Shown here piece by piece: positions 1-64,000 of a DNA stretch of 64,000 nt. Position 1 is the stretch's first letter; every line of letters starts with the position of its first letter. The notes under the pieces are model-generated. The model searched no databases, was not told where the DNA came from, and worked only from the letters and a program-made list of their open reading frames with translations. The translations under genes and the position numbers were made by a program. This DNA is from Fervidobacterium pennivorans (GTDB taxonomy: Bacteria > Thermotogota > Thermotogae > Thermotogales > Fervidobacteriaceae), in NCBI RefSeq assembly GCF_001644665.1, contig NZ_CP011393.1:1448001-1512000 (forward strand), written 5' to 3'.

Positions 1-591
1 TATATTTATGCTTTCCGTTATCTTTTTTGCCACGCTCTCAACAACGAGCTCAAGAACGATTGCAAAACATCCAGCTTCTTCCAAAGCTTTTGCATCTCTC
101 AAGAGCTTTTCTTTGCTTTCGTTTGTCTTACCTTGTACTCTGTGACCACCGAGTAGATTAACCGACTGGGGAGTAAAACCAAGATGTCCCATGACTGGTA
201 TTCCAGCACGGATAATTTGTCTTATTGTGTCTGCGTATTCTTCTCCACCCTCGAGTTTTATTGCGTTTGCACCGGCTTTAAGCATGAGTCCTGCATTTTC
301 AACAGCTTTTTCGATGCTAACCTCATAGGATAAAAATGGCATATCCCCAACGATAAATGCTTCAGGAGCACCTCTTCGAACAGCCTTGATGTGCATTAGC
401 ATTTCTTCCATACTCACAGGTATTGTGGAATCGTAACCAAGCACAACGTTTCCCAGGGAATCACCAACTAAGATGATATCAACACCAGCTTCTGATGCTA
501 TCTTTGCAGTTGGGTAGTCGTAAGCTGTTACCATAACAATAGGTTCTTTGCCCTTCATATCTATAATCTTCCTCGTGTTAACTGCTCCCAT
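1..591 (-). CDS. panB: 3-methyl-2-oxobutanoate hydroxymethyltransferase, 3' end outside window
   Basis: PanB transfers a hydroxymethyl group from methylene-tetrahydrofolate to 2-oxoisovalerate, giving ketopantoate, the first committed step of pantothenate and CoA synthesis in the cytoplasm. The visible 197 residues begin MGAVNTRKIIDMKG and contain the family signatures MVTAYDYPTAKIA, VGDSLGNVVLGYDSTIPV, KLEGG and PVMGHLGFTPQS. The start at 591 is preceded by the ribosome binding site GGGGTGATGG at 6-8 bases. The family is usually about 265-280 residues, so the C-terminal quarter lies beyond base 1. It is transcribed divergently from the oligoendopeptidase gene, from a shared palindromic promoter region. 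Confidence 0.93.
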   Translation of the reverse strand, partial: MGAVNTRKIIDMKGKEPIVMVTAYDYPTAKIASEAGVDIILVGDSLGNVVLGYDSTIPVSMEEMLMHIKAVRRGAPEAFIVGDMPFLSYEVSIEKAVENAGLMLKAGANAIKLEGGEEYADTIRQIIRAGIPVMGHLGFTPQSVNLLGGHRVQGKTNESKEKLLRDAKALEEAGCFAIVLELVVESVAKKITESINI

Positions 592-637
592 TTTCCATCA
601 CCCCTTGCATTTTGGAAAAACAACTTCAGATAACAAA

Positions 638-661
638 ATTATACCACCTTTGTGGTATAAT
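638..661. promoter_or_regulatory. overlapping divergent promoters in a perfect inverted repeat
   Basis: A 10-bp perfect inverted repeat (638-647 and 652-661, 4-bp loop) reads GTGGTATAAT on both strands. Each arm holds an extended -10 element (TGGTATAAT), one facing panB and the other facing pepF. The arms are too close for two polymerases to bind at once, so the two genes probably compete for this site. Neither side has a clear -35 box. The palindrome could also bind a regulator. Confidence 0.6.
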
Positions 662-719
662 GACTACACATGGAAGATGTGTAGGAAAATTGAGAATAGA
701 CTAAAGGGGGTTAAAAAAG

Positions 720-2477
720 ATGAGATGGGTTTTGACAAATATCTATTCTTCATTTGAATCAGAAGATTTCAAGTCTGATTTAGTAAAGTTTGAAAAGGAG
801 CTTTCAGAATTTCTAACGTGGATGGATGAGGAACTTCAATCAACAGAAAGAGTTGAGGAAAAGTTAGAGTACGTTATCAACAAACTTAACGAACTTTCCT
901 TGCTTGGAGGGAAGTTGTACAGTTTCGCCAGCTTGACACTAAGTGCGGATGCGAACAACGAAACAGCAGCAAAGTATCTTGACATTATAAGAAGTAAATT
1001 TGTAGACCTTTCAATCGCAAGGACAAAGTTTAGGAAGTTTTTGAAGCAGGTAGAAATTGAAAACCTCGAAAATACCTCTTCAGAGGTTATTAAATCGCAC
1101 ATGTTTGTGATTAAAGAACAAAAAATGTTGTCAAAATACATGCTTTCTGAAAATGAAGAGAGAATCATCAATATGATGAGACTAACAGGTGGAAACGCAT
1201 GGAATAACTTATATGAAAAAACAACATCAAATCTAACCTGCGAAATGGAAATGAACGGCGAAAAGAAAAAATTGCCTTTAATGAAAGTTAGAAATTTGGC
1301 GTACGATAAATCTCCAGATGTTAGAAAGAAGGCGTATGAATCAGAACTCAGGGCATGCGAAAGTGTTGCTGATGTTGTGGCACAGTGTCTAAACAGTATA
1401 AAGGGTGAGTTTTTGACTGAGGTGAAACTCAGGGGATATTCATCACCTCTGGAACCTATGCTTTTTGAGAATAGAATAACTGAGCAGACATTCAGCGCTA
1501 TGATGGATGCTGTTAGAGAAAGTATGCCAAAACTGAGAGAATACCTAAAAAAGAAGGCAAAAATGCTTGGATACGATAAAGGTTTACCTTGGTATGACTT
1601 ATTCGCACCACTTGGTGGATACGAACGAAAATGGAGTTATGAAGAAGCTAGAAGATTCATAGTGGATAATCTCTCAACATTTTCAAAAGAGCTTGGAGAC
1701 TTCATAGATGATGCTTTTGAAAAAAGCTGGATTGATGCAGAGACAAGACCAGGAAAACGTGGAGGAGCGTTTTGTGCATCAATAAAAGCACTTAAAGAAT
1801 CAAGGATACTCATGAGTTTTGACGGAACTTTGGATAATGTTCTTACACTTGCCCACGAGCTTGGGCATGCTTTCCATAACTATTGTCTGAAAGATGAAAC
1901 ACCTTTGAACAGTACTACCCCCGCTACTTTGGCTGAGACGGCATCGATTTTCAATGAGACGTTGCTTCTGAACATGATAAAGAAAGATGCGAAAAGTAGT
2001 GAAGAAAAGCTTGCACTTTTGGATAAAGAACTATCCGATGCAGTCCAGATAATAATAGACATATACAGCCGGTTCTTGTTCGAAAAGACAGTCTTTGAAA
2101 AACGCATATCAGGTCCTCTTAGTGTAAAAGAGCTTAAAGAGATTATGATAACTGCTCAAAAACAATCCTACGGTGATGGACTAAACGAAGAGATTCTTCA
2201 TCCGTTCATGTGGCTTGTAAAACCGCACTATTATTCTCCAACATTCCACTTCTACAATTTTCCATACACGTTTGGTATGCTCTTTGCATTGGGTGTTTAT
2301 GCCAAACGCGATGAACCAGGTTTCTTTGAAACTTACAAAAAGCTCCTTGCTTCCACAGGTAAGGGCACGGCAGAAGAAGTTGCAGCCAGCGTAGGGATAG
2401 ATATAACCAGAAAAGAATTTTGGCAGTCTTCTCTGAAAGTGATAGAAGAGGCTATAGAAGAGTTCTTAAAGATTTAG
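720..2477 (+). CDS. pepF: oligoendopeptidase F family M3 metallopeptidase
   Basis: A cytoplasmic zinc metallopeptidase that cuts short peptides, expected to work in peptide turnover. The zinc motif HELGH lies at residues 379-383 in LAHELGHAFHNY, and a conserved glutamate follows in the ETASIFNE stretch, the usual third zinc ligand of M3 enzymes. The length of 585 residues is normal for the PepF group. The start at 720 follows the ribosome binding site AAAGGGGG. There is no signal peptide. The gene stands alone; an IS-derived element begins 18 bases after its stop, and no terminator hairpin is visible between them. The subgroup (PepF or a neighbouring M3B clade) cannot be fixed from sequence reading alone. 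Confidence 0.92.
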   Translation: MRWVLTNIYSSFESEDFKSDLVKFEKELSEFLTWMDEELQSTERVEEKLEYVINKLNELSLLGGKLYSFASLTLSADANNETAAKYLDIIRSKFVDLSIARTKFRKFLKQVEIENLENTSSEVIKSHMFVIKEQKMLSKYMLSENEERIINMMRLTGGNAWNNLYEKTTSNLTCEMEMNGEKKKLPLMKVRNLAYDKSPDVRKKAYESELRACESVADVVAQCLNSIKGEFLTEVKLRGYSSPLEPMLFENRITEQTFSAMMDAVRESMPKLREYLKKKAKMLGYDKGLPWYDLFAPLGGYERKWSYEEARRFIVDNLSTFSKELGDFIDDAFEKSWIDAETRPGKRGGAFCASIKALKESRILMSFDGTLDNVLTLAHELGHAFHNYCLKDETPLNSTTPATLAETASIFNETLLLNMIKKDAKSSEEKLALLDKELSDAVQIIIDIYSRFLFEKTVFEKRISGPLSVKELKEIMITAQKQSYGDGLNEEILHPFMWLVKPHYYSPTFHFYNFPYTFGMLFALGVYAKRDEPGFFETYKKLLASTGKGTAEEVAASVGIDITRKEFWQSSLKVIEEAIEEFLKI

Positions 2478-2494
2478 TTTGGGACTATTTTAAG

Positions 2495-2882
2495 GATAGT
2501 GTTAACTTGTAGTGATGAAAGAGTGTAAGTGTGAAAGAATGAGATTGATATTACCATTGTGCGTTTTCCAAAGATTCTTCACTACACAAAAGCCTTAGAC
2601 CTACCACAAGAAGTGCATTTGGGATAATGGAAAGAGAAGTTTTTGCGTTTGTGAGAATGGGAAAGTTTGAAAAAATGATGGCAGAGTTTGCAAAGGAATT
2701 GTTGGTTACCGTATTTGTCATGACCGTTTTTGTATAAGCTGGTGGAACCGCATTTTGGACAAGAGAGCGTTGAGTTGTTCATATCGGGGAACCTGCTTTG
2801 TCAAGAGATGGTTGGGGGGTGTCCCCTCTTTAAAGGATAATGCGGTTTTTGGAAAGTTTCAATACTTTTAGTTAACATTATC
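2495..2882 (-). mobile_element. 388-bp internally deleted IS (MITE-like) with 8-bp target duplication
   Basis: Both ends match the complete IS at 15823-16880: the left end begins GATAGTGTTAACT and the right end finishes AGTTAACATTATC, near-perfect inverted repeats with one mismatch. About 670 bp of the transposase is missing; the junction lies near 2594-2597. The element is flanked by perfect direct repeats ATTTTAAG at 2487-2494 and 2883-2890. It fills the 429-base gap between pepF and galM. It cannot make transposase, but its ends look intact, so it could be moved in trans by the full copy. Confidence 0.9.
2582..2782 (-). pseudogene. transposase remnant (N-terminal zinc ribbon only)
   Basis: A 66-residue reading frame that matches the first part of the 316-residue transposase at 15830-16780. 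It keeps the two-cysteine-pair zinc ribbon (CPKCGSTSLYKNG, then FLCKLC) and part of a second (YPKCTSCG) and then stops. All catalytic residues are lost to the internal deletion. The ribosome binding site is also weaker than in the full copy (GCAGGT instead of GGAGGT). If expressed, it would be a DNA-binding fragment, but expression is doubtful. Confidence 0.8.
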
Positions 2883-2906
2883 ATTTTAAGTGGTGGGGTG
2901 GTTTAT

Positions 2907-3992
2907 TTGAACAACACAAGTGTTTACGGCTCAGTTGAACAAAGCCTGTTCGGACATACGCAAGAGGGTATACCTGTTCACGAATACACACTAATTAATA
3001 AACACGGTTTAATGATGAAAGTCCTTTCGTTGGGTGGCATTGTTCGTGAGTTATGGGTACCGGATAAAAACGGAAGGTTTGTTGACGTTGTACTTGGGTT
3101 CAACAGTGTTGAGGAATACGAACGCAATCCGGGATACCTCGGGGCTATTATTGGTCGGTTTGCAAACCGAATTGATAATGGAAGATTCCAAATTGATGGG
3201 GTTACCTATCAACTGGCATTAAACGACGGTGGTGGGAAAAGACCCAACGCGTTGCATGGAGGTGTGAAGGGTTTTGACAAGAGGGTTTGGAAAACCTTTG
3301 CTGAAGTAACTCCGGAAGGTCCGAAGGTTATCTTGAAACTCCGCGGTCACGATGGAGAAGAAGGTTATCCTGGAAATCTGGACGTAACAGTTATTTACAC
3401 TTTAACTAACGAGAACGAATGGAAAATAGAGTATTTTGCAACGGCTGACAAACCTACGATCGTAAATTTAACGCAGCATACATACTTCAACCTAAATGGT
3501 GGTGGTAAAATCTACAATCATTGCGTTCTAATAAGAGCAGAAAAATATACCCCAGTTAATGAGAATTTAATTCCAACAGGAGAAATTGCACCAGTTGAAG
3601 GCACATCCTACGATTTGCGAAAGCAAATAAGTATAAAAGAAGCTATCGCTCGGCTAAGGAATGAATATCCAAACCTGAAAGGATTTGACATTAACTATGT
3701 GCTTTCGGAAAACCACGAAAACATTGAAAGATTTGCAGGAAGCGTATATAGTGAAATGACCGGAATAAGAATGGAGGTCTACACAACTCAGCCTGGGTTG
3801 CAGTTTTACACGGGAAATTACTTACAGGGGTTCCAAGGAAAATATTGTCAAATCTACGATGAGCATACGGGTTTCTGTCTTGAGACTCAGCATTTTCCGA
3901 ATTCACCAAATCATGAGAACTTTCCAAAAACAGTGTTAAGACCAGGGGATATATACCACTACGTAACACGTTTCAAGTTCTTGATAGGCTAA
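2907..3992 (+). CDS. galM: aldose 1-epimerase (mutarotase)
   Basis: GalM interconverts alpha and beta anomers of galactose and glucose in the cytoplasm, feeding the Leloir pathway. Family features are GAIIGRFANRIDNGRF, the NALHGG motif with its binding histidine, LTQHTYFNLNGGG with the catalytic histidine pair, and a C-terminal LETQHFPNSPNH with the usual acidic catalytic residue just before it. I chose the TTG at 2907 because the purine-rich GGTGGGGTGG sits at the right distance; a GTG at 2898 is in frame but lies inside that binding site. The product is about 361 residues, normal for the family. The IS-derived element ends only 24 bases before the start codon, so any original promoter has been displaced. 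Confidence 0.92.
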   Translation: MNNTSVYGSVEQSLFGHTQEGIPVHEYTLINKHGLMMKVLSLGGIVRELWVPDKNGRFVDVVLGFNSVEEYERNPGYLGAIIGRFANRIDNGRFQIDGVTYQLALNDGGGKRPNALHGGVKGFDKRVWKTFAEVTPEGPKVILKLRGHDGEEGYPGNLDVTVIYTLTNENEWKIEYFATADKPTIVNLTQHTYFNLNGGGKIYNHCVLIRAEKYTPVNENLIPTGEIAPVEGTSYDLRKQISIKEAIARLRNEYPNLKGFDINYVLSENHENIERFAGSVYSEMTGIRMEVYTTQPGLQFYTGNYLQGFQGKYCQIYDEHTGFCLETQHFPNSPNHENFPKTVLRPGDIYHYVTRFKFLIG

Positions 3993-4012
3993 CCCTAAGG
4001 AAAATTGTAAAC

Positions 4013-4045
4013 AAAAGCCCCCGATTAATTATTCCGGGGGCTTTT
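4013..4045. terminator. bidirectional intrinsic terminator between galM and tldE
   Basis: Inverted repeat AAAAGCCCCCG (4013-4023) and CGGGGGCTTTT (4035-4045), with an 11-base AT-rich loop. It has A and T runs on both sides and sits between two convergent genes. Confidence 0.9.
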
Positions 4046-4065
4046 GCAATTTTCTAGTTAGGGAC

Positions 4066-5373
4066 TTACGCATTTCCTGCTATATCAAGGTTACTTATTA
4101 AAACTGAAGGTGTTATTATTCCCATAAACGCGCGTATATCATTTCCAATATCTTCAATATTAACAAGCATTTCTAAAAAGTTTCCAGAGATTGTTATCTG
4201 CTCAACCCCATGCGTGATTCGACCACCTTCAACTCTGAATGCCTTAGCACCAAGTGAGAAGTTACCGGATATTGGATTAGCTCCCGAGTGCATGCCTTCA
4301 ACCTCAATGATTACAAGTCCATCGTCCAAGGATTTGAGTAATTCGTCAAACGACCTCTTACCGGGCTCAACATAGAGGTTGATTGGTTGAATACCTGTTC
4401 CCATAGCATTTCCGGTTGGTTCAACACCTTCTTTTTTCGCGGTTTTTAGATTATGCAGGAACGTTTTGAAGACACCATTTTCGATGATTGTTTTCTCTTT
4501 CGTCGGAACGCCTTGTGTATCAAAAGGCGCACAGCTTATGCTCAATGGATGATACGGCAAATCCTTGACTGTTAGAATGTCACTACCTATCTTTTCTCCA
4601 ATCTTTCCTTTCAAAGGTGATAAGTTCTTCTGTGCGTTCTCAGCACTAATCATAGAAATGAGCATTCCTAAGATATCGGAAAAGACATCGTTTCTAAGAA
4701 TAACTCGGTATTTTCCGCTTTTGACAGATTTTGAGCCAACAAGTGCAAGTGCCTCATCGCGGGCTTTTGAACCAACGTGGATAGGATTGAGTGCTTCTGG
4801 TTTTCTTCCAATAGCAAATTCTACTGCGGATCTTGGTGACACATCTTTTGCAACCGCCATTGCGTACATGAAGCCTCCGCCGTTTGTGTAGGATAAGTCA
4901 AGTCCAAGTGTATTAGCTAATCGCATTTCGTTCATCTGTTGTCCGTAGACTGCCATATCGTTTATTATATCCAAGCTTTTCCTAATTTCTTCGTGAGCTT
5001 TTTCAACGTAAGATAACCTTTCTTTCACAGAAAGTTTTTCAAAACTACCATCGTATGGCTCAATCTTTGGATATTCACCTTTACCATCGTAAAAATACTC
5101 TACATCTTCACTATCGATTATTGCAATGTTGCTCAGTGCGTCTTCAAAAACTTTCTCTGGATCATCGAAAGTTTCTGTATACGACATCCCCAGCTTTCCA
5201 TCTTTCAAAAGCTGTAATGTAATTTTGAACTTACCAGCGTCTGTGTATTGGTCCATCGTGCCATTTTGATACCTAACCTGGAAGTTTTTGTTTTGAGAGA
5301 AACTTAACTGTGCTTCCACACCATGTACTTTTGCAAGCGCAAATATTTTATCTTTGAATTGTTCGAATGTCAT
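4066..5373 (-). CDS. tldE: TldE/PmbA-like metalloprotease subunit
   Basis: The second partner of the TldD/TldE heterodimer, a peptidase that degrades unfolded peptides and in some bacteria matures modified peptides. At 435 residues it matches the family. It has the ISCAPFDTQGVPTKEKTIIENGVFKTFLHNLKTAKK region typical of the C-terminal domain (read in pieces). It lacks the HExxxH zinc site, as expected for the E subunit. The start at 5373 follows GGGGGG and overlaps the tldD stop codon by four bases, so the two are translationally coupled. The gene name is assigned from its pairing with tldD. Confidence 0.9.
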   Translation of the reverse strand: MTFEQFKDKIFALAKVHGVEAQLSFSQNKNFQVRYQNGTMDQYTDAGKFKITLQLLKDGKLGMSYTETFDDPEKVFEDALSNIAIIDSEDVEYFYDGKGEYPKIEPYDGSFEKLSVKERLSYVEKAHEEIRKSLDIINDMAVYGQQMNEMRLANTLGLDLSYTNGGGFMYAMAVAKDVSPRSAVEFAIGRKPEALNPIHVGSKARDEALALVGSKSVKSGKYRVILRNDVFSDILGMLISMISAENAQKNLSPLKGKIGEKIGSDILTVKDLPYHPLSISCAPFDTQGVPTKEKTIIENGVFKTFLHNLKTAKKEGVEPTGNAMGTGIQPINLYVEPGKRSFDELLKSLDDGLVIIEVEGMHSGANPISGNFSLGAKAFRVEGGRITHGVEQITISGNFLEMLVNIEDIGNDIRAFMGIITPSVLISNLDIAGNA

Positions 5374-6767
5374 GCATTTCGCCCCCCAACGATGATTTCC
5401 CTAACCTTTATCGTCGGTTGCCCAACGTCTGCTGGTATTGAACCACTGTAAGAACCGCACATACCTTGACCTCTTGCAACATCGTTTCCAACCATCTCTA
5501 TTTTCTGGATGATTTCGTATCCTTTTCCTATCAATGTGGCACCCTTTACTGGTTTTGTTATCTTTCCGTTCTCTATTAAGTATCCTTCGTTTACAGCGAA
5601 ATTGAATTCTCCCGTTGCCGGATTCACAGAACCTCCGCCCATCGTCTTTGCATACAGACCATATTCCACGGAGGCGATGATTTCTTCTGGATGATAATCA
5701 CCAGGAAGGATGAATGTATTGCTCATTCTGGATGTTGGTGCAAATGTGTAGTCTTGGCGTCTTCCACTTCCCGTTGAAGGCATTCCCATTCTCCTTGAGC
5801 CGAGTTTGTCTATCATGTAGCCTTTGAGGACTCCGTTTTCAATTAGCACAATTCTTTGAGTGGGTGTTCCTTCATCGTCAACGTTAGCGCTCCCCCATGC
5901 GTTCGGAATTGTTGCATCGTCAACAGCACTGACACATTTCGCTGCCACTTGTTGACCAAGTTTTCCAGCGAAAACAGACATTCCACGAGCAACGGAAGAT
6001 GCTTCTAACGCGTGTCCAACAGCTTCATGGAAGATAACTCCGCCAAATTCGTTCGAGATTACAACGGTCATCTTTCCGGCCGGTGCTGGTTGAGCGTCAA
6101 CCATCCTTACCGCGATTCTTGCTGCTCTCACACCGGCTTGTTCGACATCAATTCTTTCCAAAAATTCTGGTCCCATACCAGCGCCTGGTCCATAAAATCC
6201 GGATTCCATCTGCCCGTCTTTTACGGCAACTGCATTAATCATCAACCTTGTGCGTACTCTGTTGTCTGTCACAAATACGCCTTCTGTGTTGGCAATTAAC
6301 ACATTCTGATCGTAATCCCAGTATCTTACAACAACCTGTGCTATCGTCGGTGAATATTTTTTAGCTGCTTCGTAAGCTCTCTTCATATAACCAACTTTTG
6401 TCTCTTTTCTTACCTGTTCTGGTTTCCACAAAACAAAATGTTTATTTTCTAATTCCTTCTTCCTCAAATCTATAGAGAAATCCTTGAGTTTGACCTCACC
6501 AAGAGCTTCTCCTACTCTCTTAGCAACAGCGAGGATGTTATCTTTCGATAGGTCGTTTGTGTATGCGTATATTGCCTTGTCCCCAAGGAAACCCCTTATA
6601 CCAATACCGAACATTCTACCCGTTTGTGCAAGCTCTACTTTACCATTTTTTAGTTCGATGTTCGTAGAATACCTATCTTCGACAAAGACCTCTGCAAAGT
6701 CTCCACCGTATCTCATAACCGTTGCCAAAATCTCTTCAACAAACGGTTTGTCAAATTTGTCCAACAC
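5370..6767 (-). CDS. tldD: TldD family zinc metalloprotease
   Basis: Catalytic subunit of the TldD/TldE peptidase. The zinc motif HEAVGH lies at residues 247-252 in VIFHEAVGHALEAS, followed by the expected C-terminal glycine-rich region (MCGSYSGSIPADVGQPTIKV) near the end. The length of 465 residues is typical. The start is a GTG at 6767 behind AAGGGGTGAG. It is first in a two-gene operon with tldE (four-base overlap) and has a consensus promoter about 85 bases upstream. Confidence 0.93.
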   Translation of the reverse strand: MLDKFDKPFVEEILATVMRYGGDFAEVFVEDRYSTNIELKNGKVELAQTGRMFGIGIRGFLGDKAIYAYTNDLSKDNILAVAKRVGEALGEVKLKDFSIDLRKKELENKHFVLWKPEQVRKETKVGYMKRAYEAAKKYSPTIAQVVVRYWDYDQNVLIANTEGVFVTDNRVRTRLMINAVAVKDGQMESGFYGPGAGMGPEFLERIDVEQAGVRAARIAVRMVDAQPAPAGKMTVVISNEFGGVIFHEAVGHALEASSVARGMSVFAGKLGQQVAAKCVSAVDDATIPNAWGSANVDDEGTPTQRIVLIENGVLKGYMIDKLGSRRMGMPSTGSGRRQDYTFAPTSRMSNTFILPGDYHPEEIIASVEYGLYAKTMGGGSVNPATGEFNFAVNEGYLIENGKITKPVKGATLIGKGYEIIQKIEMVGNDVARGQGMCGSYSGSIPADVGQPTIKVREIIVGGRNA

Positions 6768-6851
6768 AGTCTCACCCCTTTTCTCACAGTTACTAGCAAC
6801 ATCACTACCACTTAGTCACATAGTTCGCTTTTCGAACTAATGGTTTAAATA

Positions 6852-6881
6852 ATTATACCATATTCAAGCAAAGTTTGTCAA
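6852..6881 (-). promoter_or_regulatory. sigma-A promoter of tldDE
   Basis: On the minus strand TTGACA (6876-6881), an 18-base spacer and TATAAT (6852-6857), with TGG just ahead of the -10. Both hexamers are perfect consensus. It lies between the mutL stop and the tldD start and faces tldD. Confidence 0.85.
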
Positions 6882-6897
6882 AATTTGTCAGAAAATG

Positions 6898-8751
6898 TTA
6901 TCTTCTTTCAAAATAGCTATCCAATTGGTCAAACGTGATTTTCAACATTATTGGTCTTCCATGAGGGCAGGTAAGTAGATTTCTTCGTTTTATCTCATCC
7001 AGCAACATTTTTGCTTCATCTACGCTGAGTTTATCACCGGTTTTTACGGCTGTTTTGCATGCTTTTGATGCAAGACCGTGTAAGATGCTCTTTGGTTTGT
7101 TGAAAGGAATGCGGTATTCTTCGAGCATCTCAATTAACGTTTCCTGAGCCTGCGTTATTTTTAAAAGCGAAGGGATTGATTTCAGGACAACCTTTACGCT
7201 GTTCTCAGATTTCTCCGTTTCTAAACTGAAACCGAGTTTTTTTAATTCATTTTCTAAACTTTCCAAAACACCTGCCAAGCTCTTTCCAATAGAGAATTCC
7301 ACAGGTATCAATAGATTTACTACTTGGAATTGGCGTTCCTTTAGTTGTTCGTAGATAACTCTTTCGTGTGCTGCGTGGAAGTCAACAATGATGATTCCAT
7401 CACTATCTTCGAAAAGGATGTATCTGTTCTTTATTATCGTAAACTCGCCTATTTTTTCTAAATTTGTGAGGCTCACAACGTGTGGAAAGAGAGCAGATGG
7501 TTGTTTTGAAGTTGTGAAATCAAAAGGTTTCTGATAATTTTGGATATTTCGATAATTCCGGTCGTATACGGTAACACCTTCGAATGTATAGCTAGGCTCT
7601 CTAAGCTTGGGAGTGTCTGACTGCTCAACAGCTCGTTCAACATCTCTAAAAACAGTTTCATTGCCGTTGATATGGAGCGTTTTTGATTCATCTTGGTTAT
7701 CGCTTGTCGAAGCAATTTGTTTTGCCACATGACTTTCAATTTTTTCGACGAACATTTGGAATCCTTCGAATTTTCTCAGTGTATCTCTTACACATCTGGC
7801 TATAGCATCGTATATCATGCGAGGTTCGGAGAATTTTACTTGTAACTTTTGTGGGTGGATATTCACATCTACTTCCCTTGGAGGAACTTCGATGAAAATC
7901 ACAGCGTATGGGTGTGTACCCTCGGTGAGAGCTTCACCGTACCCACGTTCAAGAGCAAGGTGGAGAAGGTTATCTAAAACGAACCGCCCGTTCACAAAAA
8001 ATAACTGACCAGAACGGTTTTTTCTAAAAAATTGAGGTGAAGAGATTATGCCAGAGATTTTGATTATTTCGTCTGTGCAACTATCGATTTCTTCAAACGA
8101 TTTCACTTCAGGAAAAACTAATTTGAATCTTTCCGACAGATTAGAAGAAGGTGCATTGTAGACAACTTCTTCATCGATTTTGAAGAGGAATTTTATTTTC
8201 GGTTTTGTGAGCAAAAACCTTTCAATTACTTCAGTCACCATTCTTCTTTCGATTTTTTCCGAAGAAAGAAACTTCCTTCTGGCAGGAATGTTGAAGAATA
8301 AATCGAACACTTCAACAGTTGTTCCTCTTTCTCTATAGATTTCACTGACCTTTATAACCTTTCCTCCAACCATCTCAAGTTTGTTGGATTCATTACCGTT
8401 GGATGTAGTTATCACCAAGCGTGATACTTCTCCGATGGAAGCAAGTGCTTCCCCTCTAAAGCCATAGCTTGTGATGTTGTAGATATCTTCTATGGATGCA
8501 ATTTTGCTTGTAGTGTACCTTTGAACGGCAAGTAAGAGGTCTTCTTTGGACATCCCAAAGCCGTTATCGGAGACTTTAATATAGCTTTTCCCACCATCTT
8601 TTATCTGGACCTCAATACTGTTAGCATCAGCATCTATAGAGTTTTCCACAAGCTCTTTAACAACCGATGCAGGGTTCACAACCACTTCACCAGCAGCGAT
8701 TTTTGAGACAACTTCGTCGGGTAGTTTGATTATTCTTTGCCCTCTGTTCAT
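6898..8751 (-). CDS. mutL: DNA mismatch repair protein MutL
   Basis: MutL couples mismatch recognition by MutS to strand incision. The N-terminal GHKL ATPase is clear: ELVENSIDADA, DNGFGMS and GFRGEALASI. The C-terminal domain carries the endonuclease signature DFHAAHER and a later CPHGRP motif, so this is a nicking-type MutL as in bacteria without MutH. I chose the ATG at 8751 (MNRGQRIIKLPDE) because AAGGGG lies upstream; a longer in-frame extension to 8853 runs through the promoter and has no binding site. The protein is 617 residues. mutS is not in the window. Confidence 0.95.
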   Translation of the reverse strand: MNRGQRIIKLPDEVVSKIAAGEVVVNPASVVKELVENSIDADANSIEVQIKDGGKSYIKVSDNGFGMSKEDLLLAVQRYTTSKIASIEDIYNITSYGFRGEALASIGEVSRLVITTSNGNESNKLEMVGGKVIKVSEIYRERGTTVEVFDLFFNIPARRKFLSSEKIERRMVTEVIERFLLTKPKIKFLFKIDEEVVYNAPSSNLSERFKLVFPEVKSFEEIDSCTDEIIKISGIISSPQFFRKNRSGQLFFVNGRFVLDNLLHLALERGYGEALTEGTHPYAVIFIEVPPREVDVNIHPQKLQVKFSEPRMIYDAIARCVRDTLRKFEGFQMFVEKIESHVAKQIASTSDNQDESKTLHINGNETVFRDVERAVEQSDTPKLREPSYTFEGVTVYDRNYRNIQNYQKPFDFTTSKQPSALFPHVVSLTNLEKIGEFTIIKNRYILFEDSDGIIIVDFHAAHERVIYEQLKERQFQVVNLLIPVEFSIGKSLAGVLESLENELKKLGFSLETEKSENSVKVVLKSIPSLLKITQAQETLIEMLEEYRIPFNKPKSILHGLASKACKTAVKTGDKLSVDEAKMLLDEIKRRNLLTCPHGRPIMLKITFDQLDSYFERR

Positions 8752-8787
8752 ACTTGAGTACCCCTTTCTTGGCATTATCTCAAAGCA

Positions 8788-8796
8788 ATTATACCA
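8788..8796 (-). promoter_or_regulatory. extended -10 promoter of mutL
   Basis: TGGTATAAT on the minus strand, 37 bases upstream of the mutL start and just downstream of a terminator hairpin. No good -35 box is seen at 16-18 bases, so activity would rest on the extended -10. Confidence 0.65.
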
Positions 8797-8812
8797 CCTT
8801 ATATTGTAAATT

Positions 8813-8844
8813 AAAAAAGCCTGCCGGCGCTCATTTCGGCAGGC
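8813..8844 (-). terminator. intrinsic terminator of the unknown gene pair at 8.9-12.6 kb
   Basis: On the minus strand GCCTGCCG (8837-8844) pairs with CGGCAGGC (8819-8826) and is followed by six T residues. It separates the upstream two-gene unit from the mutL promoter. Confidence 0.9.
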
Positions 8845-8903
8845 TGTACACATATTTGAACAGAAACGGGACTTCTATATTCCTTGGTCGTAAATTCTAA
8901 TCT

Positions 8904-10127
8904 TTATAGTCCACCTGACATTGTTAAAGCAAAGCCTATTCCGGGGGTAGAATTACTTGATGGTATTAAAGAATTCGTTGTCGCTGTGAGTTTTAAATCC
9001 GCATTGAGCAGGAAGAGGTTCATTCCAACGCCTATAGTGTGTGAATAGTTTATCTGGTTATATCCAAGCATGTAATAAGCCCTTGCAATACCGATGTTCA
9101 ATCCCGCGTAACCTTTTACCGACCAGTTACCGTCGAGCCAGTAGCTTCCCATAACTCCCCATATGATGAATCCGTCGTTTTTGATATAAGCTGTTATTTG
9201 AATTGGTGGGGTGACAGTAACAGGAGTTGACAATCTCGCGACCGTTGGCTCAGAAATGGAATATGTTGCTTCAAACGTAATATCTGTCTCCTGTGCGGTG
9301 TATGTAACTTTTCCATCACCGGTCACTTCGAATGCATACCATGCCTTTGCGGGAGTTATGACAATATTTCTAACCGCAATACCAAAGTTGTCGTTTCCAT
9401 AGCCGATCTCAAGGGATAAACCATAATCTTCAAAATGGCTGAGTTCATCTATTAAACCGTCGATGTTTCCGGTTCTGATATCGTTCAGTGATACACGACT
9501 GTAAGCACGAACTTTGCCAGATGCGTTAAGCTCAGCGTATGCTGGTGTTGAGGAGGATGTGTAACTTACTGTCATCGTAGTTTGTGATTTGTCGGTGAAA
9601 AGAACGGGAACAAAAGCATTACCCGCTACGTAGAAATCTCCGAGCATTAAACCGATACCACCGTTCGCCATAATACTTGCGTTGAGAAAGCCTTCTTTCG
9701 TATCGTTGTAAGCGTTATCAATAAGAGTATCTCCTACAAGCAGCTCGGCAAATGTCTTTGGTAGATTCAAAGCTATATTACCATCTATACGCACGTAAGG
9801 AACAAACCTCAGTGCCCCGAATTTTAAATCAACATACGTTCCAAGACTGACAGGTGCCGACAGTCTAAAACCATTCGCTAATGCATCAGCAAACGCATTT
9901 TCATTGATATCTACTTGTTCTTCATTTAAGAGAGCGTTTATGTTGTTCAATGTTAGGATATTTTGCCCGAGTTCAAACTCCACAAATGGAACAACCTTGA
10001 TTAACGCTGTTAAATCGTGCCTTACGAGCGCAACATTTCCGAAAAGTCCAAACGGTTGAATCACAAAGGAAAATGCTGACACTGAGAAAACAACGAGCAA
10101 AAAGACTGAGATACCAATTCTTCTCAT
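8904..10127 (-). CDS. secreted beta-rich protein, probable outer-membrane protein, unknown
   Basis: I do not recognise a named family. The first 22 residues (MRRIGISVFLLVVFSVSAFSF) form a signal peptide. The rest is rich in alternating polar and hydrophobic stretches with many Gly, Thr, Tyr and Asn, for example YGNDNFGIAVRNIVI and a C-terminal ...GIGFALTMSGGL, which suggests transmembrane beta strands and a barrel. The start at 10127 is preceded by AGGTGATTGAG; a GTG nine bases upstream lies inside that site. It follows the large lipoprotein gene by 15 bases, so the pair is co-transcribed and may act together in the outer sheath. Any porin or transport role is speculation. Confidence 0.7.
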   Translation of the reverse strand: MRRIGISVFLLVVFSVSAFSFVIQPFGLFGNVALVRHDLTALIKVVPFVEFELGQNILTLNNINALLNEEQVDINENAFADALANGFRLSAPVSLGTYVDLKFGALRFVPYVRIDGNIALNLPKTFAELLVGDTLIDNAYNDTKEGFLNASIMANGGIGLMLGDFYVAGNAFVPVLFTDKSQTTMTVSYTSSSTPAYAELNASGKVRAYSRVSLNDIRTGNIDGLIDELSHFEDYGLSLEIGYGNDNFGIAVRNIVITPAKAWYAFEVTGDGKVTYTAQETDITFEATYSISEPTVARLSTPVTVTPPIQITAYIKNDGFIIWGVMGSYWLDGNWSVKGYAGLNIGIARAYYMLGYNQINYSHTIGVGMNLFLLNADLKLTATTNSLIPSSNSTPGIGFALTMSGGL

Positions 10128-10142
10128 CTCAATCACCTACCT

Positions 10143-12644
10143 TTAATTCCCAAGTTTGACTTCTGTTGCAGCCTTCAAATCAACAGCGATGTATGGGGCG
10201 ATGCTAAATTTACCGTTGTAATTCAATGAAATTGTTGAATTTGCAGGAAGCAGTATTTCATATGGTACGTTGTTATTGGAAAGTGTTGGAAGCTTGTCTT
10301 TTGTAATTATAACGCTTGGAGAAGACACTCCAATTAATGTTGAAATCTCATTATTAGCACCGAGTTTCAACTTTGCCTGTAATCCTGTGGTATTTGAATA
10401 ATATCCGAATTTGAGTTCTACTTTGTCCAAAATATCTTTGACATCATTAAGCATGCTTAAATCAACTGTTCCGGATTTTATCAGTATCTCATTTTCTCCC
10501 GTTGATGCGCTAAGTGGCAGTGCAAACTCAAGGGATGCAGTGATTAAGCTGTCTTTTGTCAACGTACCTGTACCAGTTTCTAAGATTATAGATAAGCTTA
10601 GTGGTGTACCTTCATTAATTAGTTCTTCTATAATATGTCCAATGTTGACTTTCTGGCCTTTGCTGACTTTAACTTCATTTCTAGAAATGTTTAGAGTTAC
10701 TGTTGCTGGGACAGTTGCTTCAGTTATGTTGAAAGTTACTGTAGCGTCAACGTTTAAATCTAAGTCCTTAACGAATGCAAAATCGTCTTTGAAAATATCT
10801 CCAAAGTTTATTAGTGTTCCAAAGTCTTGCTCAAACGACTGACCTTTTAAATCAACCTCTGAGATTAAGAATTGTTCTACTACTGGTTGAATTACTAGCT
10901 TTACTCCTTCTCTTATATCTACGTTACTCACCGTTACAGCTGGCGGAACAGTAGGTGTTATTGTCATTGTAAAGCTGGTAAACGTTGAGAAATCAAAGAC
11001 TTTGTCTACAGAACTCAGTTCAATTGTACCAGTTCCCGACAGGTTGTGTGTTCCATTTCCGGTGTCGAAAATATTTGAGGTAATATTTATAGAAACACCA
11101 GAGATATTTCTTACGTCGTAATTGAGCTTAACTTTAATAGTTGCTTTAACAAGATTAGCAAAATCCTTTACCGTTGAAGGTACTGGCTCGTTGATTGTTA
11201 CTGGATCAATGCTGAGACCTGTAATTTGTGCGTTTGCAATTTTTATCGTCTGGTTTTCAGGCAATTCGAGAGTGTAAGATATTTCATTTGAATTAACATT
11301 ACCACTTATCTGAGCATTTATCGTAGAAGGTAAAGATATTCCGCTGAATGGCAACACGATTCCACCGGAAAGTGAAAGATTGTTACTTCCAAATGTTCCT
11401 GATACAGCTGTAAGTGTTATTCCGTTTAGTTTCAATAGCATGTGACCGCTGTCGTTAGCAAAACTTACTGACTGGACATTGTTTGGCAAAGGCACAGTAA
11501 CACTCAACGGATAGTTTTCTATCTTTGTTACGCTGACGTTCGGTGTGATTGTTATTGAAGGTGCCACCCTCAAATCTGCGCTGACTTTTTCTGACAATTC
11601 CACAAGCCCGTTGAGTACTATACCATCACCAACTGTGAATAATGTGGTGCCATCAAATCCTATGTTGCATGTTAAATTCGATGATGAACCTGAGCCTATC
11701 GTAATTGTTCCTGACTTTGCCGTGTAGCTTTGCGATATATTTCCGCTGAATCCTAATATGTTTAAATTCACATCAACGTTACCGCCCAGTGCTAATTTCC
11801 AGGTGCCGGATGTAATTGTTATATTCTGTGTCACGTTGATTGAAATTTTTCTATCTGCAAGCTGAGTTGTGTCGAGATTCTTAAAGTAGTCGACTTTTTG
11901 ATTTAAGAACTTCAACGTGACTTGGGCAAAACCGGTGCTTGATGAGTCAAACTTTAACTTAATATTCGATGATTTTTTGATCATTACGTTAGACAGATTT
12001 TTTGTACCATTGACAGTAATCTGATACGTTCTGCCATCTACTATCAGAAAAGCGTTAGATGCGGAAACACCACTGATTGTGAACTGTACATCGACGTTTT
12101 TCAGATTTGCTTCATCAAAGATCAATGAGTTGAGCACACTTGATGGTAATTCTATTATGTTCGTACCATTTGTCACAGGTATTGATAGATTATCTGCAAC
12201 TGTAAAATCACCTATGTTTGGTGCATCGACCGATATTGATTGGTGAATTGGCTGGACTGTTGGCAACACAATTTTCCCATAGACTTTTGACAGGAAATAT
12301 GAACTATCGACTCTGTATTCGAAACGTTGTCCAAAGCTTTGGAGTTCTGTTTTGATGGAGTTCTCTATATCTTGTAAAAATGTCCCTGGACTATATTCTA
12401 CGGAAGTTGCATAGTTGATACTTATAGGATTTCCTTTTATAACAGATAAACCGGCGATGTTTTTTTGTAAAAGACTATCTACGAAATCCGATACTTTCAA
12501 GTCCAGCGTTGTAATCGGGAATTCCAAATACTTCGTGTACTGGACCTTTACCTTCTCAGGCGCTTTCGAAGGTAGTTTCAAACCACAGGAAAACAAGAAA
12601 AGGCTGACAAGTACAGCGATGAACAATAAATAGAGCTTCCTCAT
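10143..12644 (-). CDS. large secreted lipoprotein, beta-strand-rich, unknown function
   Basis: An 833-residue protein with a clear lipoprotein signal: MRKLYLLFIAVLVSLFLFSC, where LFSC is the lipobox and the cysteine would be lipidated. After it come repeated strand-like segments with Val, Ile, Thr, Ser and Asn, such as VTLNISRNEVKVSKG and TASLEFALPLSAS, without cysteines or obvious catalytic motifs. This composition resembles surface or outer-membrane-associated beta-sandwich proteins. The ATG at 12644 follows GGGAGGTGACATTC; a GTG nine bases upstream is inside the binding site. It is the first gene of a two-gene unit that ends in the hairpin at 8.8 kb. No named family recognised. Confidence 0.75.
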   Translation of the reverse strand: MRKLYLLFIAVLVSLFLFSCGLKLPSKAPEKVKVQYTKYLEFPITTLDLKVSDFVDSLLQKNIAGLSVIKGNPISINYATSVEYSPGTFLQDIENSIKTELQSFGQRFEYRVDSSYFLSKVYGKIVLPTVQPIHQSISVDAPNIGDFTVADNLSIPVTNGTNIIELPSSVLNSLIFDEANLKNVDVQFTISGVSASNAFLIVDGRTYQITVNGTKNLSNVMIKKSSNIKLKFDSSSTGFAQVTLKFLNQKVDYFKNLDTTQLADRKISINVTQNITITSGTWKLALGGNVDVNLNILGFSGNISQSYTAKSGTITIGSGSSSNLTCNIGFDGTTLFTVGDGIVLNGLVELSEKVSADLRVAPSITITPNVSVTKIENYPLSVTVPLPNNVQSVSFANDSGHMLLKLNGITLTAVSGTFGSNNLSLSGGIVLPFSGISLPSTINAQISGNVNSNEISYTLELPENQTIKIANAQITGLSIDPVTINEPVPSTVKDFANLVKATIKVKLNYDVRNISGVSINITSNIFDTGNGTHNLSGTGTIELSSVDKVFDFSTFTSFTMTITPTVPPAVTVSNVDIREGVKLVIQPVVEQFLISEVDLKGQSFEQDFGTLINFGDIFKDDFAFVKDLDLNVDATVTFNITEATVPATVTLNISRNEVKVSKGQKVNIGHIIEELINEGTPLSLSIILETGTGTLTKDSLITASLEFALPLSASTGENEILIKSGTVDLSMLNDVKDILDKVELKFGYYSNTTGLQAKLKLGANNEISTLIGVSSPSVIITKDKLPTLSNNNVPYEILLPANSTISLNYNGKFSIAPYIAVDLKAATEVKLGN

Positions 12645-12719
12645 GAATGTCACCTCCCAAATAATATCATCTCTACTCTAGTAGTTTAGACCTCAACAAC
12701 TTTAATATGGTTCAATTCA

Positions 12720-12728
12720 ATTATACCA
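12720..12728 (-). promoter_or_regulatory. extended -10 promoter of the lipoprotein gene
   Basis: TGGTATAAT on the minus strand about 75 bases upstream of the lipoprotein start, in the divergent gap to flgB. No convincing -35 element. Confidence 0.55.
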
Positions 12729-12755
12729 TTTTCCGGTGTTTAATTGTTTAACTAG

Positions 12756-12785
12756 TTGTAGGAATACTAGTATATATGGTAGAAT
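12756..12785 (+). promoter_or_regulatory. probable flgB operon promoter
   Basis: TTGTAG (12756-12761), an 18-base spacer and TAGAAT (12780-12785) preceded by TGG. It resembles the housekeeping promoters of this window more than a sigma-28 site. The short palindrome ATACTAGTAT lies in the spacer. Confidence 0.5.
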
Positions 12786-12837
12786 ATTAAACATGACAGG
12801 CCAGCCAACAGAATGGCATACAGGGAGTGGAAAAAGT

Positions 12838-13230
12838 ATGGCGAACATATTCAACTCAAACTTTGAAACTCTCAAGGTAGCAATGGATGTTCAAATGAAA
12901 AGGCAAGAGCTACATGCTCAAAACATTGCTAATGCCGAAACTCCTGGATACAAGCGAAAATATGTAGCATTTGAAGAGTATTTGCAAGAATCAAAGATGA
13001 AATTGAAACTGACAACAACAAACCAAAGACATCTTCCCACATCACCGAAGATTGTGACTGCGAAGGAAGTTAAAATGAAGAATACCTCGCTAACCAACGA
13101 CCAGAATAATGTTGACATAGACATGGAAGTCACAGAAATGGTGAAAGATGCACTTAGATATCAGGTTCTCTCAAGATTGATGAGTGCAAATATCGATAGA
13201 TATAACACAGTGATTAGGAATACTAGGTAG
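12838..13230 (+). CDS. flgB: flagellar basal-body rod protein FlgB
   Basis: FlgB forms part of the proximal rod that joins the MS ring to the distal rod. The 130-residue product has the rod-protein signature ELHAQNIANAETPGYKRKYVAFEEYL and a C-terminal helix (VTEMVKDALRYQVLSRLMSANIDRYNTVI) that packs in the coiled core. I chose the ATG at 12838 behind GGGAGTGG; an in-frame ATG at 12793 has no binding site. It is first in flgB-flgC-fliE, the standard order for the rod and its MS-ring adapter. Confidence 0.95.
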   Translation: MANIFNSNFETLKVAMDVQMKRQELHAQNIANAETPGYKRKYVAFEEYLQESKMKLKLTTTNQRHLPTSPKIVTAKEVKMKNTSLTNDQNNVDIDMEVTEMVKDALRYQVLSRLMSANIDRYNTVIRNTR

Positions 13231-13262
13231 TTTTGTGGTAAAATAATTTGAGAGGTGATACA

Positions 13263-13679
13263 ATGCAGAGCGAATTCAATATAATGAACATTTCAGCGAC
13301 AGGATTATCAGCTCAAAGGTTTAGAATAGAGCTTATTTCTACAAACATAGCAAACTCGGAGACGACAAGAACAGAAAAGGGTGAACCATACAGAAGAAAA
13401 GTGCCTGTTTTTCAAGAATTAGTAAGAAACATTCAAGGAAGGCGAGAAAATTCAGGTGTAATTGTGAAAAGTGTTTACGAAGACCCTTCGGACTTCAGAA
13501 TTGTTTATGACCCAACGCACCCAGATGCGGATGAAAATGGTTACGTGAAACTTCCAAATGTTAATATCATACGCGAGATGGTAGATATGATAAACGCCCA
13601 AAGGGCATACGAAGCGAACGCAACAGCCATAAACACAACAAAAGCAATGATAACTTCCGCCCTACAGATAGGGAGGTGA
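13263..13679 (+). CDS. flgC: flagellar basal-body rod protein FlgC
   Basis: A proximal rod subunit of 138 residues. The N-terminal helix ISATGLSAQRFRIELISTNIANSETTRTEKGEPYRRK and the C-terminal MVDMINAQRAYEANATAINTTKAMI are typical of FlgC. The ATG at 13263 lies just after GAGAGGTGAT. The gene begins 32 bases after flgB. The gap contains TGGTAAAAT at 13236-13244, a possible weak internal promoter. Confidence 0.96.
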   Translation: MQSEFNIMNISATGLSAQRFRIELISTNIANSETTRTEKGEPYRRKVPVFQELVRNIQGRRENSGVIVKSVYEDPSDFRIVYDPTHPDADENGYVKLPNVNIIREMVDMINAQRAYEANATAINTTKAMITSALQIGR

Positions 13680-13684
13680 AGTAA

Positions 13685-13981
13685 GTGGTGGATAAAATTG
13701 GAGGGATTAACCATCTAAAACAGAATGTTTCAATTAATCAAAGCGTTAAAAAACAAAACGAAAGTGAATTTAGCAAAGTACTGTCAAATGCATTAAAGAA
13801 TGTGAATGAACAGCAAAAGAATGTTGAGAAAATGGCTGATGATTTTGCCATGGGAAAGGTGAGTAACATACACGAACTCATTGTTGAAGCCGAAAAGGCG
13901 TCTATATCGTTAAGGTTAACTGTTGAGGTGAGAAACAAGATAGTGGAAGCTTATAGGGAAATTATGAGGATGCAGTTCTAA
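13685..13981 (+). CDS. fliE: flagellar hook-basal body complex protein FliE
   Basis: FliE links the MS ring (FliF) to the rod. The 98-residue product has the C-terminal signature [31 protein letters not shown]. The GTG start at 13685 uses GGGAGGTGA, which overlaps the flgC stop, so translation is coupled. A terminator follows, which ends the three-gene operon; fliF and the rest of the flagellar genes lie elsewhere. Confidence 0.95.
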
Positions 13982-14063
13982 AGTTGGGACGTTTCGTTGC
14001 GGTGTTATGGTGTTATAAAGAGCTGGGAGTTCTAAGTTTTTATTTTGAATTAGCAAATAATAG

Positions 14064-14085
14064 GCGGGGCTAAAAGCCCCGCTTT
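14064..14085 (+). terminator. terminator after flgB-flgC-fliE
   Basis: GCGGGGC (14064-14070), loop TAAAA, GCCCCGC (14076-14082), then TTTATTA. It may also work for the convergent gene at 14142. Confidence 0.88.
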
Positions 14086-14141
14086 ATTATACTCGTTATA
14101 ATATTAGTTATATTCGTTACATTCGATAAACATCCATTTGA

Positions 14142-15110
14142 TTACTGACCTCTGACAAATGGAAGAACAAGGGCTACTGCACCAAGAACAACGCCTATCC
14201 AAGCAATCATGTTGACGTTGTTAACTTTTTCTTCAACTGCTTTTGCGTCTGCTTTTGTATCAATCTTTGCTTGTAAGTCTTTCACGGCATTTTCAAGAGC
14301 AGAGGAGTCTGCTTTTGTATCAATCTTTGCTTGTAAGTCTTTCTGAGCATTTTCTATAGCTTTCCTGAGGAGATAGTCAGTATCACCGATTTGTGCAGCA
14401 AGTCCTGTGAGTATCTCATTCATCCCTGCAATCTGTTCTTGTAAATCTGTAACACTTGCTTCTAAATCTGTAACACTTGCTTCAAGAGCATCAACTTGTT
14501 CTCTGTCTGCTTTCATGGAGAGGTTGTCGTAGATATTGACAATATCTTGGTCGTGCATATCGAGTTTGAGGGTCAGCGATTCTATTGAAGCTGATATTTC
14601 TTCAAAGCTTGCGAGTTTTTCTTGGACAGCTGCAATTTGTTCGGAAAGAGTTCCAAGTGTGTCGTATATCTTGAGGATATCGCCGTCGTGGATATCAAGT
14701 GTGACTTTAATATCATCGAGCATCGGGAGAATTTCATCCATAACCTCGGCTTTGGCTTCATCTTTTAATGTTGACAATGAAACTTCCATATAAGATGTCA
14801 ATCTTTCTTCAACTGCAGCGAGATTTGCAGAAAGTTCGTAAAGCATGTCTCTAAGTGCTGGCAATCCTGTATCAATGGTGCTTTGAATGTTCAAGACTTT
14901 TGTCTCAAGTTCGGAAATTCTCCCATCTAATTCTGCTAGCGCTGTTTCAAAATCATCTGAAGAGACTTTTGTGCCCAAAACATCGTAGATCATGTTTGTG
15001 TACTCTTCCAAAAGTTCAATTCTGTTGAGTAAAGTCTCCATATCTACTTCTTGCGCAAAAGCGAAAATTCCAAAAAGAACGACCGCAATAAGAATCCCCA
15101 GTTTCTTCAT
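14142..15110 (-). CDS. Omp-alpha-like coiled-coil protein lacking the SLH domain
   Basis: A 322-residue protein with a signal peptide (MKKLGILIAVVLFGIFAFAQ), a long heptad-rich coiled coil and a C-terminal hydrophobic anchor (MIAWIGVVLGAVALVLPFV). It is a paralogue of the protein at 24768-26090: LLEEYxNMIYDVLGTKVSS, LETKVLNIQSTIDTGLPA and GLAAQxGDxDYLLRK are shared. Unlike that protein it has no N-terminal SLH domain for cell-wall binding, and the two shared blocks occur in the reverse order. The likely place is the periplasm, anchored in the outer sheath. I chose the ATG at 15110 behind GGAGGG. The gene is monocistronic. Confidence 0.85.
   Translation of the reverse strand: MKKLGILIAVVLFGIFAFAQEVDMETLLNRIELLEEYTNMIYDVLGTKVSSDDFETALAELDGRISELETKVLNIQSTIDTGLPALRDMLYELSANLAAVEERLTSYMEVSLSTLKDEAKAEVMDEILPMLDDIKVTLDIHDGDILKIYDTLGTLSEQIAAVQEKLASFEEISASIESLTLKLDMHDQDIVNIYDNLSMKADREQVDALEASVTDLEASVTDLQEQIAGMNEILTGLAAQIGDTDYLLRKAIENAQKDLQAKIDTKADSSALENAVKDLQAKIDTKADAKAVEEKVNNVNMIAWIGVVLGAVALVLPFVRGQ
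14248..14343 (-). repeat. 60-bp tandem repeat unit inside the coiled-coil gene
   Basis: A 36-bp exact direct repeat occurs at 14248-14283 and 14308-14343, period 60 bases. It encodes two copies of KDLQAKIDTKAD in the coiled coil, so the rod was lengthened in frame by 20 residues. Confidence 0.9.
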
Positions 15111-15245
15111 ACTCAATCCCTCCTTCTGAGAAATGTGATAAGTTTAAAATGCAAAAACCAACCGTTAAGAAAGAAAAAGAAATAATTCCAAACTTATAGC
15201 GATATATTTCAATGCAAAAAATTTCACCGCTACCAGCCAAATTAT

Positions 15246-15276
15246 ATTATAGCACTACTCTACAAAAAGTTGTAAA
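15246..15276 (-). promoter_or_regulatory. probable promoter of the SLH-less Omp-alpha paralogue
   Basis: On the minus strand TTTACA (15271-15276), a 19-base spacer and TATAAT (15246-15251). The spacer is slightly long. A second overlapping TATAAT lies at 15241-15246. Confidence 0.5.
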
Positions 15277-15405
15277 TAAATATCTTAAAAATTTCCACGA
15301 AATATTGTGCTTTTTTGTTGGAAAGTGAAGAAATTAGCTTAATGCGGTTTTTAATCTTGTTTTTCCAAGCATTAGGATAATATCTCTCCACTCAGCTCAA
15401 GGTTC

Positions 15406-15434
15406 TTGACATACATTCTGTTCTATTGTATCAT
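15406..15434 (+). promoter_or_regulatory. promoter of rpsO
   Basis: TTGACA (15406-15411), a 17-base spacer and TATCAT (15429-15434), close to consensus. Transcription would begin near 15441, about 65 bases before the start codon. The 395-base gap from 15111 to 15505 otherwise holds only the divergent promoter at 15246-15276 and this leader. Confidence 0.8.
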
Positions 15435-15441
15435 ATCATTG

Positions 15442-15483
15442 CCCTTGCTCGGTTGTGGGAGTATTCCCCTACTTGGCAAGAGG
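15442..15483 (+). promoter_or_regulatory. structured rpsO leader, candidate S15 autoregulatory element
   Basis: The 5' untranslated RNA can fold into an outer stem, CCCTTGC (15442-15448) with GCAAGAGG (15476-15483, one bulge), and an inner hairpin GTGGGA-GTAT-TCCC-CT-AC (15455-15472). S15 is known to repress its own mRNA in several phyla through unrelated leader folds. Whether this fold does so is an inference from position and pairing. Confidence 0.45.
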
Positions 15484-15505
15484 ACATTAGACGGAGGTGT
15501 AGCAG

Positions 15506-15760
15506 ATGGAAAAGCAGGACATCATTAAGGAATTCCAGATTCATGACGCAGACACTGGAAGCACAGCGGTCCAGATAGCACTTTTAACAGCTCGCATAAG
15601 ACACTTGACAGAACATTTAAAGAAACATCCAAAAGACTATCACTCCAGACGGGGACTCATGAAGATGGTTGGACGCAGAAGAAAGATGCTCAAGTACCTG
15701 ATGAAGAAAGACCCCGAACTTTACAAACAACTCCTTGAAAAGTTGGCATTGAGAAAGTAA
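15506..15760 (+). CDS. rpsO: 30S ribosomal protein S15
   Basis: S15 binds the three-way junction of 16S rRNA early in assembly of the small-subunit platform. The 84 residues carry the family core, [36 protein letters not shown] and [10 protein letters not shown], with the usual rRNA-contacting H and D residues. The ATG at 15506 follows ACGGAGGTGT. It has its own promoter and terminator; pnp, a common neighbour in other bacteria, is not present here. Confidence 0.98.
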
Positions 15761-15774
15761 AAAATCAAAATTTC

Positions 15775-15800
15775 AAAGGGCGGGAAACCGCCCTTTACTT
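15775..15800 (+). terminator. terminator of rpsO
   Basis: AAAGGGCGG (15775-15783), GNRA-type loop GAAA, CCGCCCTTT (15788-15796), then a T-rich tail. The stem is a perfect 9 bp. Confidence 0.92.
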
Positions 15801-15822
15801 TTGGATTGGTAATGGAATCACC

Positions 15823-16880
15823 GATAGTGTTAACTTGTAGTGATGAAAGAGTGTAATTGTGAAAGAATGCGATTGATATTGCCATTGTGCGTTTTCCAAA
15901 GATTCTTCACTACACAAAATCCTTGAATATATTTCGCTAAGTTCTTCGTATTCTTCAGCCCTCGCTTGAGTCGGAAAAAGTCTTTCAACAATGAAAACTT
16001 AGATTCACATTGATTGTTTTTACCGAGCGGTACCACTACGTGATTGATATTTCTGAACAACAGCTTTACTGCACTTTCATATGCACCAAGTCCATCAGTA
16101 ATAAGTTCAATGTTTCTAGGTTTTGAATTACCAAAGAACTTCTCGAGCAATACTTTGACTTGTCCCATATCACGATACTTTGAGACATGCCAACAAAGAA
16201 TTAAGTTAGTTTCGTGATCAACTAATAGCCAAACATAGTACTTTTGTTCTTTGAACACAAGAACAGTTTCATCAGCATGAACTGAGAAAACATTTTCGAT
16301 GGTAAATGTTGGAAAAAGTACAGAGAATAAAGTACACAGTTTAATAACCCATTTATATATGGTGACATGAGATACTTTGATATTAAGAGAATGAGCAAGA
16401 GAGCGATAAGACATATTGTGTTTCATATACAAAACAAAAGCCTTTAAGACGAAAAAGATAGGGAAGCGGAAATATTTAAATTTCTCAGGAATAAGGGTGA
16501 CTGGTTCGGGGAGGTTAAAAGGTACTCTATCTTTGGTACGACAAGCTCTACAACGGAAGACAACGAAAGAGCGACGGACTTTGTAAATTTGCATAGATTT
16601 ACCACAAGAAGTGCATTTGGGATAAGGGAAAGGGAAGTTTTTGCGTTTGTGAGAATGGGAGAGTTTGAAAGAATGATGGCAGAGTTTGCAAAGGAATTGT
16701 TGGTTACCGTATTTGTCATGACCGTTTTTGTATAAGCTGGTGGAACCGCATTTTGGACAAGAGAGCGTTGAGTTGTTCATATCGGGATACCTCCTTTGTC
16801 GAGAGTTGGTTGGGGGTGTCCCCTCTTTATAAGGATAATGCGGTTTTTGGAAAGTTTCAATACTTTTAGTTAACATTATC
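15823..16880 (-). mobile_element. complete 1058-bp IS with 8-bp target duplication
   Basis: The element begins GATAGTGTTAACT and ends AGTTAACATTATC, inverted repeats with a single mismatch. It is flanked by the direct repeats GAATCACC at 15815-15822 and 16881-16888. It holds one transposase gene on the minus strand. The 8-bp duplication and the single DDE-type gene fit an IS6-like element, but the N-terminal zinc ribbon and short ends leave the family uncertain. The target duplication is unmutated, so the insertion is probably recent. Confidence 0.93.
15830..16780 (-). CDS. IS transposase, DDE type, IS6-like
   Basis: Transposase of the surrounding element, 316 residues. An N-terminal zinc ribbon (CPKCGSTSLYKNG, FLCKLC, then CTSCGKS and CRAC) precedes a helix-turn-helix (IKVSHVTIYKWVIK) and a DDE core: HADETVLVFKEQKYYVWLLVD holds the first Asp, ITDGLGAYESA the second, and NNQCESKFSLLKDFFRLKRG the Glu. 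The real start is the ATG at 16780 behind GGAGGT; the frame is open a further 74 codons upstream but that stretch leaves the IS and enters queA. The stop codon lies inside the left inverted repeat. It appears intact and able to mobilise the deleted copy at 2.5 kb. Confidence 0.9.
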   Translation of the reverse strand: MNNSTLSCPKCGSTSLYKNGHDKYGNQQFLCKLCHHSFKLSHSHKRKNFPFPYPKCTSCGKSMQIYKVRRSFVVFRCRACRTKDRVPFNLPEPVTLIPEKFKYFRFPIFFVLKAFVLYMKHNMSYRSLAHSLNIKVSHVTIYKWVIKLCTLFSVLFPTFTIENVFSVHADETVLVFKEQKYYVWLLVDHETNLILCWHVSKYRDMGQVKVLLEKFFGNSKPRNIELITDGLGAYESAVKLLFRNINHVVVPLGKNNQCESKFSLLKDFFRLKRGLKNTKNLAKYIQGFCVVKNLWKTHNGNINRILSQLHSFITTS

Positions 16881-16905
16881 GAATCACCAAAGGGGGACAA
16901 AAAGT

Positions 16906-17949
16906 ATGAAGCCAGTTGACTTGTATAAACTAGAAGCATATGATTATACCCTTCCCGAAGAATTAATTGCTCAGGAACCTGTAGAACCACGGGACCATTC
17001 AAGGCTCATGGTAGTGAACAGAAAAACGCAAGAAATTGAGCACAGGATTTTTAAAGACATTGTGGAGTATTTAAATGCTGGGGACCTTCTGGTATTTAAC
17101 ACTTCGAAAGTGATTCCAGCAAGGATAATAGGCAGAAAACCTACAGGTGCAAAAGTCGAACTGCTTTTGCTTGAGAAGATTGAACCAGGCGTATGGAAGT
17201 GCCTTGTTAAGCCAGGTAAGGCGATAAAGGAAGGAACAGAAATTATTTTTGATGTTCACAACAACGAAATCGCGTTGACAGCCAAATGTGTAGGAAGAGC
17301 CGAAGAAGGTACACGACTTGTTGAATTTTCAACAAAAAATGACAACGAAATCTTTGCGTTAGGAAAAGTTCCTTTACCACATTATATAAGCAATGACAAT
17401 ATAGATTTTGAAAGATATCAAACTGTGTATGCAAAATATGAAGGTAGCGTTGCTGCTCCTACTGCTGGGTTACATTTCACGGAACAGCTATTGGAAAGGA
17501 TTCGAGAGAAGGGTATTCTCACTGCTGAGGTTGTACTCCACGTTGGCATTGGGACGTTCAGACCTGTTAAAGTTGAAGACATCCGTCAACACAAAATGCA
17601 TGAAGAATATTACGTTGTCCCTGAAGAAACAGTTCATATAATTGAGCAAGTAAAAAACGAAGGTGGGAAAGTTTTCGCTGTTGGAACCACAAGTGTGCGA
17701 ACGTTGGAGACCATCGCTCGTCTCCCCAAAGCGCCATCTTATTCTGGAAAAACAGATATATTTATCTATCCGTCTTTCGAGTTCAAACTTGTTGATGCGT
17801 TAATTACCAATTTTCATCTTCCAAAATCATCTTTGATAATGCTTGTTAGTGCATTTGCCGGCTATGAGTTGATAATGAAGGCTTACAAAATTGCTGTTGA
17901 GGAAAGGTATAGATTCTTCTCTTTTGGTGATGCAATGCTCATACTTTAA
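16906..17949 (+). CDS. queA: S-adenosylmethionine:tRNA ribosyltransferase-isomerase
   Basis: QueA transfers and isomerises the ribose of SAM onto preQ1 at the wobble position of tRNAs, making epoxyqueuosine. The 347-residue product is the normal size. Family motifs are YTLPEELIAQEPVEPRDHSRLMVV, GAKVELLLLE, GSVAAPTAGLHF, HVGIGTFRPV and VDALITNFHLPKSSLIMLVSAFAG. The ATG at 16906 lies nine bases after AAAGGGGG. The IS ends 25 bases before the start, its target repeat directly touching the ribosome binding site, so the native promoter is gone or lies beyond the element. Possible read-through from the IS end is not demonstrated. Confidence 0.96.
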   Translation: MKPVDLYKLEAYDYTLPEELIAQEPVEPRDHSRLMVVNRKTQEIEHRIFKDIVEYLNAGDLLVFNTSKVIPARIIGRKPTGAKVELLLLEKIEPGVWKCLVKPGKAIKEGTEIIFDVHNNEIALTAKCVGRAEEGTRLVEFSTKNDNEIFALGKVPLPHYISNDNIDFERYQTVYAKYEGSVAAPTAGLHFTEQLLERIREKGILTAEVVLHVGIGTFRPVKVEDIRQHKMHEEYYVVPEETVHIIEQVKNEGGKVFAVGTTSVRTLETIARLPKAPSYSGKTDIFIYPSFEFKLVDALITNFHLPKSSLIMLVSAFAGYELIMKAYKIAVEERYRFFSFGDAMLIL

Positions 17950-18001
17950 ATTAACAAAAAGTGTGCAATAAAATGTAACATACCAACCGGTAAGAAGGAT
18001 G

Positions 18002-18110
18002 TATAATTATTAATCGAATATCAAATATCGATTGAATATCAATTGAATAACCACTGAACAACAGAACATACAGAATATACTGAACATACTGATGACTTTT
18101 TTTTTTTTTT
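18002..18110. repeat. AT-rich iterated region and T14 tract upstream of ruvC
   Basis: The 208-base gap between queA and ruvC contains TATAAT at 18002-18007 with no clear -35, imperfect 11-bp iterations of AATATCRATTG (18015-18049), imperfect repeats of GAACATAC/GAATATAC (18063-18090), and a run of 14 T residues at 18097-18110. The purpose is unknown. The T run could slip during replication. Confidence 0.5.
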
Positions 18111-18157
18111 GACAAGCGATGCTCAGCCTATCGAGTTCCTAGAAAAGAGGTTGTGAA

Positions 18158-18670
18158 ATGCGGATACTTGGTATAGATCCAGGATATGGTATTGTGGGTT
18201 ACGGGGTTGTGGAGAAGACTGGAAATAGGATAGTTCATGTAGCCCATGGTGCTATTACAACTGGCAAAGAAGAGCATTTTGAAGATAGATTGGATTACAT
18301 TTATTCTGAGATTTCTAAAATTATCTCCACTTACAATCCATCACTTGTAGCCATCGAAAGTTTGTATTTTTACAAAAATGCGAAAACTGCCATTTATGTT
18401 GGTGAAGCACGTGGGGTTATCCTTCTTGCGATAAAACATTCTGGAATTCCTTTTGTTGAATTTACCCCCCATCAGGTGAAACAAACGGTAACGGGATACG
18501 GTCGTGCTGAAAAGTCTCAAATCCAAAAAGTTATGAAGATGCTTTTAAAACTCTACGAGGTCCCTAAACCAGACGACGCAGCTGATGCACTTGCTGTGGC
18601 CTGGTGTGCTGCAGTAACCTCTTCTGGTTCCGGACAATTAGGCTTGTTAAACCAATTTAATCAGAAATGA
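18158..18670 (+). CDS. ruvC: crossover junction endodeoxyribonuclease RuvC
   Basis: RuvC resolves Holliday junctions by symmetric nicking together with RuvAB. The 170-residue protein begins [18 protein letters not shown], which holds the first catalytic Asp. The other acidic residues are in VAIESLYF and in the C-terminal [13 protein letters not shown]. Lysine-rich DNA-binding segments lie in [14 protein letters not shown] and [11 protein letters not shown]. The ATG at 18158 is preceded by GAGGTTGTG. polC begins 51 bases after the stop, so the two are probably co-transcribed. Confidence 0.96.
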
Positions 18671-18721
18671 TAAAGGCACAGATGCTTCAAAAAGTTGCAT
18701 AACGTTTCCGAGGTGGGGGCT

Positions 18722-21700
18722 ATGTATCACGTATTTGATGTTTCCAAAAACCTTAAAGATATCTCAAAGAAAATAGGTATACAAGCAGAAGGTGTAATCA
18801 AAAAGATCATCTACGACCGGAAAAGAGAGTCGGTCTCTTTCGTTATACAAGATTTCAAAGGTGATGTGCATTCTTTGAAAAGCGTGCTTGAGAGTTTCAT
18901 CGGTGTTCACATCGATTTGGTTCTTGAGAATGAAACAAACGGACAGATGGAAAGCTTAGAAACGTTACATGAAAAGGTAATGCAACAATTAAACGGTTCA
19001 GGAAAATACGTAGAAAAGATAGAGATAAATGGAGAACAACTCAAGATATATGCTCTTGGTGAATTCGGAAAGGCACATGTGATTTCCAGACTGAAAAAAA
19101 TAAAGCATTCTCTGCCATTCAAAGAATACACTATTGACGTTATTGAACAAACCTATGAATCTTCTCCAAGGGACCTAGTGGTAAATGGAGTATCACAGAA
19201 TTCTGCTCATTCACCTCAAGCAAAAACGAGTGAAAAATTTAAAGGAACTGATGAAAATAGCGCAGTTCATCCTTCGGGACTTACCGAACTTACAAACTTC
19301 AATCCTTCTATTCTCAAAACACTTTACAGTCCATCAGAACCTCCACAAGTTAAAAAGAGAGCAAAACTTTACGGAAAGATATTCAAAATTGATAGAGTAT
19401 CTGATGAGATAATTAATGTCTACATCACAGATAAGAAAGATTCCATCCTTGGTAAAGTCTTCAATTCAAAGGTAAAGGAGTTGGAAGAACACCTTGTAGA
19501 AGGTGGTTGGTATATATTCAATGGTTCGATGAATTACGACAAGAACGGAAATCTCTTTTTCAAAATAGATTCCGCAACAGAAATCCCTTCGCTTGATAGA
19601 ATGGACAATGCTATTGAGAAACGTATAGAACTCCATGCACACACAAAGATGAGTGATTTGGATAGTGTGCTCGACGTTGCCGAATACGTCAAAACCGCTA
19701 AAAAATGGGGTTGGGAAGCTATCGCAATAACTGACCACGGAAACGTTCAGAGCATTCCAGAGTTTTACGAACTTGCGAAGTCTGAAGGTTTGAAACCCAT
19801 CTTTGGTTGTGAGCTTTACATTGCAAACGACCCAAAGAAAATAATGATGAACGAAATAGAGGGTTCGATTGAAAGTGCAACTTACGTGGTTCTTGACTTA
19901 GAAACGACAGGTTTGAACCCCAGGCTTGATGAAATCATGGAAATTGGTGCTGTAAAAATTGTGGAAGGGCGAATTGCTGATGAATTCCACACGTTAGTAA
20001 AACCAACAACGTTGAAAGAAAAGAGTCTGCAAATCACTGGTATTACAGAAGAGATGTTGAAAGATGCCCCAGAAATTGGTGAAGTAATTGACAAGCTATG
20101 GGAATTTTTGAAAGATGCGGTTCTTGTTGCACACAACGCAGATTTCGACATCAGCTTTTTGAAGCACACATTTGCAAGATTTGGAAAAGAGTTCAACCCA
20201 CCGTACATAGACACACTCAGGCTATCTCAAGCACTCTTGAGGAACCAAATGAAAGCCTTCTCACTCGACAAACTTGTCGAACATTTCAAACTTGGAAAAT
20301 TCCAGCATCATAGAGCGTTGGATGACGCAAGAGTAACTGCAAGAGTATTCTTAGAACTTGTTGAATTGTTGAAGAAAAAATCTATAACTACTTTTGACAG
20401 GATTAACAAACTCGTTGAGCATATAAATCCACTTTCAAAACATCCTCAACATCTAACAGTTTTAGTACAAAACAGAACAGGTCTTAAAAATCTATACAAG
20501 CTTATCTCCAAGTCCCATACAGAAACGTTCTTTGCGGTTCCCCAAGTGCTTCGTTCAGATTTGGAAAAACGCAGGGAAGGCTTGTTATTAGGGACCGGAT
20601 GTGCAAATTCCGAGGTATTTGAAATCGCTCTTGAGGGAGATAAAGATGCACTAAACGAAATTTTGAAGTTCTACGATTACGTCGAAATCATGCCTCTTGA
20701 TACGATTACATCAGAAGAATTCACAAAAGAGGAAGCAAAGAAAGCTTATAGGTTGTTGTATGAAGTTGCTAAGGAATTAAACATTCCCGTTGTACTGGTT
20801 TCGAACGCGCACTTTTTGGATCCAGAAGACATAAAGGCACGTAAAGTGTTATTGGCTCCACAAAGTAACATTGAAGATGCCGATGCAAATTATTATTTGC
20901 GCACGACAGATGAAATGCTTCAAGCTGCGATAGAGATTTTCGAAGATGAAAAAATAGCAAAAGAGGTTGTAATTGAAAATCCCAGAAAGGTAGCTGGACT
21001 CATAGAGGAAATCAAACCACTTGAGAAACAGTTGCACCCGCCAAAAATCGAAGGTGCGGAAGAAAAATTGAAAGAAATGACCTACAAACGTGCATACGAA
21101 TTGTATGGAAATCCGTTGCCTGAAATTGTTGAAAAGCGAATCGAGAAGGAACTAAATAGTATCATAGGTCATGGATATGCAGTTCTCTACATGATTGCTC
21201 ATCTTATTGTCAAAAAAGCGGGCGAGGATGGATATGTTGTTGGTTCAAGAGGTTCGGTTGGTTCTTCGCTGGTTGCACACCTTGTAGGAATAACCGAAGT
21301 CAACCCGTTGCCCGCACATTACAGATGCCCAGATTGCAAATATTTTGAGCTCCATGAAGAAGTGAGTTCTGGTTATGACCTTCCAGACAAACGCTGTCCG
21401 AAGTGCGGAGCAAAATTGGAAAAGGCAGGTCAAGATATACCGTTTGAAGTCTTCATGGGATTTGAAGGAGATAAAGTTCCGGATATAGACTTGAATTTCT
21501 CAGGTGAATACCAAGACCGTGCGCATAAATTCATAGAAGAATTGTTTGGTAAGTCACACGTTTTCAGGGCAGGGACGATAAGTACGATAGCTGATAGAAG
21601 CGCAATTGGATATGTCCGCGCGTATATGGAAGATAAAAATGGTAATATTGTAAATCCACTCAATCCAGCCGAGCAAGAGCGTCTGGCTATGTACGTCACA

Positions 21701-22909
21701 GGAGTTAAAAGAACAACAGGTCAACACCCAGGTGGACTCATGATTGTTCCTAGTGACTACGATATACACGACTTCACGCCTTATCAACACCCTGCAAACG
21801 ATAAAAAGTCGGGAGTTTACACCACACACTTCGCTTACGAAGCTATCCATGATGACTTAGTCAAACTCGACGCACTTGGTCACGATGACCCAACGATGAT
21901 AAAACTACTGTATGAATATAGTGGCGTGGACCCAATGACCATTCCAATGGATGATAAAGCTACGATGAGTATCTTCTCATCAGTCAAGGCACTTGGCGTG
22001 GATCCAGAAGAACTGGGAACAGACGTTGGAACAATCGGTATCCCAGAGTTTGGAACAGATTTTGTCATGGGCATGCTTAGAGAGACAAAACCAAAGACTT
22101 TTGCAGAATTAGTACGTATATCGGGATTATCACACGGAACAGATGTATGGCTCGGTAATGCACAGACATTGATTGAAAAGAAAATAGCAACGCTTTCAGA
22201 AGTTATCTCTTGTCGTGATGATATCATGATTTACCTTATCCACAAAGGTGTTCCGCCGTCAAGCGCGTTTAAGATTATGGAAAACGTGCGTAAAGGTAAG
22301 GGATTGAAAGAGGAAGAAGAAAAACTGATGAGAGAATACAATGTCCCAGAATGGTTCATCGAATCCTGTAAGAAAATCAAGTATCTCTTCCCGAAAGCTC
22401 ATGCAGTGGCTTACGTGAGCATGGCATTCAGAATAGCCTACTTCAAAGTCCATTATCCACTTGCATTCTATGCATCATTTTTCTCAACAAAAGGCGATGA
22501 ATTTGATGCGGAGCTAATACTAAAAGGCAAAGAAGCGATAAAGAAAAGGCTTATTGAACTCAACAACAGTCCGAAAAAAGATGTTAAGGAAAAGAACGAG
22601 GAAAAGGTCCTTGAAGCTGCACTCGAAATGATTTTACGTGGATTTGGGTTTAAGAAACCAGATTTGAGAAGGAGTCATCATTCAAGGTTTATAATAGATG
22701 GAAAAGATTTACTTATACCCTTCAACAAAATTCACGGTATAGGGGATAACGTAGCAAAATCGATAGTCCAGCAAAGAGAACTCAAAATGTTTACATCCGT
22801 TGAAGACCTCATGACAAGGGCAAAAGTGACCAAAGCACAAGTGGAAGTTCTCAAACGATTGGGAGTATTAGACGGGCTACCAGAAACTGACCAAGCATTT
22901 TTGTTCTGA
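18722..22909 (+). CDS. polC: DNA polymerase III alpha subunit, PolC type
   Basis: A replicative DNA polymerase with built-in proofreading, 1395 residues, in the PolC range. Domains in order: an N-terminal region with an OB-like fold; a PHP domain from about residue 300 (IELHAHTKMSDLDS, ITDHGNVQSIPEF); an inserted DEDD exonuclease at about 387-546 (VVLDLETTGLNP, HNADFDISFL, HRALDDARVTARV); a zinc-binding insertion (CPDC near 868, CPKC near 891); and the polymerase core with PDIDLNFSGEYQDRAH near 919. C-terminal HhH-like and beta-binding regions follow. The ATG at 18722 lies behind GAGGTGGGGG; an in-frame TTG nine codons upstream is rejected. Thermotogota are known to have PolC beside DnaE. Confidence 0.96.
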   Translation: MYHVFDVSKNLKDISKKIGIQAEGVIKKIIYDRKRESVSFVIQDFKGDVHSLKSVLESFIGVHIDLVLENETNGQMESLETLHEKVMQQLNGSGKYVEKIEINGEQLKIYALGEFGKAHVISRLKKIKHSLPFKEYTIDVIEQTYESSPRDLVVNGVSQNSAHSPQAKTSEKFKGTDENSAVHPSGLTELTNFNPSILKTLYSPSEPPQVKKRAKLYGKIFKIDRVSDEIINVYITDKKDSILGKVFNSKVKELEEHLVEGGWYIFNGSMNYDKNGNLFFKIDSATEIPSLDRMDNAIEKRIELHAHTKMSDLDSVLDVAEYVKTAKKWGWEAIAITDHGNVQSIPEFYELAKSEGLKPIFGCELYIANDPKKIMMNEIEGSIESATYVVLDLETTGLNPRLDEIMEIGAVKIVEGRIADEFHTLVKPTTLKEKSLQITGITEEMLKDAPEIGEVIDKLWEFLKDAVLVAHNADFDISFLKHTFARFGKEFNPPYIDTLRLSQALLRNQMKAFSLDKLVEHFKLGKFQHHRALDDARVTARVFLELVELLKKKSITTFDRINKLVEHINPLSKHPQHLTVLVQNRTGLKNLYKLISKSHTETFFAVPQVLRSDLEKRREGLLLGTGCANSEVFEIALEGDKDALNEILKFYDYVEIMPLDTITSEEFTKEEAKKAYRLLYEVAKELNIPVVLVSNAHFLDPEDIKARKVLLAPQSNIEDADANYYLRTTDEMLQAAIEIFEDEKIAKEVVIENPRKVAGLIEEIKPLEKQLHPPKIEGAEEKLKEMTYKRAYELYGNPLPEIVEKRIEKELNSIIGHGYAVLYMIAHLIVKKAGEDGYVVGSRGSVGSSLVAHLVGITEVNPLPAHYRCPDCKYFELHEEVSSGYDLPDKRCPKCGAKLEKAGQDIPFEVFMGFEGDKVPDIDLNFSGEYQDRAHKFIEELFGKSHVFRAGTISTIADRSAIGYVRAYMEDKNGNIVNPLNPAEQERLAMYVTGVKRTTGQHPGGLMIVPSDYDIHDFTPYQHPANDKKSGVYTTHFAYEAIHDDLVKLDALGHDDPTMIKLLYEYSGVDPMTIPMDDKATMSIFSSVKALGVDPEELGTDVGTIGIPEFGTDFVMGMLRETKPKTFAELVRISGLSHGTDVWLGNAQTLIEKKIATLSEVISCRDDIMIYLIHKGVPPSSAFKIMENVRKGKGLKEEEEKLMREYNVPEWFIESCKKIKYLFPKAHAVAYVSMAFRIAYFKVHYPLAFYASFFSTKGDEFDAELILKGKEAIKKRLIELNNSPKKDVKEKNEEKVLEAALEMILRGFGFKKPDLRRSHHSRFIIDGKDLLIPFNKIHGIGDNVAKSIVQQRELKMFTSVEDLMTRAKVTKAQVEVLKRLGVLDGLPETDQAFLF

Positions 22910-23016
22910 TTCTCTGATTCATTGTGATACTGCATCAAATGATGATTTCTTTTGATGATTTCTTTCTTTTAGTTGAGCGACTTACGTTTAAATGTCGAAA
23001 AATTTCTTGTTTAGTA

Positions 23017-23046
23017 TTGCAAAATTTAGAAAACATATGCTATAAT
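23017..23046 (+). promoter_or_regulatory. promoter of secG-tyrS
   Basis: TTGCAA (23017-23022), an 18-base spacer and TATAAT (23041-23046) preceded by TGC. It faces secG. Confidence 0.75.
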
Positions 23047-23104
23047 TAGCACTGAATTAGGCAACAAGAAAGCTAAATCGTAAAAAAGAGTTGGAGGTGT
23101 TGTG

Positions 23105-23338
23105 ATGTTGGCAGTTCTTTTACTAGTCATCCACACGATTATTGCAGTTGGTTTGATTTGGATGGTTATGCAAGAAATGACAAAGTTTGCAGAACTTGGT
23201 GGTGCTTTTGGAAGTGGTGCTGCCTATACGATGTTTGGCAGAAAAAAAGGATTAGATACTTCAGGTAAAATAACCGTTGCGTTGGCTGTTGCGTTCTTTA
23301 TTATGTGCTTTTTAACATCCTGGGTATTGTCCAGGTAA
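23105..23338 (+). CDS. secG: protein translocase subunit SecG
   Basis: A small SecYEG subunit of the inner membrane that stimulates SecA-driven export. The 77-residue protein has two hydrophobic segments (about residues 2-21 and 57-74) separated by GSGAAYTMFGRKKGLDTSGKIT, which fits the SecG loop and its glycine-rich FG motif. The ATG at 23105 follows GGAGGTGT. tyrS begins 57 bases downstream, with no terminator between, so they are probably co-transcribed. Confidence 0.9.
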   Translation: MLAVLLLVIHTIIAVGLIWMVMQEMTKFAELGGAFGSGAAYTMFGRKKGLDTSGKITVALAVAFFIMCFLTSWVLSR

Positions 23339-23377
23339 TTGAAAAATAAAACTTCACCAAAGAGACGAAATAATTAA

Positions 23378-24610
<1,233 letters not shown>

Positions 24611-24668
24611 CCTTTTGGTAAGTTGTCAGTAATATACTAAATTTTCCTTTGGAAATACAGAGAAAAAT

Positions 24669-24698
24669 TTGCATCACTAACGGACTTTGTGGTATAAT
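24669..24698 (+). promoter_or_regulatory. promoter of the Omp-alpha gene
   Basis: TTGCAT (24669-24674), an 18-base spacer and TATAAT (24693-24698) with TGG before it, about 60 bases upstream of the start codon. Confidence 0.8.
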
Positions 24699-24767
24699 AT
24701 ATACGCGAATATTTTAGGAATGTGGAATTAGGGTTTTAATGTAGATCATCATAAAGGGGGTAAGAGT

Positions 24768-26090
24768 ATGAAAAAAGTCTTGACGCTAGTTGCTATTTTT
24801 TTAGTTCTCAGTATATCTATGGCAGCTTTCAGAGATATTCCAAAGGGACACTGGGCAGAATCATTTGTAACCAGATTGGAAGAAGCTGGAATTGCAACGG
24901 GCTTTCCCGACGGCACCTATCGTGGTGACGAGGCAATAACAAGGTATCAGATAGCGGTTTTCCTAGTTAGAACTCTTGATTATGTCTTTCAAACGGTTGA
25001 TTCAAATTTGCAAAACTTGAAAGCAACGCTTGAAAGTACTACCAGCGAAAAATTAGATGCAGTAAAGCAAGACATTGAACAACTCCAGATTGAACTTGAA
25101 GATGCGAAAGTTGTTCTTGATTTACATGACCAAGATATAATCAAACTTTACGACCTTGTGAATTCTATCCAAGACAAATTCATTTACACAGATGAAGATG
25201 GTAATCAACAAGAAATTGACCTTGTTACTTTGAAGAACGACGTTCAAACGATAAGCGAGATTCTTAACGGTTTGGCAGCTCAGCTCGGTGATGTTGATTA
25301 CCTTTTGAGAAAGCAGATATCTGACACAACAAAAGACCTGCAATCGAAGATTGATGCAATTAACAAGACTGTTGAAGATATAAAGAGCCAACTTGCAGGT
25401 TTGCAGGAGACACACCAAATTGTTGAAGCGAGACTTAACGAACTTGACGAGGCAGTGGCAAATTCTTATACAACTCTCTCAGATGCGATTATGGGACTTC
25501 AAGAGGAACTCAACACGAGCAATAGTGAATTGAAGGAGCTATTGGAAACAAAAGCGGATAAAGAAGCATTTGCATCATTAGTTTCAAGAGTAGAGTTACT
25601 TGAAGAATATGTAAACATGATTTACGATGTGCTTGGAACAAAGGTTTCTTCGGAAGAATTTGAAGCAACAACGACAGAATTAGATAATAGACTTTCAGAA
25701 CTTGAAACTAAGGTACTCAACATTCAAAGTACAATAGACACAGGTTTACCAGCCATCAGAGACATGGTTTATGAGCTCTCTTCCAATTTGGCAGCACTCG
25801 AAGAAAGAGTAACTACATACACAGATGTTAGAGTTGAAGCTGTTGAAGAAAATCTGGATGTTTTGGCGGAAAGAGTGAACCTTCTTGAAAACCAAGCTGT
25901 AAGCCTTGAACAGATTGTTAAAGAAGTCAAAGCTGACAAAAGTGAAGTTGAAGAAGTAAATAAGAAGCTAGAGGAACTAAAAGCTGAGAAATCTGAGGAT
26001 GTAAAACGATTAGAACAACTGGCGCAGTGGGGTATTGGGCTTGGTATAATAGGTGTAATCGTAGGAATAGTTGGTTGGTTTAGACCGTAA
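24768..26090 (+). CDS. Omp-alpha-like SLH and coiled-coil outer-membrane spacer protein
   Basis: In Thermotoga, Omp-alpha is a rod that tethers the outer sheath (toga) to the cell wall. This 440-residue protein has the same plan: a signal peptide (residues 1-20), an SLH domain (about 21-75: FRDIPKGHWAESFVTRLEEAGIATGFPDGTYRG, read in two parts), a long heptad coiled coil (about 80-420) and a C-terminal hydrophobic anchor (IGLGIIGVIVGIVGWF). The SLH end would bind the wall and the C-terminus would sit in the outer membrane. The ATG at 24768 follows AAAGGGGG. It is followed by the porin gene. The paralogue at 14.1-15.1 kb lacks the SLH part. Confidence 0.9.
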   Translation: MKKVLTLVAIFLVLSISMAAFRDIPKGHWAESFVTRLEEAGIATGFPDGTYRGDEAITRYQIAVFLVRTLDYVFQTVDSNLQNLKATLESTTSEKLDAVKQDIEQLQIELEDAKVVLDLHDQDIIKLYDLVNSIQDKFIYTDEDGNQQEIDLVTLKNDVQTISEILNGLAAQLGDVDYLLRKQISDTTKDLQSKIDAINKTVEDIKSQLAGLQETHQIVEARLNELDEAVANSYTTLSDAIMGLQEELNTSNSELKELLETKADKEAFASLVSRVELLEEYVNMIYDVLGTKVSSEEFEATTTELDNRLSELETKVLNIQSTIDTGLPAIRDMVYELSSNLAALEERVTTYTDVRVEAVEENLDVLAERVNLLENQAVSLEQIVKEVKADKSEVEEVNKKLEELKAEKSEDVKRLEQLAQWGIGLGIIGVIVGIVGWFRP

Positions 26091-26168
26091 TTTTTGTTAA
26101 GCTGTTGGCTTTTATGTGAAGGCACAAAGGCTATAAACATCCAAAAAAGGGGGGATGGTTAGAAGTTC

Positions 26169-26230
26169 GTGAGTTCAAAAACGCGATTTCTTTAAGTTTC
26201 ATTTATAAACATTTTTACACCTAAACTCAC
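26169..26230 (+). promoter_or_regulatory. possible long-range pairing in the Omp-alpha/Omp-beta gap
   Basis: GTGAGTT (26169-26175) can pair with AACTCAC (26224-26230), the latter directly before the ribosome binding site AGGAGGAGGG of the porin gene. The 48-base loop is AT-rich. The pairing could be a processing site or simple chance. Confidence 0.25.
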
Positions 26231-26248
26231 AGGAGGAGGGAGAAGGTT

Positions 26249-27586
26249 ATGAAGAAACTTTTAACGGTTTTGGTAGCACTTTTGGTAGTTGTTAGCATGT
26301 TTGCAGCGGAAAAACCATTCACACTCGGTCCAAACGTAACGTACACAGGAACAGTTAACTTCTCGCTTGTCGTAACAAAAGACGGAGTTGATATTGACGG
26401 TTCATTAACAAATGTTACAGCATCGCTTGCATTTGGTCCAAAAAGCGATACACAGGCTGGGGCAACATTTAGTATAACTTACGTACCATTTGGTGGAGTT
26501 AATCTTACACTCAAGAGCATCACATTCTCCACACCATACTTTGGAGCATTCTACAGCACAGATAAACAGTTTGTAAGTGATTATTTCACAGGTCTTGTCT
26601 ACAACTCAGATGGTACAACCTCATGGGCAGACGCAATGGCAGATTTCAAAGACTCATTAAAACTTACACTCCCAGCAGTTCCAGGTCTTGAAGTTTACTA
26701 CCTTGACAAAGTAAACGAAGGTGCCGCAACATGGTTCAGCGATATGGTTCTTGTAAAATACCCGGTAGCTGGTTTCACAATCGTTGGTGGAACATACAAT
26801 ACAGGTAACACAACAACACACGAATTCGGTGCAGAAGTAAAAGGTGCACTCGACTTTGGAATATTCAAACCAAACCTCACAGTATTCGGTGGTATGGTTG
26901 ATGGCGGAGAAGGAATGGTAACAGCATACGACGTTATTCTTTCTGGTTCACTCTCACCAGTTACAGGACTAACACTTGCTCCAACATTCAAATTTGCAGA
27001 AAATCTTGACAAACTCGACTACAGATCAACAAAGATTGCAAACGGTAAATACATCAGCCTTGGTGTAACATATACAACAACATTTGCACCAGTTACGCTT
27101 ACAGCAAAAGTTACACCAAAAGTAGACTTCGCATCAGCCACACCAACGACAACACTTCCACTTAACGAACTTTCAGCAAAGATAGCACTCTCACCAGTAA
27201 CATTCTATGTAAAGACAACAAATACTAACCTTTTGACAAACAACCCATTCACACTCTATGCAAAAGCATCTTACGAAGATGCAATGTTGTCCGCAGCTGT
27301 TGATGCAAGCTGGGCAGATATGACACAGCTTGCAACATACACATACATCCATGGAGCAGTAACCATCAAGGCAACACCAGAACTTACACTTTACTCGGAT
27401 GTTCACAAGATAATTGCAAGTACGAACGACTTTGGTTACAACGTTAGAGCAGAATATGCGATCACACCAAACGTAAAGTTGACAGGATTCTACGGAACAT
27501 TGACGACAGATCCTGACACCGGTGCTTACGTAATCAACGAAGATCCAACATGGAACGTTAAACTCACATACACAGCAAGCTTCTAA
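26249..27586 (+). CDS. Omp-beta-like outer-membrane porin
   Basis: A 445-residue secreted protein with a signal peptide (MKKLLTVLVALLVVVSMFAA) and a mature chain of amphipathic strands rich in Thr, Gly, Tyr and Ala, ending in ...TWNVKLTYTASF, an aromatic C-terminal residue as in many outer-membrane barrels. Its position directly after the Omp-alpha-like gene matches the Omp-alpha/Omp-beta pairing known in Thermotoga. The strong binding site AGGAGGAGGG suggests abundant synthesis. The nucleotide sequence favours ACA, CCA and GTA codons, also consistent with high expression. Confidence 0.85.
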   Translation: MKKLLTVLVALLVVVSMFAAEKPFTLGPNVTYTGTVNFSLVVTKDGVDIDGSLTNVTASLAFGPKSDTQAGATFSITYVPFGGVNLTLKSITFSTPYFGAFYSTDKQFVSDYFTGLVYNSDGTTSWADAMADFKDSLKLTLPAVPGLEVYYLDKVNEGAATWFSDMVLVKYPVAGFTIVGGTYNTGNTTTHEFGAEVKGALDFGIFKPNLTVFGGMVDGGEGMVTAYDVILSGSLSPVTGLTLAPTFKFAENLDKLDYRSTKIANGKYISLGVTYTTTFAPVTLTAKVTPKVDFASATPTTTLPLNELSAKIALSPVTFYVKTTNTNLLTNNPFTLYAKASYEDAMLSAAVDASWADMTQLATYTYIHGAVTIKATPELTLYSDVHKIIASTNDFGYNVRAEYAITPNVKLTGFYGTLTTDPDTGAYVINEDPTWNVKLTYTASF

Positions 27587-27619
27587 AAGCCAGCTAATCA
27601 ATAATTAACAAAAATCAAC

Positions 27620-27647
27620 AAACCCCGTCCGAGAGGGCGGGGTTTTT
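27620..27647 (+). terminator. terminator of the Omp-alpha/Omp-beta operon
   Basis: AAACCCCGTCC (27620-27630), loop GAGA, GGGCGGGGTTT, then TT. Strong GC stem. Confidence 0.9.
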
Positions 27648-27680
27648 CATTTCTTTCACAAAGAGCGTATATAAAATATA

Positions 27681-27709
27681 AAAACGCCCCTCCAGCTTGT
27701 AGGAGGGGC
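27681..27709 (-). terminator. terminator of eno
   Basis: On the minus strand GCCCCTCC (27702-27709) pairs with GGAGGGGC (27686-27693) and is followed by GTTTT. It lies between the convergent porin and enolase genes. Confidence 0.88.
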
Positions 27710-27738
27710 TTGGCATTTAAACTCTAACTTTGGTTTAG

Positions 27739-29067
<1,329 letters not shown>

Positions 29068-29083
29068 TTAAGAGCCTAAGTAT

Positions 29084-29112
29084 ATTATACCATAGAGTTG
29101 CATTAGTGACAA
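29084..29112 (-). promoter_or_regulatory. promoter of eno
   Basis: TTGTCA (29107-29112), a 17-base spacer and TATAAT (29084-29089), with TGG before the -10, on the minus strand. It lies in the gap after the amylase gene. Confidence 0.85.
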
Positions 29113-29153
29113 TTTTCACTAACGTAACAATCGATGAAATCGTATTTTCACAC

Positions 29154-30518
29154 TTAGACTATTTTCACTTCGTATGGTTTCAAAGTGATTCCTTCAAACG
29201 ATTCGTTATGTCCTGCGATATTTGCGTATACTCTAAAACCATAATTACCATCGGTTACCGTATATGCGATAACAAATGTGTTGTGTGTAACGTTTTCGAC
29301 CCATGCGTTTGTGAGCCACTCGTTTTCTTTTCTGAATTTCGTCCATGCTATGACCTCTCTGAGCAAGCTCCCTTCTCTGCTGAGTTGTTCTTCAACAGAG
29401 ACTCCTGTAAATGCTCTGTTAAATCTAATTGCCTTCCAGAACGTTTGACCTTCTCCAGATAGTGATGCATACCATGGGAATGGTTCGATAACGTCTTCTG
29501 TGAATGTGGAGTCGTAAATACCTTTCATGCCAAGTTCATCACCGTAGTAGATGAAAGGAACACCAGGAGTTGTCATGAGTAAACCGAAGAAGACTTTTCT
29601 TTGTTCTTCCTGTTGGATAAGGCTTGCGAGTCTGTGCATGTCGTGGTTACCTGTGAAGTTGCTTGGTAGGTATGGTTTTTTTGTTAGTGTCCTTTGGAAG
29701 CAATCGACGATTTTGTAAACGGCTCCATGTTGCATCGATTCTCTAATTGCTTCTGTGAAATAGAAGTTGAACGAACAACCAATTGTCTTTGCGTATCTGT
29801 CAACTATCTCTGGGTCGTCCCAGACCTCCGTAACGGCAAATATGTCTGAACCTTTTACCTGTCTTGCTTTGTCCATAACAAGTTTCCAGTATGCAACATT
29901 TTTTTCGTGGTCGTATCTAAATCTACCTTCTTTAATATCGTAATCGTATATGTGTTTTGCTGCATCGAATCTGAAACCATCAACACCTTGATTGAGCCAA
30001 AATTCAACGATTTCAAGTGATTTTTGGACAACTTCTGGATTTTCGTAGTTCAAATCAGGTGAGGAGCCTCCGAAAACCCCATAATACCACTTTCCATTCC
30101 TGTTGTGCCAGAGTAATTCTTCATCCCAGTGCCTCTTTTCGCTTAGGTTGAAGTGTGGTTGAGCCCAGAGGAAATAGTCTACGTAAGGTTTTTCACCGTT
30201 CATTGCTGCTTTAAACCAAGGGTGTCTGTCCGAAACATGGTTGAGTGGAAGGTCAATGACGACCTTTATACCTTTTTCATGGAGCGTATTGACCATCGCT
30301 TTGAAATCTGAGAGTGAGCCGAAAGAAGAGTTCGTATCGAAATAATCAATGATATCGTATCCGTGATAGCTCGGTGATTTGAAATGTGGTGTGAGCCAAA
30401 CAAGGTCAACACCGATAGCTTTTAAGTAGTCTGCTTTCTGTGCTATACCTTTGAAATCACCTATACCATCATCGTTTGAATCTGCAAAAGACCTAACAAA
30501 TATCTCGTAGCCTATCAT
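29154..30518 (-). CDS. intracellular alpha-amylase, glycoside hydrolase family 13
   Basis: A GH13 alpha-glucanase with a catalytic TIM barrel that works on alpha-1,4-glucans. The nucleophile Asp is at residue 185 (GFRFDAAKH), the acid/base Glu at 231 (FAVTEVWDDPE) and the transition-state HD at 292-293 (FTGNHDMHR). DLPLNHVSDRHPWF is the first conserved region. The 454-residue protein has no signal peptide, so it acts on imported or stored oligosaccharides, unlike the secreted enzyme at 60.5 kb. The ATG at 30518 follows GGAGGG. It lies 41 bases downstream of murD, probably in one operon. The exact specificity (amylase, oligo-1,6-glucosidase or maltodextrinase) cannot be told. Confidence 0.9.
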   Translation of the reverse strand: MIGYEIFVRSFADSNDDGIGDFKGIAQKADYLKAIGVDLVWLTPHFKSPSYHGYDIIDYFDTNSSFGSLSDFKAMVNTLHEKGIKVVIDLPLNHVSDRHPWFKAAMNGEKPYVDYFLWAQPHFNLSEKRHWDEELLWHNRNGKWYYGVFGGSSPDLNYENPEVVQKSLEIVEFWLNQGVDGFRFDAAKHIYDYDIKEGRFRYDHEKNVAYWKLVMDKARQVKGSDIFAVTEVWDDPEIVDRYAKTIGCSFNFYFTEAIRESMQHGAVYKIVDCFQRTLTKKPYLPSNFTGNHDMHRLASLIQQEEQRKVFFGLLMTTPGVPFIYYGDELGMKGIYDSTFTEDVIEPFPWYASLSGEGQTFWKAIRFNRAFTGVSVEEQLSREGSLLREVIAWTKFRKENEWLTNAWVENVTHNTFVIAYTVTDGNYGFRVYANIAGHNESFEGITLKPYEVKIV

Positions 30519-30559
30519 CTATCTTCCCTCCAATTTGGGTATTGAAAGCGTTTTTCAAA

Positions 30560-31822
30560 TTATTGTTCCAAAAGCTTTTTGACTATCGCTTTGAAATGGT
30601 CTCCACGTTCTTCGAAATTTTTATACGCATCGTAACTTGCACCAGCTGGTCCCAAGAGCACGTAATCGCCTTCGCCTGCCATTTTTGATATTTCAATAAC
30701 TGCTTCTTCGATATTTTTGTATCTTTTGTAATTAATCTCTCTTTCCTTCAAATACGGTTCAATTTGGTCCGCGATAGGTCCGACTATAGCAACGTGTTTG
30801 CATTTTTTCTTTATCTCATCTGCCAGTTTTGTGTAGTCTTCGTTTTTACCTTTTCCGGCAATTATCAAGAAAAGATTCCCGTCGAAATTTTCAAGGGCTT
30901 TCAATACTGCTGCAGCATTTGTGGCTTTTGAATCGTTGTAATAATGTGCTCCGTTTATTGTTCCACAATACTCCATTCGATGTGGCAATGGCACGAAATC
31001 TTCGAGTATACTCATGTCAAATGGTAAGTTCAACACCTTCAACACGGTCTTTGCGGCGGCGATGTTTTCAACGTTCTGTTTTGTGCGGATGTGGAATGGT
31101 ATCTCTTCGAATTTGAAATCCGCTGTGAATGGAACACGTTTGGCTTGGACGAGCGAGAGTCTTTTGAATGTTTCCATATCTTTTGGATTGTAGATGAAGT
31201 GGTCTTCGTTATCTTGGAACTTTGTTATTTTAAATTTCGATTCAACGTAATGCTCCATAGATGGATGCCAGTCGAGGTGGTTCGGATATATGTTTGTGAT
31301 AACTGCCACGTGTGGTTTGAAGTATTCCGCCCAGTAGAGTTGGAAACTGCTAATTTCTATGACAAGATACTCAGGTTTTTTACCTTCCAGAAGTACTTGT
31401 GCTATTGGTATGCCGATATTTCCAGAGAGTTGAGAGGTTGCGGATTTTGAAATGAGATGGTTAATCATTGATACGGTTGTGCTCTTTCCAACGGAACCTG
31501 TAACCGCGATGATGGTTGGGTTCCAATCAAGATTTTTCGTAAAATAAGTGATTTCTGTGTCAACATGTTTGCCCAATTCTTTTGCTTTCATGAGAATGGG
31601 ATGGTTGTATGGAACACTTGGGCTGGTTAATATAACGTCTGCTTCGAGGATTTTTTCGCTGTTGGTTCCCTCTTCGTAAGGTATGCCAGATTCTTCTAAG
31701 TATTTCTTGTCCTCTTCTGAAAGCTTACCACCTTCGCTTACAAAAACTTCCTCCCCAAGTGATTTTAAATATCTTGCCGCATATTTGTTACTTAACCCAA
31801 ACCCCAGGAGTGCAAACTTCAA
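30560..31822 (-). CDS. murD: UDP-N-acetylmuramoylalanine--D-glutamate ligase
   Basis: MurD adds D-Glu to UDP-MurNAc-L-Ala in cytoplasmic peptidoglycan synthesis. The 420-residue protein begins MKFALLGFGLSNKYAARYL, with the ATP-binding loop TGSVGKSTTVSMI, then ISSFQLYWAEYFKP and NIYPNHLDWHPSMEHYVESKF, and the C-terminal domain signature HRMEYCGTINGAHYYNDSKATN. I chose the TTG at 31822 over the GTG at 31831 because it fits the family start and the AAGGAG site. No other mur genes are adjacent. It is the first gene of a pair with the amylase. Confidence 0.93.
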   Translation of the reverse strand: MKFALLGFGLSNKYAARYLKSLGEEVFVSEGGKLSEEDKKYLEESGIPYEEGTNSEKILEADVILTSPSVPYNHPILMKAKELGKHVDTEITYFTKNLDWNPTIIAVTGSVGKSTTVSMINHLISKSATSQLSGNIGIPIAQVLLEGKKPEYLVIEISSFQLYWAEYFKPHVAVITNIYPNHLDWHPSMEHYVESKFKITKFQDNEDHFIYNPKDMETFKRLSLVQAKRVPFTADFKFEEIPFHIRTKQNVENIAAAKTVLKVLNLPFDMSILEDFVPLPHRMEYCGTINGAHYYNDSKATNAAAVLKALENFDGNLFLIIAGKGKNEDYTKLADEIKKKCKHVAIVGPIADQIEPYLKEREINYKRYKNIEEAVIEISKMAGEGDYVLLGPAGASYDAYKNFEERGDHFKAIVKKLLEQ

Positions 31823-31984
31823 ACAAATCACTCTCCTTTTTAAGTCTAAATTTTCCTGGATTTTCTCAAATTCTGAATATATTTTATCACAAAGTAGATT
31901 GTGAAACCGATTTTTGTGGAAATGTTCAATGAATGTTCATATTTCTAAACTCTACACTCTTGGCTTAAAATCCCCCAATATTGT

Positions 31985-32014
31985 TTGACTTTGAAAATCG
32001 CTTTATGGTATACT
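31985..32014 (+). promoter_or_regulatory. promoter of dinB with flanking repeats
   Basis: TTGACT (31985-31990), an 18-base spacer and TATACT (32009-32014), preceded by TGG. The heptamer ACTATAC occurs at 32012-32018 and again at 32027-32033, overlapping and following the -10, which looks like an operator half-site pair. The 289-base gap between murD and dinB shows nothing else I can name. Confidence 0.65.
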
Positions 32015-32111
32015 ATACTTTAGTAAACTATACATATGTTAAGTATGTGTTATAAAACGTCATTGTTGGATTGATGAATATTGATGAATAATAAGCAGGG
32101 GGGTGATATCT

Positions 32112-33239
32112 GTGCTTTACAAGTGTGTTGCTTTGCTGGATATGGACGCTTATTTTGCTTCCGTTGAGGAAGCGAAAAATCTTTCGCTTAGAGGTAGACC
32201 TTTTGCGGTAATTGGGAATGGGGAAAGACCTATAGTTATAAGTGCGAATTATGTAGCAAAAAGTTTTGGAGTGAAGACTGGGATGGTTATAACAAAAGCA
32301 CGGAAGTTGTGTCCGAAGATTATTTTTGTAAAGGCAGATTTTTCGCAATACGAGTTCACAACGTTGAAGATTATCCAACTTGTTGAGAAATATTTTCCTG
32401 TCTACAAAGAGGCAAGCATAGACGAAGTGTATATTGCGGTTGATAGTATTGGAGATGTATCTTATGGGGTGGAAAGGCTCAAGGAACTGAAGGAAGAGAT
32501 AAAAGAGAAACTCAACCTTACTTGCACGATAGGGGTTGGACGAAATCCGATAATTGCAAAAAGTGCATGTGAGTTAGCTAAGCCGGATGGTTTCTTTGTC
32601 GTTCAAGATTTTGAGGAATTCGCAAAGGATTTGCCAATAAAGAATGTAACTGGAATAGGTAAGGAAAGTGAGAAGATTTTGGAAAGGTTAGGAATAGGAA
32701 CGTTGGAGCAATTTTTGAACGATAAAAGGTTAGACGGTTTGAGTGGATTTCAAAAATTAAAGACGTTGATTTTAAAAGAATACACAGAATCTGAATTTTT
32801 CAAATTTGTTCCTCCAAAGAGTATTGGCCATTCGCTTACGCTAGATAGACATGTGAGCAATTTAGAAGAGTTACTAGAGGTTTATAAATACCTTACGTTC
32901 GGTTTATACGCAAAGCTGTTGAGAGGACGAATGGGAGCAAAGAGTGTAAGTTTGTATTTAAAAGATAGGTTCGGCTCTTTTTCGATTTCCCGTTCGTTTA
33001 TTTTCTACACAAACGATTTTCTTCTCATTTCGAAAGTTGTTGAAAATTTGGTTGAAAAGTTGTTCAGAGGGTATCCCGTTTCGAAAGTAGGTATCTCTTT
33101 GAATAATTTGAAGTTAATCGATGGTGTTCAAAGTTCGCTATTTTGGGATGAACAGCAGAAAAGGTTTGAGAAATTGGCAGAATTTGAGAACATCTTTTTT
33201 GGAGGTTATTTTGTGTTGCGCACAAAGAAGATAGTTTGA
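32112..33239 (+). CDS. dinB: DNA polymerase IV (Y family)
   Basis: DinB is a low-fidelity translesion polymerase. The 375-residue protein has LLDMDAYFASVEEAKN with the first catalytic Asp, KSFGVKTGMVITKARKLCP, the YKEASIDEVYIAV motif with the catalytic D and E, TCTIGVGRNPIIAKSACELAKPDGFFV, and an HhH region (DLPIKNVTGIGKESEKILERLGI). The GTG at 32112 is preferred because GGGGTGAT lies right before it; the GTG at 32103 is inside that site. The C-terminal beta-clamp peptide is not obvious. It may be followed by the metallo-beta-lactamase-fold gene, which has its own -10. Confidence 0.93.
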   Translation: MLYKCVALLDMDAYFASVEEAKNLSLRGRPFAVIGNGERPIVISANYVAKSFGVKTGMVITKARKLCPKIIFVKADFSQYEFTTLKIIQLVEKYFPVYKEASIDEVYIAVDSIGDVSYGVERLKELKEEIKEKLNLTCTIGVGRNPIIAKSACELAKPDGFFVVQDFEEFAKDLPIKNVTGIGKESEKILERLGIGTLEQFLNDKRLDGLSGFQKLKTLILKEYTESEFFKFVPPKSIGHSLTLDRHVSNLEELLEVYKYLTFGLYAKLLRGRMGAKSVSLYLKDRFGSFSISRSFIFYTNDFLLISKVVENLVEKLFRGYPVSKVGISLNNLKLIDGVQSSLFWDEQQKRFEKLAEFENIFFGGYFVLRTKKIV

Positions 33240-33279
33240 GTTTTGTTTGAAATAATTTGGAGGGTTGGAAGTGTTGAGG

Positions 33280-33288
33280 TGTTATAAT
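33280..33288 (+). promoter_or_regulatory. extended -10 promoter before the metallo-beta-lactamase-fold gene
   Basis: TGTTATAAT in the 85-base gap after dinB, 37 bases upstream of the next start codon. No clear -35 box. Confidence 0.5.
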
Positions 33289-33324
33289 TAGATTGTGAAA
33301 TAGCAAAGCAGAGGAGTTGAGAAA

Positions 33325-34272
33325 GTGTATGAGGTAATTGATGTAACGGAATCTGTAAAAGTGTTAAGGGCGCCTGTTAATGTGGTGTTTTTCTTCAAAT
33401 CTACGTTGGGAAAAAGCGAGTGCTTGGTCATCGATTCTGGAAGTAGCAATGAATATGGGAAAAAGATATTAAAATACCTTGAAAGCCAAGGTGTGAATAG
33501 GTTTTCGATACTCAATTCACACTCGCATGCAGACCATATCGGAGGAAATAGCTTTCTGCAGGAAAGAACCAAGTGCAAGATTTATGCGACGTATTTTGAG
33601 AGCGTCTTCATTGAACATCCTCAGCTTGAGCCGATGTATCTCTGGGGAGGACCTATTTTTGAAGGGATAGATAACAAGTTTTTAATGGCAAAATCTTCAA
33701 TAGTTACAGACATTGTAGAATACGGCTGGTCCTCTGAACTCGATGTAGAAATCATACCACTTAAAGGGCACTCTTTTAATATGGTTGGAGTGTTGATTGA
33801 TGATGGTAAAAAGAGGGTGTTGTTCGTAGCCGATGCTGTTGTTTCTATGCAAACGATAGAAAAATACAAGGTTTATTTCTTATACGATGTGCACGAACAT
33901 CTAAAAACTCTGCAAGGTCTAAATAAATGGGCAGAAAACGTAGATGTTGTTGTGCCGAGCCATGGTGAGATTTTTGACTTCGGCAAAGAAGATGATGGAG
34001 AAAACAAAAAAAGAGAGTTTTTGAACCTGATTAAAGGAAATGAGAAAGTTATAGAAGATGTTTTGGGTTTGATTTTGGGAATTCTGGTGGAACCGAAGAC
34101 GATAGATGAGATTTTGAGCGAGGTTGCAGCTAATTTCTTAATCCCCATTGATGCCACGTCTTATGTGTTACTACTCCAAACTCTCAAAGCATATTGTAGT
34201 TATCTGGTTAATGTAAACGCGATCGGTCTTACTTTCGAAAGAGGGAAATTGGAGTATATTAGAATGCATTGA
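33325..34272 (+). CDS. metallo-beta-lactamase-fold hydrolase
   Basis: A 315-residue cytoplasmic protein with the fold's zinc motif HSHADHIGG and later ligands in PLKGHSFNMVGV, VADAVVS and PSHGEIFDFG. The fold covers hydrolases of many substrates, and no feature here tells which. The C-terminal 75 residues after the fold are helical. The GTG at 33325 follows GAGGAG. The VanZ-like gene begins 32 bases downstream. Confidence 0.85.
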   Translation: MYEVIDVTESVKVLRAPVNVVFFFKSTLGKSECLVIDSGSSNEYGKKILKYLESQGVNRFSILNSHSHADHIGGNSFLQERTKCKIYATYFESVFIEHPQLEPMYLWGGPIFEGIDNKFLMAKSSIVTDIVEYGWSSELDVEIIPLKGHSFNMVGVLIDDGKKRVLFVADAVVSMQTIEKYKVYFLYDVHEHLKTLQGLNKWAENVDVVVPSHGEIFDFGKEDDGENKKREFLNLIKGNEKVIEDVLGLILGILVEPKTIDEILSEVAANFLIPIDATSYVLLLQTLKAYCSYLVNVNAIGLTFERGKLEYIRMH

Positions 34273-34304
34273 GCTAAGAACAAAAAATCGGAGGATTGAG
34301 CGCA

Positions 34305-34859
34305 ATGGATGAACTTTTAAAAAAAGGTTCGAAAAATGTGCGTAAGGCTACCTTGATAGTGTTATTTGCTGGTGTTTTGTTCTGGGTTGCTACTATATTT
34401 TATTTCTCAACCCGACCGCCGGAGGAATCGCACCAGCAATCGAGTTTGGCGTATAAGGTTATAAAGAAAATCGATAGTATTTTGGATTTTTCCAACACGG
34501 AAATTTTCAAAAAAGTTGAGAGGAAATTGAAATTGATTTGGTTTGGGACGGAATACGTGCCTGCAGAAATGGTGATTAGAAAGACAGCACATTTTGGATT
34601 GTATTTTGTATTTGGGTTTTTGGTAGCCTTAACATTTTTTTGGTGGAAGAGGGATATAATAGTATCGGGGATAACAGGTCTTACAATCCCTTCAACGTAT
34701 GCGATTTTTGATGAATATAACCAAATTTTCTACCGACGGGGTTCTTCACTTAACGATGTTGTTATCGATGCTTCTGGAGCATTAGTTGGTGTTATTGTGT
34801 TTCTCTTCTTACTTACTCTGTTTTGGGGAGTAAAAAGGTTAATTCAAATTCTCAAATGA
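34305..34859 (+). CDS. VanZ-like membrane protein
   Basis: A 184-residue inner-membrane protein with about four transmembrane segments. It has the family hallmarks: FYFSTRPPEESH after the first segment, RKTAHFGLYFVFGFLVA, and DEYNQIFYRRGSSLNDVVIDASGALVG, where the conserved Asp and Arg face a polar pocket. VanZ in enterococci gives low-level teicoplanin resistance; the biochemical role of the wider family is unclear. The ATG at 34305 follows GGAGGA; an upstream TTG overlaps that site. It is close to the preceding gene and probably co-transcribed. Confidence 0.87.
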   Translation: MDELLKKGSKNVRKATLIVLFAGVLFWVATIFYFSTRPPEESHQQSSLAYKVIKKIDSILDFSNTEIFKKVERKLKLIWFGTEYVPAEMVIRKTAHFGLYFVFGFLVALTFFWWKRDIIVSGITGLTIPSTYAIFDEYNQIFYRRGSSLNDVVIDASGALVGVIVFLFLLTLFWGVKRLIQILK

Positions 34860-34916
34860 ACTTGTTTGAAATTGCTTATTATATCTCGACTGCTGTTTTG
34901 TTTGAGGGGTGATAAA

Positions 34917-36383
34917 ATGTGTATGAAAAGCATGCTTAAGGTGGTTTTTAAAAGTTTTATAATGTTTGCTTTGTTTTTCACACCTTCTTTGGTGGTTGGT
35001 CAAAAAATTCTCTACACATACGCTCAAAATGCTGAACCAAAATTCATGTTAAGCGGTGGCAATATAACAGGGCTTTGTCACGACATTATTCAAAAGCTGA
35101 ACGAGGAACTTAGAAGTCAAGCAATTAGAATTGAGTACAAATCAAAAGAGTTGAAAAGCATCTCCGAGATTTTTGATGCACTTTCCAAAAATGAAATTCA
35201 GATATTCGTTGGGGCTGCTTACAGTAAGCAACGAGAAAGTTATACTACATATCTCCAGCCTCCACTTTACGGATTGAGGGAGATGTTTCTTATTAATTCA
35301 AGTGATGTAATGAGATTTGCTGAAAAGCAGTATGCAAAGATAGGTGTTATAGGTAGTACTGTAACATCGGAAAGTTTACCTACTATCGCACCAAAACAGG
35401 AAGTTATTCCGTTCAAGAACGTAAATGATGCTATCAAAGCCCTTGAACGAAAAGAGATAGACACGGTGTTTTATTCCAGTCTAACGCTTGGATATATGCT
35501 TAAAAACTCAAAAGGGAAATTCGAAACCTTAAAAGGTCCTTCGGAAAAGTATTACCATTACATCGTTCTTTCAAAGAGCGTGGACAAAGATGTTGTGGCT
35601 AAGATTGAAACGGCGTTGGAGAAATTGCACAAAAATGGGGTATTGAAGGCGCTTATAAAGAAATACGGCCTGGATGATTATGTCGTTCCTGGGAATGTTA
35701 TAGAGATACTTACAATTGATTGGAAACCATATGAATGGTATGATACCATCAAAAAAGATTGGGTAGGCGTAGATGTAGATGTTGTCAGGGCAGTTTTGAG
35801 TAAGATGGGATACGAAGTAGCTTTTTTCACATTTCCATGGTCCAGGTGTGTAGAATTAATGAAAATCAAAGCCTACGATGGAATTATGAGTTTAAGAATT
35901 ACCCAAGAACGTCAGGCGTTCTTGAGTTATCCAGATGAACCACTTAGCACTGGAAAGGATGTTTTGTTTAAGCTTAGAAGTTCAGAAGTGAACTTTGCAC
36001 GCTTGGAAGATATTTCATCTAACGTGCTGTGTGGATACACGGAAGGTTATGCCTACGGTGACTGGTTTTGGAACGCAAAATTTAAAAAGATAGCTGTTCC
36101 AGATGATGTGACTGGCTTTAAACTTTTACAGAGTGGAAGGATACAACTTTTTGTTTGTAACTTGTTTGTTGGAAAACAATTGGCAAAAGATTTAGGTATT
36201 GAAGTTCAACCTTCTCCCGTTTTCGGAGAAAAGATGATTTACTACTTGGCTTTTTCAAAAAACTATCAAGGAAGTTATCTATCAGAAGTTTTTTCTCGAA
36301 GATTGAAAGAATTTAAGCTTACAGATGAGTATTTGAAAATTTTGACACGCTACGGAATAACCTATGACGATTTTTGGAGATGA
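34917..36383 (+). CDS. tandem SBP-type periplasmic binding protein, two modules
   Basis: A 488-residue secreted protein with two extracellular solute-binding protein family 3 modules in a row (about residues 30-280 and 285-488). Features include KILYTYAQNAEPKFML and then GGNITGLCHDIIQKL in the first, and ILTIDWKPYEWYDTI with VGVDVDVVRAVLSKMGYEV in the second. Its signal peptide is MCMKSMLKVVFKSFIMFALFFTPSLVVG. No transporter subunits are nearby; it is followed by a kinase and a response regulator, so it probably presents a ligand to the kinase rather than to a permease. I chose the ATG at 34917 behind GAGGGGTGAT. The ligand is unknown. Confidence 0.85.
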   Translation: MCMKSMLKVVFKSFIMFALFFTPSLVVGQKILYTYAQNAEPKFMLSGGNITGLCHDIIQKLNEELRSQAIRIEYKSKELKSISEIFDALSKNEIQIFVGAAYSKQRESYTTYLQPPLYGLREMFLINSSDVMRFAEKQYAKIGVIGSTVTSESLPTIAPKQEVIPFKNVNDAIKALERKEIDTVFYSSLTLGYMLKNSKGKFETLKGPSEKYYHYIVLSKSVDKDVVAKIETALEKLHKNGVLKALIKKYGLDDYVVPGNVIEILTIDWKPYEWYDTIKKDWVGVDVDVVRAVLSKMGYEVAFFTFPWSRCVELMKIKAYDGIMSLRITQERQAFLSYPDEPLSTGKDVLFKLRSSEVNFARLEDISSNVLCGYTEGYAYGDWFWNAKFKKIAVPDDVTGFKLLQSGRIQLFVCNLFVGKQLAKDLGIEVQPSPVFGEKMIYYLAFSKNYQGSYLSEVFSRRLKEFKLTDEYLKILTRYGITYDDFWR

Positions 36384-36401
36384 AAAAGCTTGTGGTATAA
36401 T
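36374..36401 (+). promoter_or_regulatory. promoter inside the end of the binding-protein gene
   Basis: TTGGAG (36374-36379), a 16-base spacer and TATAAT (36396-36401) with TGG before it. The -35 box overlaps the last codons of the upstream gene. It would give the kinase gene its own start of transcription. Confidence 0.6.
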
Positions 36402-36481
36402 GATAGAGAGAGTTAAAATAGGATTGCGTGTGTTATTTTTATTCGATACTTTGTTTTTTGATAGCATTAGAAGGTGGTATT

Positions 36482-37372
36482 ATGACAAACAAAAACGAAG
36501 GAACGGCAAGCAGGATTTATTTAGTCGTTAATTTTGTTATACTAATACTTATCACAATTCTTTTTACATGGCACGCAACTCGCTACTATAGCGATTGGAA
36601 CAATGGATTGGAAAGTTTTATGAAAAACATGGCAGTTAGTCTTTCTTACCCTGCTTGGACTTACGACAAGAGAGTCATTGAGCAAATTACCGCAGTTATG
36701 ATTGAAAAGGATGAGATAATATCCGTAGTGGTCTACGATGACAAGAACAATAAACTCGTTGTCAAAGAGAAAAAGTTGAATTTAACAACGACTGATTTGC
36801 TATTTGGAACAAAGCGATTAGATAGAACATACAACTTAATCTATGCAGATACCTACGTTGGAAAGGTTATTTTCACTTATATTGATCGTTCAACTAGGAC
36901 TTTTTTGGTCGTCTCAGGAACCGGTGCCGCATTGCTTTACATAGTATCCGCGCTTTTGATTTTGAATATAAAAAAGAATAAAAAGCTTGCAGTCATGGTT
37001 AATGAACTCAATGAGCTTAATGCCGAACTTGAAATGGCATTTAACGAGCTCGAAGAGACACAGAATAAAATAATAAACGCAGAAAAAATGGCTGCGTTAG
37101 GAAAGTTGATGGTCAATATCGCACATGATATTAACACGCCTGCGGGGATTATATATTCCTCACTGACCGAACAACAGAATAGGATTGATAGTATAGTAAA
37201 GAAATTCCAATCTGACCAGCTTACCGAAGAAGATTTCAAAGACTGCCTAGATACAATATCAGAATTAAATCAAATAATGCTCAGAAATGCAAAAAGAATC
37301 ATAGAGCTTGTTCAAAGTTTAAAACGTACAGCTATGAACGAGATGACGCAGACTTGGTCAGAGTCAACGTAA
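36482..37372 (+). pseudogene. sensor histidine kinase, N-terminal half (frameshifted)
   Basis: A 296-residue reading frame with two membrane segments (about 11-31 and 141-162) around a periplasmic sensor domain (PAWTYDKRVIEQITAVMIEKDE), then a coiled coil (about 170-200) and the dimerisation domain with the phosphoacceptor H215 in VNIAHDINTPAGI. It stops right after the dimerisation helices. The ATP-binding half follows in the -1 frame (37354-37833), so one missing base or a programmed shift separates them. The ATG at 36482 follows GAAGGTGG. In a normal kinase the two would be one protein of about 455 residues. Confidence 0.8.
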
Positions 37373-37833
37373 AGTCCCTTGTTAATGATGTTTTGAACGC
37401 AATGCACCCAAGGTTGAGAAAGACGAAGATAGAGGTTATTACGGAAGTGGATGATAACCTTGCAGCTTATACGGTGCCTGGTGCAATAGCTCAAATTCTA
37501 ATGAATTTGATAGACAATGCGATAGTCCATGCTTTTGAATACGACAATCCTGGCAAGATAGTGATAAAGTTCGAGAAGGTAAAGAGCCGAAACGGAGAAG
37601 AGTATCTACAATTAACCTTTTCGGACAACGGGAAAGGTATGGATGAGGAAACAAAAAAGCGAGCCTTCGAGCCGTTTTATACAACTGATAAGGAAAATGG
37701 TACGGGCTTAGGGTTAAGTATCGTCTACAATCTTGTTGTAGATATGCTCGGTGGTGATATAGAGCTTGAAAGTGAGATTGGAAAAGGAACAACTCTCCGG
37801 ATTAAAATACCCTTAACGAAAAAGAACGCGTGA
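37354..37833 (+). pseudogene. histidine kinase ATP-binding half (-1 frame continuation)
   Basis: A 159-residue reading frame with the HATPase_c boxes: N-box LMNLIDNAIVHAFEYD, G1 SDNGKGMDEETKKRAFEPF (read in pieces) and G2 GTGLGLSIVYNLV. It overlaps the preceding frame by 19 bases. The possible TTG start at 37354 has no ribosome binding site, so independent translation is unlikely. It is the missing catalytic part of the kinase above; without it that kinase could not autophosphorylate. A sequencing error is possible. Confidence 0.75.
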
Positions 37834-37917
37834 TGTTGAAGTGTAATCCTACCTTTCAACCCTTTCAACTCGCGTTTCAGCACCGGAAATTTTTTGTTAT
37901 CTGTGAGGTGAATAAAC

Positions 37918-39339
37918 GTGCCTAGCTTTTTGAAGAAATCAAGCTCAAAGGGTGGCAACGGAGAATTTTGGAAAATCTTGGTAGTAGATGATGAACCCGA
38001 TGTGCATGCTATCACATCGGTCGTTGCACGGGATATAGAGTTCGAGGGAAAGAAAGTAAAACTTTACAGCGCGTTTTCTTCGGAAGAAGCTAGGAGAATA
38101 CTTCAAGAAGTGCCAGATATAGCCCTGGCTATAATTGACGTTGTCATGGAAAAAGATATGGCAGGACTTGAATTGGTTAGATATATCAGAGAAGAGTTGA
38201 AAAATCCTTACATAAGGCTTGTAATCAGAACTGGTCAACCAGGGTCTGCTCCTCCACGAGAGATTGTTCTTAAGTACGATATAAATGATTACAGGGAAAA
38301 GGCAGAGCTGTCTAGCAATGGTTTGTTTACCATGATAATCGCAAGATTGCGTGAATACAGGGACATTGTGGAACTTGAAACCCAAAAGAGACTTTTAGAA
38401 CGTAGCTCTTTCTATTCTTCCGTTGTCCTGAATTCCGATATTCAAGATTTTGAAGAGACTTTAACAGAAGCACTGGACAGCTTTTCCAACATCCTCGGAC
38501 TGACGGTGAAGGTTGAGAAACTTGGTGAAATAAAAGAGGATAAATTTAACGAAAGCCTTCCGTCTGTAAATCTTTCCTGGCGTGAAGACAAGAGTGTAGA
38601 ATTTAGCTTGAGGGAAGAAATAAACCTAAGCGAGAGAATTAAAGTAGAATTTTCCAAACCATTGACACTCCATCAATTGGAAATAATATCCATATTTTTG
38701 GAGCGTTACTTAGTCACCGTGAATAATTACGTGCTGTCTAAAGATTTAATAGAAACACTCTACAAAGTAATCTATATCATTTCAGAAGTTACCGAAACAA
38801 GGTCACTTGAAACAGGCGAGCATGTAAGAAGGGTTGGAAGGCTTGCTAAATTGCTTGCATCAAAATTTGGATACGAAGGTGAATTCCTTGAGTTCTTTGA
38901 AATTGCCGCGATGCTCCATGATGTTGGAAAGATAGGTATACCGGATGCCATTTTGAATAAGCCTGGGAAGTTGTCGGATGAGGAATTTAAAATCATGAAA
39001 AGGCACACGACAATTGGTTACGAAATCCTTTCCACTGTTGACCATCCACTCTTCAAATTGGCTGCAAATATTGCACTTTACCATCATGAGAACTGGGATG
39101 GTACAGGTTATCCAAAAGGATTAAAGGAAGAACAGATACCGCTTGAAGGTAGAATCGTTAGTATAATTGATGTCTATGATGCACTATTTTCTGATAGAGT
39201 TTACAGACCTGCATGGAGTGAAGATAATGTGATTAGATACATAAAGGAAAACTGTGGTAAGAAATTCGACCCAAGGGTGTGTGAAGTCTTTTTTGAGAAT
39301 TACGAAGAGATTAGAATCATATACGGCTTCAAAAAATGA
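37918..39339 (+). CDS. response regulator with DUF3369 and HD-GYP domains
   Basis: A 473-residue cytoplasmic protein. The receiver (about residues 18-140) has the phosphoacceptor D74 (AIIDVVM) and the conserved DD near the start (VVDDEPD). A middle region contains the RTGQPGSAPPREIV and YDINDYREKAEL segments typical of DUF3369. The C-terminal HD-GYP domain has MLHDVGKIGIPDAIL and HHENWDGTGYPKGL, the active-site residues of cyclic-di-GMP phosphodiesterases. The GTG at 37918 follows GTGAGGTG. It is the output of the binding-protein/kinase module and would lower c-di-GMP in response to a periplasmic ligand; the kinase frameshift may uncouple it. Confidence 0.88.
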   Translation: MPSFLKKSSSKGGNGEFWKILVVDDEPDVHAITSVVARDIEFEGKKVKLYSAFSSEEARRILQEVPDIALAIIDVVMEKDMAGLELVRYIREELKNPYIRLVIRTGQPGSAPPREIVLKYDINDYREKAELSSNGLFTMIIARLREYRDIVELETQKRLLERSSFYSSVVLNSDIQDFEETLTEALDSFSNILGLTVKVEKLGEIKEDKFNESLPSVNLSWREDKSVEFSLREEINLSERIKVEFSKPLTLHQLEIISIFLERYLVTVNNYVLSKDLIETLYKVIYIISEVTETRSLETGEHVRRVGRLAKLLASKFGYEGEFLEFFEIAAMLHDVGKIGIPDAILNKPGKLSDEEFKIMKRHTTIGYEILSTVDHPLFKLAANIALYHHENWDGTGYPKGLKEEQIPLEGRIVSIIDVYDALFSDRVYRPAWSEDNVIRYIKENCGKKFDPRVCEVFFENYEEIRIIYGFKK

Positions 39340-39354
39340 GTAAATAAAGAAGAC

Positions 39355-40167
39355 TTAGTGCACCGTTATTAAATCTCTCAACTTCTCAAATGTTTTTTCG
39401 CCTATTCCTTTTACGTTTTTTATTTCCTCAATATTTTTAAATGGACCATTTAAAGTGCGATAATCGATAATTGCTTGTGCTTTCGCAGGGCCAATACCAG
39501 GAAGCTTTTGAAGTTCTTCCAAAGTTGCCGTGTTAATGTTAATTTTTTCATTTTGTAACCTCATCTGTGTAAGTTGTATTTCGTTATCCTTTTGCTTAAT
39601 TGCCGTGTCTTTGTTTTCTTTTTCAATAGTGGTTACATTCTGAACAGCGTTATTTTGAACCTGAGCATCCATGTTTTCAACTTTTATTCGTTCTTTCAAT
39701 TTTTCATAAGTTTTTTGACCTATTCCAGGGACGTTCATCAGATCTTCTGGCTTTGTGAATGGATGCTGTTTTCTGTATTCAACTATTGCCCGTGCTTTTG
39801 AAGGTCCTATTCCCGGTAGTGTTTGGAGCTCTTCGATTGATGCTGTGTTCAACTCTATTATCGATGATACGTATTTACGTTGAGTTTGTGCATTTAAGCC
39901 TTCTAAGCCATCTTGGTTTGTACCTTGTTGGTCACCTAAACTGGCAACTTGGGACTTAAGTCTATCGTAACTGGGATGAAAGAATACACCAGAGAAAACT
40001 ACCAGTGCAGAAAATATCAAAAAGAACGTTCGTTGTTCTTTTGAAAGTTTCTCGTAAGCAGTTTTAAAGAATTCCACAATAGATTTTAAAAACGAACCTG
40101 AGAAATGCCCATTGGAAAAGTCACGATTTTCTTTTGGAAAATTATCCAAATTATCCATAGATAACAT
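39355..40167 (-). CDS. ComEA-like protein with two helix-hairpin-helix domains
   Basis: A 270-residue membrane-anchored DNA-binding protein. One transmembrane segment (TFFLIFSALVVFSGVFF) follows an N-terminal cytoplasmic stretch. Two HhH units come after: LNTASIEELQTLPGIGPSKA with MNVPGIGQKTYEKL, and INTATLEELQKLPGIGPAKA with KNVKGIGEKTFEKL. Single-HhH ComEA proteins bind incoming DNA in transformation; having two joined by a polar linker is unusual. The ATG at 40167 follows GGGGG. It is the last of a three-gene unit with the anchored unknown protein and the M42 peptidase. Confidence 0.85.
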   Translation of the reverse strand: MLSMDNLDNFPKENRDFSNGHFSGSFLKSIVEFFKTAYEKLSKEQRTFFLIFSALVVFSGVFFHPSYDRLKSQVASLGDQQGTNQDGLEGLNAQTQRKYVSSIIELNTASIEELQTLPGIGPSKARAIVEYRKQHPFTKPEDLMNVPGIGQKTYEKLKERIKVENMDAQVQNNAVQNVTTIEKENKDTAIKQKDNEIQLTQMRLQNEKININTATLEELQKLPGIGPAKAQAIIDYRTLNGPFKNIEEIKNVKGIGEKTFEKLRDLITVH

Positions 40168-40210
40168 AATTAAATCCCCCTGAGACACACCCCTTTTGTT
40201 TCGCTTGTTT

Positions 40211-41203
40211 TTACCCTCCTATTCTACTTACCTTTGCCCCTGTTATATGACCATATTTTAATAGTTCTGCCCAATCTTGAGAATAATAAAAGCTCTTTGC
40301 TTGGTTCTCGTTGGTGAAAATACCAAGACAGATGATATATCCTGCGTTTGTAGATATGCTGAACGCACTTATGCCTAGCGTTCTTAAATTGACCACTGAT
40401 TTGAACGCCTCTTTTGAACTGGATATTGGATCTGTTTTTATCGTCCAAAATCCTTTGGATGGGTTTAGTTCGGGCATTATATTGGTCGGTGTTACGATAA
40501 TATATTTGCCTCCACTAACGCGATCTAATATATAGTTCTGTGTTAATTTGGCAATCTTTAAAGCAATTTCTCCGTCAACAACGTATACGTATGCATTCGT
40601 CAAAAAACTTCCCGGTAAGTTCTCTGCCATTCTCGAAACTAGCAGGTTGTAATCGAATTTCGTGATATCTTTGAGAAATTTATTTTCACCTTGTTCAGAC
40701 TTTGATTGTTGAGTTTCCGAAATAGTCGATGTAGCTTCCTGCAATGTTTTGCTTTCAGAAGTTTTTCCAATTTCAACAGAAGTTGTCTTTGTTGCTTGTA
40801 TGAGAGGTATCAAATTGTCTGTTTGTTCACCTTTTTGAGTCGGAACCTGTAACGATTGTTCGAGTTTAGTTGCGTTAGTTGTGCTAGTTGTGTTAGTTGT
40901 AGTATCAGTCGCAACAGGTACCGTGGGCGTGAGTTGAGAAAGTGTGCTTTCTGGAGCTGGCTCAACGATAATTATAGTTTGAGTCGCCGTTGTCAGAGTT
41001 TTTTCAACGGGCGGATTGGTATTAGCACCTAAATCCTTTATCACAACTTCCACTTTCGATTTTTGCATTTTTAAGTAAAACGCATACAAAGCCAACGATA
41101 TGGTGGCTAATGAGAGTATTATGATAACAACCGAGAGGACTTTCAAGTCAAAATCTGTAATTTCTTTCCATTTTCTTGAGCCTATTGGAGTTCTCTGCTT
41201 CAT
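40211..41203 (-). CDS. single-pass membrane protein with Thr-rich linker, possibly SPOR-like
   Basis: A 330-residue protein. A short cytoplasmic N-terminus, one membrane segment (LSVVIIILSLATISLALYAFYL), a low-complexity Thr/Gln/Ser-rich linker (about residues 60-180) and a folded C-terminal domain with YIIVTPTNIMPELNPSKGFW and IICLGIFTNENQAKSFYYSQ. The last stretch resembles the beta-alpha turn of SPOR peptidoglycan-binding domains, but the match is weak and I do not assign the family. It begins 6 bases after the M42 peptidase gene. Confidence 0.65.
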   Translation of the reverse strand: MKQRTPIGSRKWKEITDFDLKVLSVVIIILSLATISLALYAFYLKMQKSKVEVVIKDLGANTNPPVEKTLTTATQTIIIVEPAPESTLSQLTPTVPVATDTTTNTTSTTNATKLEQSLQVPTQKGEQTDNLIPLIQATKTTSVEIGKTSESKTLQEATSTISETQQSKSEQGENKFLKDITKFDYNLLVSRMAENLPGSFLTNAYVYVVDGEIALKIAKLTQNYILDRVSGGKYIIVTPTNIMPELNPSKGFWTIKTDPISSSKEAFKSVVNLRTLGISAFSISTNAGYIICLGIFTNENQAKSFYYSQDWAELLKYGHITGAKVSRIGG

Positions 41204-41209
41204 CCAGAA

Positions 41210-42217
41210 TTATAGCCCCTCTTCACAATATTTTATGGTAAGTTCTATCGTAGCTTCCACATCTGGTTCATATACCATTTCATTTGGAGTGTGGATATAT
41301 CTTGTAGGTATCGATATTGTAGCACTTGGTATACCTGCCTTTGTTGCCTGATAACCTGCCGCATCTGTGCCTCCGAATATCAATACCTCCATCTGGTATG
41401 GTATGTTGTGTTTCTCCGCAAGCTCTTTTAGTTTGTCAACAATGTATCTGTTGCTTATCGATGCAGAATCCTTCACTTTTATGCAAGCGCCTTTTCCAAG
41501 TTCCATGGGCACTCTCTTCAAACCTTTTGGTGTATCTCCAACACCTGTAACATCGATAGCGATAGCAACATCAGGGTCTATGTCGTATCCTGCCACGTGA
41601 GCACCAATAAGCCCAACTTCTTCTTGAACGGCAAAGACACCGTAGATGGTGTTAACAGGCTCTTTGACACGTTTGAACACTTCAATGATAACTGCGCATC
41701 CGATTCTATCATCCATAGATTTGCTTATTAAGTATTCTCCTTGTTTGTGGAAGTAGCTATCAAACGTTCCAAATGTCCCTATTGGACAGATTTTCTGAGC
41801 TTCTTCTTTTGATTTTGCACCTATATCGACAAAGAGTTTCTCAAACGACATCTTCTGAATGTTGTTTTGGAGTTCTTCAGGAGTTTCACCTTCGATTCCC
41901 ACAATACCGATAACATCTCCGAATCTAAGCCTCGATTGGTATATGGTGTATGGAGAAACACCACCAACTCTGTCTATTTTGAGAAAACCTTTATCATCGA
42001 TATTTGTAACAACAACGCCGATTTCATCCATGTGAGCATCGAGAAGAACTTTCTTATCACTCTTTCCCTTCTTCCATACGATTAGATTGCCAATCTTGTC
42101 TATTTTGTAGCCATCAATATGTCCTTCGAGTTCCTTAAGGATTACCTTTGTGATTTCTGATTCTCTGCCACTTGGGCTTTTTGCCATCGTCAACTTTTCA
42201 ACCAATGTTTCCAACAC
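41210..42217 (-). CDS. M42 family metallo-aminopeptidase
   Basis: A cytoplasmic tetrahedral aminopeptidase that trims short peptides. The 335-residue protein has the metal-site segments LLDAHMDEIGVVV, DDRIGCAVIIEV, VQEEVGLIGAHVAG, AIDVTG and FGGTDAAGYQATKAGIPSATISIPTRYIHTPNEMV, read in pieces. I chose the GTG at 42217 (MLETLVEKLTMAKSPSG) behind GGGGGTG; the longer upstream frame runs through the promoter. Substrate choice among M42 enzymes varies and is not visible. Confidence 0.9.
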   Translation of the reverse strand: MLETLVEKLTMAKSPSGRESEITKVILKELEGHIDGYKIDKIGNLIVWKKGKSDKKVLLDAHMDEIGVVVTNIDDKGFLKIDRVGGVSPYTIYQSRLRFGDVIGIVGIEGETPEELQNNIQKMSFEKLFVDIGAKSKEEAQKICPIGTFGTFDSYFHKQGEYLISKSMDDRIGCAVIIEVFKRVKEPVNTIYGVFAVQEEVGLIGAHVAGYDIDPDVAIAIDVTGVGDTPKGLKRVPMELGKGACIKVKDSASISNRYIVDKLKELAEKHNIPYQMEVLIFGGTDAAGYQATKAGIPSATISIPTRYIHTPNEMVYEPDVEATIELTIKYCEEGL

Positions 42218-42271
42218 AATGAACACCCCCGTTTTGCTTTTGATTTTGTGTTTTGTTTCTTCACTAAATAC

Positions 42272-42280
42272 AATTATATC
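42272..42280 (-). promoter_or_regulatory. promoter of the M42 peptidase operon
   Basis: TATAAT (42272-42277) preceded by TGA on the minus strand, with TTGTTC about 16 bases upstream as a weak -35. Confidence 0.55.
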
Positions 42281-42364
42281 ACAAGTTGTGCATGGAACAA
42301 ACAATTAATTAAGGTTTAAACAACACAATCTAAACATAATCTAAATTTTTCGAGCACTTTTGTG

Positions 42365-42373
42365 TGGTATAAT
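42365..42373 (+). promoter_or_regulatory. extended -10 promoter of the pflX-rsgA operon
   Basis: TGGTATAAT, the conserved extended -10 of this genome, 48 bases before the start codon. The -35 is poor (T-rich). Confidence 0.65.
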
Positions 42374-42420
42374 CAAAATTGCGAAAATTTCTGATTTAAT
42401 CTAAGAGGAGTTTGAGAAAT

Positions 42421-43308
42421 ATGGGAATTGGAATAGATGTTCTCAACGAGTGCACTTTGTGTCCAAGAATGTGTAGAGTGGATAGAAGAACTACTAAAGG
42501 AGTTTGCACGGTAGGTTATCTCCCAAAGCTTTCTAACATCGTTTTGCACAAAGGTGAAGAACCACCTTTGTCGGGAGAGAAAGGTGCCGCCGCTGTATTT
42601 TTTACAGGTTGCCAGATGAAGTGCATATATTGTCAAAACATGGGCTTTTCACAGAAAGGTGTGGGGTTTGAGATTACGGTTGAGGAGTTAGCTTGCGCAT
42701 TTTTAAAGGCACAACAAGCGGGTGCAACAACACTCGATTTGGTCACCCCTACACCTCATCTGCCTTGGATTATTAAAGCACTGGATATGGCTAAGGAAAG
42801 AGGTTTTTCATTGCCTGTTGTGTACAATACATCAAGTTACGAACGTGTGGAAGTGCTTAGAGAAACCGAAGGATATGTTGATATATATCTTGCCGATATA
42901 AGGTACACGAATAACGAATATGGTAAAAGGTATTCAAAGGTGCCAGACTACTGGGATGTCGCACGGCGAGCAATTGCTGAAATGTACAGACAAGTTGGTC
43001 CTTTCGATGAACAAAGGATGAAAGGATTGATAATTCGAATACTCGTTTTGCCAAACAATGTCAGTGGTCACGAAAAAGCCCTCGAGTTTGTTGCTGAACT
43101 TGACAAAAGAATACCTGTTGCCTTAATGTCTCAATACATACCACACTTTGGTGCAAAAAACGATCCATTGATAGGCAGAAAGATAACAAAACAAGAATAC
43201 GAAAGTGCCCTTGATAAATTAATTGAACTTGACCTCGATGGCTGGATGCAACTCGATGAAAAAGAAAGAGTTACAACAGCACCGCTCGATTGGAGATGCA
43301 GGTTTTAA
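42421..43308 (+). CDS. radical SAM protein of the PflX type (pyruvate-formate-lyase-activating-like)
   Basis: A 295-residue protein with the radical SAM cluster motif CxxxCxxC in FFTGCQMKCIYCQNMGF and an N-terminal cysteine set (CTLCPRMCRVDRRTTKGVC) that may bind another cluster. The region GEEPPLSGEKGAAAVFF and LVTPTPHLPWIIKAL match the COG1313 group. These enzymes make a 5'-deoxyadenosyl radical, but the partner protein here is unknown. The ATG at 42421 follows GAGGAG, with an alternative TTG nine bases upstream. It starts a five-gene operon. Confidence 0.85.
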   Translation: MGIGIDVLNECTLCPRMCRVDRRTTKGVCTVGYLPKLSNIVLHKGEEPPLSGEKGAAAVFFTGCQMKCIYCQNMGFSQKGVGFEITVEELACAFLKAQQAGATTLDLVTPTPHLPWIIKALDMAKERGFSLPVVYNTSSYERVEVLRETEGYVDIYLADIRYTNNEYGKRYSKVPDYWDVARRAIAEMYRQVGPFDEQRMKGLIIRILVLPNNVSGHEKALEFVAELDKRIPVALMSQYIPHFGAKNDPLIGRKITKQEYESALDKLIELDLDGWMQLDEKERVTTAPLDWRCRF

Positions 43309-43356
43309 CGCCATAACGTTATAAACACTTGCATGTTTCGAAAGGAGAGCAATTAT

Positions 43357-44109
43357 ATGAACAAAAAAATAGACCCATCCGCGACGTTATCTGTCACTGT
43401 TACTCGGGGATGCCCACTTAACTGCGCACACTGTGGTGGTCATTATTTAAAGCATATGGTTCACGTTGAAGAACTGGAAAAGTATGTAGACAGATACAAG
43501 TCTTTCCTTATAAGTGGCGGAATGTTGCCAAATGGTGAGATACCTTTTGGTGGATATATAAACTATCTAAAAGAGCTCAAGGAAAAGTATGGACTGAAGT
43601 ATAACTTCCACATTGGGTTTCCTTTACAGCCACCTTATGAAATTGAAGAAGTTGCCGATGTGGTGAGTTTTGATTTTTATGCTGATAGGAACGTTCTTAG
43701 AGAAGTATACGGTATAGAGAGGGAGCCTGAACAAATTTTGAACGCGGTTTTACCATTAAAAGTGAAAAAGGTGCCACATGTGACGATAGGTGCGTTATGT
43801 GGTAAAATATCTCATGAAGAAAAAGCTATAGAAATACTTTCGAAATACTTTGAAAGCGTTGTTTTGAATGTCTTTATTCCTACTCCATTAACAAAGTATG
43901 CGAATTGTCAACCACCGGAAATTGAAGAAGTAGCTCGGGTGTTTTCCAAAGCAAGTGATTTATTTAAGAATGTTGTGCTCGGTTGTATGCAACCAAAAGG
44001 TGAATACAGAAAAATGCTACAAGAAAGGATACAAAAATATACGGGATTTATTGTGAAGCCGATAACGAAAAGTTACGATTTCCAAGGTTGTTGTTCGTTC
44101 TATGTTTGA
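43357..44109 (+). CDS. radical SAM protein, unassigned
   Basis: A 250-residue protein with CxxxCxxC in TRGCPLNCAHCGGHYL near the N-terminus and a partial TIM-barrel pattern after it (FHIGFPLQPPYEI, VVSFDFYAD, IFVIGAL-like VTIGALCG). Late cysteines (NCQPP, GCMQ, GCCSFYV) could bind an auxiliary cluster. It somewhat resembles biotin-synthase-like proteins, but I do not assign a reaction. The ATG at 43357 follows AAAGGAG. It lies 48 bases after the PflX-type gene and the same distance before rlmN. Confidence 0.75.
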   Translation: MNKKIDPSATLSVTVTRGCPLNCAHCGGHYLKHMVHVEELEKYVDRYKSFLISGGMLPNGEIPFGGYINYLKELKEKYGLKYNFHIGFPLQPPYEIEEVADVVSFDFYADRNVLREVYGIEREPEQILNAVLPLKVKKVPHVTIGALCGKISHEEKAIEILSKYFESVVLNVFIPTPLTKYANCQPPEIEEVARVFSKASDLFKNVVLGCMQPKGEYRKMLQERIQKYTGFIVKPITKSYDFQGCCSFYV

Positions 44110-44157
44110 TTTATATGATTTTGGAGATAAAAATACGAAGAGGTGAAGGTGACATAT

Positions 44158-45219
44158 ATGAAAAAGAACATTCTTGATTTTAGTTATGAAGAACTGGTTG
44201 AAGAATTTTCAAAGTTTGGACTTGAAAAATTCCGGGTTGACCAGGTGTGGGATTGGATATTCAAAAAAAAGGCATTTGATTTTAACGGGATGACAAATTT
44301 ATCGAAAGAACATAGGGCTCTGCTTTCGGAAAGATTCTACGTAGGGGTGCCTGAGTTATTGGATATGCAAGTTTCCAAAATCGATAAAACTACCAAATTT
44401 CTCTGGCAGTTGGAAGACGGCAACACCATAGAATCCGTGTTGCTGTTCCACACTGACAGAGTAACTGCTTGCATCTCATCTCAAGTTGGATGTCCTGTTA
44501 AATGTGCATTTTGTGCAACTGGTCAGAGCGGTTATGTCAGAAATCTTTCCGTTGGTGAAATCGTTGCTCAGGTTATTGCGATGGAAAAGGAAAGGCGTGT
44601 GAATATTGGTAACATTGTTTACATGGGCATGGGAGAACCACTTTTGAATTACAACGAAGTGGTAAAAAGTGTGCGCATATTGAACCACAAGAAAGGCAAA
44701 AATATAAGTATGAGACGAATTTCGATATCAACAGTAGGTATCCCGGAAAAGATAGTGCAACTTGCAAACGATTTGCCCGAGGTCAAGTTGGCGATTTCGT
44801 TGCATGCACCAACGAATTATAAAAGAGACATTATTATTCCTATGAACAGAAAGTATTCTGTCGAAGAGATAATCCATGCTGTCAAAGAATATCAAAAGAT
44901 TACCAAAAACCGTGTCACATTTGAATATATCCTTATTAGGGAATTCAACGATTTTGTGGACGATGCGGAAAAGCTTGCGGAACTTCTCAGAGGTATAGGC
45001 GCTTACGTTAACCTTATTCCTGTTAACCCTGTACAGACCGATAGTGAAATCAAAATGGAAAGACCTCACCATTGGGCTATTGAAAGGTTCAAGGAAATCT
45101 TAGACAAGCACAACATCGAAAACGAAATAAGAAGGGAAAAAGGAACTGATATAGATGCGGCTTGCGGTCAACTGAGAAGAAGACACATCACAAGCAGTAA
45201 AGTGAAACAGACTAAATAA
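44158..45219 (+). CDS. rlmN: dual-specificity 23S rRNA A2503/tRNA A37 methyltransferase RlmN
   Basis: RlmN is a radical SAM enzyme that methylates C2 of A2503 in 23S rRNA and of A37 in tRNA. The 353-residue protein has CxxxCxxC in GCPVKCAFCATGQSGYVRNL, MGMGEPLLNYNEV, SISTVGIPEKI, LAISLHAPTNYKRDIIIPMNRKY and a C-terminal GTDIDAACGQLR with the catalytic cysteine. The ATG at 44158 follows GAAGGTGA. It lies just upstream of the PASTA protein and rsgA. Confidence 0.96.
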   Translation: MKKNILDFSYEELVEEFSKFGLEKFRVDQVWDWIFKKKAFDFNGMTNLSKEHRALLSERFYVGVPELLDMQVSKIDKTTKFLWQLEDGNTIESVLLFHTDRVTACISSQVGCPVKCAFCATGQSGYVRNLSVGEIVAQVIAMEKERRVNIGNIVYMGMGEPLLNYNEVVKSVRILNHKKGKNISMRRISISTVGIPEKIVQLANDLPEVKLAISLHAPTNYKRDIIIPMNRKYSVEEIIHAVKEYQKITKNRVTFEYILIREFNDFVDDAEKLAELLRGIGAYVNLIPVNPVQTDSEIKMERPHHWAIERFKEILDKHNIENEIRREKGTDIDAACGQLRRRHITSSKVKQTK

Positions 45220-45232
45220 GGGAGTGATGCTG

Positions 45233-46024
45233 TTGATAGATAGAAGAATCAAAAAAGCAAACAAGGATTCTTCGAAGAAGAAAAAACACCTCGGCGTGGT
45301 TGTCCTTTCTTTCCCAGTTTTAGTTGTAATGGTCATAATTTTGGCGGTTATTTCGGGATTACTTGCATTTTATTTGGTAATGTTCCTGGAAACGAAAAGG
45401 GGAACTGTACTCCTTCCAAATTTCGTAGGGACTGATGTTCAAACTGCAGAAAAAGAGCTGAAAGATTTGGGGTTCAAGGTTGAGAAATTGGGAGACGCGG
45501 GAAGAGTAATCAATATGGAACCTCCAGGAAATACTGTTGTGAAGAAAGGTAGGAAGGTGAAACTTTTCACAGAAAATGCAGTTCAAAAATCTCTTATTCT
45601 TCCAGATTTTAAAGGGACATGGTATGAGAGTGTTCAAAAGATATTTGATTTGATGGGAATACACTCAACCATCAAAAAGGTCCCAGAGGCGGAATTGGGT
45701 GGCACAGTTATACAAACATCACCAACTCCTGGTAACAAAGTCGTCACGGGCGATATTGTTACATTGTTTGTAAGTAGTGGATCTGGTAAAACAGACACGA
45801 GCATTCCTGAAAACGCTCAGAATTCAGCTGAATCGAGTGATATAAAGTTGCCATATTCTGCATCAGAAAATGCACTGGAGGTTATACCTCCATCTGTCCC
45901 TACTGAATCTCAAAACTTTGGACAGACTGCCCCGACACCTGTTTCTACACCAGAGGATATCGGGAAACGTCAGGAAAACCAAGAAAGTACAAATAATTCA
46001 AACTTCCAAGGGGGGCAGTTTTAA
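45233..46024 (+). CDS. kinase-less PASTA domain membrane protein
   Basis: A 263-residue bitopic membrane protein. A basic N-terminal tail of about 20 residues, one long hydrophobic segment (about 22-48), two PASTA domains (LLPNFVGTDVQTAEKELKDLGF... and LILPDFKGTWYESVQKIFDLMGI...) and a Ser/Thr/Pro-rich C-terminal tail. PASTA domains bind peptidoglycan or muropeptides. In many Firmicutes rlmN, a phosphatase, a PASTA kinase (PknB) and rsgA occur together; here only the extracellular half of such a protein is present and no kinase or phosphatase is nearby. I chose the TTG at 45233 eight bases after GGAG; an ATG at 45227 and a GTG at 45224 are too close to that site. Confidence 0.85.
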   Translation: MIDRRIKKANKDSSKKKKHLGVVVLSFPVLVVMVIILAVISGLLAFYLVMFLETKRGTVLLPNFVGTDVQTAEKELKDLGFKVEKLGDAGRVINMEPPGNTVVKKGRKVKLFTENAVQKSLILPDFKGTWYESVQKIFDLMGIHSTIKKVPEAELGGTVIQTSPTPGNKVVTGDIVTLFVSSGSGKTDTSIPENAQNSAESSDIKLPYSASENALEVIPPSVPTESQNFGQTAPTPVSTPEDIGKRQENQESTNNSNFQGGQF

Positions 46025-46027
46025 AAT

Positions 46028-46921
46028 ATGAAACAGGGAAGAAGATTGGGAAGAGTTATCAAATTTTATTCTAACCTTTTGGTTGTACAAGACCTTGAAA
46101 ACGGTGAAAAGCTTCTGTGCAAGCTACGTGGTAAATTCAAAAAACAAGGTATCAGACCTATTGTTGGAGATGTTGTTGAGTTTGTAAGGGTGGTTGGTAA
46201 CGAAGGTGTTGTGGAAAATATTCTCAATAGAAGCAACGAACTCAAAAAGCCGAGTGTTGCAAATGTGGACCAAGTGGTTATAGTTACGACCCTTGAAAAG
46301 CCGGAAGTTCCATACGATATACTTGATAGATTCATTGTTCTGGTGGAATATGAGAATCTACCTATTGTTATAGCTCTCAACAAAGTGGATTTGTTGTCCG
46401 AAGAACAGATACAAAAATTCGAATCGATATATGGGAAGCTTTATCCAATAATAAAGACAAGCGTGACTCAAAGGATAGGTTTAGAGGACCTAAAAAGGTA
46501 TCTTACAGGAAGAGTATCTGTCTTTGCTGGGATGTCTGGTGTTGGAAAAAGCAGTTTGTTGAACGCGTTGGAAAGTACACTTAGACTAAGAACAGGCGAG
46601 ATTTCCGAAAAACTGGAACGAGGCAAGCACACAACAACTGCAGCTGAGCTACTCTCACTTTCTTTTGGTGGGTGGGTAGTTGATACTCCTGGATTTGCAA
46701 GTCTTGAGATTTCACACATAAAGCCTTTGGAACTACGCGAATTATTTATTGAATTTGAAAACGATAAGTGCTTTTTTCCAGATTGCTTGCATTTGAACGA
46801 ACCAGAATGTTATGTAAAGAAGGCAGTTGAAAAAGGAAAAATAAGTCCAACAAGATACGAAAGCTATGTGAAATTCTTAAATGAATTGTTTGAAATCGAC
46901 AAGACAAGCGAACGAGCTTAG
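46028..46921 (+). CDS. rsgA: small-ribosomal-subunit biogenesis GTPase RsgA
   Basis: RsgA is a circularly permuted GTPase that helps late 30S maturation. The 297-residue protein has an N-terminal OB fold (RGKFKKQGIRPIVGDVVEF), G4 (ALNKVDLL), G1 (GMSGVGKSSLLNAL), the switch region (RGKHTTTAAEL), G3 (VDTPGFASLEI) and a C-terminal zinc motif (CFFPDCLHLNEPEC). The start at 46028 lies right after the PASTA stop codon, behind AGGGGGGCAG. It ends the operon that begins at 42.4 kb. Confidence 0.96.
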   Translation: MKQGRRLGRVIKFYSNLLVVQDLENGEKLLCKLRGKFKKQGIRPIVGDVVEFVRVVGNEGVVENILNRSNELKKPSVANVDQVVIVTTLEKPEVPYDILDRFIVLVEYENLPIVIALNKVDLLSEEQIQKFESIYGKLYPIIKTSVTQRIGLEDLKRYLTGRVSVFAGMSGVGKSSLLNALESTLRLRTGEISEKLERGKHTTTAAELLSLSFGGWVVDTPGFASLEISHIKPLELRELFIEFENDKCFFPDCLHLNEPECYVKKAVEKGKISPTRYESYVKFLNELFEIDKTSERA

Positions 46922-46945
46922 AGGAACTCAAGTGATGTTTGGGTT

Positions 46946-46982
46946 AAAAAAGCGCTCCACATGATTTTTGGAGCGCTTTTTT
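46946..46982. terminator. bidirectional terminator between rsgA and the glycosyltransferase
   Basis: AAAAAAGCGCTCC (46946-46958) and GGAGCGCTTTTTT (46970-46982), a perfect 13-bp stem with A/T runs on both sides. It closes both the rsgA operon and the fourteen-gene minus-strand run. Confidence 0.93.
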
Positions 46983-46989
46983 TGTTTTT

Positions 46990-48207
46990 TTAGTCAAAGA
47001 GCTCAATCAGTTTTTTGAATACCGCGTTTAGTTTCATTTGTAACGACGTGTTGATTATTGATGGCATTGTAAAGTCGATGAATCCTTGTTGTATAGCTGT
47101 TTGGTAGATTTTTTCTAACTTGTCAGCCATTGTATTCATTGACCAGTATTTTTCCACATATTCAATACCTTTCTTAGAAAGTTCTTCTTTTCGTTCCAGG
47201 GCAATTCTTATCGCATGGTAAAACTCCTCTTCATTAATACCAGTGGTTATGGCTCCCTCGCCATTCACAAGCACGTTTGCTATACCTTTGTAAGCTATTG
47301 CAACAACAGGTGTGCCACTTGCTAAGGATTCGAGAACAACCAGCCCTTGAGTTTCTGTTAAAGATGCGAAGACAAACAAATCTGCAGCTTTGTAATAATC
47401 CCTCATTTCTTTATGGGGAATGTATCCTGTAAATATTGTTCTGCCCATAAGACCTTCATCTTCAAAGAAGCTTTCAAGAGCTTTTCTTTCCGGTCCGTCA
47501 CCTACGATCAAGAACCAAACATTGCTATTTTCATGCATATAACGAGAGACCACTTTTGAAAGGAACTCTAAATTCTTTTCCTTTGCTAGTCTTCCTGCGT
47601 ACATTAGTAAGATAGAATCGTGTGGTATGCCGTATTCTTTCCGAATATCCTTCCTTGGTGGTTGGGAGAATTCTATCGTATCGATGCCTGTTGGAACAAC
47701 TTCAATGGGTCGCTGAACACCGTAAGATATGAGTTCCTGCTTTATTTCCTCTGTTGGTGCTATAACGATATTGACTTTGTTGCAAAACCATTTTGAAAAT
47801 TCCTCAACGGTTCTTCTGTCTGGAGTAAACGGCGGAGGAACGTAATGTCTGTATTCCGTTAAAAGTGTGTGATAGGTATGAACATGCGGTAATTTTAAAT
47901 CTTTTTGGACCTTTAATGCCCTCATACCAAGTGCCATAGGGTCGTGGCTGTGGATTATCTCTATTTTGTTTTCGAGTGCGAATTCTATAATTTTTATGTG
48001 ATTTGCAAAAACTACCTTGTGTTGTTTTTCTAAAGGGAAAGGTATGCCTGGAACTAAAAGGATTTTTTCTTCACCTTCCGGCTTTACAGGAGCGACTATA
48101 AAAACCTCATGGCCTCGCATCTCCAAATATTTTTTTGATAGATAAATCGAGGTAGCAACACCATTTATTTGAGGCAAATATGTATCCGATATCATCAATA
48201 TCCTCAT
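46990..48207 (-). CDS. family 4 glycosyltransferase
   Basis: A 405-residue GT-B-fold enzyme that moves a sugar from a nucleotide donor. The N-terminal domain begins MRILMISDTYLPQINGVATSIYL, and the C-terminal donor domain has YAGRLAKEKNLEFL, GDGPERKALE, FVFASLTETQGLVVLESLASGTPVVA with the catalytic E-x7-E. The pattern is like 1,2-diacylglycerol glucosyltransferases, so a glycolipid of the cell envelope is a likely product, but this is inferred. The ATG at 48207 overlaps the upstream RND gene stop (TGATG), so translation is coupled. It is last in the minus-strand run. Confidence 0.87.
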   Translation of the reverse strand: MRILMISDTYLPQINGVATSIYLSKKYLEMRGHEVFIVAPVKPEGEEKILLVPGIPFPLEKQHKVVFANHIKIIEFALENKIEIIHSHDPMALGMRALKVQKDLKLPHVHTYHTLLTEYRHYVPPPFTPDRRTVEEFSKWFCNKVNIVIAPTEEIKQELISYGVQRPIEVVPTGIDTIEFSQPPRKDIRKEYGIPHDSILLMYAGRLAKEKNLEFLSKVVSRYMHENSNVWFLIVGDGPERKALESFFEDEGLMGRTIFTGYIPHKEMRDYYKAADLFVFASLTETQGLVVLESLASGTPVVAIAYKGIANVLVNGEGAITTGINEEEFYHAIRIALERKEELSKKGIEYVEKYWSMNTMADKLEKIYQTAIQQGFIDFTMPSIINTSLQMKLNAVFKKLIELFD

Positions 48208-50591
48208 CACTTGTCCTCCTCATTGATGGCAGGATTCGATGCTTCAACTTTTTTGGCCTCACGATACGATTTCTCTGCTGTGTTAAGATACCAGCAGAAC
48301 GAAATAAGCAAATCACCTATGAGACCTGCTGATGTGACAAAACCAAACTCTCTGAGTAACTGTCCCTGAGCAAATATAAAGCTACCAAATGAGGCTACCG
48401 TTGTGAGAACGCTCATTATGACTGCTTTTTCTGTTTTTATAACACTCTCTTTCCCATATCGGATGCTGTGGTCCAATTCAACTAAACTATCAACACCTAT
48501 TCCCAAGAATATTGGTAAAACAATAAAGGTAATGAACGTTGTTTTGATACCTACTAGATAAGAAATACCAAAAGCTGCAAGGGTATTTAGTGTTGTCAGC
48601 GATATTATGTTCCAAGATTTTCTAACATTTCTAAACTCGATGTAAAGGATTATAAATTCTATCAGGAAGACGATACCAAAAACCCAAATGGTCGAGATGA
48701 GCAACTCTTCTATAATTCCATAGAAGAGTGTTGTGTATCCGTAAGTTCTTATGTTTCCTATTTTTTTAATAGACTCGAAGAAAGTTTTTATGTTGTTGCC
48801 TGCCCAAATTTCTATTGCGGGTGTCACAAACGCAAGCAGGTATTTTTTCCCGTGGATATCCTCGTAGAACAAGCTGGGAATATCTTTCTCCATGAGTTTG
48901 AAAAGGTCCTCTGTTGATGAGATATTTCTTATCACATCAACTGTTGAAACGAAACTTTCATAAAGCCCATACTTTCTGAAGAGAATCTCTAAAAAAGGTG
49001 TATTAGTTATCTGAAGAACTTGGACATAGATGTTGGATTTTTCCTCTGCTATCTTTTCAGGATTTTGGATGAACGTAAGTATTGAAAAGTCGGAAGTTAT
49101 CAGTCCTTTTTCTTTGAGTTTTGCAAGAAAACTCTGCAGTTCTTCAGATGTTTCCGCAGCTATTACTATATCGCTGGAAGCAATGCTACCAAATTTTTTA
49201 GATATTAGTTCACTAGTGACATTTGTTTCTGATTTCTTTGGAATCAAGCTGGAAGTTGTGTATGAAAAGTTTATAATTGAGTAAATCCCTACAGCTGACA
49301 AAAGCAACGTAGTTATTATTGTCAGTGTCATTAGCACACGGCTCTTTCTTACTATATCAACCACTCTCACATAAGTTTCCCTTTGACGACCTTTGAATTT
49401 TGGAAGGAGCATATTGTGAGCTATTGGAACAAGCGTGTTGAAAACAAAGAAGTAAACAACAACACCCAGAGCTATGGAAAACCCCATCTGCTTAATTGCA
49501 TCAGAAGGACTCAAGAGCATTCCAAGGAATGCAAGACAAGTTGTAACCATTGATATGAACGATGGTCTAAAATTTTCGATGAAGGCATCTACTATACTCT
49601 GGCGTAAGATACCTTCCATATTAAATCGCTCCTGTATTCTTGTGACGATGTACATAGCATAATCTATACCCATTCCCAATAACATAGCGTTGACGAACGT
49701 GGTTACTATATTCAATTCTTTTAAGAATAAAGCTATAAGCCCAAGAGTTATACCCATTGACATTAGAAGTCCTGCAAAGAGGATAAGGAGCTCCCATATA
49801 TTACCAAAACCGATGATTATTATAAGTATAATGGCGACGAGAGATATAAAAGTTGTAAGGGTAAAATCTTTCGATGCCTGGATGTTTGCTTCGTATGTAG
49901 ACATCACGCCGCCAGTAAAATATATTTTTACGTTATGTTGGTTTTCAAATTTCTTGGATAGTTTTTTTAGCTCTTGGACAGCCTCTGCGACGAATTTTAC
50001 ATCTGACATTGGCTTTTTCATGGAGAAATTCATGACTAAAAGTTCTTTGTCGGGTGAAAGCAAATAATATTTCTTGATACCGCTTTTTTCTACTATACCT
50101 TTGATGTAACTATGCAAATCGTAAAGTGCAGAGCCTACATTTCTCCAGAATCTGAAGTCAACAAGAGTTTTCGGTTCTACCCTTGTAAGCGATTGGTAGT
50201 ACCTAATGGTATCGTTTATAGTTCCCTCACCAAAAGAAAGCATTCCGTATTTAACCAACGTTTCTGGGTTATCAAAAGGTTCTGCGTGGTTTATATACGG
50301 TGTGTTTTCAAAAAGTTCTTTAATCATTTTGGCGATGTTATCTGGATTACTCGTTTTCACACCGTCGATGGCAACTATCAATGTATTAGAAGTTACTTTT
50401 TCTGAAGTGTATTTCACAAGGTCCTGGAATCTGGGATCGTCCTTTGGTGCCAATCCTGTTATATCTGCATTGATTCTTAAGCCAAAAACAGCATAGATGC
50501 CCAGAAGGGCAGAGACTATAATTAGTGCTAAAATAATCTGTTTCTGCTTATTTAGAATATTTTCGACATACCATTTGGCAAACCTTTCCAA
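48207..50591 (-). CDS. RND superfamily (MMPL/HAE3-like) exporter
   Basis: A 794-residue inner-membrane protein with about twelve membrane segments in two halves: a first segment (IILALIIVSALLGIYAVFG), a periplasmic domain, then five segments (LTTFISLVAIILIIIIGFG onward), and the same plan again from about residue 410. RND proteins use the proton motive force to move lipids or hydrophobic compounds; no membrane-fusion or outer-membrane partner is encoded here, which fits the HAE3/MmpL type. The TTG at 50591 follows GGAGGG. Its neighbour is a glycosyltransferase, so export of a glycolipid is a reasonable guess. Confidence 0.85.
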   Translation of the reverse strand: MERFAKWYVENILNKQKQIILALIIVSALLGIYAVFGLRINADITGLAPKDDPRFQDLVKYTSEKVTSNTLIVAIDGVKTSNPDNIAKMIKELFENTPYINHAEPFDNPETLVKYGMLSFGEGTINDTIRYYQSLTRVEPKTLVDFRFWRNVGSALYDLHSYIKGIVEKSGIKKYYLLSPDKELLVMNFSMKKPMSDVKFVAEAVQELKKLSKKFENQHNVKIYFTGGVMSTYEANIQASKDFTLTTFISLVAIILIIIIGFGNIWELLILFAGLLMSMGITLGLIALFLKELNIVTTFVNAMLLGMGIDYAMYIVTRIQERFNMEGILRQSIVDAFIENFRPSFISMVTTCLAFLGMLLSPSDAIKQMGFSIALGVVVYFFVFNTLVPIAHNMLLPKFKGRQRETYVRVVDIVRKSRVLMTLTIITTLLLSAVGIYSIINFSYTTSSLIPKKSETNVTSELISKKFGSIASSDIVIAAETSEELQSFLAKLKEKGLITSDFSILTFIQNPEKIAEEKSNIYVQVLQITNTPFLEILFRKYGLYESFVSTVDVIRNISSTEDLFKLMEKDIPSLFYEDIHGKKYLLAFVTPAIEIWAGNNIKTFFESIKKIGNIRTYGYTTLFYGIIEELLISTIWVFGIVFLIEFIILYIEFRNVRKSWNIISLTTLNTLAAFGISYLVGIKTTFITFIVLPIFLGIGVDSLVELDHSIRYGKESVIKTEKAVIMSVLTTVASFGSFIFAQGQLLREFGFVTSAGLIGDLLISFCWYLNTAEKSYREAKKVEASNPAINEEDK

Positions 50592-50592
50592 C

Positions 50593-51003
50593 TCAGCTCG
50601 CCCTCCATACTAAAAGTAGTAGCAACGCTAATCCATTGAATATAATTACAGGGAAGCGCTTTTGGAAATGCGGTTTTATGAAGTTACCAAGCGTATAACA
50701 TACCACATAACCATAATGGAAAGAAAATCCATACCATCCAAGTCTAAACGCAAAAATCGGAGTCAATGAGTAAACAATGAGTCTTTGAACTTCTTGGAAG
50801 ACCTCCTCTACGTTTAAAAACAAACTAGAGAAAAAGACAAGACTTGGAAGATAAAGTATGAAAAAATTAAAGACCTCGGGGTCTAAAAGGAATACTCTCA
50901 GGTGCAAGTATTTAGCAGACCACGGGTAAAGAACGATTAATAATAAAAGTGCTATAAGCGATTTTATCATTTCGGTAGTTGCTTTCGATTTTATCTTGGC
51001 CAT
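50593..51003 (-). CDS. small multi-pass membrane protein, unknown
   Basis: A 136-residue hydrophobic protein with about four membrane segments (LIALLLLIVLYPWSA, FFILYLPSLVFFSSLFL, LIVYSLTPIFAFRLG, VIIFNGLALLLLLVW). I know no family. I chose the ATG at 51003 behind GGGGAG; an earlier ATG at 51039 has no binding site. It begins 44 bases after the preceding gene and ends one base before the RND start codon, so it is part of the same transcript and perhaps the same system. Confidence 0.65.
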   Translation of the reverse strand: MAKIKSKATTEMIKSLIALLLLIVLYPWSAKYLHLRVFLLDPEVFNFFILYLPSLVFFSSLFLNVEEVFQEVQRLIVYSLTPIFAFRLGWYGFSFHYGYVVCYTLGNFIKPHFQKRFPVIIFNGLALLLLLVWRAS

Positions 51004-51047
51004 TAACAGGTTCTCCCCTTCTTTTTCAAGCATCTGCAAATTTTGTT

Positions 51048-51599
51048 TTAGTGAACTGGAATTTGTGTGGCATCCACAAACTCTACATTGTATTTTTCCG
51101 CGATTAACCTTGCTATCTCTTTATCTGATTTGCCCAGTCGAAAGGATGTATTTATACCGTTGAGCGCTTTCCACAAAGCGTCACCAAAGGTTTTATCTGG
51201 AAAATAAGGACCTTCACTTGAATATATTCTTGGATACCATAAAAGGTCAATATGCTTGATTTTATATTTTATCCATTCTATTCCGTATCCCCACCAATAG
51301 TGCCAGACCTTTTTTGTTATAAACATAGCAGCGCGTCTGTCTTGAACCGAAAATATCGTTTGCTCAAGAGTTTTTGAATCATCATATACTTTTATTCTTC
51401 TTTTGTATTCGAGGAAAAATAGTTGCTGATTTATCTCGTTTGTTTTTCTTAAAATGAGGTACTTATAAGGATTTTTCAAAAAAAGAGACGGAGAAGGTAA
51501 AACCTCCTCCATCGTTACAGGCTTTCTTTCTGATATCAAAAAACTTAAGGTGACAACCGAGAAGAGAAAAAAGACAAATGCATAAAATTCTAACCTCAT
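51048..51599 (-). CDS. membrane-anchored or secreted protein, unknown
   Basis: A 183-residue protein with an N-terminal hydrophobic segment (FYAFVFFLFSVVTLSFLI) that could be a signal anchor, then a basic, aromatic-rich domain (KVWHYWWGYGIEWIKYKIKHIDLLWYPRIY) and DKTFGDALWKALNGI. No named family recognised and no catalytic motif seen. The start at 51599 has only a weak GAGAG site, so the true start may differ. It lies between the processing protease and the small membrane protein, all on one strand. Confidence 0.65.
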   Translation of the reverse strand: MRLEFYAFVFFLFSVVTLSFLISERKPVTMEEVLPSPSLFLKNPYKYLILRKTNEINQQLFFLEYKRRIKVYDDSKTLEQTIFSVQDRRAAMFITKKVWHYWWGYGIEWIKYKIKHIDLLWYPRIYSSEGPYFPDKTFGDALWKALNGINTSFRLGKSDKEIARLIAEKYNVEFVDATQIPVH

Positions 51600-51680
51600 C
51601 TCTCAAACTTCGCTTTCTTTTTGTAATACAGTCCTTGGCACATCTTAGTAATGCGATGTTTTCACAAGTAATTAAGCTCA

Positions 51681-52904
51681 TTACTTTGCCTGATTTACAA
51701 GGTAGTCGAGGGCAACTTTTACAACCGGGTCATTTTGGTCAACTTCTATCTCAGTTAACGTGTATGTTTTGGCATCAAGCTTCCTAGAAGTGTTTGTTGA
51801 GCCTTGTGTTTCCTCCACTTTGATGTTTGGCTCAATTCCTACTTTGTGTATATCTTTTCCAGATGGTGTTAAGTAATGTGCGATTGTCAAAAAGACAGTT
51901 CCGCCGTTGCTAAGTGGGAATCCTCTTTGAACAGAACCTTTTCCAAAAGTCTTCTGACCTATGAGTACCGCCCTTTTATTTTCTTTCAGCGCAGCAGCAA
52001 CGATTTCCGAAGCAGATGCAGAGCCATTGTTTATGAGCACTGCCATAGGAACTTTTGGATAATTGTTGCCCTGACTAATATAGCGCTCAGTAATTTTTCC
52101 ATCTCTATCCTTCACAGAGACGATAACATTACCTGGGTCTAAGAATTGATTCGCCACATGAATAGCAACGTCAAGCAATCCACCAGGGTTATTGCGCAAA
52201 TCAAGAATAAGAGCGTCTATTTGGTTGTCATACAGTTTTCTGAGAGCTTTTTGTAGTTCATTTGGGACAGGCTCGTTGAACTTAGTCAAAAGAACATAAC
52301 CTATCTTTTTGTTTTTATACTCCGTTATCCCTGACTTAACAGGAATTATCTGGATAATTTCTCGAACTATAGTAACCTCAATAATCTCATTTCCTCGCTT
52401 TATTGTTAATTTTACGGAAGTTCCAGGTTTTCCTCTCATCTTGTTAACCGCTTCCATGTATTCCATTTCACTTACCGGTTGGTCATCGATACCGATAATA
52501 AGGTCTCCAGGTTGCAACCCAGCGCGCCATGCCGGTGTTCCGTACATTGGACTTACTACTTTAACAGCTTTATTTTCACTGTCGTAGGTTACTTCGATAC
52601 CAAGTCCACCATATTGCCCTTCCATTTCTATCTGTTGTTCAGTCATCTGTGACGGTGGGTAATAGTAACTGAAATCGTCCCCAAGCCCTTTAATCATACC
52701 ATCTATGGCAGAATCTATGAGTTTGTTGAAATTAACGTTTTTGATGTCGTAGTAGTTGTAATTAATTCTATAAAGCGTTTCGTAGAGTGGCGAAATGTAA
52801 TTGAGTAACTCTTTGTCAGAGGCACTAGATAGAATCATACTTGATGCAATAACTACGATAGCCAAAAAGACGTATGAAAGAATTCCCTTAAAAATGCTTC
52901 TCAT
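51681..52904 (-). CDS. ctp: C-terminal processing peptidase, S41 family
   Basis: A secreted or membrane-anchored serine protease that trims or degrades envelope proteins. The 407-residue protein has an N-terminal anchor (residues 7-27), a PDZ domain (about 95-180: GGLGIEVTY, GLQPGDLIIGIDDQPV) and a protease domain with the catalytic Ser at 297 (NNGSASASEIVAAAL) and Lys at 322 (KTFGKGSVQ), the Ser-Lys dyad of CtpA/CtpB. The ATG at 52904 follows GGAAGGTG. It is in the middle of the fourteen-gene minus-strand run. Confidence 0.93.
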   Translation of the reverse strand: MRSIFKGILSYVFLAIVVIASSMILSSASDKELLNYISPLYETLYRINYNYYDIKNVNFNKLIDSAIDGMIKGLGDDFSYYYPPSQMTEQQIEMEGQYGGLGIEVTYDSENKAVKVVSPMYGTPAWRAGLQPGDLIIGIDDQPVSEMEYMEAVNKMRGKPGTSVKLTIKRGNEIIEVTIVREIIQIIPVKSGITEYKNKKIGYVLLTKFNEPVPNELQKALRKLYDNQIDALILDLRNNPGGLLDVAIHVANQFLDPGNVIVSVKDRDGKITERYISQGNNYPKVPMAVLINNGSASASEIVAAALKENKRAVLIGQKTFGKGSVQRGFPLSNGGTVFLTIAHYLTPSGKDIHKVGIEPNIKVEETQGSTNTSRKLDAKTYTLTEIEVDQNDPVVKVALDYLVNQAK

Positions 52905-52935
52905 ACCTCACACCTTCCTTTCGAATTTCAGAATT

Positions 52936-53805
52936 TTAAATCTCGGCGTTTTCGTTTGTATTTTCAATTTGAATTATTGGCTCTGTTTCTTTCATTTGCT
53001 CTTTGCTCGACTCTTCTTTAATTTTGACAAAAGCATTCACCTTTCTTGCGAAAATCATATAAGTTGTGTGTGCTACCATTCTGTCAACAGGTCTCAGCCT
53101 GTTGGGATAGGGTTTAAACTGTCTCATTAAAGATTCCCAAACCTCGACATCTATGAATGGCAGTTCGTACATTTTCTCAAGCACCATAGAGACTTGATTA
53201 ACTGTTGGGCAGATTACACCTATCCGTCCACCTCCAGCTAACGCTTCCCAACAAACTTGTATGTAATTCTCTGGGTCAGGCACGTCCAAGAGCAAAGCAT
53301 CTACATTTGTTTCGTCAAATCCGAAAACTATATCACGTAGTTTTAACTCAACTCTATCTATAAGTCCCCATTCTGTGAGATTCTGGGTTGCGAGTTTGTA
53401 GAAATCTTCCCTTCTTTCGTAGGCATAGACTTTTCCTTCGTTTCCCACAAGCCTTGCCATTGCTGCACACATGGCACCACTACCAACACCGGTATCGATA
53501 ACTCTACTACCTGGTTTAATGTCCAGTTTCATTACAATATAGCTCGAGTCCTTTGGATAGACAATTTGTGTTTTTCTTTTCATCGAGAATATGTCATCAA
53601 TGTAAGTGGGTTGTAAAAGGTAGTAGGACTTGTTTGTTTTTCCTATAGTAATTGCGTCCCCGTAGTTTTTTCCAATTATTTTATCAAATTCGACGACACC
53701 AAGGTGGGTTCCTTTCTTTTTTCCCGCTTCAACTCTAACAAGGAACTTCGTTCCATCTTCGCCATATAGCAAGACTCTGTCTCCACCCTTTATCAACTCA
53801 TTCAC
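52936..53805 (-). CDS. trmI: tRNA (adenine-N1)-methyltransferase, m1A58
   Basis: TrmI methylates A58 of the tRNA T-loop, which stabilises tRNA in thermophiles. The 289-residue protein has an N-terminal domain (GDRVLLYGEDGTKFLVRVEAGKKKGTHLGVVEFDKIIGKNYG), a SAM-binding loop (VIDTGVGSGAMCAAMARLVG), LLDVPDPENYI and the downstream GGGRIGVICPTVNQ. The GTG at 53805 is used here; a TTG at 53796 is equally plausible by spacing. The last 30 residues (FVKIKEESSKEQMKETEPIIQ) are polar and lie beyond the usual fold. Confidence 0.92.
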   Translation of the reverse strand: MNELIKGGDRVLLYGEDGTKFLVRVEAGKKKGTHLGVVEFDKIIGKNYGDAITIGKTNKSYYLLQPTYIDDIFSMKRKTQIVYPKDSSYIVMKLDIKPGSRVIDTGVGSGAMCAAMARLVGNEGKVYAYERREDFYKLATQNLTEWGLIDRVELKLRDIVFGFDETNVDALLLDVPDPENYIQVCWEALAGGGRIGVICPTVNQVSMVLEKMYELPFIDVEVWESLMRQFKPYPNRLRPVDRMVAHTTYMIFARKVNAFVKIKEESSKEQMKETEPIIQIENTNENAEI

Positions 53806-53824
53806 ACCTGCCTTCTTTTTTCAA

Positions 53825-55129
53825 TCACTGTTGTTTATTTTTAATTTTAGCACGGGAGTTCAAAAGTTCAATAACTACTAGTCCAGCGATTAATAGACCA
53901 AGAATGTAACCTGATGATTGTACACCTATGACATCTATAAGAATTCCTGTTAAGATGACTGCTACATATATTCCAAGAAGATTCACTGGGTGGAATTTAG
54001 GTCTATTTATTTCATTATTCGAATTGTATTCTGATAGAAATCTCACTATTCCTGGCGTTGTATAACCAAAGCGCTTTTGGATTTGGTGACAAACGAGGAA
54101 ACCAAGCAAGAAAGCAGACGTAGATATCCAACCTATTTTTGAAAATGTGAAAGTCGTTGCATAAATTAAGAGCGCAAGCGCAATATTCACAGGACCAAAT
54201 AGCTCAAGCTTTTTAGAATAACTTTTGAAAAAAGAGACTAAGACTGTATTTAAAACGTAGCCCAAAACAAAGAAATATAAAGTTTTGGCAGCTTCAAATT
54301 CGGCAGATATACCTTTGCGGATGTTTAGCAAATACCATGCATGGAAAGGTAATAGGAATTCTATTTGGTAGAGGAGCACCTTCGCAAGTTCGTCTGATAA
54401 GATTTGTTGCGGACTTTTGTTTAGCACCTTCCAAGGAGTCTTCTTTGCCTGGAGTTTATCGTATATTTCCGTTTTTTCACTAATGCTTAGCTTTACTTTG
54501 TATTTCTTATCCTCAACTATTAAAAATGCTACAGCAAAGACGGAAAAGAAGAACAAAAGACTGACGTGTGAGACTATTTTGCTATTTGAATCTGTTGTCA
54601 AAAGTCTGACGGAGTAACCGTATGACCAAAGAGCACCTAGAACACTCCAGAGCATGGGTTGAATGCTTAGTAACCTTTGGTTAAAATAGTTTTTCCTATC
54701 CTCCAGCATTCCAAGTAAGGATAGTGCGTAGATAAACAACGAAAAGTTGAAGGTTATTACAAGAAAAACGAGACTAAATAAATTCTTGTCAACTGTTAAC
54801 AAGTTTGAGATTGTTGAAAGCAAAAAGGAGGAGATTGTTCCAAACACAAGTATATATGGTGTTCTCCGACCTATAGCTGTTCTTGTCATTTCAAAAAGAA
54901 ACAGTATTTTGTCTTTTAGGAAAGCAATTATTATAAGTTCCGAATAAAAGCTTCCAAGCAAAATCCATTTGGGAATAGAAGATTTCAACAAGAAGCTGAG
55001 CATTATGTAAATGTAGGTAGGTATGAAAAAACCAAGCCCAAAAAAGCCAAATGACAGTACAACAGTGTCCTTAACATCTTCGGACCTCAGTTTCCTTAGG
55101 TTATACCTTTCACTATCTTTTGTTGTCAT
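53825..55129 (-). CDS. MFS-like multi-pass membrane carrier, substrate unknown
   Basis: A 434-residue hydrophobic protein with about twelve membrane segments. The loop EMTRTAIGRRTPYIL resembles the conserved basic loop of major facilitator proteins between segments 2 and 3, and GILIDVIGVQSSGYILGLLI is in the last segments. No family with known substrate is recognised. The ATG at 55129 follows GGAGGTGA. Its neighbours (AMMECR1 and TrmI) give no clue to the substrate. Confidence 0.7.
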   Translation of the reverse strand: MTTKDSERYNLRKLRSEDVKDTVVLSFGFFGLGFFIPTYIYIMLSFLLKSSIPKWILLGSFYSELIIIAFLKDKILFLFEMTRTAIGRRTPYILVFGTISSFLLSTISNLLTVDKNLFSLVFLVITFNFSLFIYALSLLGMLEDRKNYFNQRLLSIQPMLWSVLGALWSYGYSVRLLTTDSNSKIVSHVSLLFFFSVFAVAFLIVEDKKYKVKLSISEKTEIYDKLQAKKTPWKVLNKSPQQILSDELAKVLLYQIEFLLPFHAWYLLNIRKGISAEFEAAKTLYFFVLGYVLNTVLVSFFKSYSKKLELFGPVNIALALLIYATTFTFSKIGWISTSAFLLGFLVCHQIQKRFGYTTPGIVRFLSEYNSNNEINRPKFHPVNLLGIYVAVILTGILIDVIGVQSSGYILGLLIAGLVVIELLNSRAKIKNKQQ

Positions 55130-55190
55130 CAACCACTCACCTCCGTGCCGTTAAACTCACGGCACAGCTGTCTTTATTCTTTTCGAAGTT

Positions 55191-55709
55191 TCATTTGTAT
55201 CTTTCAACCGTGAATTTGTATATCTCAAAATCATCGTCAAATATTCCTGCTTTGAGTTTAGCTATACGCATTTGTTCTTCAATCGTATCCACACCCTCTA
55301 TATCTGGCAATAGTAATCCTCTTCTCCATCCTTTTTGGACGATTATTCCATACTTTTTCGGGTCAAGTTCAGCGATGCTTCTCACCGGTTCATATGGGCT
55401 AAGAACGTCAACATTAACGATGATGTTATCAAGCTCGTAAGGCTCGACAGGAGGAAACCTTGGGTCACGAGTTGCAGCTGCTATCGCGTTATCACGAATC
55501 TCATACGCGAGGTTTTCATGAACAGGCATAAATGTTCCAATACATCCTCTTAATGAGCCATCCAAGTTGTGCAAAGTTACAAAACATCCAGCCTTTCTTT
55601 CGAAAAGCTCTTTGGGTAAACCTTCGTATGGTTCTATAATCCTTCTGTACTTGACGTAATTTTCTATCACTTCTATAGCCCATTTTACATAAGGGTGCTC
55701 ACCCACCAT
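55191..55709 (-). CDS. AMMECR1 domain protein (AmmeMemoRadiSam protein A)
   Basis: A 172-residue cytoplasmic protein with the AMMECR1 signature [10 protein letters not shown] preceded by [12 protein letters not shown], then [20 protein letters not shown] and [23 protein letters not shown]. Its biochemical function is unknown. In other organisms the domain travels with a Memo protein and a radical SAM protein; neither is adjacent here, although radical SAM genes occur at 42-45 kb. The ATG at 55709 follows GGTGAGGGGGG, an unusually strong site. Confidence 0.88.
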
Positions 55710-55751
55710 ATTAATCCCCCCTCACCACACTAATCTCTCATTTGATGATAA

Positions 55752-56423
55752 TCAGGGCTTCTGTCTTTTCATAAGGTCGATTATCAACTGAACCTCTCCA
55801 ACACCCATCTTCATTTTCTTGGCGATTTCAACTGGTTCGAAACCGCTGAGATACATGTCGAATATTAATTCTTCTTTCTTGTTCTTTGCATCATCGGTAT
55901 ACTCGTTTTTTTCATACTTCTCATATTCATCGACTATTTCTTCTCTTTTTTCAGGCACGCGCGTTGAGTAGGTTGGTTTGTTTTTGAGAACATATCCTTG
56001 GATTAATGCCTTTTCGTCAGCGGAGAGCTCTGTATCAATGTTGGAGAATTTTCCTATGGTCTCCGTTTTACCATTTTCTTTAAAGCTTTCGTTTTTGAGT
56101 TTTTGGTTAGCTTCCATTTCACTTGGACTTCCTGTTTTTTGCAATTGGTTTTGCAATTGGACTGCTAAGGCAGCCAATGACACATACTGCTCGTTTAAGT
56201 CTTTAATCAAAGCTTTAGCTTCTTCCATTTTCCTATCAAGTTGTTCAAGTTTTGAGTCAACGAAGATTCTCACCTTTCCGATAAGTTCTACAAGTTTTTC
56301 TTCTTCCTCGTCTATTGCAGTTTTTTCTGTTCTTTTCTTGAAGCTTTCCAATATATAGGTAGCCCATGCAAACACTAGGGAACTTATCGATGCTAAAACT
56401 ACAAACCAGTGGAAGGCTGACAT
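55752..56423 (-). CDS. membrane-anchored coiled-coil protein with C-terminal HTH-like motif
   Basis: A 223-residue protein. One N-terminal membrane segment (FHWFVVLASISSLVFAWATYI), a coiled coil (about residues 30-100: EEEEKLVELIGKVRIFVDSKLEQLDRKMEEAKALI), a polar linker, and a C-terminal helix-turn-helix-like stretch (LSGFEPVEIAKKMKMGVGEVQLIIDLM). The plan resembles DUF2802/DUF6115-type proteins of Firmicutes; I do not assign it. It begins two bases after the upstream gene's stop. Confidence 0.7.
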   Translation of the reverse strand: MSAFHWFVVLASISSLVFAWATYILESFKKRTEKTAIDEEEEKLVELIGKVRIFVDSKLEQLDRKMEEAKALIKDLNEQYVSLAALAVQLQNQLQKTGSPSEMEANQKLKNESFKENGKTETIGKFSNIDTELSADEKALIQGYVLKNKPTYSTRVPEKREEIVDEYEKYEKNEYTDDAKNKKEELIFDMYLSGFEPVEIAKKMKMGVGEVQLIIDLMKRQKP

Positions 56424-56425
56424 TT

Positions 56426-57028
56426 TTATTCACCCTCCTTTTGGTGGTCCTGGAGGGATAATCTTTTATATACGATTCTCGGGAAGGTCTTAATGTCTTC
56501 TCCACTCCAAAGAATTAGGGTCCTAAGATTTTTTGTTGGCGTGGGTTCCACACTTTCAATTCGAACATCTTCCGGCAAATGCACTTTAAACGTGGAGTTT
56601 GCAACAGAGTTCATGCGAATCTGTCCCATGTCAAAGATGTAGGTATCGTTTTTTGGTTGCACAATGCCTTTTAGAACGACTGTTTCGGTAATCTCTAAGA
56701 TACTCGCATTGTTCTTTATGTTTGACTTAAAATCCAGTACTTCGATTTTCTTACCTATGTCTTTTGAGATTTCGCTGAAGTATTTTTTGAACGTTTCAAG
56801 AGATGTTTGTTCATATGTTGTTAGATACTCTTCTTTCTTTTTCTCACTCTTGAACTTTAAACCACTTACGGTTGTTATCGTAGCAACATCAGTGTAGCCA
56901 ACCAAAACATCAGAGTTGTAGTATTCAACGGTGAAGTTAGAACCTCTGAACATCAGAGTTATAACATCGGTAATAAGGAAGAAAAGAACTATGAACACAA
57001 GTAAATAAATCATTGTTTTATTTCCCAT
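56426..57028 (-). CDS. membrane-anchored protein with periplasmic domain, unknown
   Basis: A 200-residue protein with one N-terminal membrane segment (MIYLLVFIVLFFLITDVITLMF) and a predicted external domain rich in strands (ASILEITETVVLKGIVQPKNDTYIFDMGQIRMN). I do not recognise a family. The ATG at 57028 follows GAAAGGATG; an in-frame ATG at 57070 would overlap trkH and lacks a site. It sits directly downstream of trkH, so it may be an accessory of K+ uptake, but this is only context. Confidence 0.65.
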   Translation of the reverse strand: MGNKTMIYLLVFIVLFFLITDVITLMFRGSNFTVEYYNSDVLVGYTDVATITTVSGLKFKSEKKKEEYLTTYEQTSLETFKKYFSEISKDIGKKIEVLDFKSNIKNNASILEITETVVLKGIVQPKNDTYIFDMGQIRMNSVANSTFKVHLPEDVRIESVEPTPTKNLRTLILWSGEDIKTFPRIVYKRLSLQDHQKEGE

Positions 57029-57053
57029 GTCACACATCCTTTCACCAATCGTT

Positions 57054-58565
57054 TCATTTAATCGAAACACCTGAGTTTATCCTTTTTGATAGACGTGTTT
57101 CATCAATTTTTTTGTTTAAATCGTTTATCACTTTCGTTATAGCATATATCACTATCAAAAATTCGAACCTTCCTGTGAACATTCCTATTATCAACGTCCA
57201 CATTGCTGTTAATGGCATATTTGGAGATGTAACACCACAGCTAAGCCCAACACCATCCATTGCCGAGGCGAATTCAAACATCGAATTCAAAGCGCCGTAT
57301 CCGTGTAGCATGAGTATAAATGAACCAATGACAAATGTTATCAGATAAAGTGATACGACAAGCAAAGCTTCACGAATGTTGTCATCACCAAAGATAATTT
57401 GTTGTTCACCTTTAAATATTACTTTCTTCCTCACCGTGCCTCTTGGCATAAGGAACCCTTTTACGCTATCGTGCAGAGTGTTCAGTATGACCCAAATACG
57501 GAACTGTTTGATACCACTCGATGTTGAGTCCATCATACCACCAGATAGCATAAGTACTATTAGAATAAACATAAATGGCGAAAAAGATATCCATTTCTCT
57601 TCATTTAACGGCAACGTTTGGAAACCTGTTCCACTTATAGCCGAGACCGTTTGGAAAAGTATATACCTTAAAGCTTCTCCAAAGTTTTTGTAGTACTTTC
57701 CTGTAGCGTAAACAGATAAAACAATTGCTGAACCAAATGAAGAACCTATCAATAACCAAGGCTCGCCATTCTTCAAAACCGCCTTAATATTTCCTTTCCA
57801 GAGAGCGTAGTGTATTCCAAACCCCGTTGCCCCGATAATCATGAGAACTATTGTGACAATTTCTATCGCCAGGTTATTGAACTCTCCTATACTACCGTTG
57901 CGAGTTGAAAATCCGCCAGTTCCTAATGCGGTCATCGTATGATTAAGTGCCTCAAACCAATTCATCCCGGATAATCTCAAAGCGATTGTTCCAGCAACTG
58001 TGTAAGCAAGGTAAATCTCCAATATTAACTGAGCGGACCTTCTTATATTTGGCACAAGGTTGTCGGACCTACCTTCTGATTTATAAAATCCCAGAGCTCT
58101 TGGACCCAAGACCATGCCCAGCATCAAGACCGCGAAACCTGCACCACCTACGTATTGTGTAAATGACCTCCAAAATAAAAGAAGTTTAGACAATTTGGTC
58201 ACGTCTGTGAACATCGTTAATCCTGTGCCACTTAGTCCACTCGCTGATTCAAAGACAGCTTGAGAAAATGAAAGGTTTCCTAACAAAATATGCGGAATGG
58301 CGGAAAGCAACGATATTATAACCCACGTGAAGACGGTAAGTACGGCTCCTTCTCTATACCCTATGGTTTCTATGTCTTCAACTTTTACTGCGAAACCAGA
58401 GAAGTATATGGCAAAAGAAAGCACAGCAGTAATTAAAAATGGATAAGCGTTTTTGATTTCTTCCGGATAGAAGATGCAAAATACCGTAGGAACTAAAACA
58501 ATGAACGCGTATTGAAGCATAACAAGTGTAAACGCTTTATATATTCTTAGATAGCTTTTCAGCAT
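57054..58565 (-). CDS. trkH: TrkH family potassium uptake protein
   Basis: The membrane pore of a Trk/Ktr K+ system. The 503-residue protein has four pore-loop repeats with selectivity-filter glycines: SGTGLTM, GTGGFSTRN, SGTGFQT and VGLSCGVTSP. About ten membrane segments surround them. The ATG at 58565 follows GGAGGTTG. The two TrkA-type gating subunits are encoded just upstream in the same run, so the complex is complete here. Confidence 0.94.
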   Translation of the reverse strand: MLKSYLRIYKAFTLVMLQYAFIVLVPTVFCIFYPEEIKNAYPFLITAVLSFAIYFSGFAVKVEDIETIGYREGAVLTVFTWVIISLLSAIPHILLGNLSFSQAVFESASGLSGTGLTMFTDVTKLSKLLLFWRSFTQYVGGAGFAVLMLGMVLGPRALGFYKSEGRSDNLVPNIRRSAQLILEIYLAYTVAGTIALRLSGMNWFEALNHTMTALGTGGFSTRNGSIGEFNNLAIEIVTIVLMIIGATGFGIHYALWKGNIKAVLKNGEPWLLIGSSFGSAIVLSVYATGKYYKNFGEALRYILFQTVSAISGTGFQTLPLNEEKWISFSPFMFILIVLMLSGGMMDSTSSGIKQFRIWVILNTLHDSVKGFLMPRGTVRKKVIFKGEQQIIFGDDNIREALLVVSLYLITFVIGSFILMLHGYGALNSMFEFASAMDGVGLSCGVTSPNMPLTAMWTLIIGMFTGRFEFLIVIYAITKVINDLNKKIDETRLSKRINSGVSIK

Positions 58566-58651
58566 TTATAACAACCTCCAGAAAATTCGGTCGCTTCTAC
58601 ATATGTATTCTATTACCGATTACTGCAAAATTGAAGAGCGAAACAAGCTGT

Positions 58652-59311
58652 TTACGAGCTAAAAAATGATAGAACCTCCATACGCTTTTCTTCTCGGCAC
58701 ACAAGGACAATCTCGTCACCAGGTTCGAGTGTAGTTTCACCACGAGGTATCAAGAAATTATCGCCTCTTTTTATCCCTACTATGACCACATCTTCTGGCA
58801 CGCTAAGTTCCTTAATCTTTTTATGGACGATATTTGAATCCCATGTTAGAGTGATTTCCAATATAGCTACACCTTTAGAAAATGTTTTCTCTTCAAGGTC
58901 ACGTGTTATCTGGCTTCCGAAAAGCAATGGTTCCAAATTTCTCATAATCAAATCTGTTACACCAAGCGTTCTGATACCAAAGCGTTCAAATAAGTCGAGA
59001 TTTTCAGAGTTGTTTAATAAAGTAACTACGTTCTTTACTCCGTAATATTCTTGAACCAAACGAGCGATAAAGAAATTTTTTCTGTCTCTTTCCATAAGTA
59101 GGACAACAATATCGTTTGGCTCAATCCCAAGCTGGTCGAGGACTTTTTTTGATGTGCCGTCCCCGTTGACAATTGTAGCATTAAGTGTCTTTGAGTATTC
59201 TTCACATAAATCTTGGTCTTTGTTAACAAAATAAACGTCGTAACCTTGTGCTATTAATCTTTTAGCAAGAAAGTAAGGGACTCGTTCACCACCAATAATT
59301 ATTATCTTCAC
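58652..59311 (-). CDS. trkA: TrkA family potassium uptake regulator, RCK_N and RCK_C
   Basis: A cytoplasmic gating subunit of the Trk channel. The 219-residue protein has an N-terminal Rossmann fold (KIIIIGGERVPYFLAKRLIAQGYDVYFVNKDQD), read as nucleotide-binding, and a C-terminal RCK_C domain (DVVIVGIKRGDNFLIPRGETTLEPGDEIVLVC). The glycine motif is GGERVP rather than the usual GxGxxG, so nucleotide binding may be altered. It overlaps the upstream TrkA-N gene by four bases (ATGA), which means coupled translation and a likely fixed ratio of subunits. Confidence 0.9.
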   Translation of the reverse strand: MKIIIIGGERVPYFLAKRLIAQGYDVYFVNKDQDLCEEYSKTLNATIVNGDGTSKKVLDQLGIEPNDIVVLLMERDRKNFFIARLVQEYYGVKNVVTLLNNSENLDLFERFGIRTLGVTDLIMRNLEPLLFGSQITRDLEEKTFSKGVAILEITLTWDSNIVHKKIKELSVPEDVVIVGIKRGDNFLIPRGETTLEPGDEIVLVCREEKRMEVLSFFSS

Positions 59312-59775
59312 TGTTTTTCACCAACCTTTGGTTCAACGTGTTCAAGGATATTGTGTTCAAAGGTATCTACCGTTAAATCGATTGGTGAGATTACATCAAT
59401 ACCACTCTTTATGAAAAGTGGCACATTTTCTCTGTCATTTACAAGGGAGATAACCCTTGGAATTCCAAATATCTTTGCTCCAACCAACGATACAAAGTAA
59501 TTAGTTGAATCGTCCTCTGTTGTTGTCACTAGTAAGTCCGCCTTTATAGCTTTTGCCCTTTCCATTGTTTCACGTTCGGTAGCATCACCTATAACTATAA
59601 AACCACCGTAATCTTCGGGCAGTAGGTCTAACGTGTTGGGATTTTTATCGACCACAGTGACGTTAAACCCTATTCTTGAGAGCCTGGTTGCAACTTCAAG
59701 ACCGACTTTGCCACAACCGACTACGACAACATAAAACCTAAGCCCAACAGGTATATTTATGTTAATCGGACTCAA
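59308..59775 (-). CDS. TrkA-N domain protein (single RCK_N)
   Basis: A 155-residue protein that consists only of the nucleotide-binding domain (VVVVGCGKVGLEVATRLSRIGFNVTVVDKNP), with a canonical GxGxxG, and a C-terminal helix; RCK_C is missing. In Thermotoga maritima a similar pair (TM1088A and TM1088B) exists, as I recall. I chose the TTG at 59775 behind GGGTGAT; an ATG at 59781 lies inside that site. It overlaps the response regulator gene by 14 bases. It probably forms a mixed ring with the two-domain TrkA. Confidence 0.82.
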   Translation of the reverse strand: MSPININIPVGLRFYVVVVGCGKVGLEVATRLSRIGFNVTVVDKNPNTLDLLPEDYGGFIVIGDATERETMERAKAIKADLLVTTTEDDSTNYFVSLVGAKIFGIPRVISLVNDRENVPLFIKSGIDVISPIDLTVDTFEHNILEHVEPKVGEKQ

Positions 59776-60394
59776 GTTCATCACCCTTTCGGTATCCCTT
59801 CATGTTTATATCTAATGCTTTTGCTGCGTTCCTATGACGCTCAGCCAGTTCAGAATTTCCACGCTTTTCGAGAATTTCTGCCATTAGATAGTGTGGTATC
59901 GGTGAAGATGGCATGAGAGAAAACATTGTTCTGACAATTTGTTCTGCTTTGTCCAAATCACCTGGAAAATTAGAATGTATTAATCCTTCAGCTTCTCTTA
60001 AGTATCTTTCAAATGACTCTTTCTTGTAGTCAAGCAAATCTTTGATTTTTCTCCGCAATTCATCCTGAGTGAAAGGCTTAGCTAAATAATCTACAGGCGC
60101 ATATTTGCAAACTTCTGCAATGTTTTCGGGTGTTGCAAAAGCCGAAATAATCAAAACAGGTGTAAATATTCCTCTTAATCTTAATCTTTTTATGAATTCA
60201 ATCCCATCAAGGTTCTCGTCATTCTCAAACTTGATGTCGGTTGTAATCAGATCGAACTTGTATCTATCACAAAGTTTCAGAGCGGTTTCAACGTTTTCTG
60301 CTTCGACTGGATTGCACTCGTAGGCAGTGGAAATCATTCGAACCAACAAGTTCCTAACGTGCTTTTCATCATCAACTACCAGGACATCTATCAT
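59762..60394 (-). CDS. response regulator with receiver and TPR-like C-terminus
   Basis: A 210-residue protein. The receiver domain has the paired acids VVDDEKHV, the phosphoacceptor D53 (LITTDIKF) and the conserved Lys in DYLAKPF. The C-terminal 80 residues (LDKAEQIVRTMFSLMPSSPIPHYLMAEILEKRGNSELAERHRNAAKALDI) form a TPR-like helical repeat rather than a DNA-binding or enzymatic output. No partner kinase is adjacent. It is first in the fourteen-gene run and overlaps the TrkA-N gene, which suggests control of K+ uptake by protein contact. Confidence 0.87.
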   Translation of the reverse strand: MIDVLVVDDEKHVRNLLVRMISTAYECNPVEAENVETALKLCDRYKFDLITTDIKFENDENLDGIEFIKRLRLRGIFTPVLIISAFATPENIAEVCKYAPVDYLAKPFTQDELRRKIKDLLDYKKESFERYLREAEGLIHSNFPGDLDKAEQIVRTMFSLMPSSPIPHYLMAEILEKRGNSELAERHRNAAKALDINMKGYRKGDELESD

Positions 60395-60407
60395 CTTACT
60401 CGCCCCC

Positions 60408-60447
60408 TTCTTTGGAAATTATACCACTTCTTTGGAAATTGTACCAC
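60408..60447 (-). promoter_or_regulatory. tandemly duplicated promoter of the fourteen-gene run
   Basis: Two 20-bp direct repeats (60408-60427 and 60428-60447, 19 of 20 bases identical) each contain GTGGTAYAATTTCC on the minus strand. The nearer copy has TATAAT and the farther one TACAAT, so there are two -10 elements 20 bases apart. The nearer is 25-30 bases before the start codon. Confidence 0.7.
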
Positions 60448-60472
60448 ACCTTCGTTTTTTATGCACTCCCCG

Positions 60473-60481
60473 TGGTAGAAT
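60473..60481 (+). promoter_or_regulatory. extended -10 promoter of the secreted amylase gene
   Basis: TGGTAGAAT at 60473-60481, 42 bases upstream of the start codon. No good -35 element in the T-rich upstream stretch. Confidence 0.5.
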
Positions 60482-60522
60482 AAGGAAAGCTTTGGGATAG
60501 CAATTCATTGGAGGTGGAAGGT

Positions 60523-63072
60523 ATGAAAGGGAAAGCTTTTGCAAATTTCTTGAAATCTGTAGTAGGTTTGCTACTTTTTGGATTTATGTTCAGTTACGTT
60601 TTAGATGCTGTAGGCTTCTCTGATGTGTTAACTCAGTACAAGGGTGGATGGGCTGATAAGGTTTTGTACATGATAATGATTGACCGTTTTAACGATGGAG
60701 AACCTTCCAACAATAACCAGGGAAAAGGTGAATACAACCCTCGTGACGGAGCGAAATACAGCGGAGGAGATTTGAAGGGTATCATCGATAAAATCGACTA
60801 TATAAAAGGTCTTGGTGTCGATGGAATTTGGATAACACCACCTGTGGCTAATCAGTGGTGGGATCCATGGGTAAATTACGGTGGATACCATGGCTACTGG
60901 GCAAGAGATTTTAAAAAGGTTGACGAGCACTTTGGAACACTTGAAGATTACAAAGCGCTTGCAGATGCACTACACAAGAATGGAATGAAGTTAATCCAGG
61001 ACATTGTTGTTAACCATGTTGGAAACTACTTTAGATTCAGAAACGGGAAATTCGAACTGAACACTGGAAGTATACCAACGTCAGCACCAACTCAATACCC
61101 GTTCAGTTTGAACAATTACAACGACCCTGAACAGAGGCAGAGAGCTATATACCACTGGACACCTGATATCAACAACTACTCAGACCCTGAGCAAAAACTC
61201 AACTACCAAATGAGTGGTTTAGATGACCTTAACACTGAAAACCCAGAAGTTGTTGAAGCATTAAAGGATTCTTATGCATACTGGATAAAAGAAGTTGGGG
61301 TTGATGGCTTTCGTGTGGATACAGCAATGTACGTTCCCAAATCCTTTTTCGACGAGTTTTTCAAAGGCAACGGAGGGATGTTCTCCTTGAAAGAAGACTT
61401 TATAGCCTTTGGGGAAACATGGCTTTCTTCAAAACCATACGAGAATGTATCTGACTTTGAGATAGCTTCCTACTTTGACCACGGTTTTAATTCTATGCTT
61501 GATTTCACCTTGATGGAAGAAATTAGACGCGTAATAAAAGGTGGTCAACCAACCGATTTTCTTGCTTACAGACTCAAGGTGCGAAACGAGACACTAAAAA
61601 AAGGTCTACTTGTGACATTTATTGATAACCACGATATGGAAAGGTTTGGAAAAGGTGCAACACCGAATATCACCATGCAAGCTCTTGGATTGTTGTTGAC
61701 ACTACCTGGAATGCCAGTTATATATTATGGTACAGAGCAGTACTTTGAAGAAACGCGTGCGAGTATGTTCAAAGGTGGATGGGGGTCGTTCGGTCAAGAT
61801 CACTTCAACACCGAGAGTGATATGTACAAGTTTATCAAGAACGGTATCGAATTCAGAAAATCACACCCGGCAACAAGATACGGAGAAGTTAATGTTTTAT
61901 TATCGGAAAAACGAGGTGCAGGTTTGTTAGTTTATACGCTGAAATGTGAAGAAGAGGAGCTGTTCATTGTTTTAAATACAGCAAACGATCCAAGGATCGC
62001 GAATTTTAAAACAAATTATGAGCCTGGAACAACCTTGGAACCTATTTACAATTTCAGCGGAGGCGTAGGTACTCCTCTTGTTGTAAAAGATGGAGGCTAC
62101 GTGTCTTTGCGAATTCCAGCACGAACACTGACAGTTTTCGGTATATTAACCGAGAAATCGGAACTCTACAAAACTAACACAACTATCAGTTTGAACCTTT
62201 CAGACGGTGAAAAGATAACCGCACTGAAAGAAATAACCGGGACGACGAATGCAAAAGCGGTTTATGTTTACATAGACAGAAAAGTTGAGAACGAAATTAA
62301 GATAGAACCAACAGATGGGAAATTCGCATTTACAATAGATCCATTCAAACTCGACCCAGGTGAGCATGTACTACTTGTCAGGGCAGTTGGAAAAAACGTT
62401 AAAGATACAGTTTACACTGATGAAATAAGATTCATAGTTGAACTAGAAAAGAAGTTGTTAGCTGAAACGAAAGATCCTCTCGATGATGACATTGGTTTTA
62501 CAGGAACTTACGTTTACCCAACCGATGCAACATTTAAGCGGCAGATGGATATTGTTGAAGAGAAAGTTGAAAGCATCGGTAATACGTTGGTAATTTCTAT
62601 CAAACCAAGAGACTTAACAAAAACCTGGGGACCACCAAACGGCTTTGACCACGTTACATACCAAATATTCATCGATGACCCAACAAAGAAAGGCACGGGA
62701 GTTTTGCCTTTACAGAACTATGAGTTCGATAATTGGGACTGGGATTGGGAAGTTTTTGCAACTGGTTGGTCGAGTGCGATTTACACTTCACAAGGAGCAT
62801 CAAAAGATAGATTTGGGACGCAGATAGGTTCTCCCGAAGTTTTTGTTGAAGATGGTTGGGTAAAGATAATCATAAAAGGTGACTGGCTTGGCAACCCTTC
62901 ATCTTTCGAAGGATGGACAATATATGTGACCAGTTGGGACTACGATGGTATTGAAAACAAATTCAGACCACTCCAGCAAGAACCAAAAGCCTACATCATG
63001 GGTGGAGGGAATCCAACGGATCCACTAATAATGGATGACCTATGGTTGGAAATTAAATCAAATCAAGATTGA
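60523..63072 (+). CDS. secreted alpha-amylase family protein (GH13) with glucodextranase-type C-terminal domain
   Basis: An 849-residue exported glucanase. After a signal or anchor segment (LKSVVGLLLFGFMFSYVLD) comes a GH13 barrel with DIVVNHVGN, GFRVDTAMY (nucleophile Asp), IAFGETWLS (acid/base Glu) and FIDNHDMERF. Beta-sandwich regions follow (about residues 530-650), and the last 200 residues (DPLDDDIGFTGTYVYPTDATF, KTWGPPNGFDHVTYQIFIDDP) resemble the C-terminal domain of glucodextranases and other surface amylases. It would digest starch-like glucans outside the cell, and the intracellular amylase would finish the products. The ATG at 60523 follows GGAGGTGG. It is monocistronic with its own terminator. 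Confidence 0.88.
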   Translation: MKGKAFANFLKSVVGLLLFGFMFSYVLDAVGFSDVLTQYKGGWADKVLYMIMIDRFNDGEPSNNNQGKGEYNPRDGAKYSGGDLKGIIDKIDYIKGLGVDGIWITPPVANQWWDPWVNYGGYHGYWARDFKKVDEHFGTLEDYKALADALHKNGMKLIQDIVVNHVGNYFRFRNGKFELNTGSIPTSAPTQYPFSLNNYNDPEQRQRAIYHWTPDINNYSDPEQKLNYQMSGLDDLNTENPEVVEALKDSYAYWIKEVGVDGFRVDTAMYVPKSFFDEFFKGNGGMFSLKEDFIAFGETWLSSKPYENVSDFEIASYFDHGFNSMLDFTLMEEIRRVIKGGQPTDFLAYRLKVRNETLKKGLLVTFIDNHDMERFGKGATPNITMQALGLLLTLPGMPVIYYGTEQYFEETRASMFKGGWGSFGQDHFNTESDMYKFIKNGIEFRKSHPATRYGEVNVLLSEKRGAGLLVYTLKCEEEELFIVLNTANDPRIANFKTNYEPGTTLEPIYNFSGGVGTPLVVKDGGYVSLRIPARTLTVFGILTEKSELYKTNTTISLNLSDGEKITALKEITGTTNAKAVYVYIDRKVENEIKIEPTDGKFAFTIDPFKLDPGEHVLLVRAVGKNVKDTVYTDEIRFIVELEKKLLAETKDPLDDDIGFTGTYVYPTDATFKRQMDIVEEKVESIGNTLVISIKPRDLTKTWGPPNGFDHVTYQIFIDDPTKKGTGVLPLQNYEFDNWDWDWEVFATGWSSAIYTSQGASKDRFGTQIGSPEVFVEDGWVKIIIKGDWLGNPSSFEGWTIYVTSWDYDGIENKFRPLQQEPKAYIMGGGNPTDPLIMDDLWLEIKSNQD

Positions 63073-63086
63073 TTTTGTAAGTAAGC

Positions 63087-63110
63087 AAAGCCCGCCATCG
63101 GCGGGCTTTT
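63087..63110 (+). terminator. terminator of the secreted amylase gene
   Basis: AAAGCCCGCC (63087-63096), loop ATC, GGCGGGCTTT (63100-63109), then T residues. Confidence 0.92.
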
Positions 63111-63118
63111 TAGATTTT

Positions 63119-64000
63119 CTAGTTAGTGTTTTTCTTGAAAACCTTTGGAATCGTTGTCAAACTGAAAGAATAGCCCTCTTTTACAATCCTGACCTCAATA
63201 AAAATTGCTACGTTCTTTTTTAAGTTGCTTTCTTTAGGTATGAATTCAACCATTTTGTCCCCGTTTTCACTAAATTGTATTTGCAAATCTATACTTTCCC
63301 ATCGTGCTTTTCTGAAATCCAGCGTATCTGAAAGAGCAACCCATCCCTTTGCGTATTCTAACTCCTCAGATGTTCTAAGGATTATGCCGTTTTCGGTCTC
63401 TTTCCACGATATATCTGGAAGTTTGTTTAATATGGACAGTGCAAAAAATGCTCTGAGAGTGTTGAAAAATTCAGCCTGATTACTTACATTGTGTGCCTCG
63501 TTTGGCATAACGTATGCATACCTTGGGATAGGTACGTCATAGAAATATAGCTGAGAAGAATCAACAACCCAATACGGGTCGTTCGTGCCTATAACGACAA
63601 GTTTTGGTATGGTGAGTTTATCTTTGTAATAGAAGGGGTCAATTGCCCTAACAATTTCTGGAACTTCGGTTGGGGAAGATTCAGCTATCATTTTTGTGAG
63701 GCCATACCTTGTGTAGTCTTTTATCTGTTCACTGAATGTTCCATAATGTTCGAGCTGTTTTCGCATTTGTGCGGGCATGTTTAGATTATCGTATACGATT
63801 GGAACTATCGCAAGAACTCTTTTTTCGATAGCACCTGTCAAATATGTTGTCCAACCTCTTTTGGATGCGCCAGTTACTAAAAACTTTTGAAGTTCGATTT
63901 GTAATTCTTTTTTGAGAAAGTCCTGAACGCAGTTCATCGTTGCAACGACAGCCTTTACCATGGGAAAGAGCAAGGGCCAATCTTCCTCGCCTGTTTCGAG
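63119..64000 (-). CDS. PhoPQ-activated pathogenicity-related (PqaA) family protein, 5' end outside window
   Basis: A partial alpha/beta-hydrolase-like protein of the PqaA family (294 residues seen). Marks are EDWPLLFPMVKA, VTGASKRGWTTYLTGAI with the likely nucleophile Ser, VPIVYDNLNMPAQM, VVIGTNDPYW with the Asp and NEAHNV with the His of a possible triad. The first codons and any signal peptide lie beyond base 64000. The family name comes from Salmonella; the substrate is unknown and there is nothing pathogenic about its presence here. It is convergent with the amylase. Confidence 0.85.
   Translation of the reverse strand, partial: LETGEEDWPLLFPMVKAVVATMNCVQDFLKKELQIELQKFLVTGASKRGWTTYLTGAIEKRVLAIVPIVYDNLNMPAQMRKQLEHYGTFSEQIKDYTRYGLTKMIAESSPTEVPEIVRAIDPFYYKDKLTIPKLVVIGTNDPYWVVDSSQLYFYDVPIPRYAYVMPNEAHNVSNQAEFFNTLRAFFALSILNKLPDISWKETENGIILRTSEELEYAKGWVALSDTLDFRKARWESIDLQIQFSENGDKMVEFIPKESNLKKNVAIFIEVRIVKEGYSFSLTTIPKVFKKNTN

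Follow-up and report, generated by a model that had tools for sequence, protein, structure and literature searches.

Position and layout of the gene

The window, a stretch of 64,000 nucleotides from the genome of Fervidobacterium pennivorans (G000), carries on its reverse strand, at 14142-15110, the gene for a protein of 322 amino acids, here called X, which is an Omp-alpha paralogue lacking an SLH domain. The limits proposed for this gene in the initial annotation proved right, the frame starting with an ATG at 15110 and ending with a stop codon at 14142-14144. Upstream of the ATG lies a ribosome site graded as good (AAGGAGGG-ATTGAGT-ATG); a TTG start at 15116 reported by the ORF tool was discarded as an artefact of start-codon choice.

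The gene has fliE as its convergent neighbor (13685-13981, forward strand) and rpsO as its divergent neighbor (15506-15760, forward strand), and both also adjoin the X orthologues described below. Directly 3' of X a G+C-rich hairpin with a T-rich tail (14064-14082, no strand assigned) is a probable terminator of X transcription; one such structure was found against 1.3 expected by chance. A search of Rfam gave no match at the X locus. An ORF resembling a transposase and beginning with a zinc ribbon (CPKCGS...C..C) is located between rpsO and queA (15830-17002, reverse strand) and overlaps the start of queA as called.

The protein is composed of a signal peptide, a coiled coil and a C-terminal hydrophobic helix. 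The signal peptide (residues 1-19, MKKLGILIAVVLFGIFAFA; 15054-15110) is kept in all 10 orthologues. The coiled coil was dissected using five short profiles (e, p, h, q and t) built from blocks seen in these proteins and scanned over all members; the profiles were trained partly on scanned sequences, so that the bit scores given here are inflated for those members while the module order is unaffected. Module e (RIELLEEYTNMIYDVLGTKVS, residues 30-50; 14961-15023) scored 53 bits and begins a stretch designated block B, the remainder of which is module p (ELETKVLNIQSTIDTGLPALRDMLYEL..., residues 67-111; 14778-14912; 95 bits). Module h, with the motif HDxDIxxIYD, is present twice, at residues 133-159 (LDIHDGDILKIYDTL; 14634-14714; 49 bits) and 178-204 (LDMHDQDIVNIYDNL; 14499-14579; 52 bits), a duplication missed by the initial annotation. 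The second copy opens block A, which ends with module q (ILTGLAAQIGDTDYLLRKAI, residues 229-259; 14334-14426; 68 bits). The hydrophobic anchor, recognized by its hydrophobicity and by a tail profile, covers residues 301-319 (MIAWIGVVLGAVALVLPFV; 14154-14210) and forms a single helix, the protein ending three residues later; the predicted secondary structure is all helical, with low confidence.

Shared modules in different orders

X was compared with the 440-residue protein Y, encoded on the forward strand at 24768-26090 between tyrS and the ompB porin gene (26249-27586, forward strand, assigned from its ORF and synteny). This gene order is the secG-tyrS-ompA-ompB synteny described for Thermotogales (PMC3387000), indicating that Y is OmpA1 (Omp-alpha), the rod linking the toga and the wall. 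Its SLH domain (24828-24950) is followed by modules h (25101-25181), q (25248-25340), t (25446-25514), e (25587-25649) and p (25698-25835) and by the anchor (26019-26075); module h occurs here once. The X gene does not lie in this synteny, being placed between fliE and rpsO.

BLASTP aligned X26-139 with Y270-381 (61% identity, E 2e-42) and, crossed relative to this piece, X153-283 with Y90-209 (35% identity, E 5e-18), whereas the best collinear segment reached only E 0.008; the two blocks are therefore shared in crossed order, as had been claimed. Compositional bias alone can yield weak matches, as those to SMC, Rad50, spike and other coiled coils illustrate, and the shared blocks could be read as generic coiled-coil similarity devoid of true paralogy or permutation. 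This reading is almost certainly wrong. In 500 shuffles in which each residue was kept in its own heptad position, scores never came near those observed for block B (300, against a shuffle mean of 39 and maximum of 66) or block A (138, against a mean of 39 and maximum of 57), which excludes generic heptad composition, and the module profiles scored 49-95 bits in X.

Pfam detected the SLH domain of Y (residues 21-61, E 1.5e-9) and none in X, and a genome-wide SLH search also gave no match at X, in agreement with the proposed absence of this domain. The remaining Pfam and NCBIfam matches of X were to generic coiled coils, all below the curated cut-offs. The best PDB sequence match was 8qox, a 'conserved membrane protein' (E 6e-5), covering the coiled coil and tail and possibly compositional. 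An AlphaFold2 model based on 10 orthologues was all helix and of low confidence (pLDDT 47, pTM 0.20), and was not used further.

The module order is e-p-h-h-q in X and h-q-t-e-p in Y, and the two proteins differ in order in every genome that has both. The order also varies within each group: the X orthologue of G069 (L052:4485-5432) reads e-q-p-h-h, with q ahead of p, a reshuffle within one orthologous group, and OmpA1 reads e-h-q-t-p in G067 and h-q-e-p-t in G068. The permutation between X and Y is genuine, but it is no special property of X as first supposed: rods of the Omp-alpha family are built from a small kit of modules in fluid order. In the family's remaining genera (g3, g4 and g5), every OmpA1 with a detected module q has the order h-(h)-p-q; p precedes q there as it does in X, indicating that q before p is a feature of Fervidobacterium OmpA1. 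The family is a clear case of long coiled-coil modules being freely reordered while the sequence of each module is kept.

The e-p block is 73% identical at the DNA level between X and Y in G000 (range 73-75%). Recent gene conversion was considered as a cause and rejected, since synonymous sites are saturated (dN 0.15, dS about 3); to judge from these rates, the similarity is old and constrained and not the product of recent copying. A tree of e-p units, built on the question of whether the OmpA1 copies of G000, G070 and G068 derive from X, mixed X and Y copies and did not separate the alternatives; holding the X rows together was not rejected (p-AU 0.17).

Distribution, anchor and rod length

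Orthologues of X were found in 10 of 11 genomes of Fervidobacterium and its sister genus, the exception being a genome 60% complete; X is present in every sampled Fervidobacterium genome complete enough to judge, so that the SLH-less paralogue sought in other members of the genus does exist. The fliE/rpsO synteny holds wherever neighbors were captured, with both genes flanking X in eight assemblies and rpsO alone seen in two assemblies of the sister genus. In the remaining three genera of the family no X was present at rpsO in the seven genomes whose rpsO neighborhood was read. A profile built from the 10 X sequences was run on 45 genomes of the order, and its matches were checked manually against those of an SLH search in these genomes: outside Fervidobacterium and its sister genus every X-profile match lay in a frame also carrying SLH. 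Purifying selection acts on X, with dN/dS of about 0.11 between G000 and G070 and of 0.06-0.20 in further pairs with nearly saturated dS. In a 2012 survey (PMC3387000) an SLH motif was reported as apparently present in every OmpA homologue identified, and the SLH-less X falls outside that census. The SLH search of G000 gave matches at 466136, 638709, 1472828 and 1837548, that is, four SLH proteins per genome against two OmpA genes in the 2012 survey; one SLH protein is a giant coiled coil with a frame of 1031 amino acids (980-1139 in most related genomes).

A third paralogue of Omp-alpha type, Z, was missed by the initial annotation. It is encoded after purine-synthesis genes at about 2051.5-2052.5 kb of G000 (L081:5483-6457, forward strand), and matches of the X profile consistent with Z were found in 11 of 11 genomes of Fervidobacterium and its sister genus. 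Z is a secreted protein with modules e-p-h-h, no SLH and no anchor. In 8 of the 10 members read, its mature N-terminus carries HxH...ECxCE after the signal peptide, possibly a metal-binding motif.

The anchor of X was compared with those of OmpA1 using a profile made from the C-terminal 45 residues of X, with about 900 shuffled tails as control. OmpA1 tails of g3 and g5 scored 27-41 bits (top 40.9) against 11.4 for the best shuffle, confirming that X is an Omp-alpha paralogue with a homologous C-terminal anchor, as had been proposed; OmpA1 tails of its own and the sister genus scored 6-21 bits (13.1 in G000). The simplest reading would be that X retains an older form of the OmpA1 tail and that, in its own genus, OmpA1 has undergone rearrangement close to the anchor.

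Rod length, taken from the end of the signal peptide or SLH to the start of the anchor at 0.149 nm per residue, was determined in nine genomes. In G000 the rod of X has 280 residues and that of OmpA1 346 (41.7 versus 51.6 nm), a difference of 66 residues, and X was the shorter in all nine genomes, by 4.6 to 18.7 nm. The two lengths were correlated (Pearson 0.85, Spearman 0.92), also by independent contrasts (0.80, p 0.009) and with the longest case, G074, removed (0.71, p 0.048). For SLH proteins other than OmpA1 the open-frame length was used in place of rod length; contrasts of X with OmpA2, an SLH protein with a frame of 493 amino acids, gave 0.80 (p 0.010), and 0.62 (p 0.10) without G074. 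No covariation with X was found for the anchorless Z or for OmpB. This test was conceived after the lengths had been seen and covers nine genomes, and it is suggestive and not proof. In G074 (L051 and other loci), unusual length is shared by OmpA1 (578 amino acids), OmpA2, X and a further SLH rod, and the periplasm of this species is accordingly predicted to be wider.

Possible roles in the toga

X shares with Omp-alpha/OmpA1 of Thermotogota (TM0477 of Thermotoga maritima) the signal peptide, an alpha-helical rod of the same modules and a matching hydrophobic C-terminal anchor, and differs from it in the missing SLH, the shorter rod, the module order and the fliE-rpsO locus in place of tyrS-ompA-ompB. 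OmpA2 (TM1729) and the other SLH coiled-coil proteins found here are likewise envelope rods, and the length of the 493-residue frame tracks that of X, but they carry SLH. The SlpA/OmpM connectors of Deinococcus and Veillonella have a long coiled-coil spacer with its C-terminal end in the outer membrane, as proposed for X (PMC9388160), together with an N-terminal SLH and a C-terminal outer-membrane beta-barrel, neither of which X has. The Braun lipoprotein Lpp is a coiled-coil rod contributing to the spacing of the periplasm (PMC8824477), a concept that X may share although the two are unrelated in kind, Lpp being covalently linked to the wall and X having no wall-binding element.

X is probably best described as a spacer or strut, and there is about an even chance that it is specifically a duplicated Omp-alpha rod acting as a membrane-anchored spacer of the toga that does not bind the wall. 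A duplicate of OmpA1 would have lost the wall-binding SLH and kept the signal peptide, coiled-coil modules and C-terminal anchor. X would then form its own homo-oligomeric rod, held by its C-terminal helix in the toga membrane, presumably the outer membrane, and spanning most of the periplasm (about 42 nm, versus about 52 nm for OmpA1) without gripping the wall. While OmpA1 ties, X might act as a strut setting the distance of the sheath, or as a filler of sheath that has come off the wall. The covariation of its rod length with that of OmpA1 lends this role indirect support. On the other hand, module p is conserved strongly, residue by residue, suggesting specific binding and more than a passive spacer needs, and a signal peptide with a C-terminal helix could equally well lodge X in the inner membrane.

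The latter point is the basis of a rather unlikely alternative, in which a stalk formed by X would be fixed in the inner membrane and point outward through the periplasm, where it might carry some other envelope protein, with the helix as an ordinary stop-transfer segment. A signal peptide combined with a C-terminal transmembrane helix is the usual inner-membrane arrangement, and the anchor of X is more hydrophobic than that of OmpA1 in all nine genomes with both, as would suit this location. However, OmpA1 anchors elsewhere in the phylum are equally hydrophobic, and the homology of the X anchor to OmpA1 anchors, which are reported in the outer membrane (PMC9388160), favors the toga. The conservation of the modules would instead be the main point if X were an adaptor binding a specific partner, either OmpB, another rod or a secreted enzyme, which it positions or displays at the toga, its length being secondary. 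Consistent with this, module identity is kept while order changes, and the e-p blocks of X and Y are similar in spite of saturated synonymous sites, suggesting that residues beyond the heptad pattern are kept; but the Pfam and NCBIfam scans revealed neither a catalytic nor a named binding domain, and free reordering of modules would be odd in a position-specific adaptor, making this role improbable.

The modules and anchor type common to X and OmpA1 would also permit their co-assembly into mixed rods in which X lowers wall binding as a built-in competitor, which we consider very unlikely. Counted from the anchor in G000, module p is 189-233 residues away in X but 61-106 in Y, and module q 41-71 in X but 226-256 in Y, so that like modules of the two chains cannot come to lie side by side in a single parallel rod. 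Together with the difference in order in every genome and the 66-residue difference in length, this mismatch makes separate homo-oligomers likelier than mixed rods, and competition within one coiled coil unlikely. X might still compete with OmpA1 for space or for the porin. The Omp-alpha rod is called four-stranded in the title of a reference cited by PMC9388160, which itself speculates on a trimeric complex.

A wider scheme, which we offer tentatively and consider less likely than the spacer role itself, is that one module kit has given three rods, one holding wall and membrane (OmpA1), one the membrane only (X) and one neither (Z), the two anchored kinds being matched in length to the same gap and X serving as the non-binding strut where the toga is untied. 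How the toga of Thermotogota is kept at a constant distance along most of the cell, yet can balloon at the poles, is not settled, and current models of the toga involve SLH-bearing rods and porin. A conserved rod that lacks the SLH grip, with a length that moves with that of the gripping rods, suggests that the roles of tie and spacer are separable and can be tested singly.
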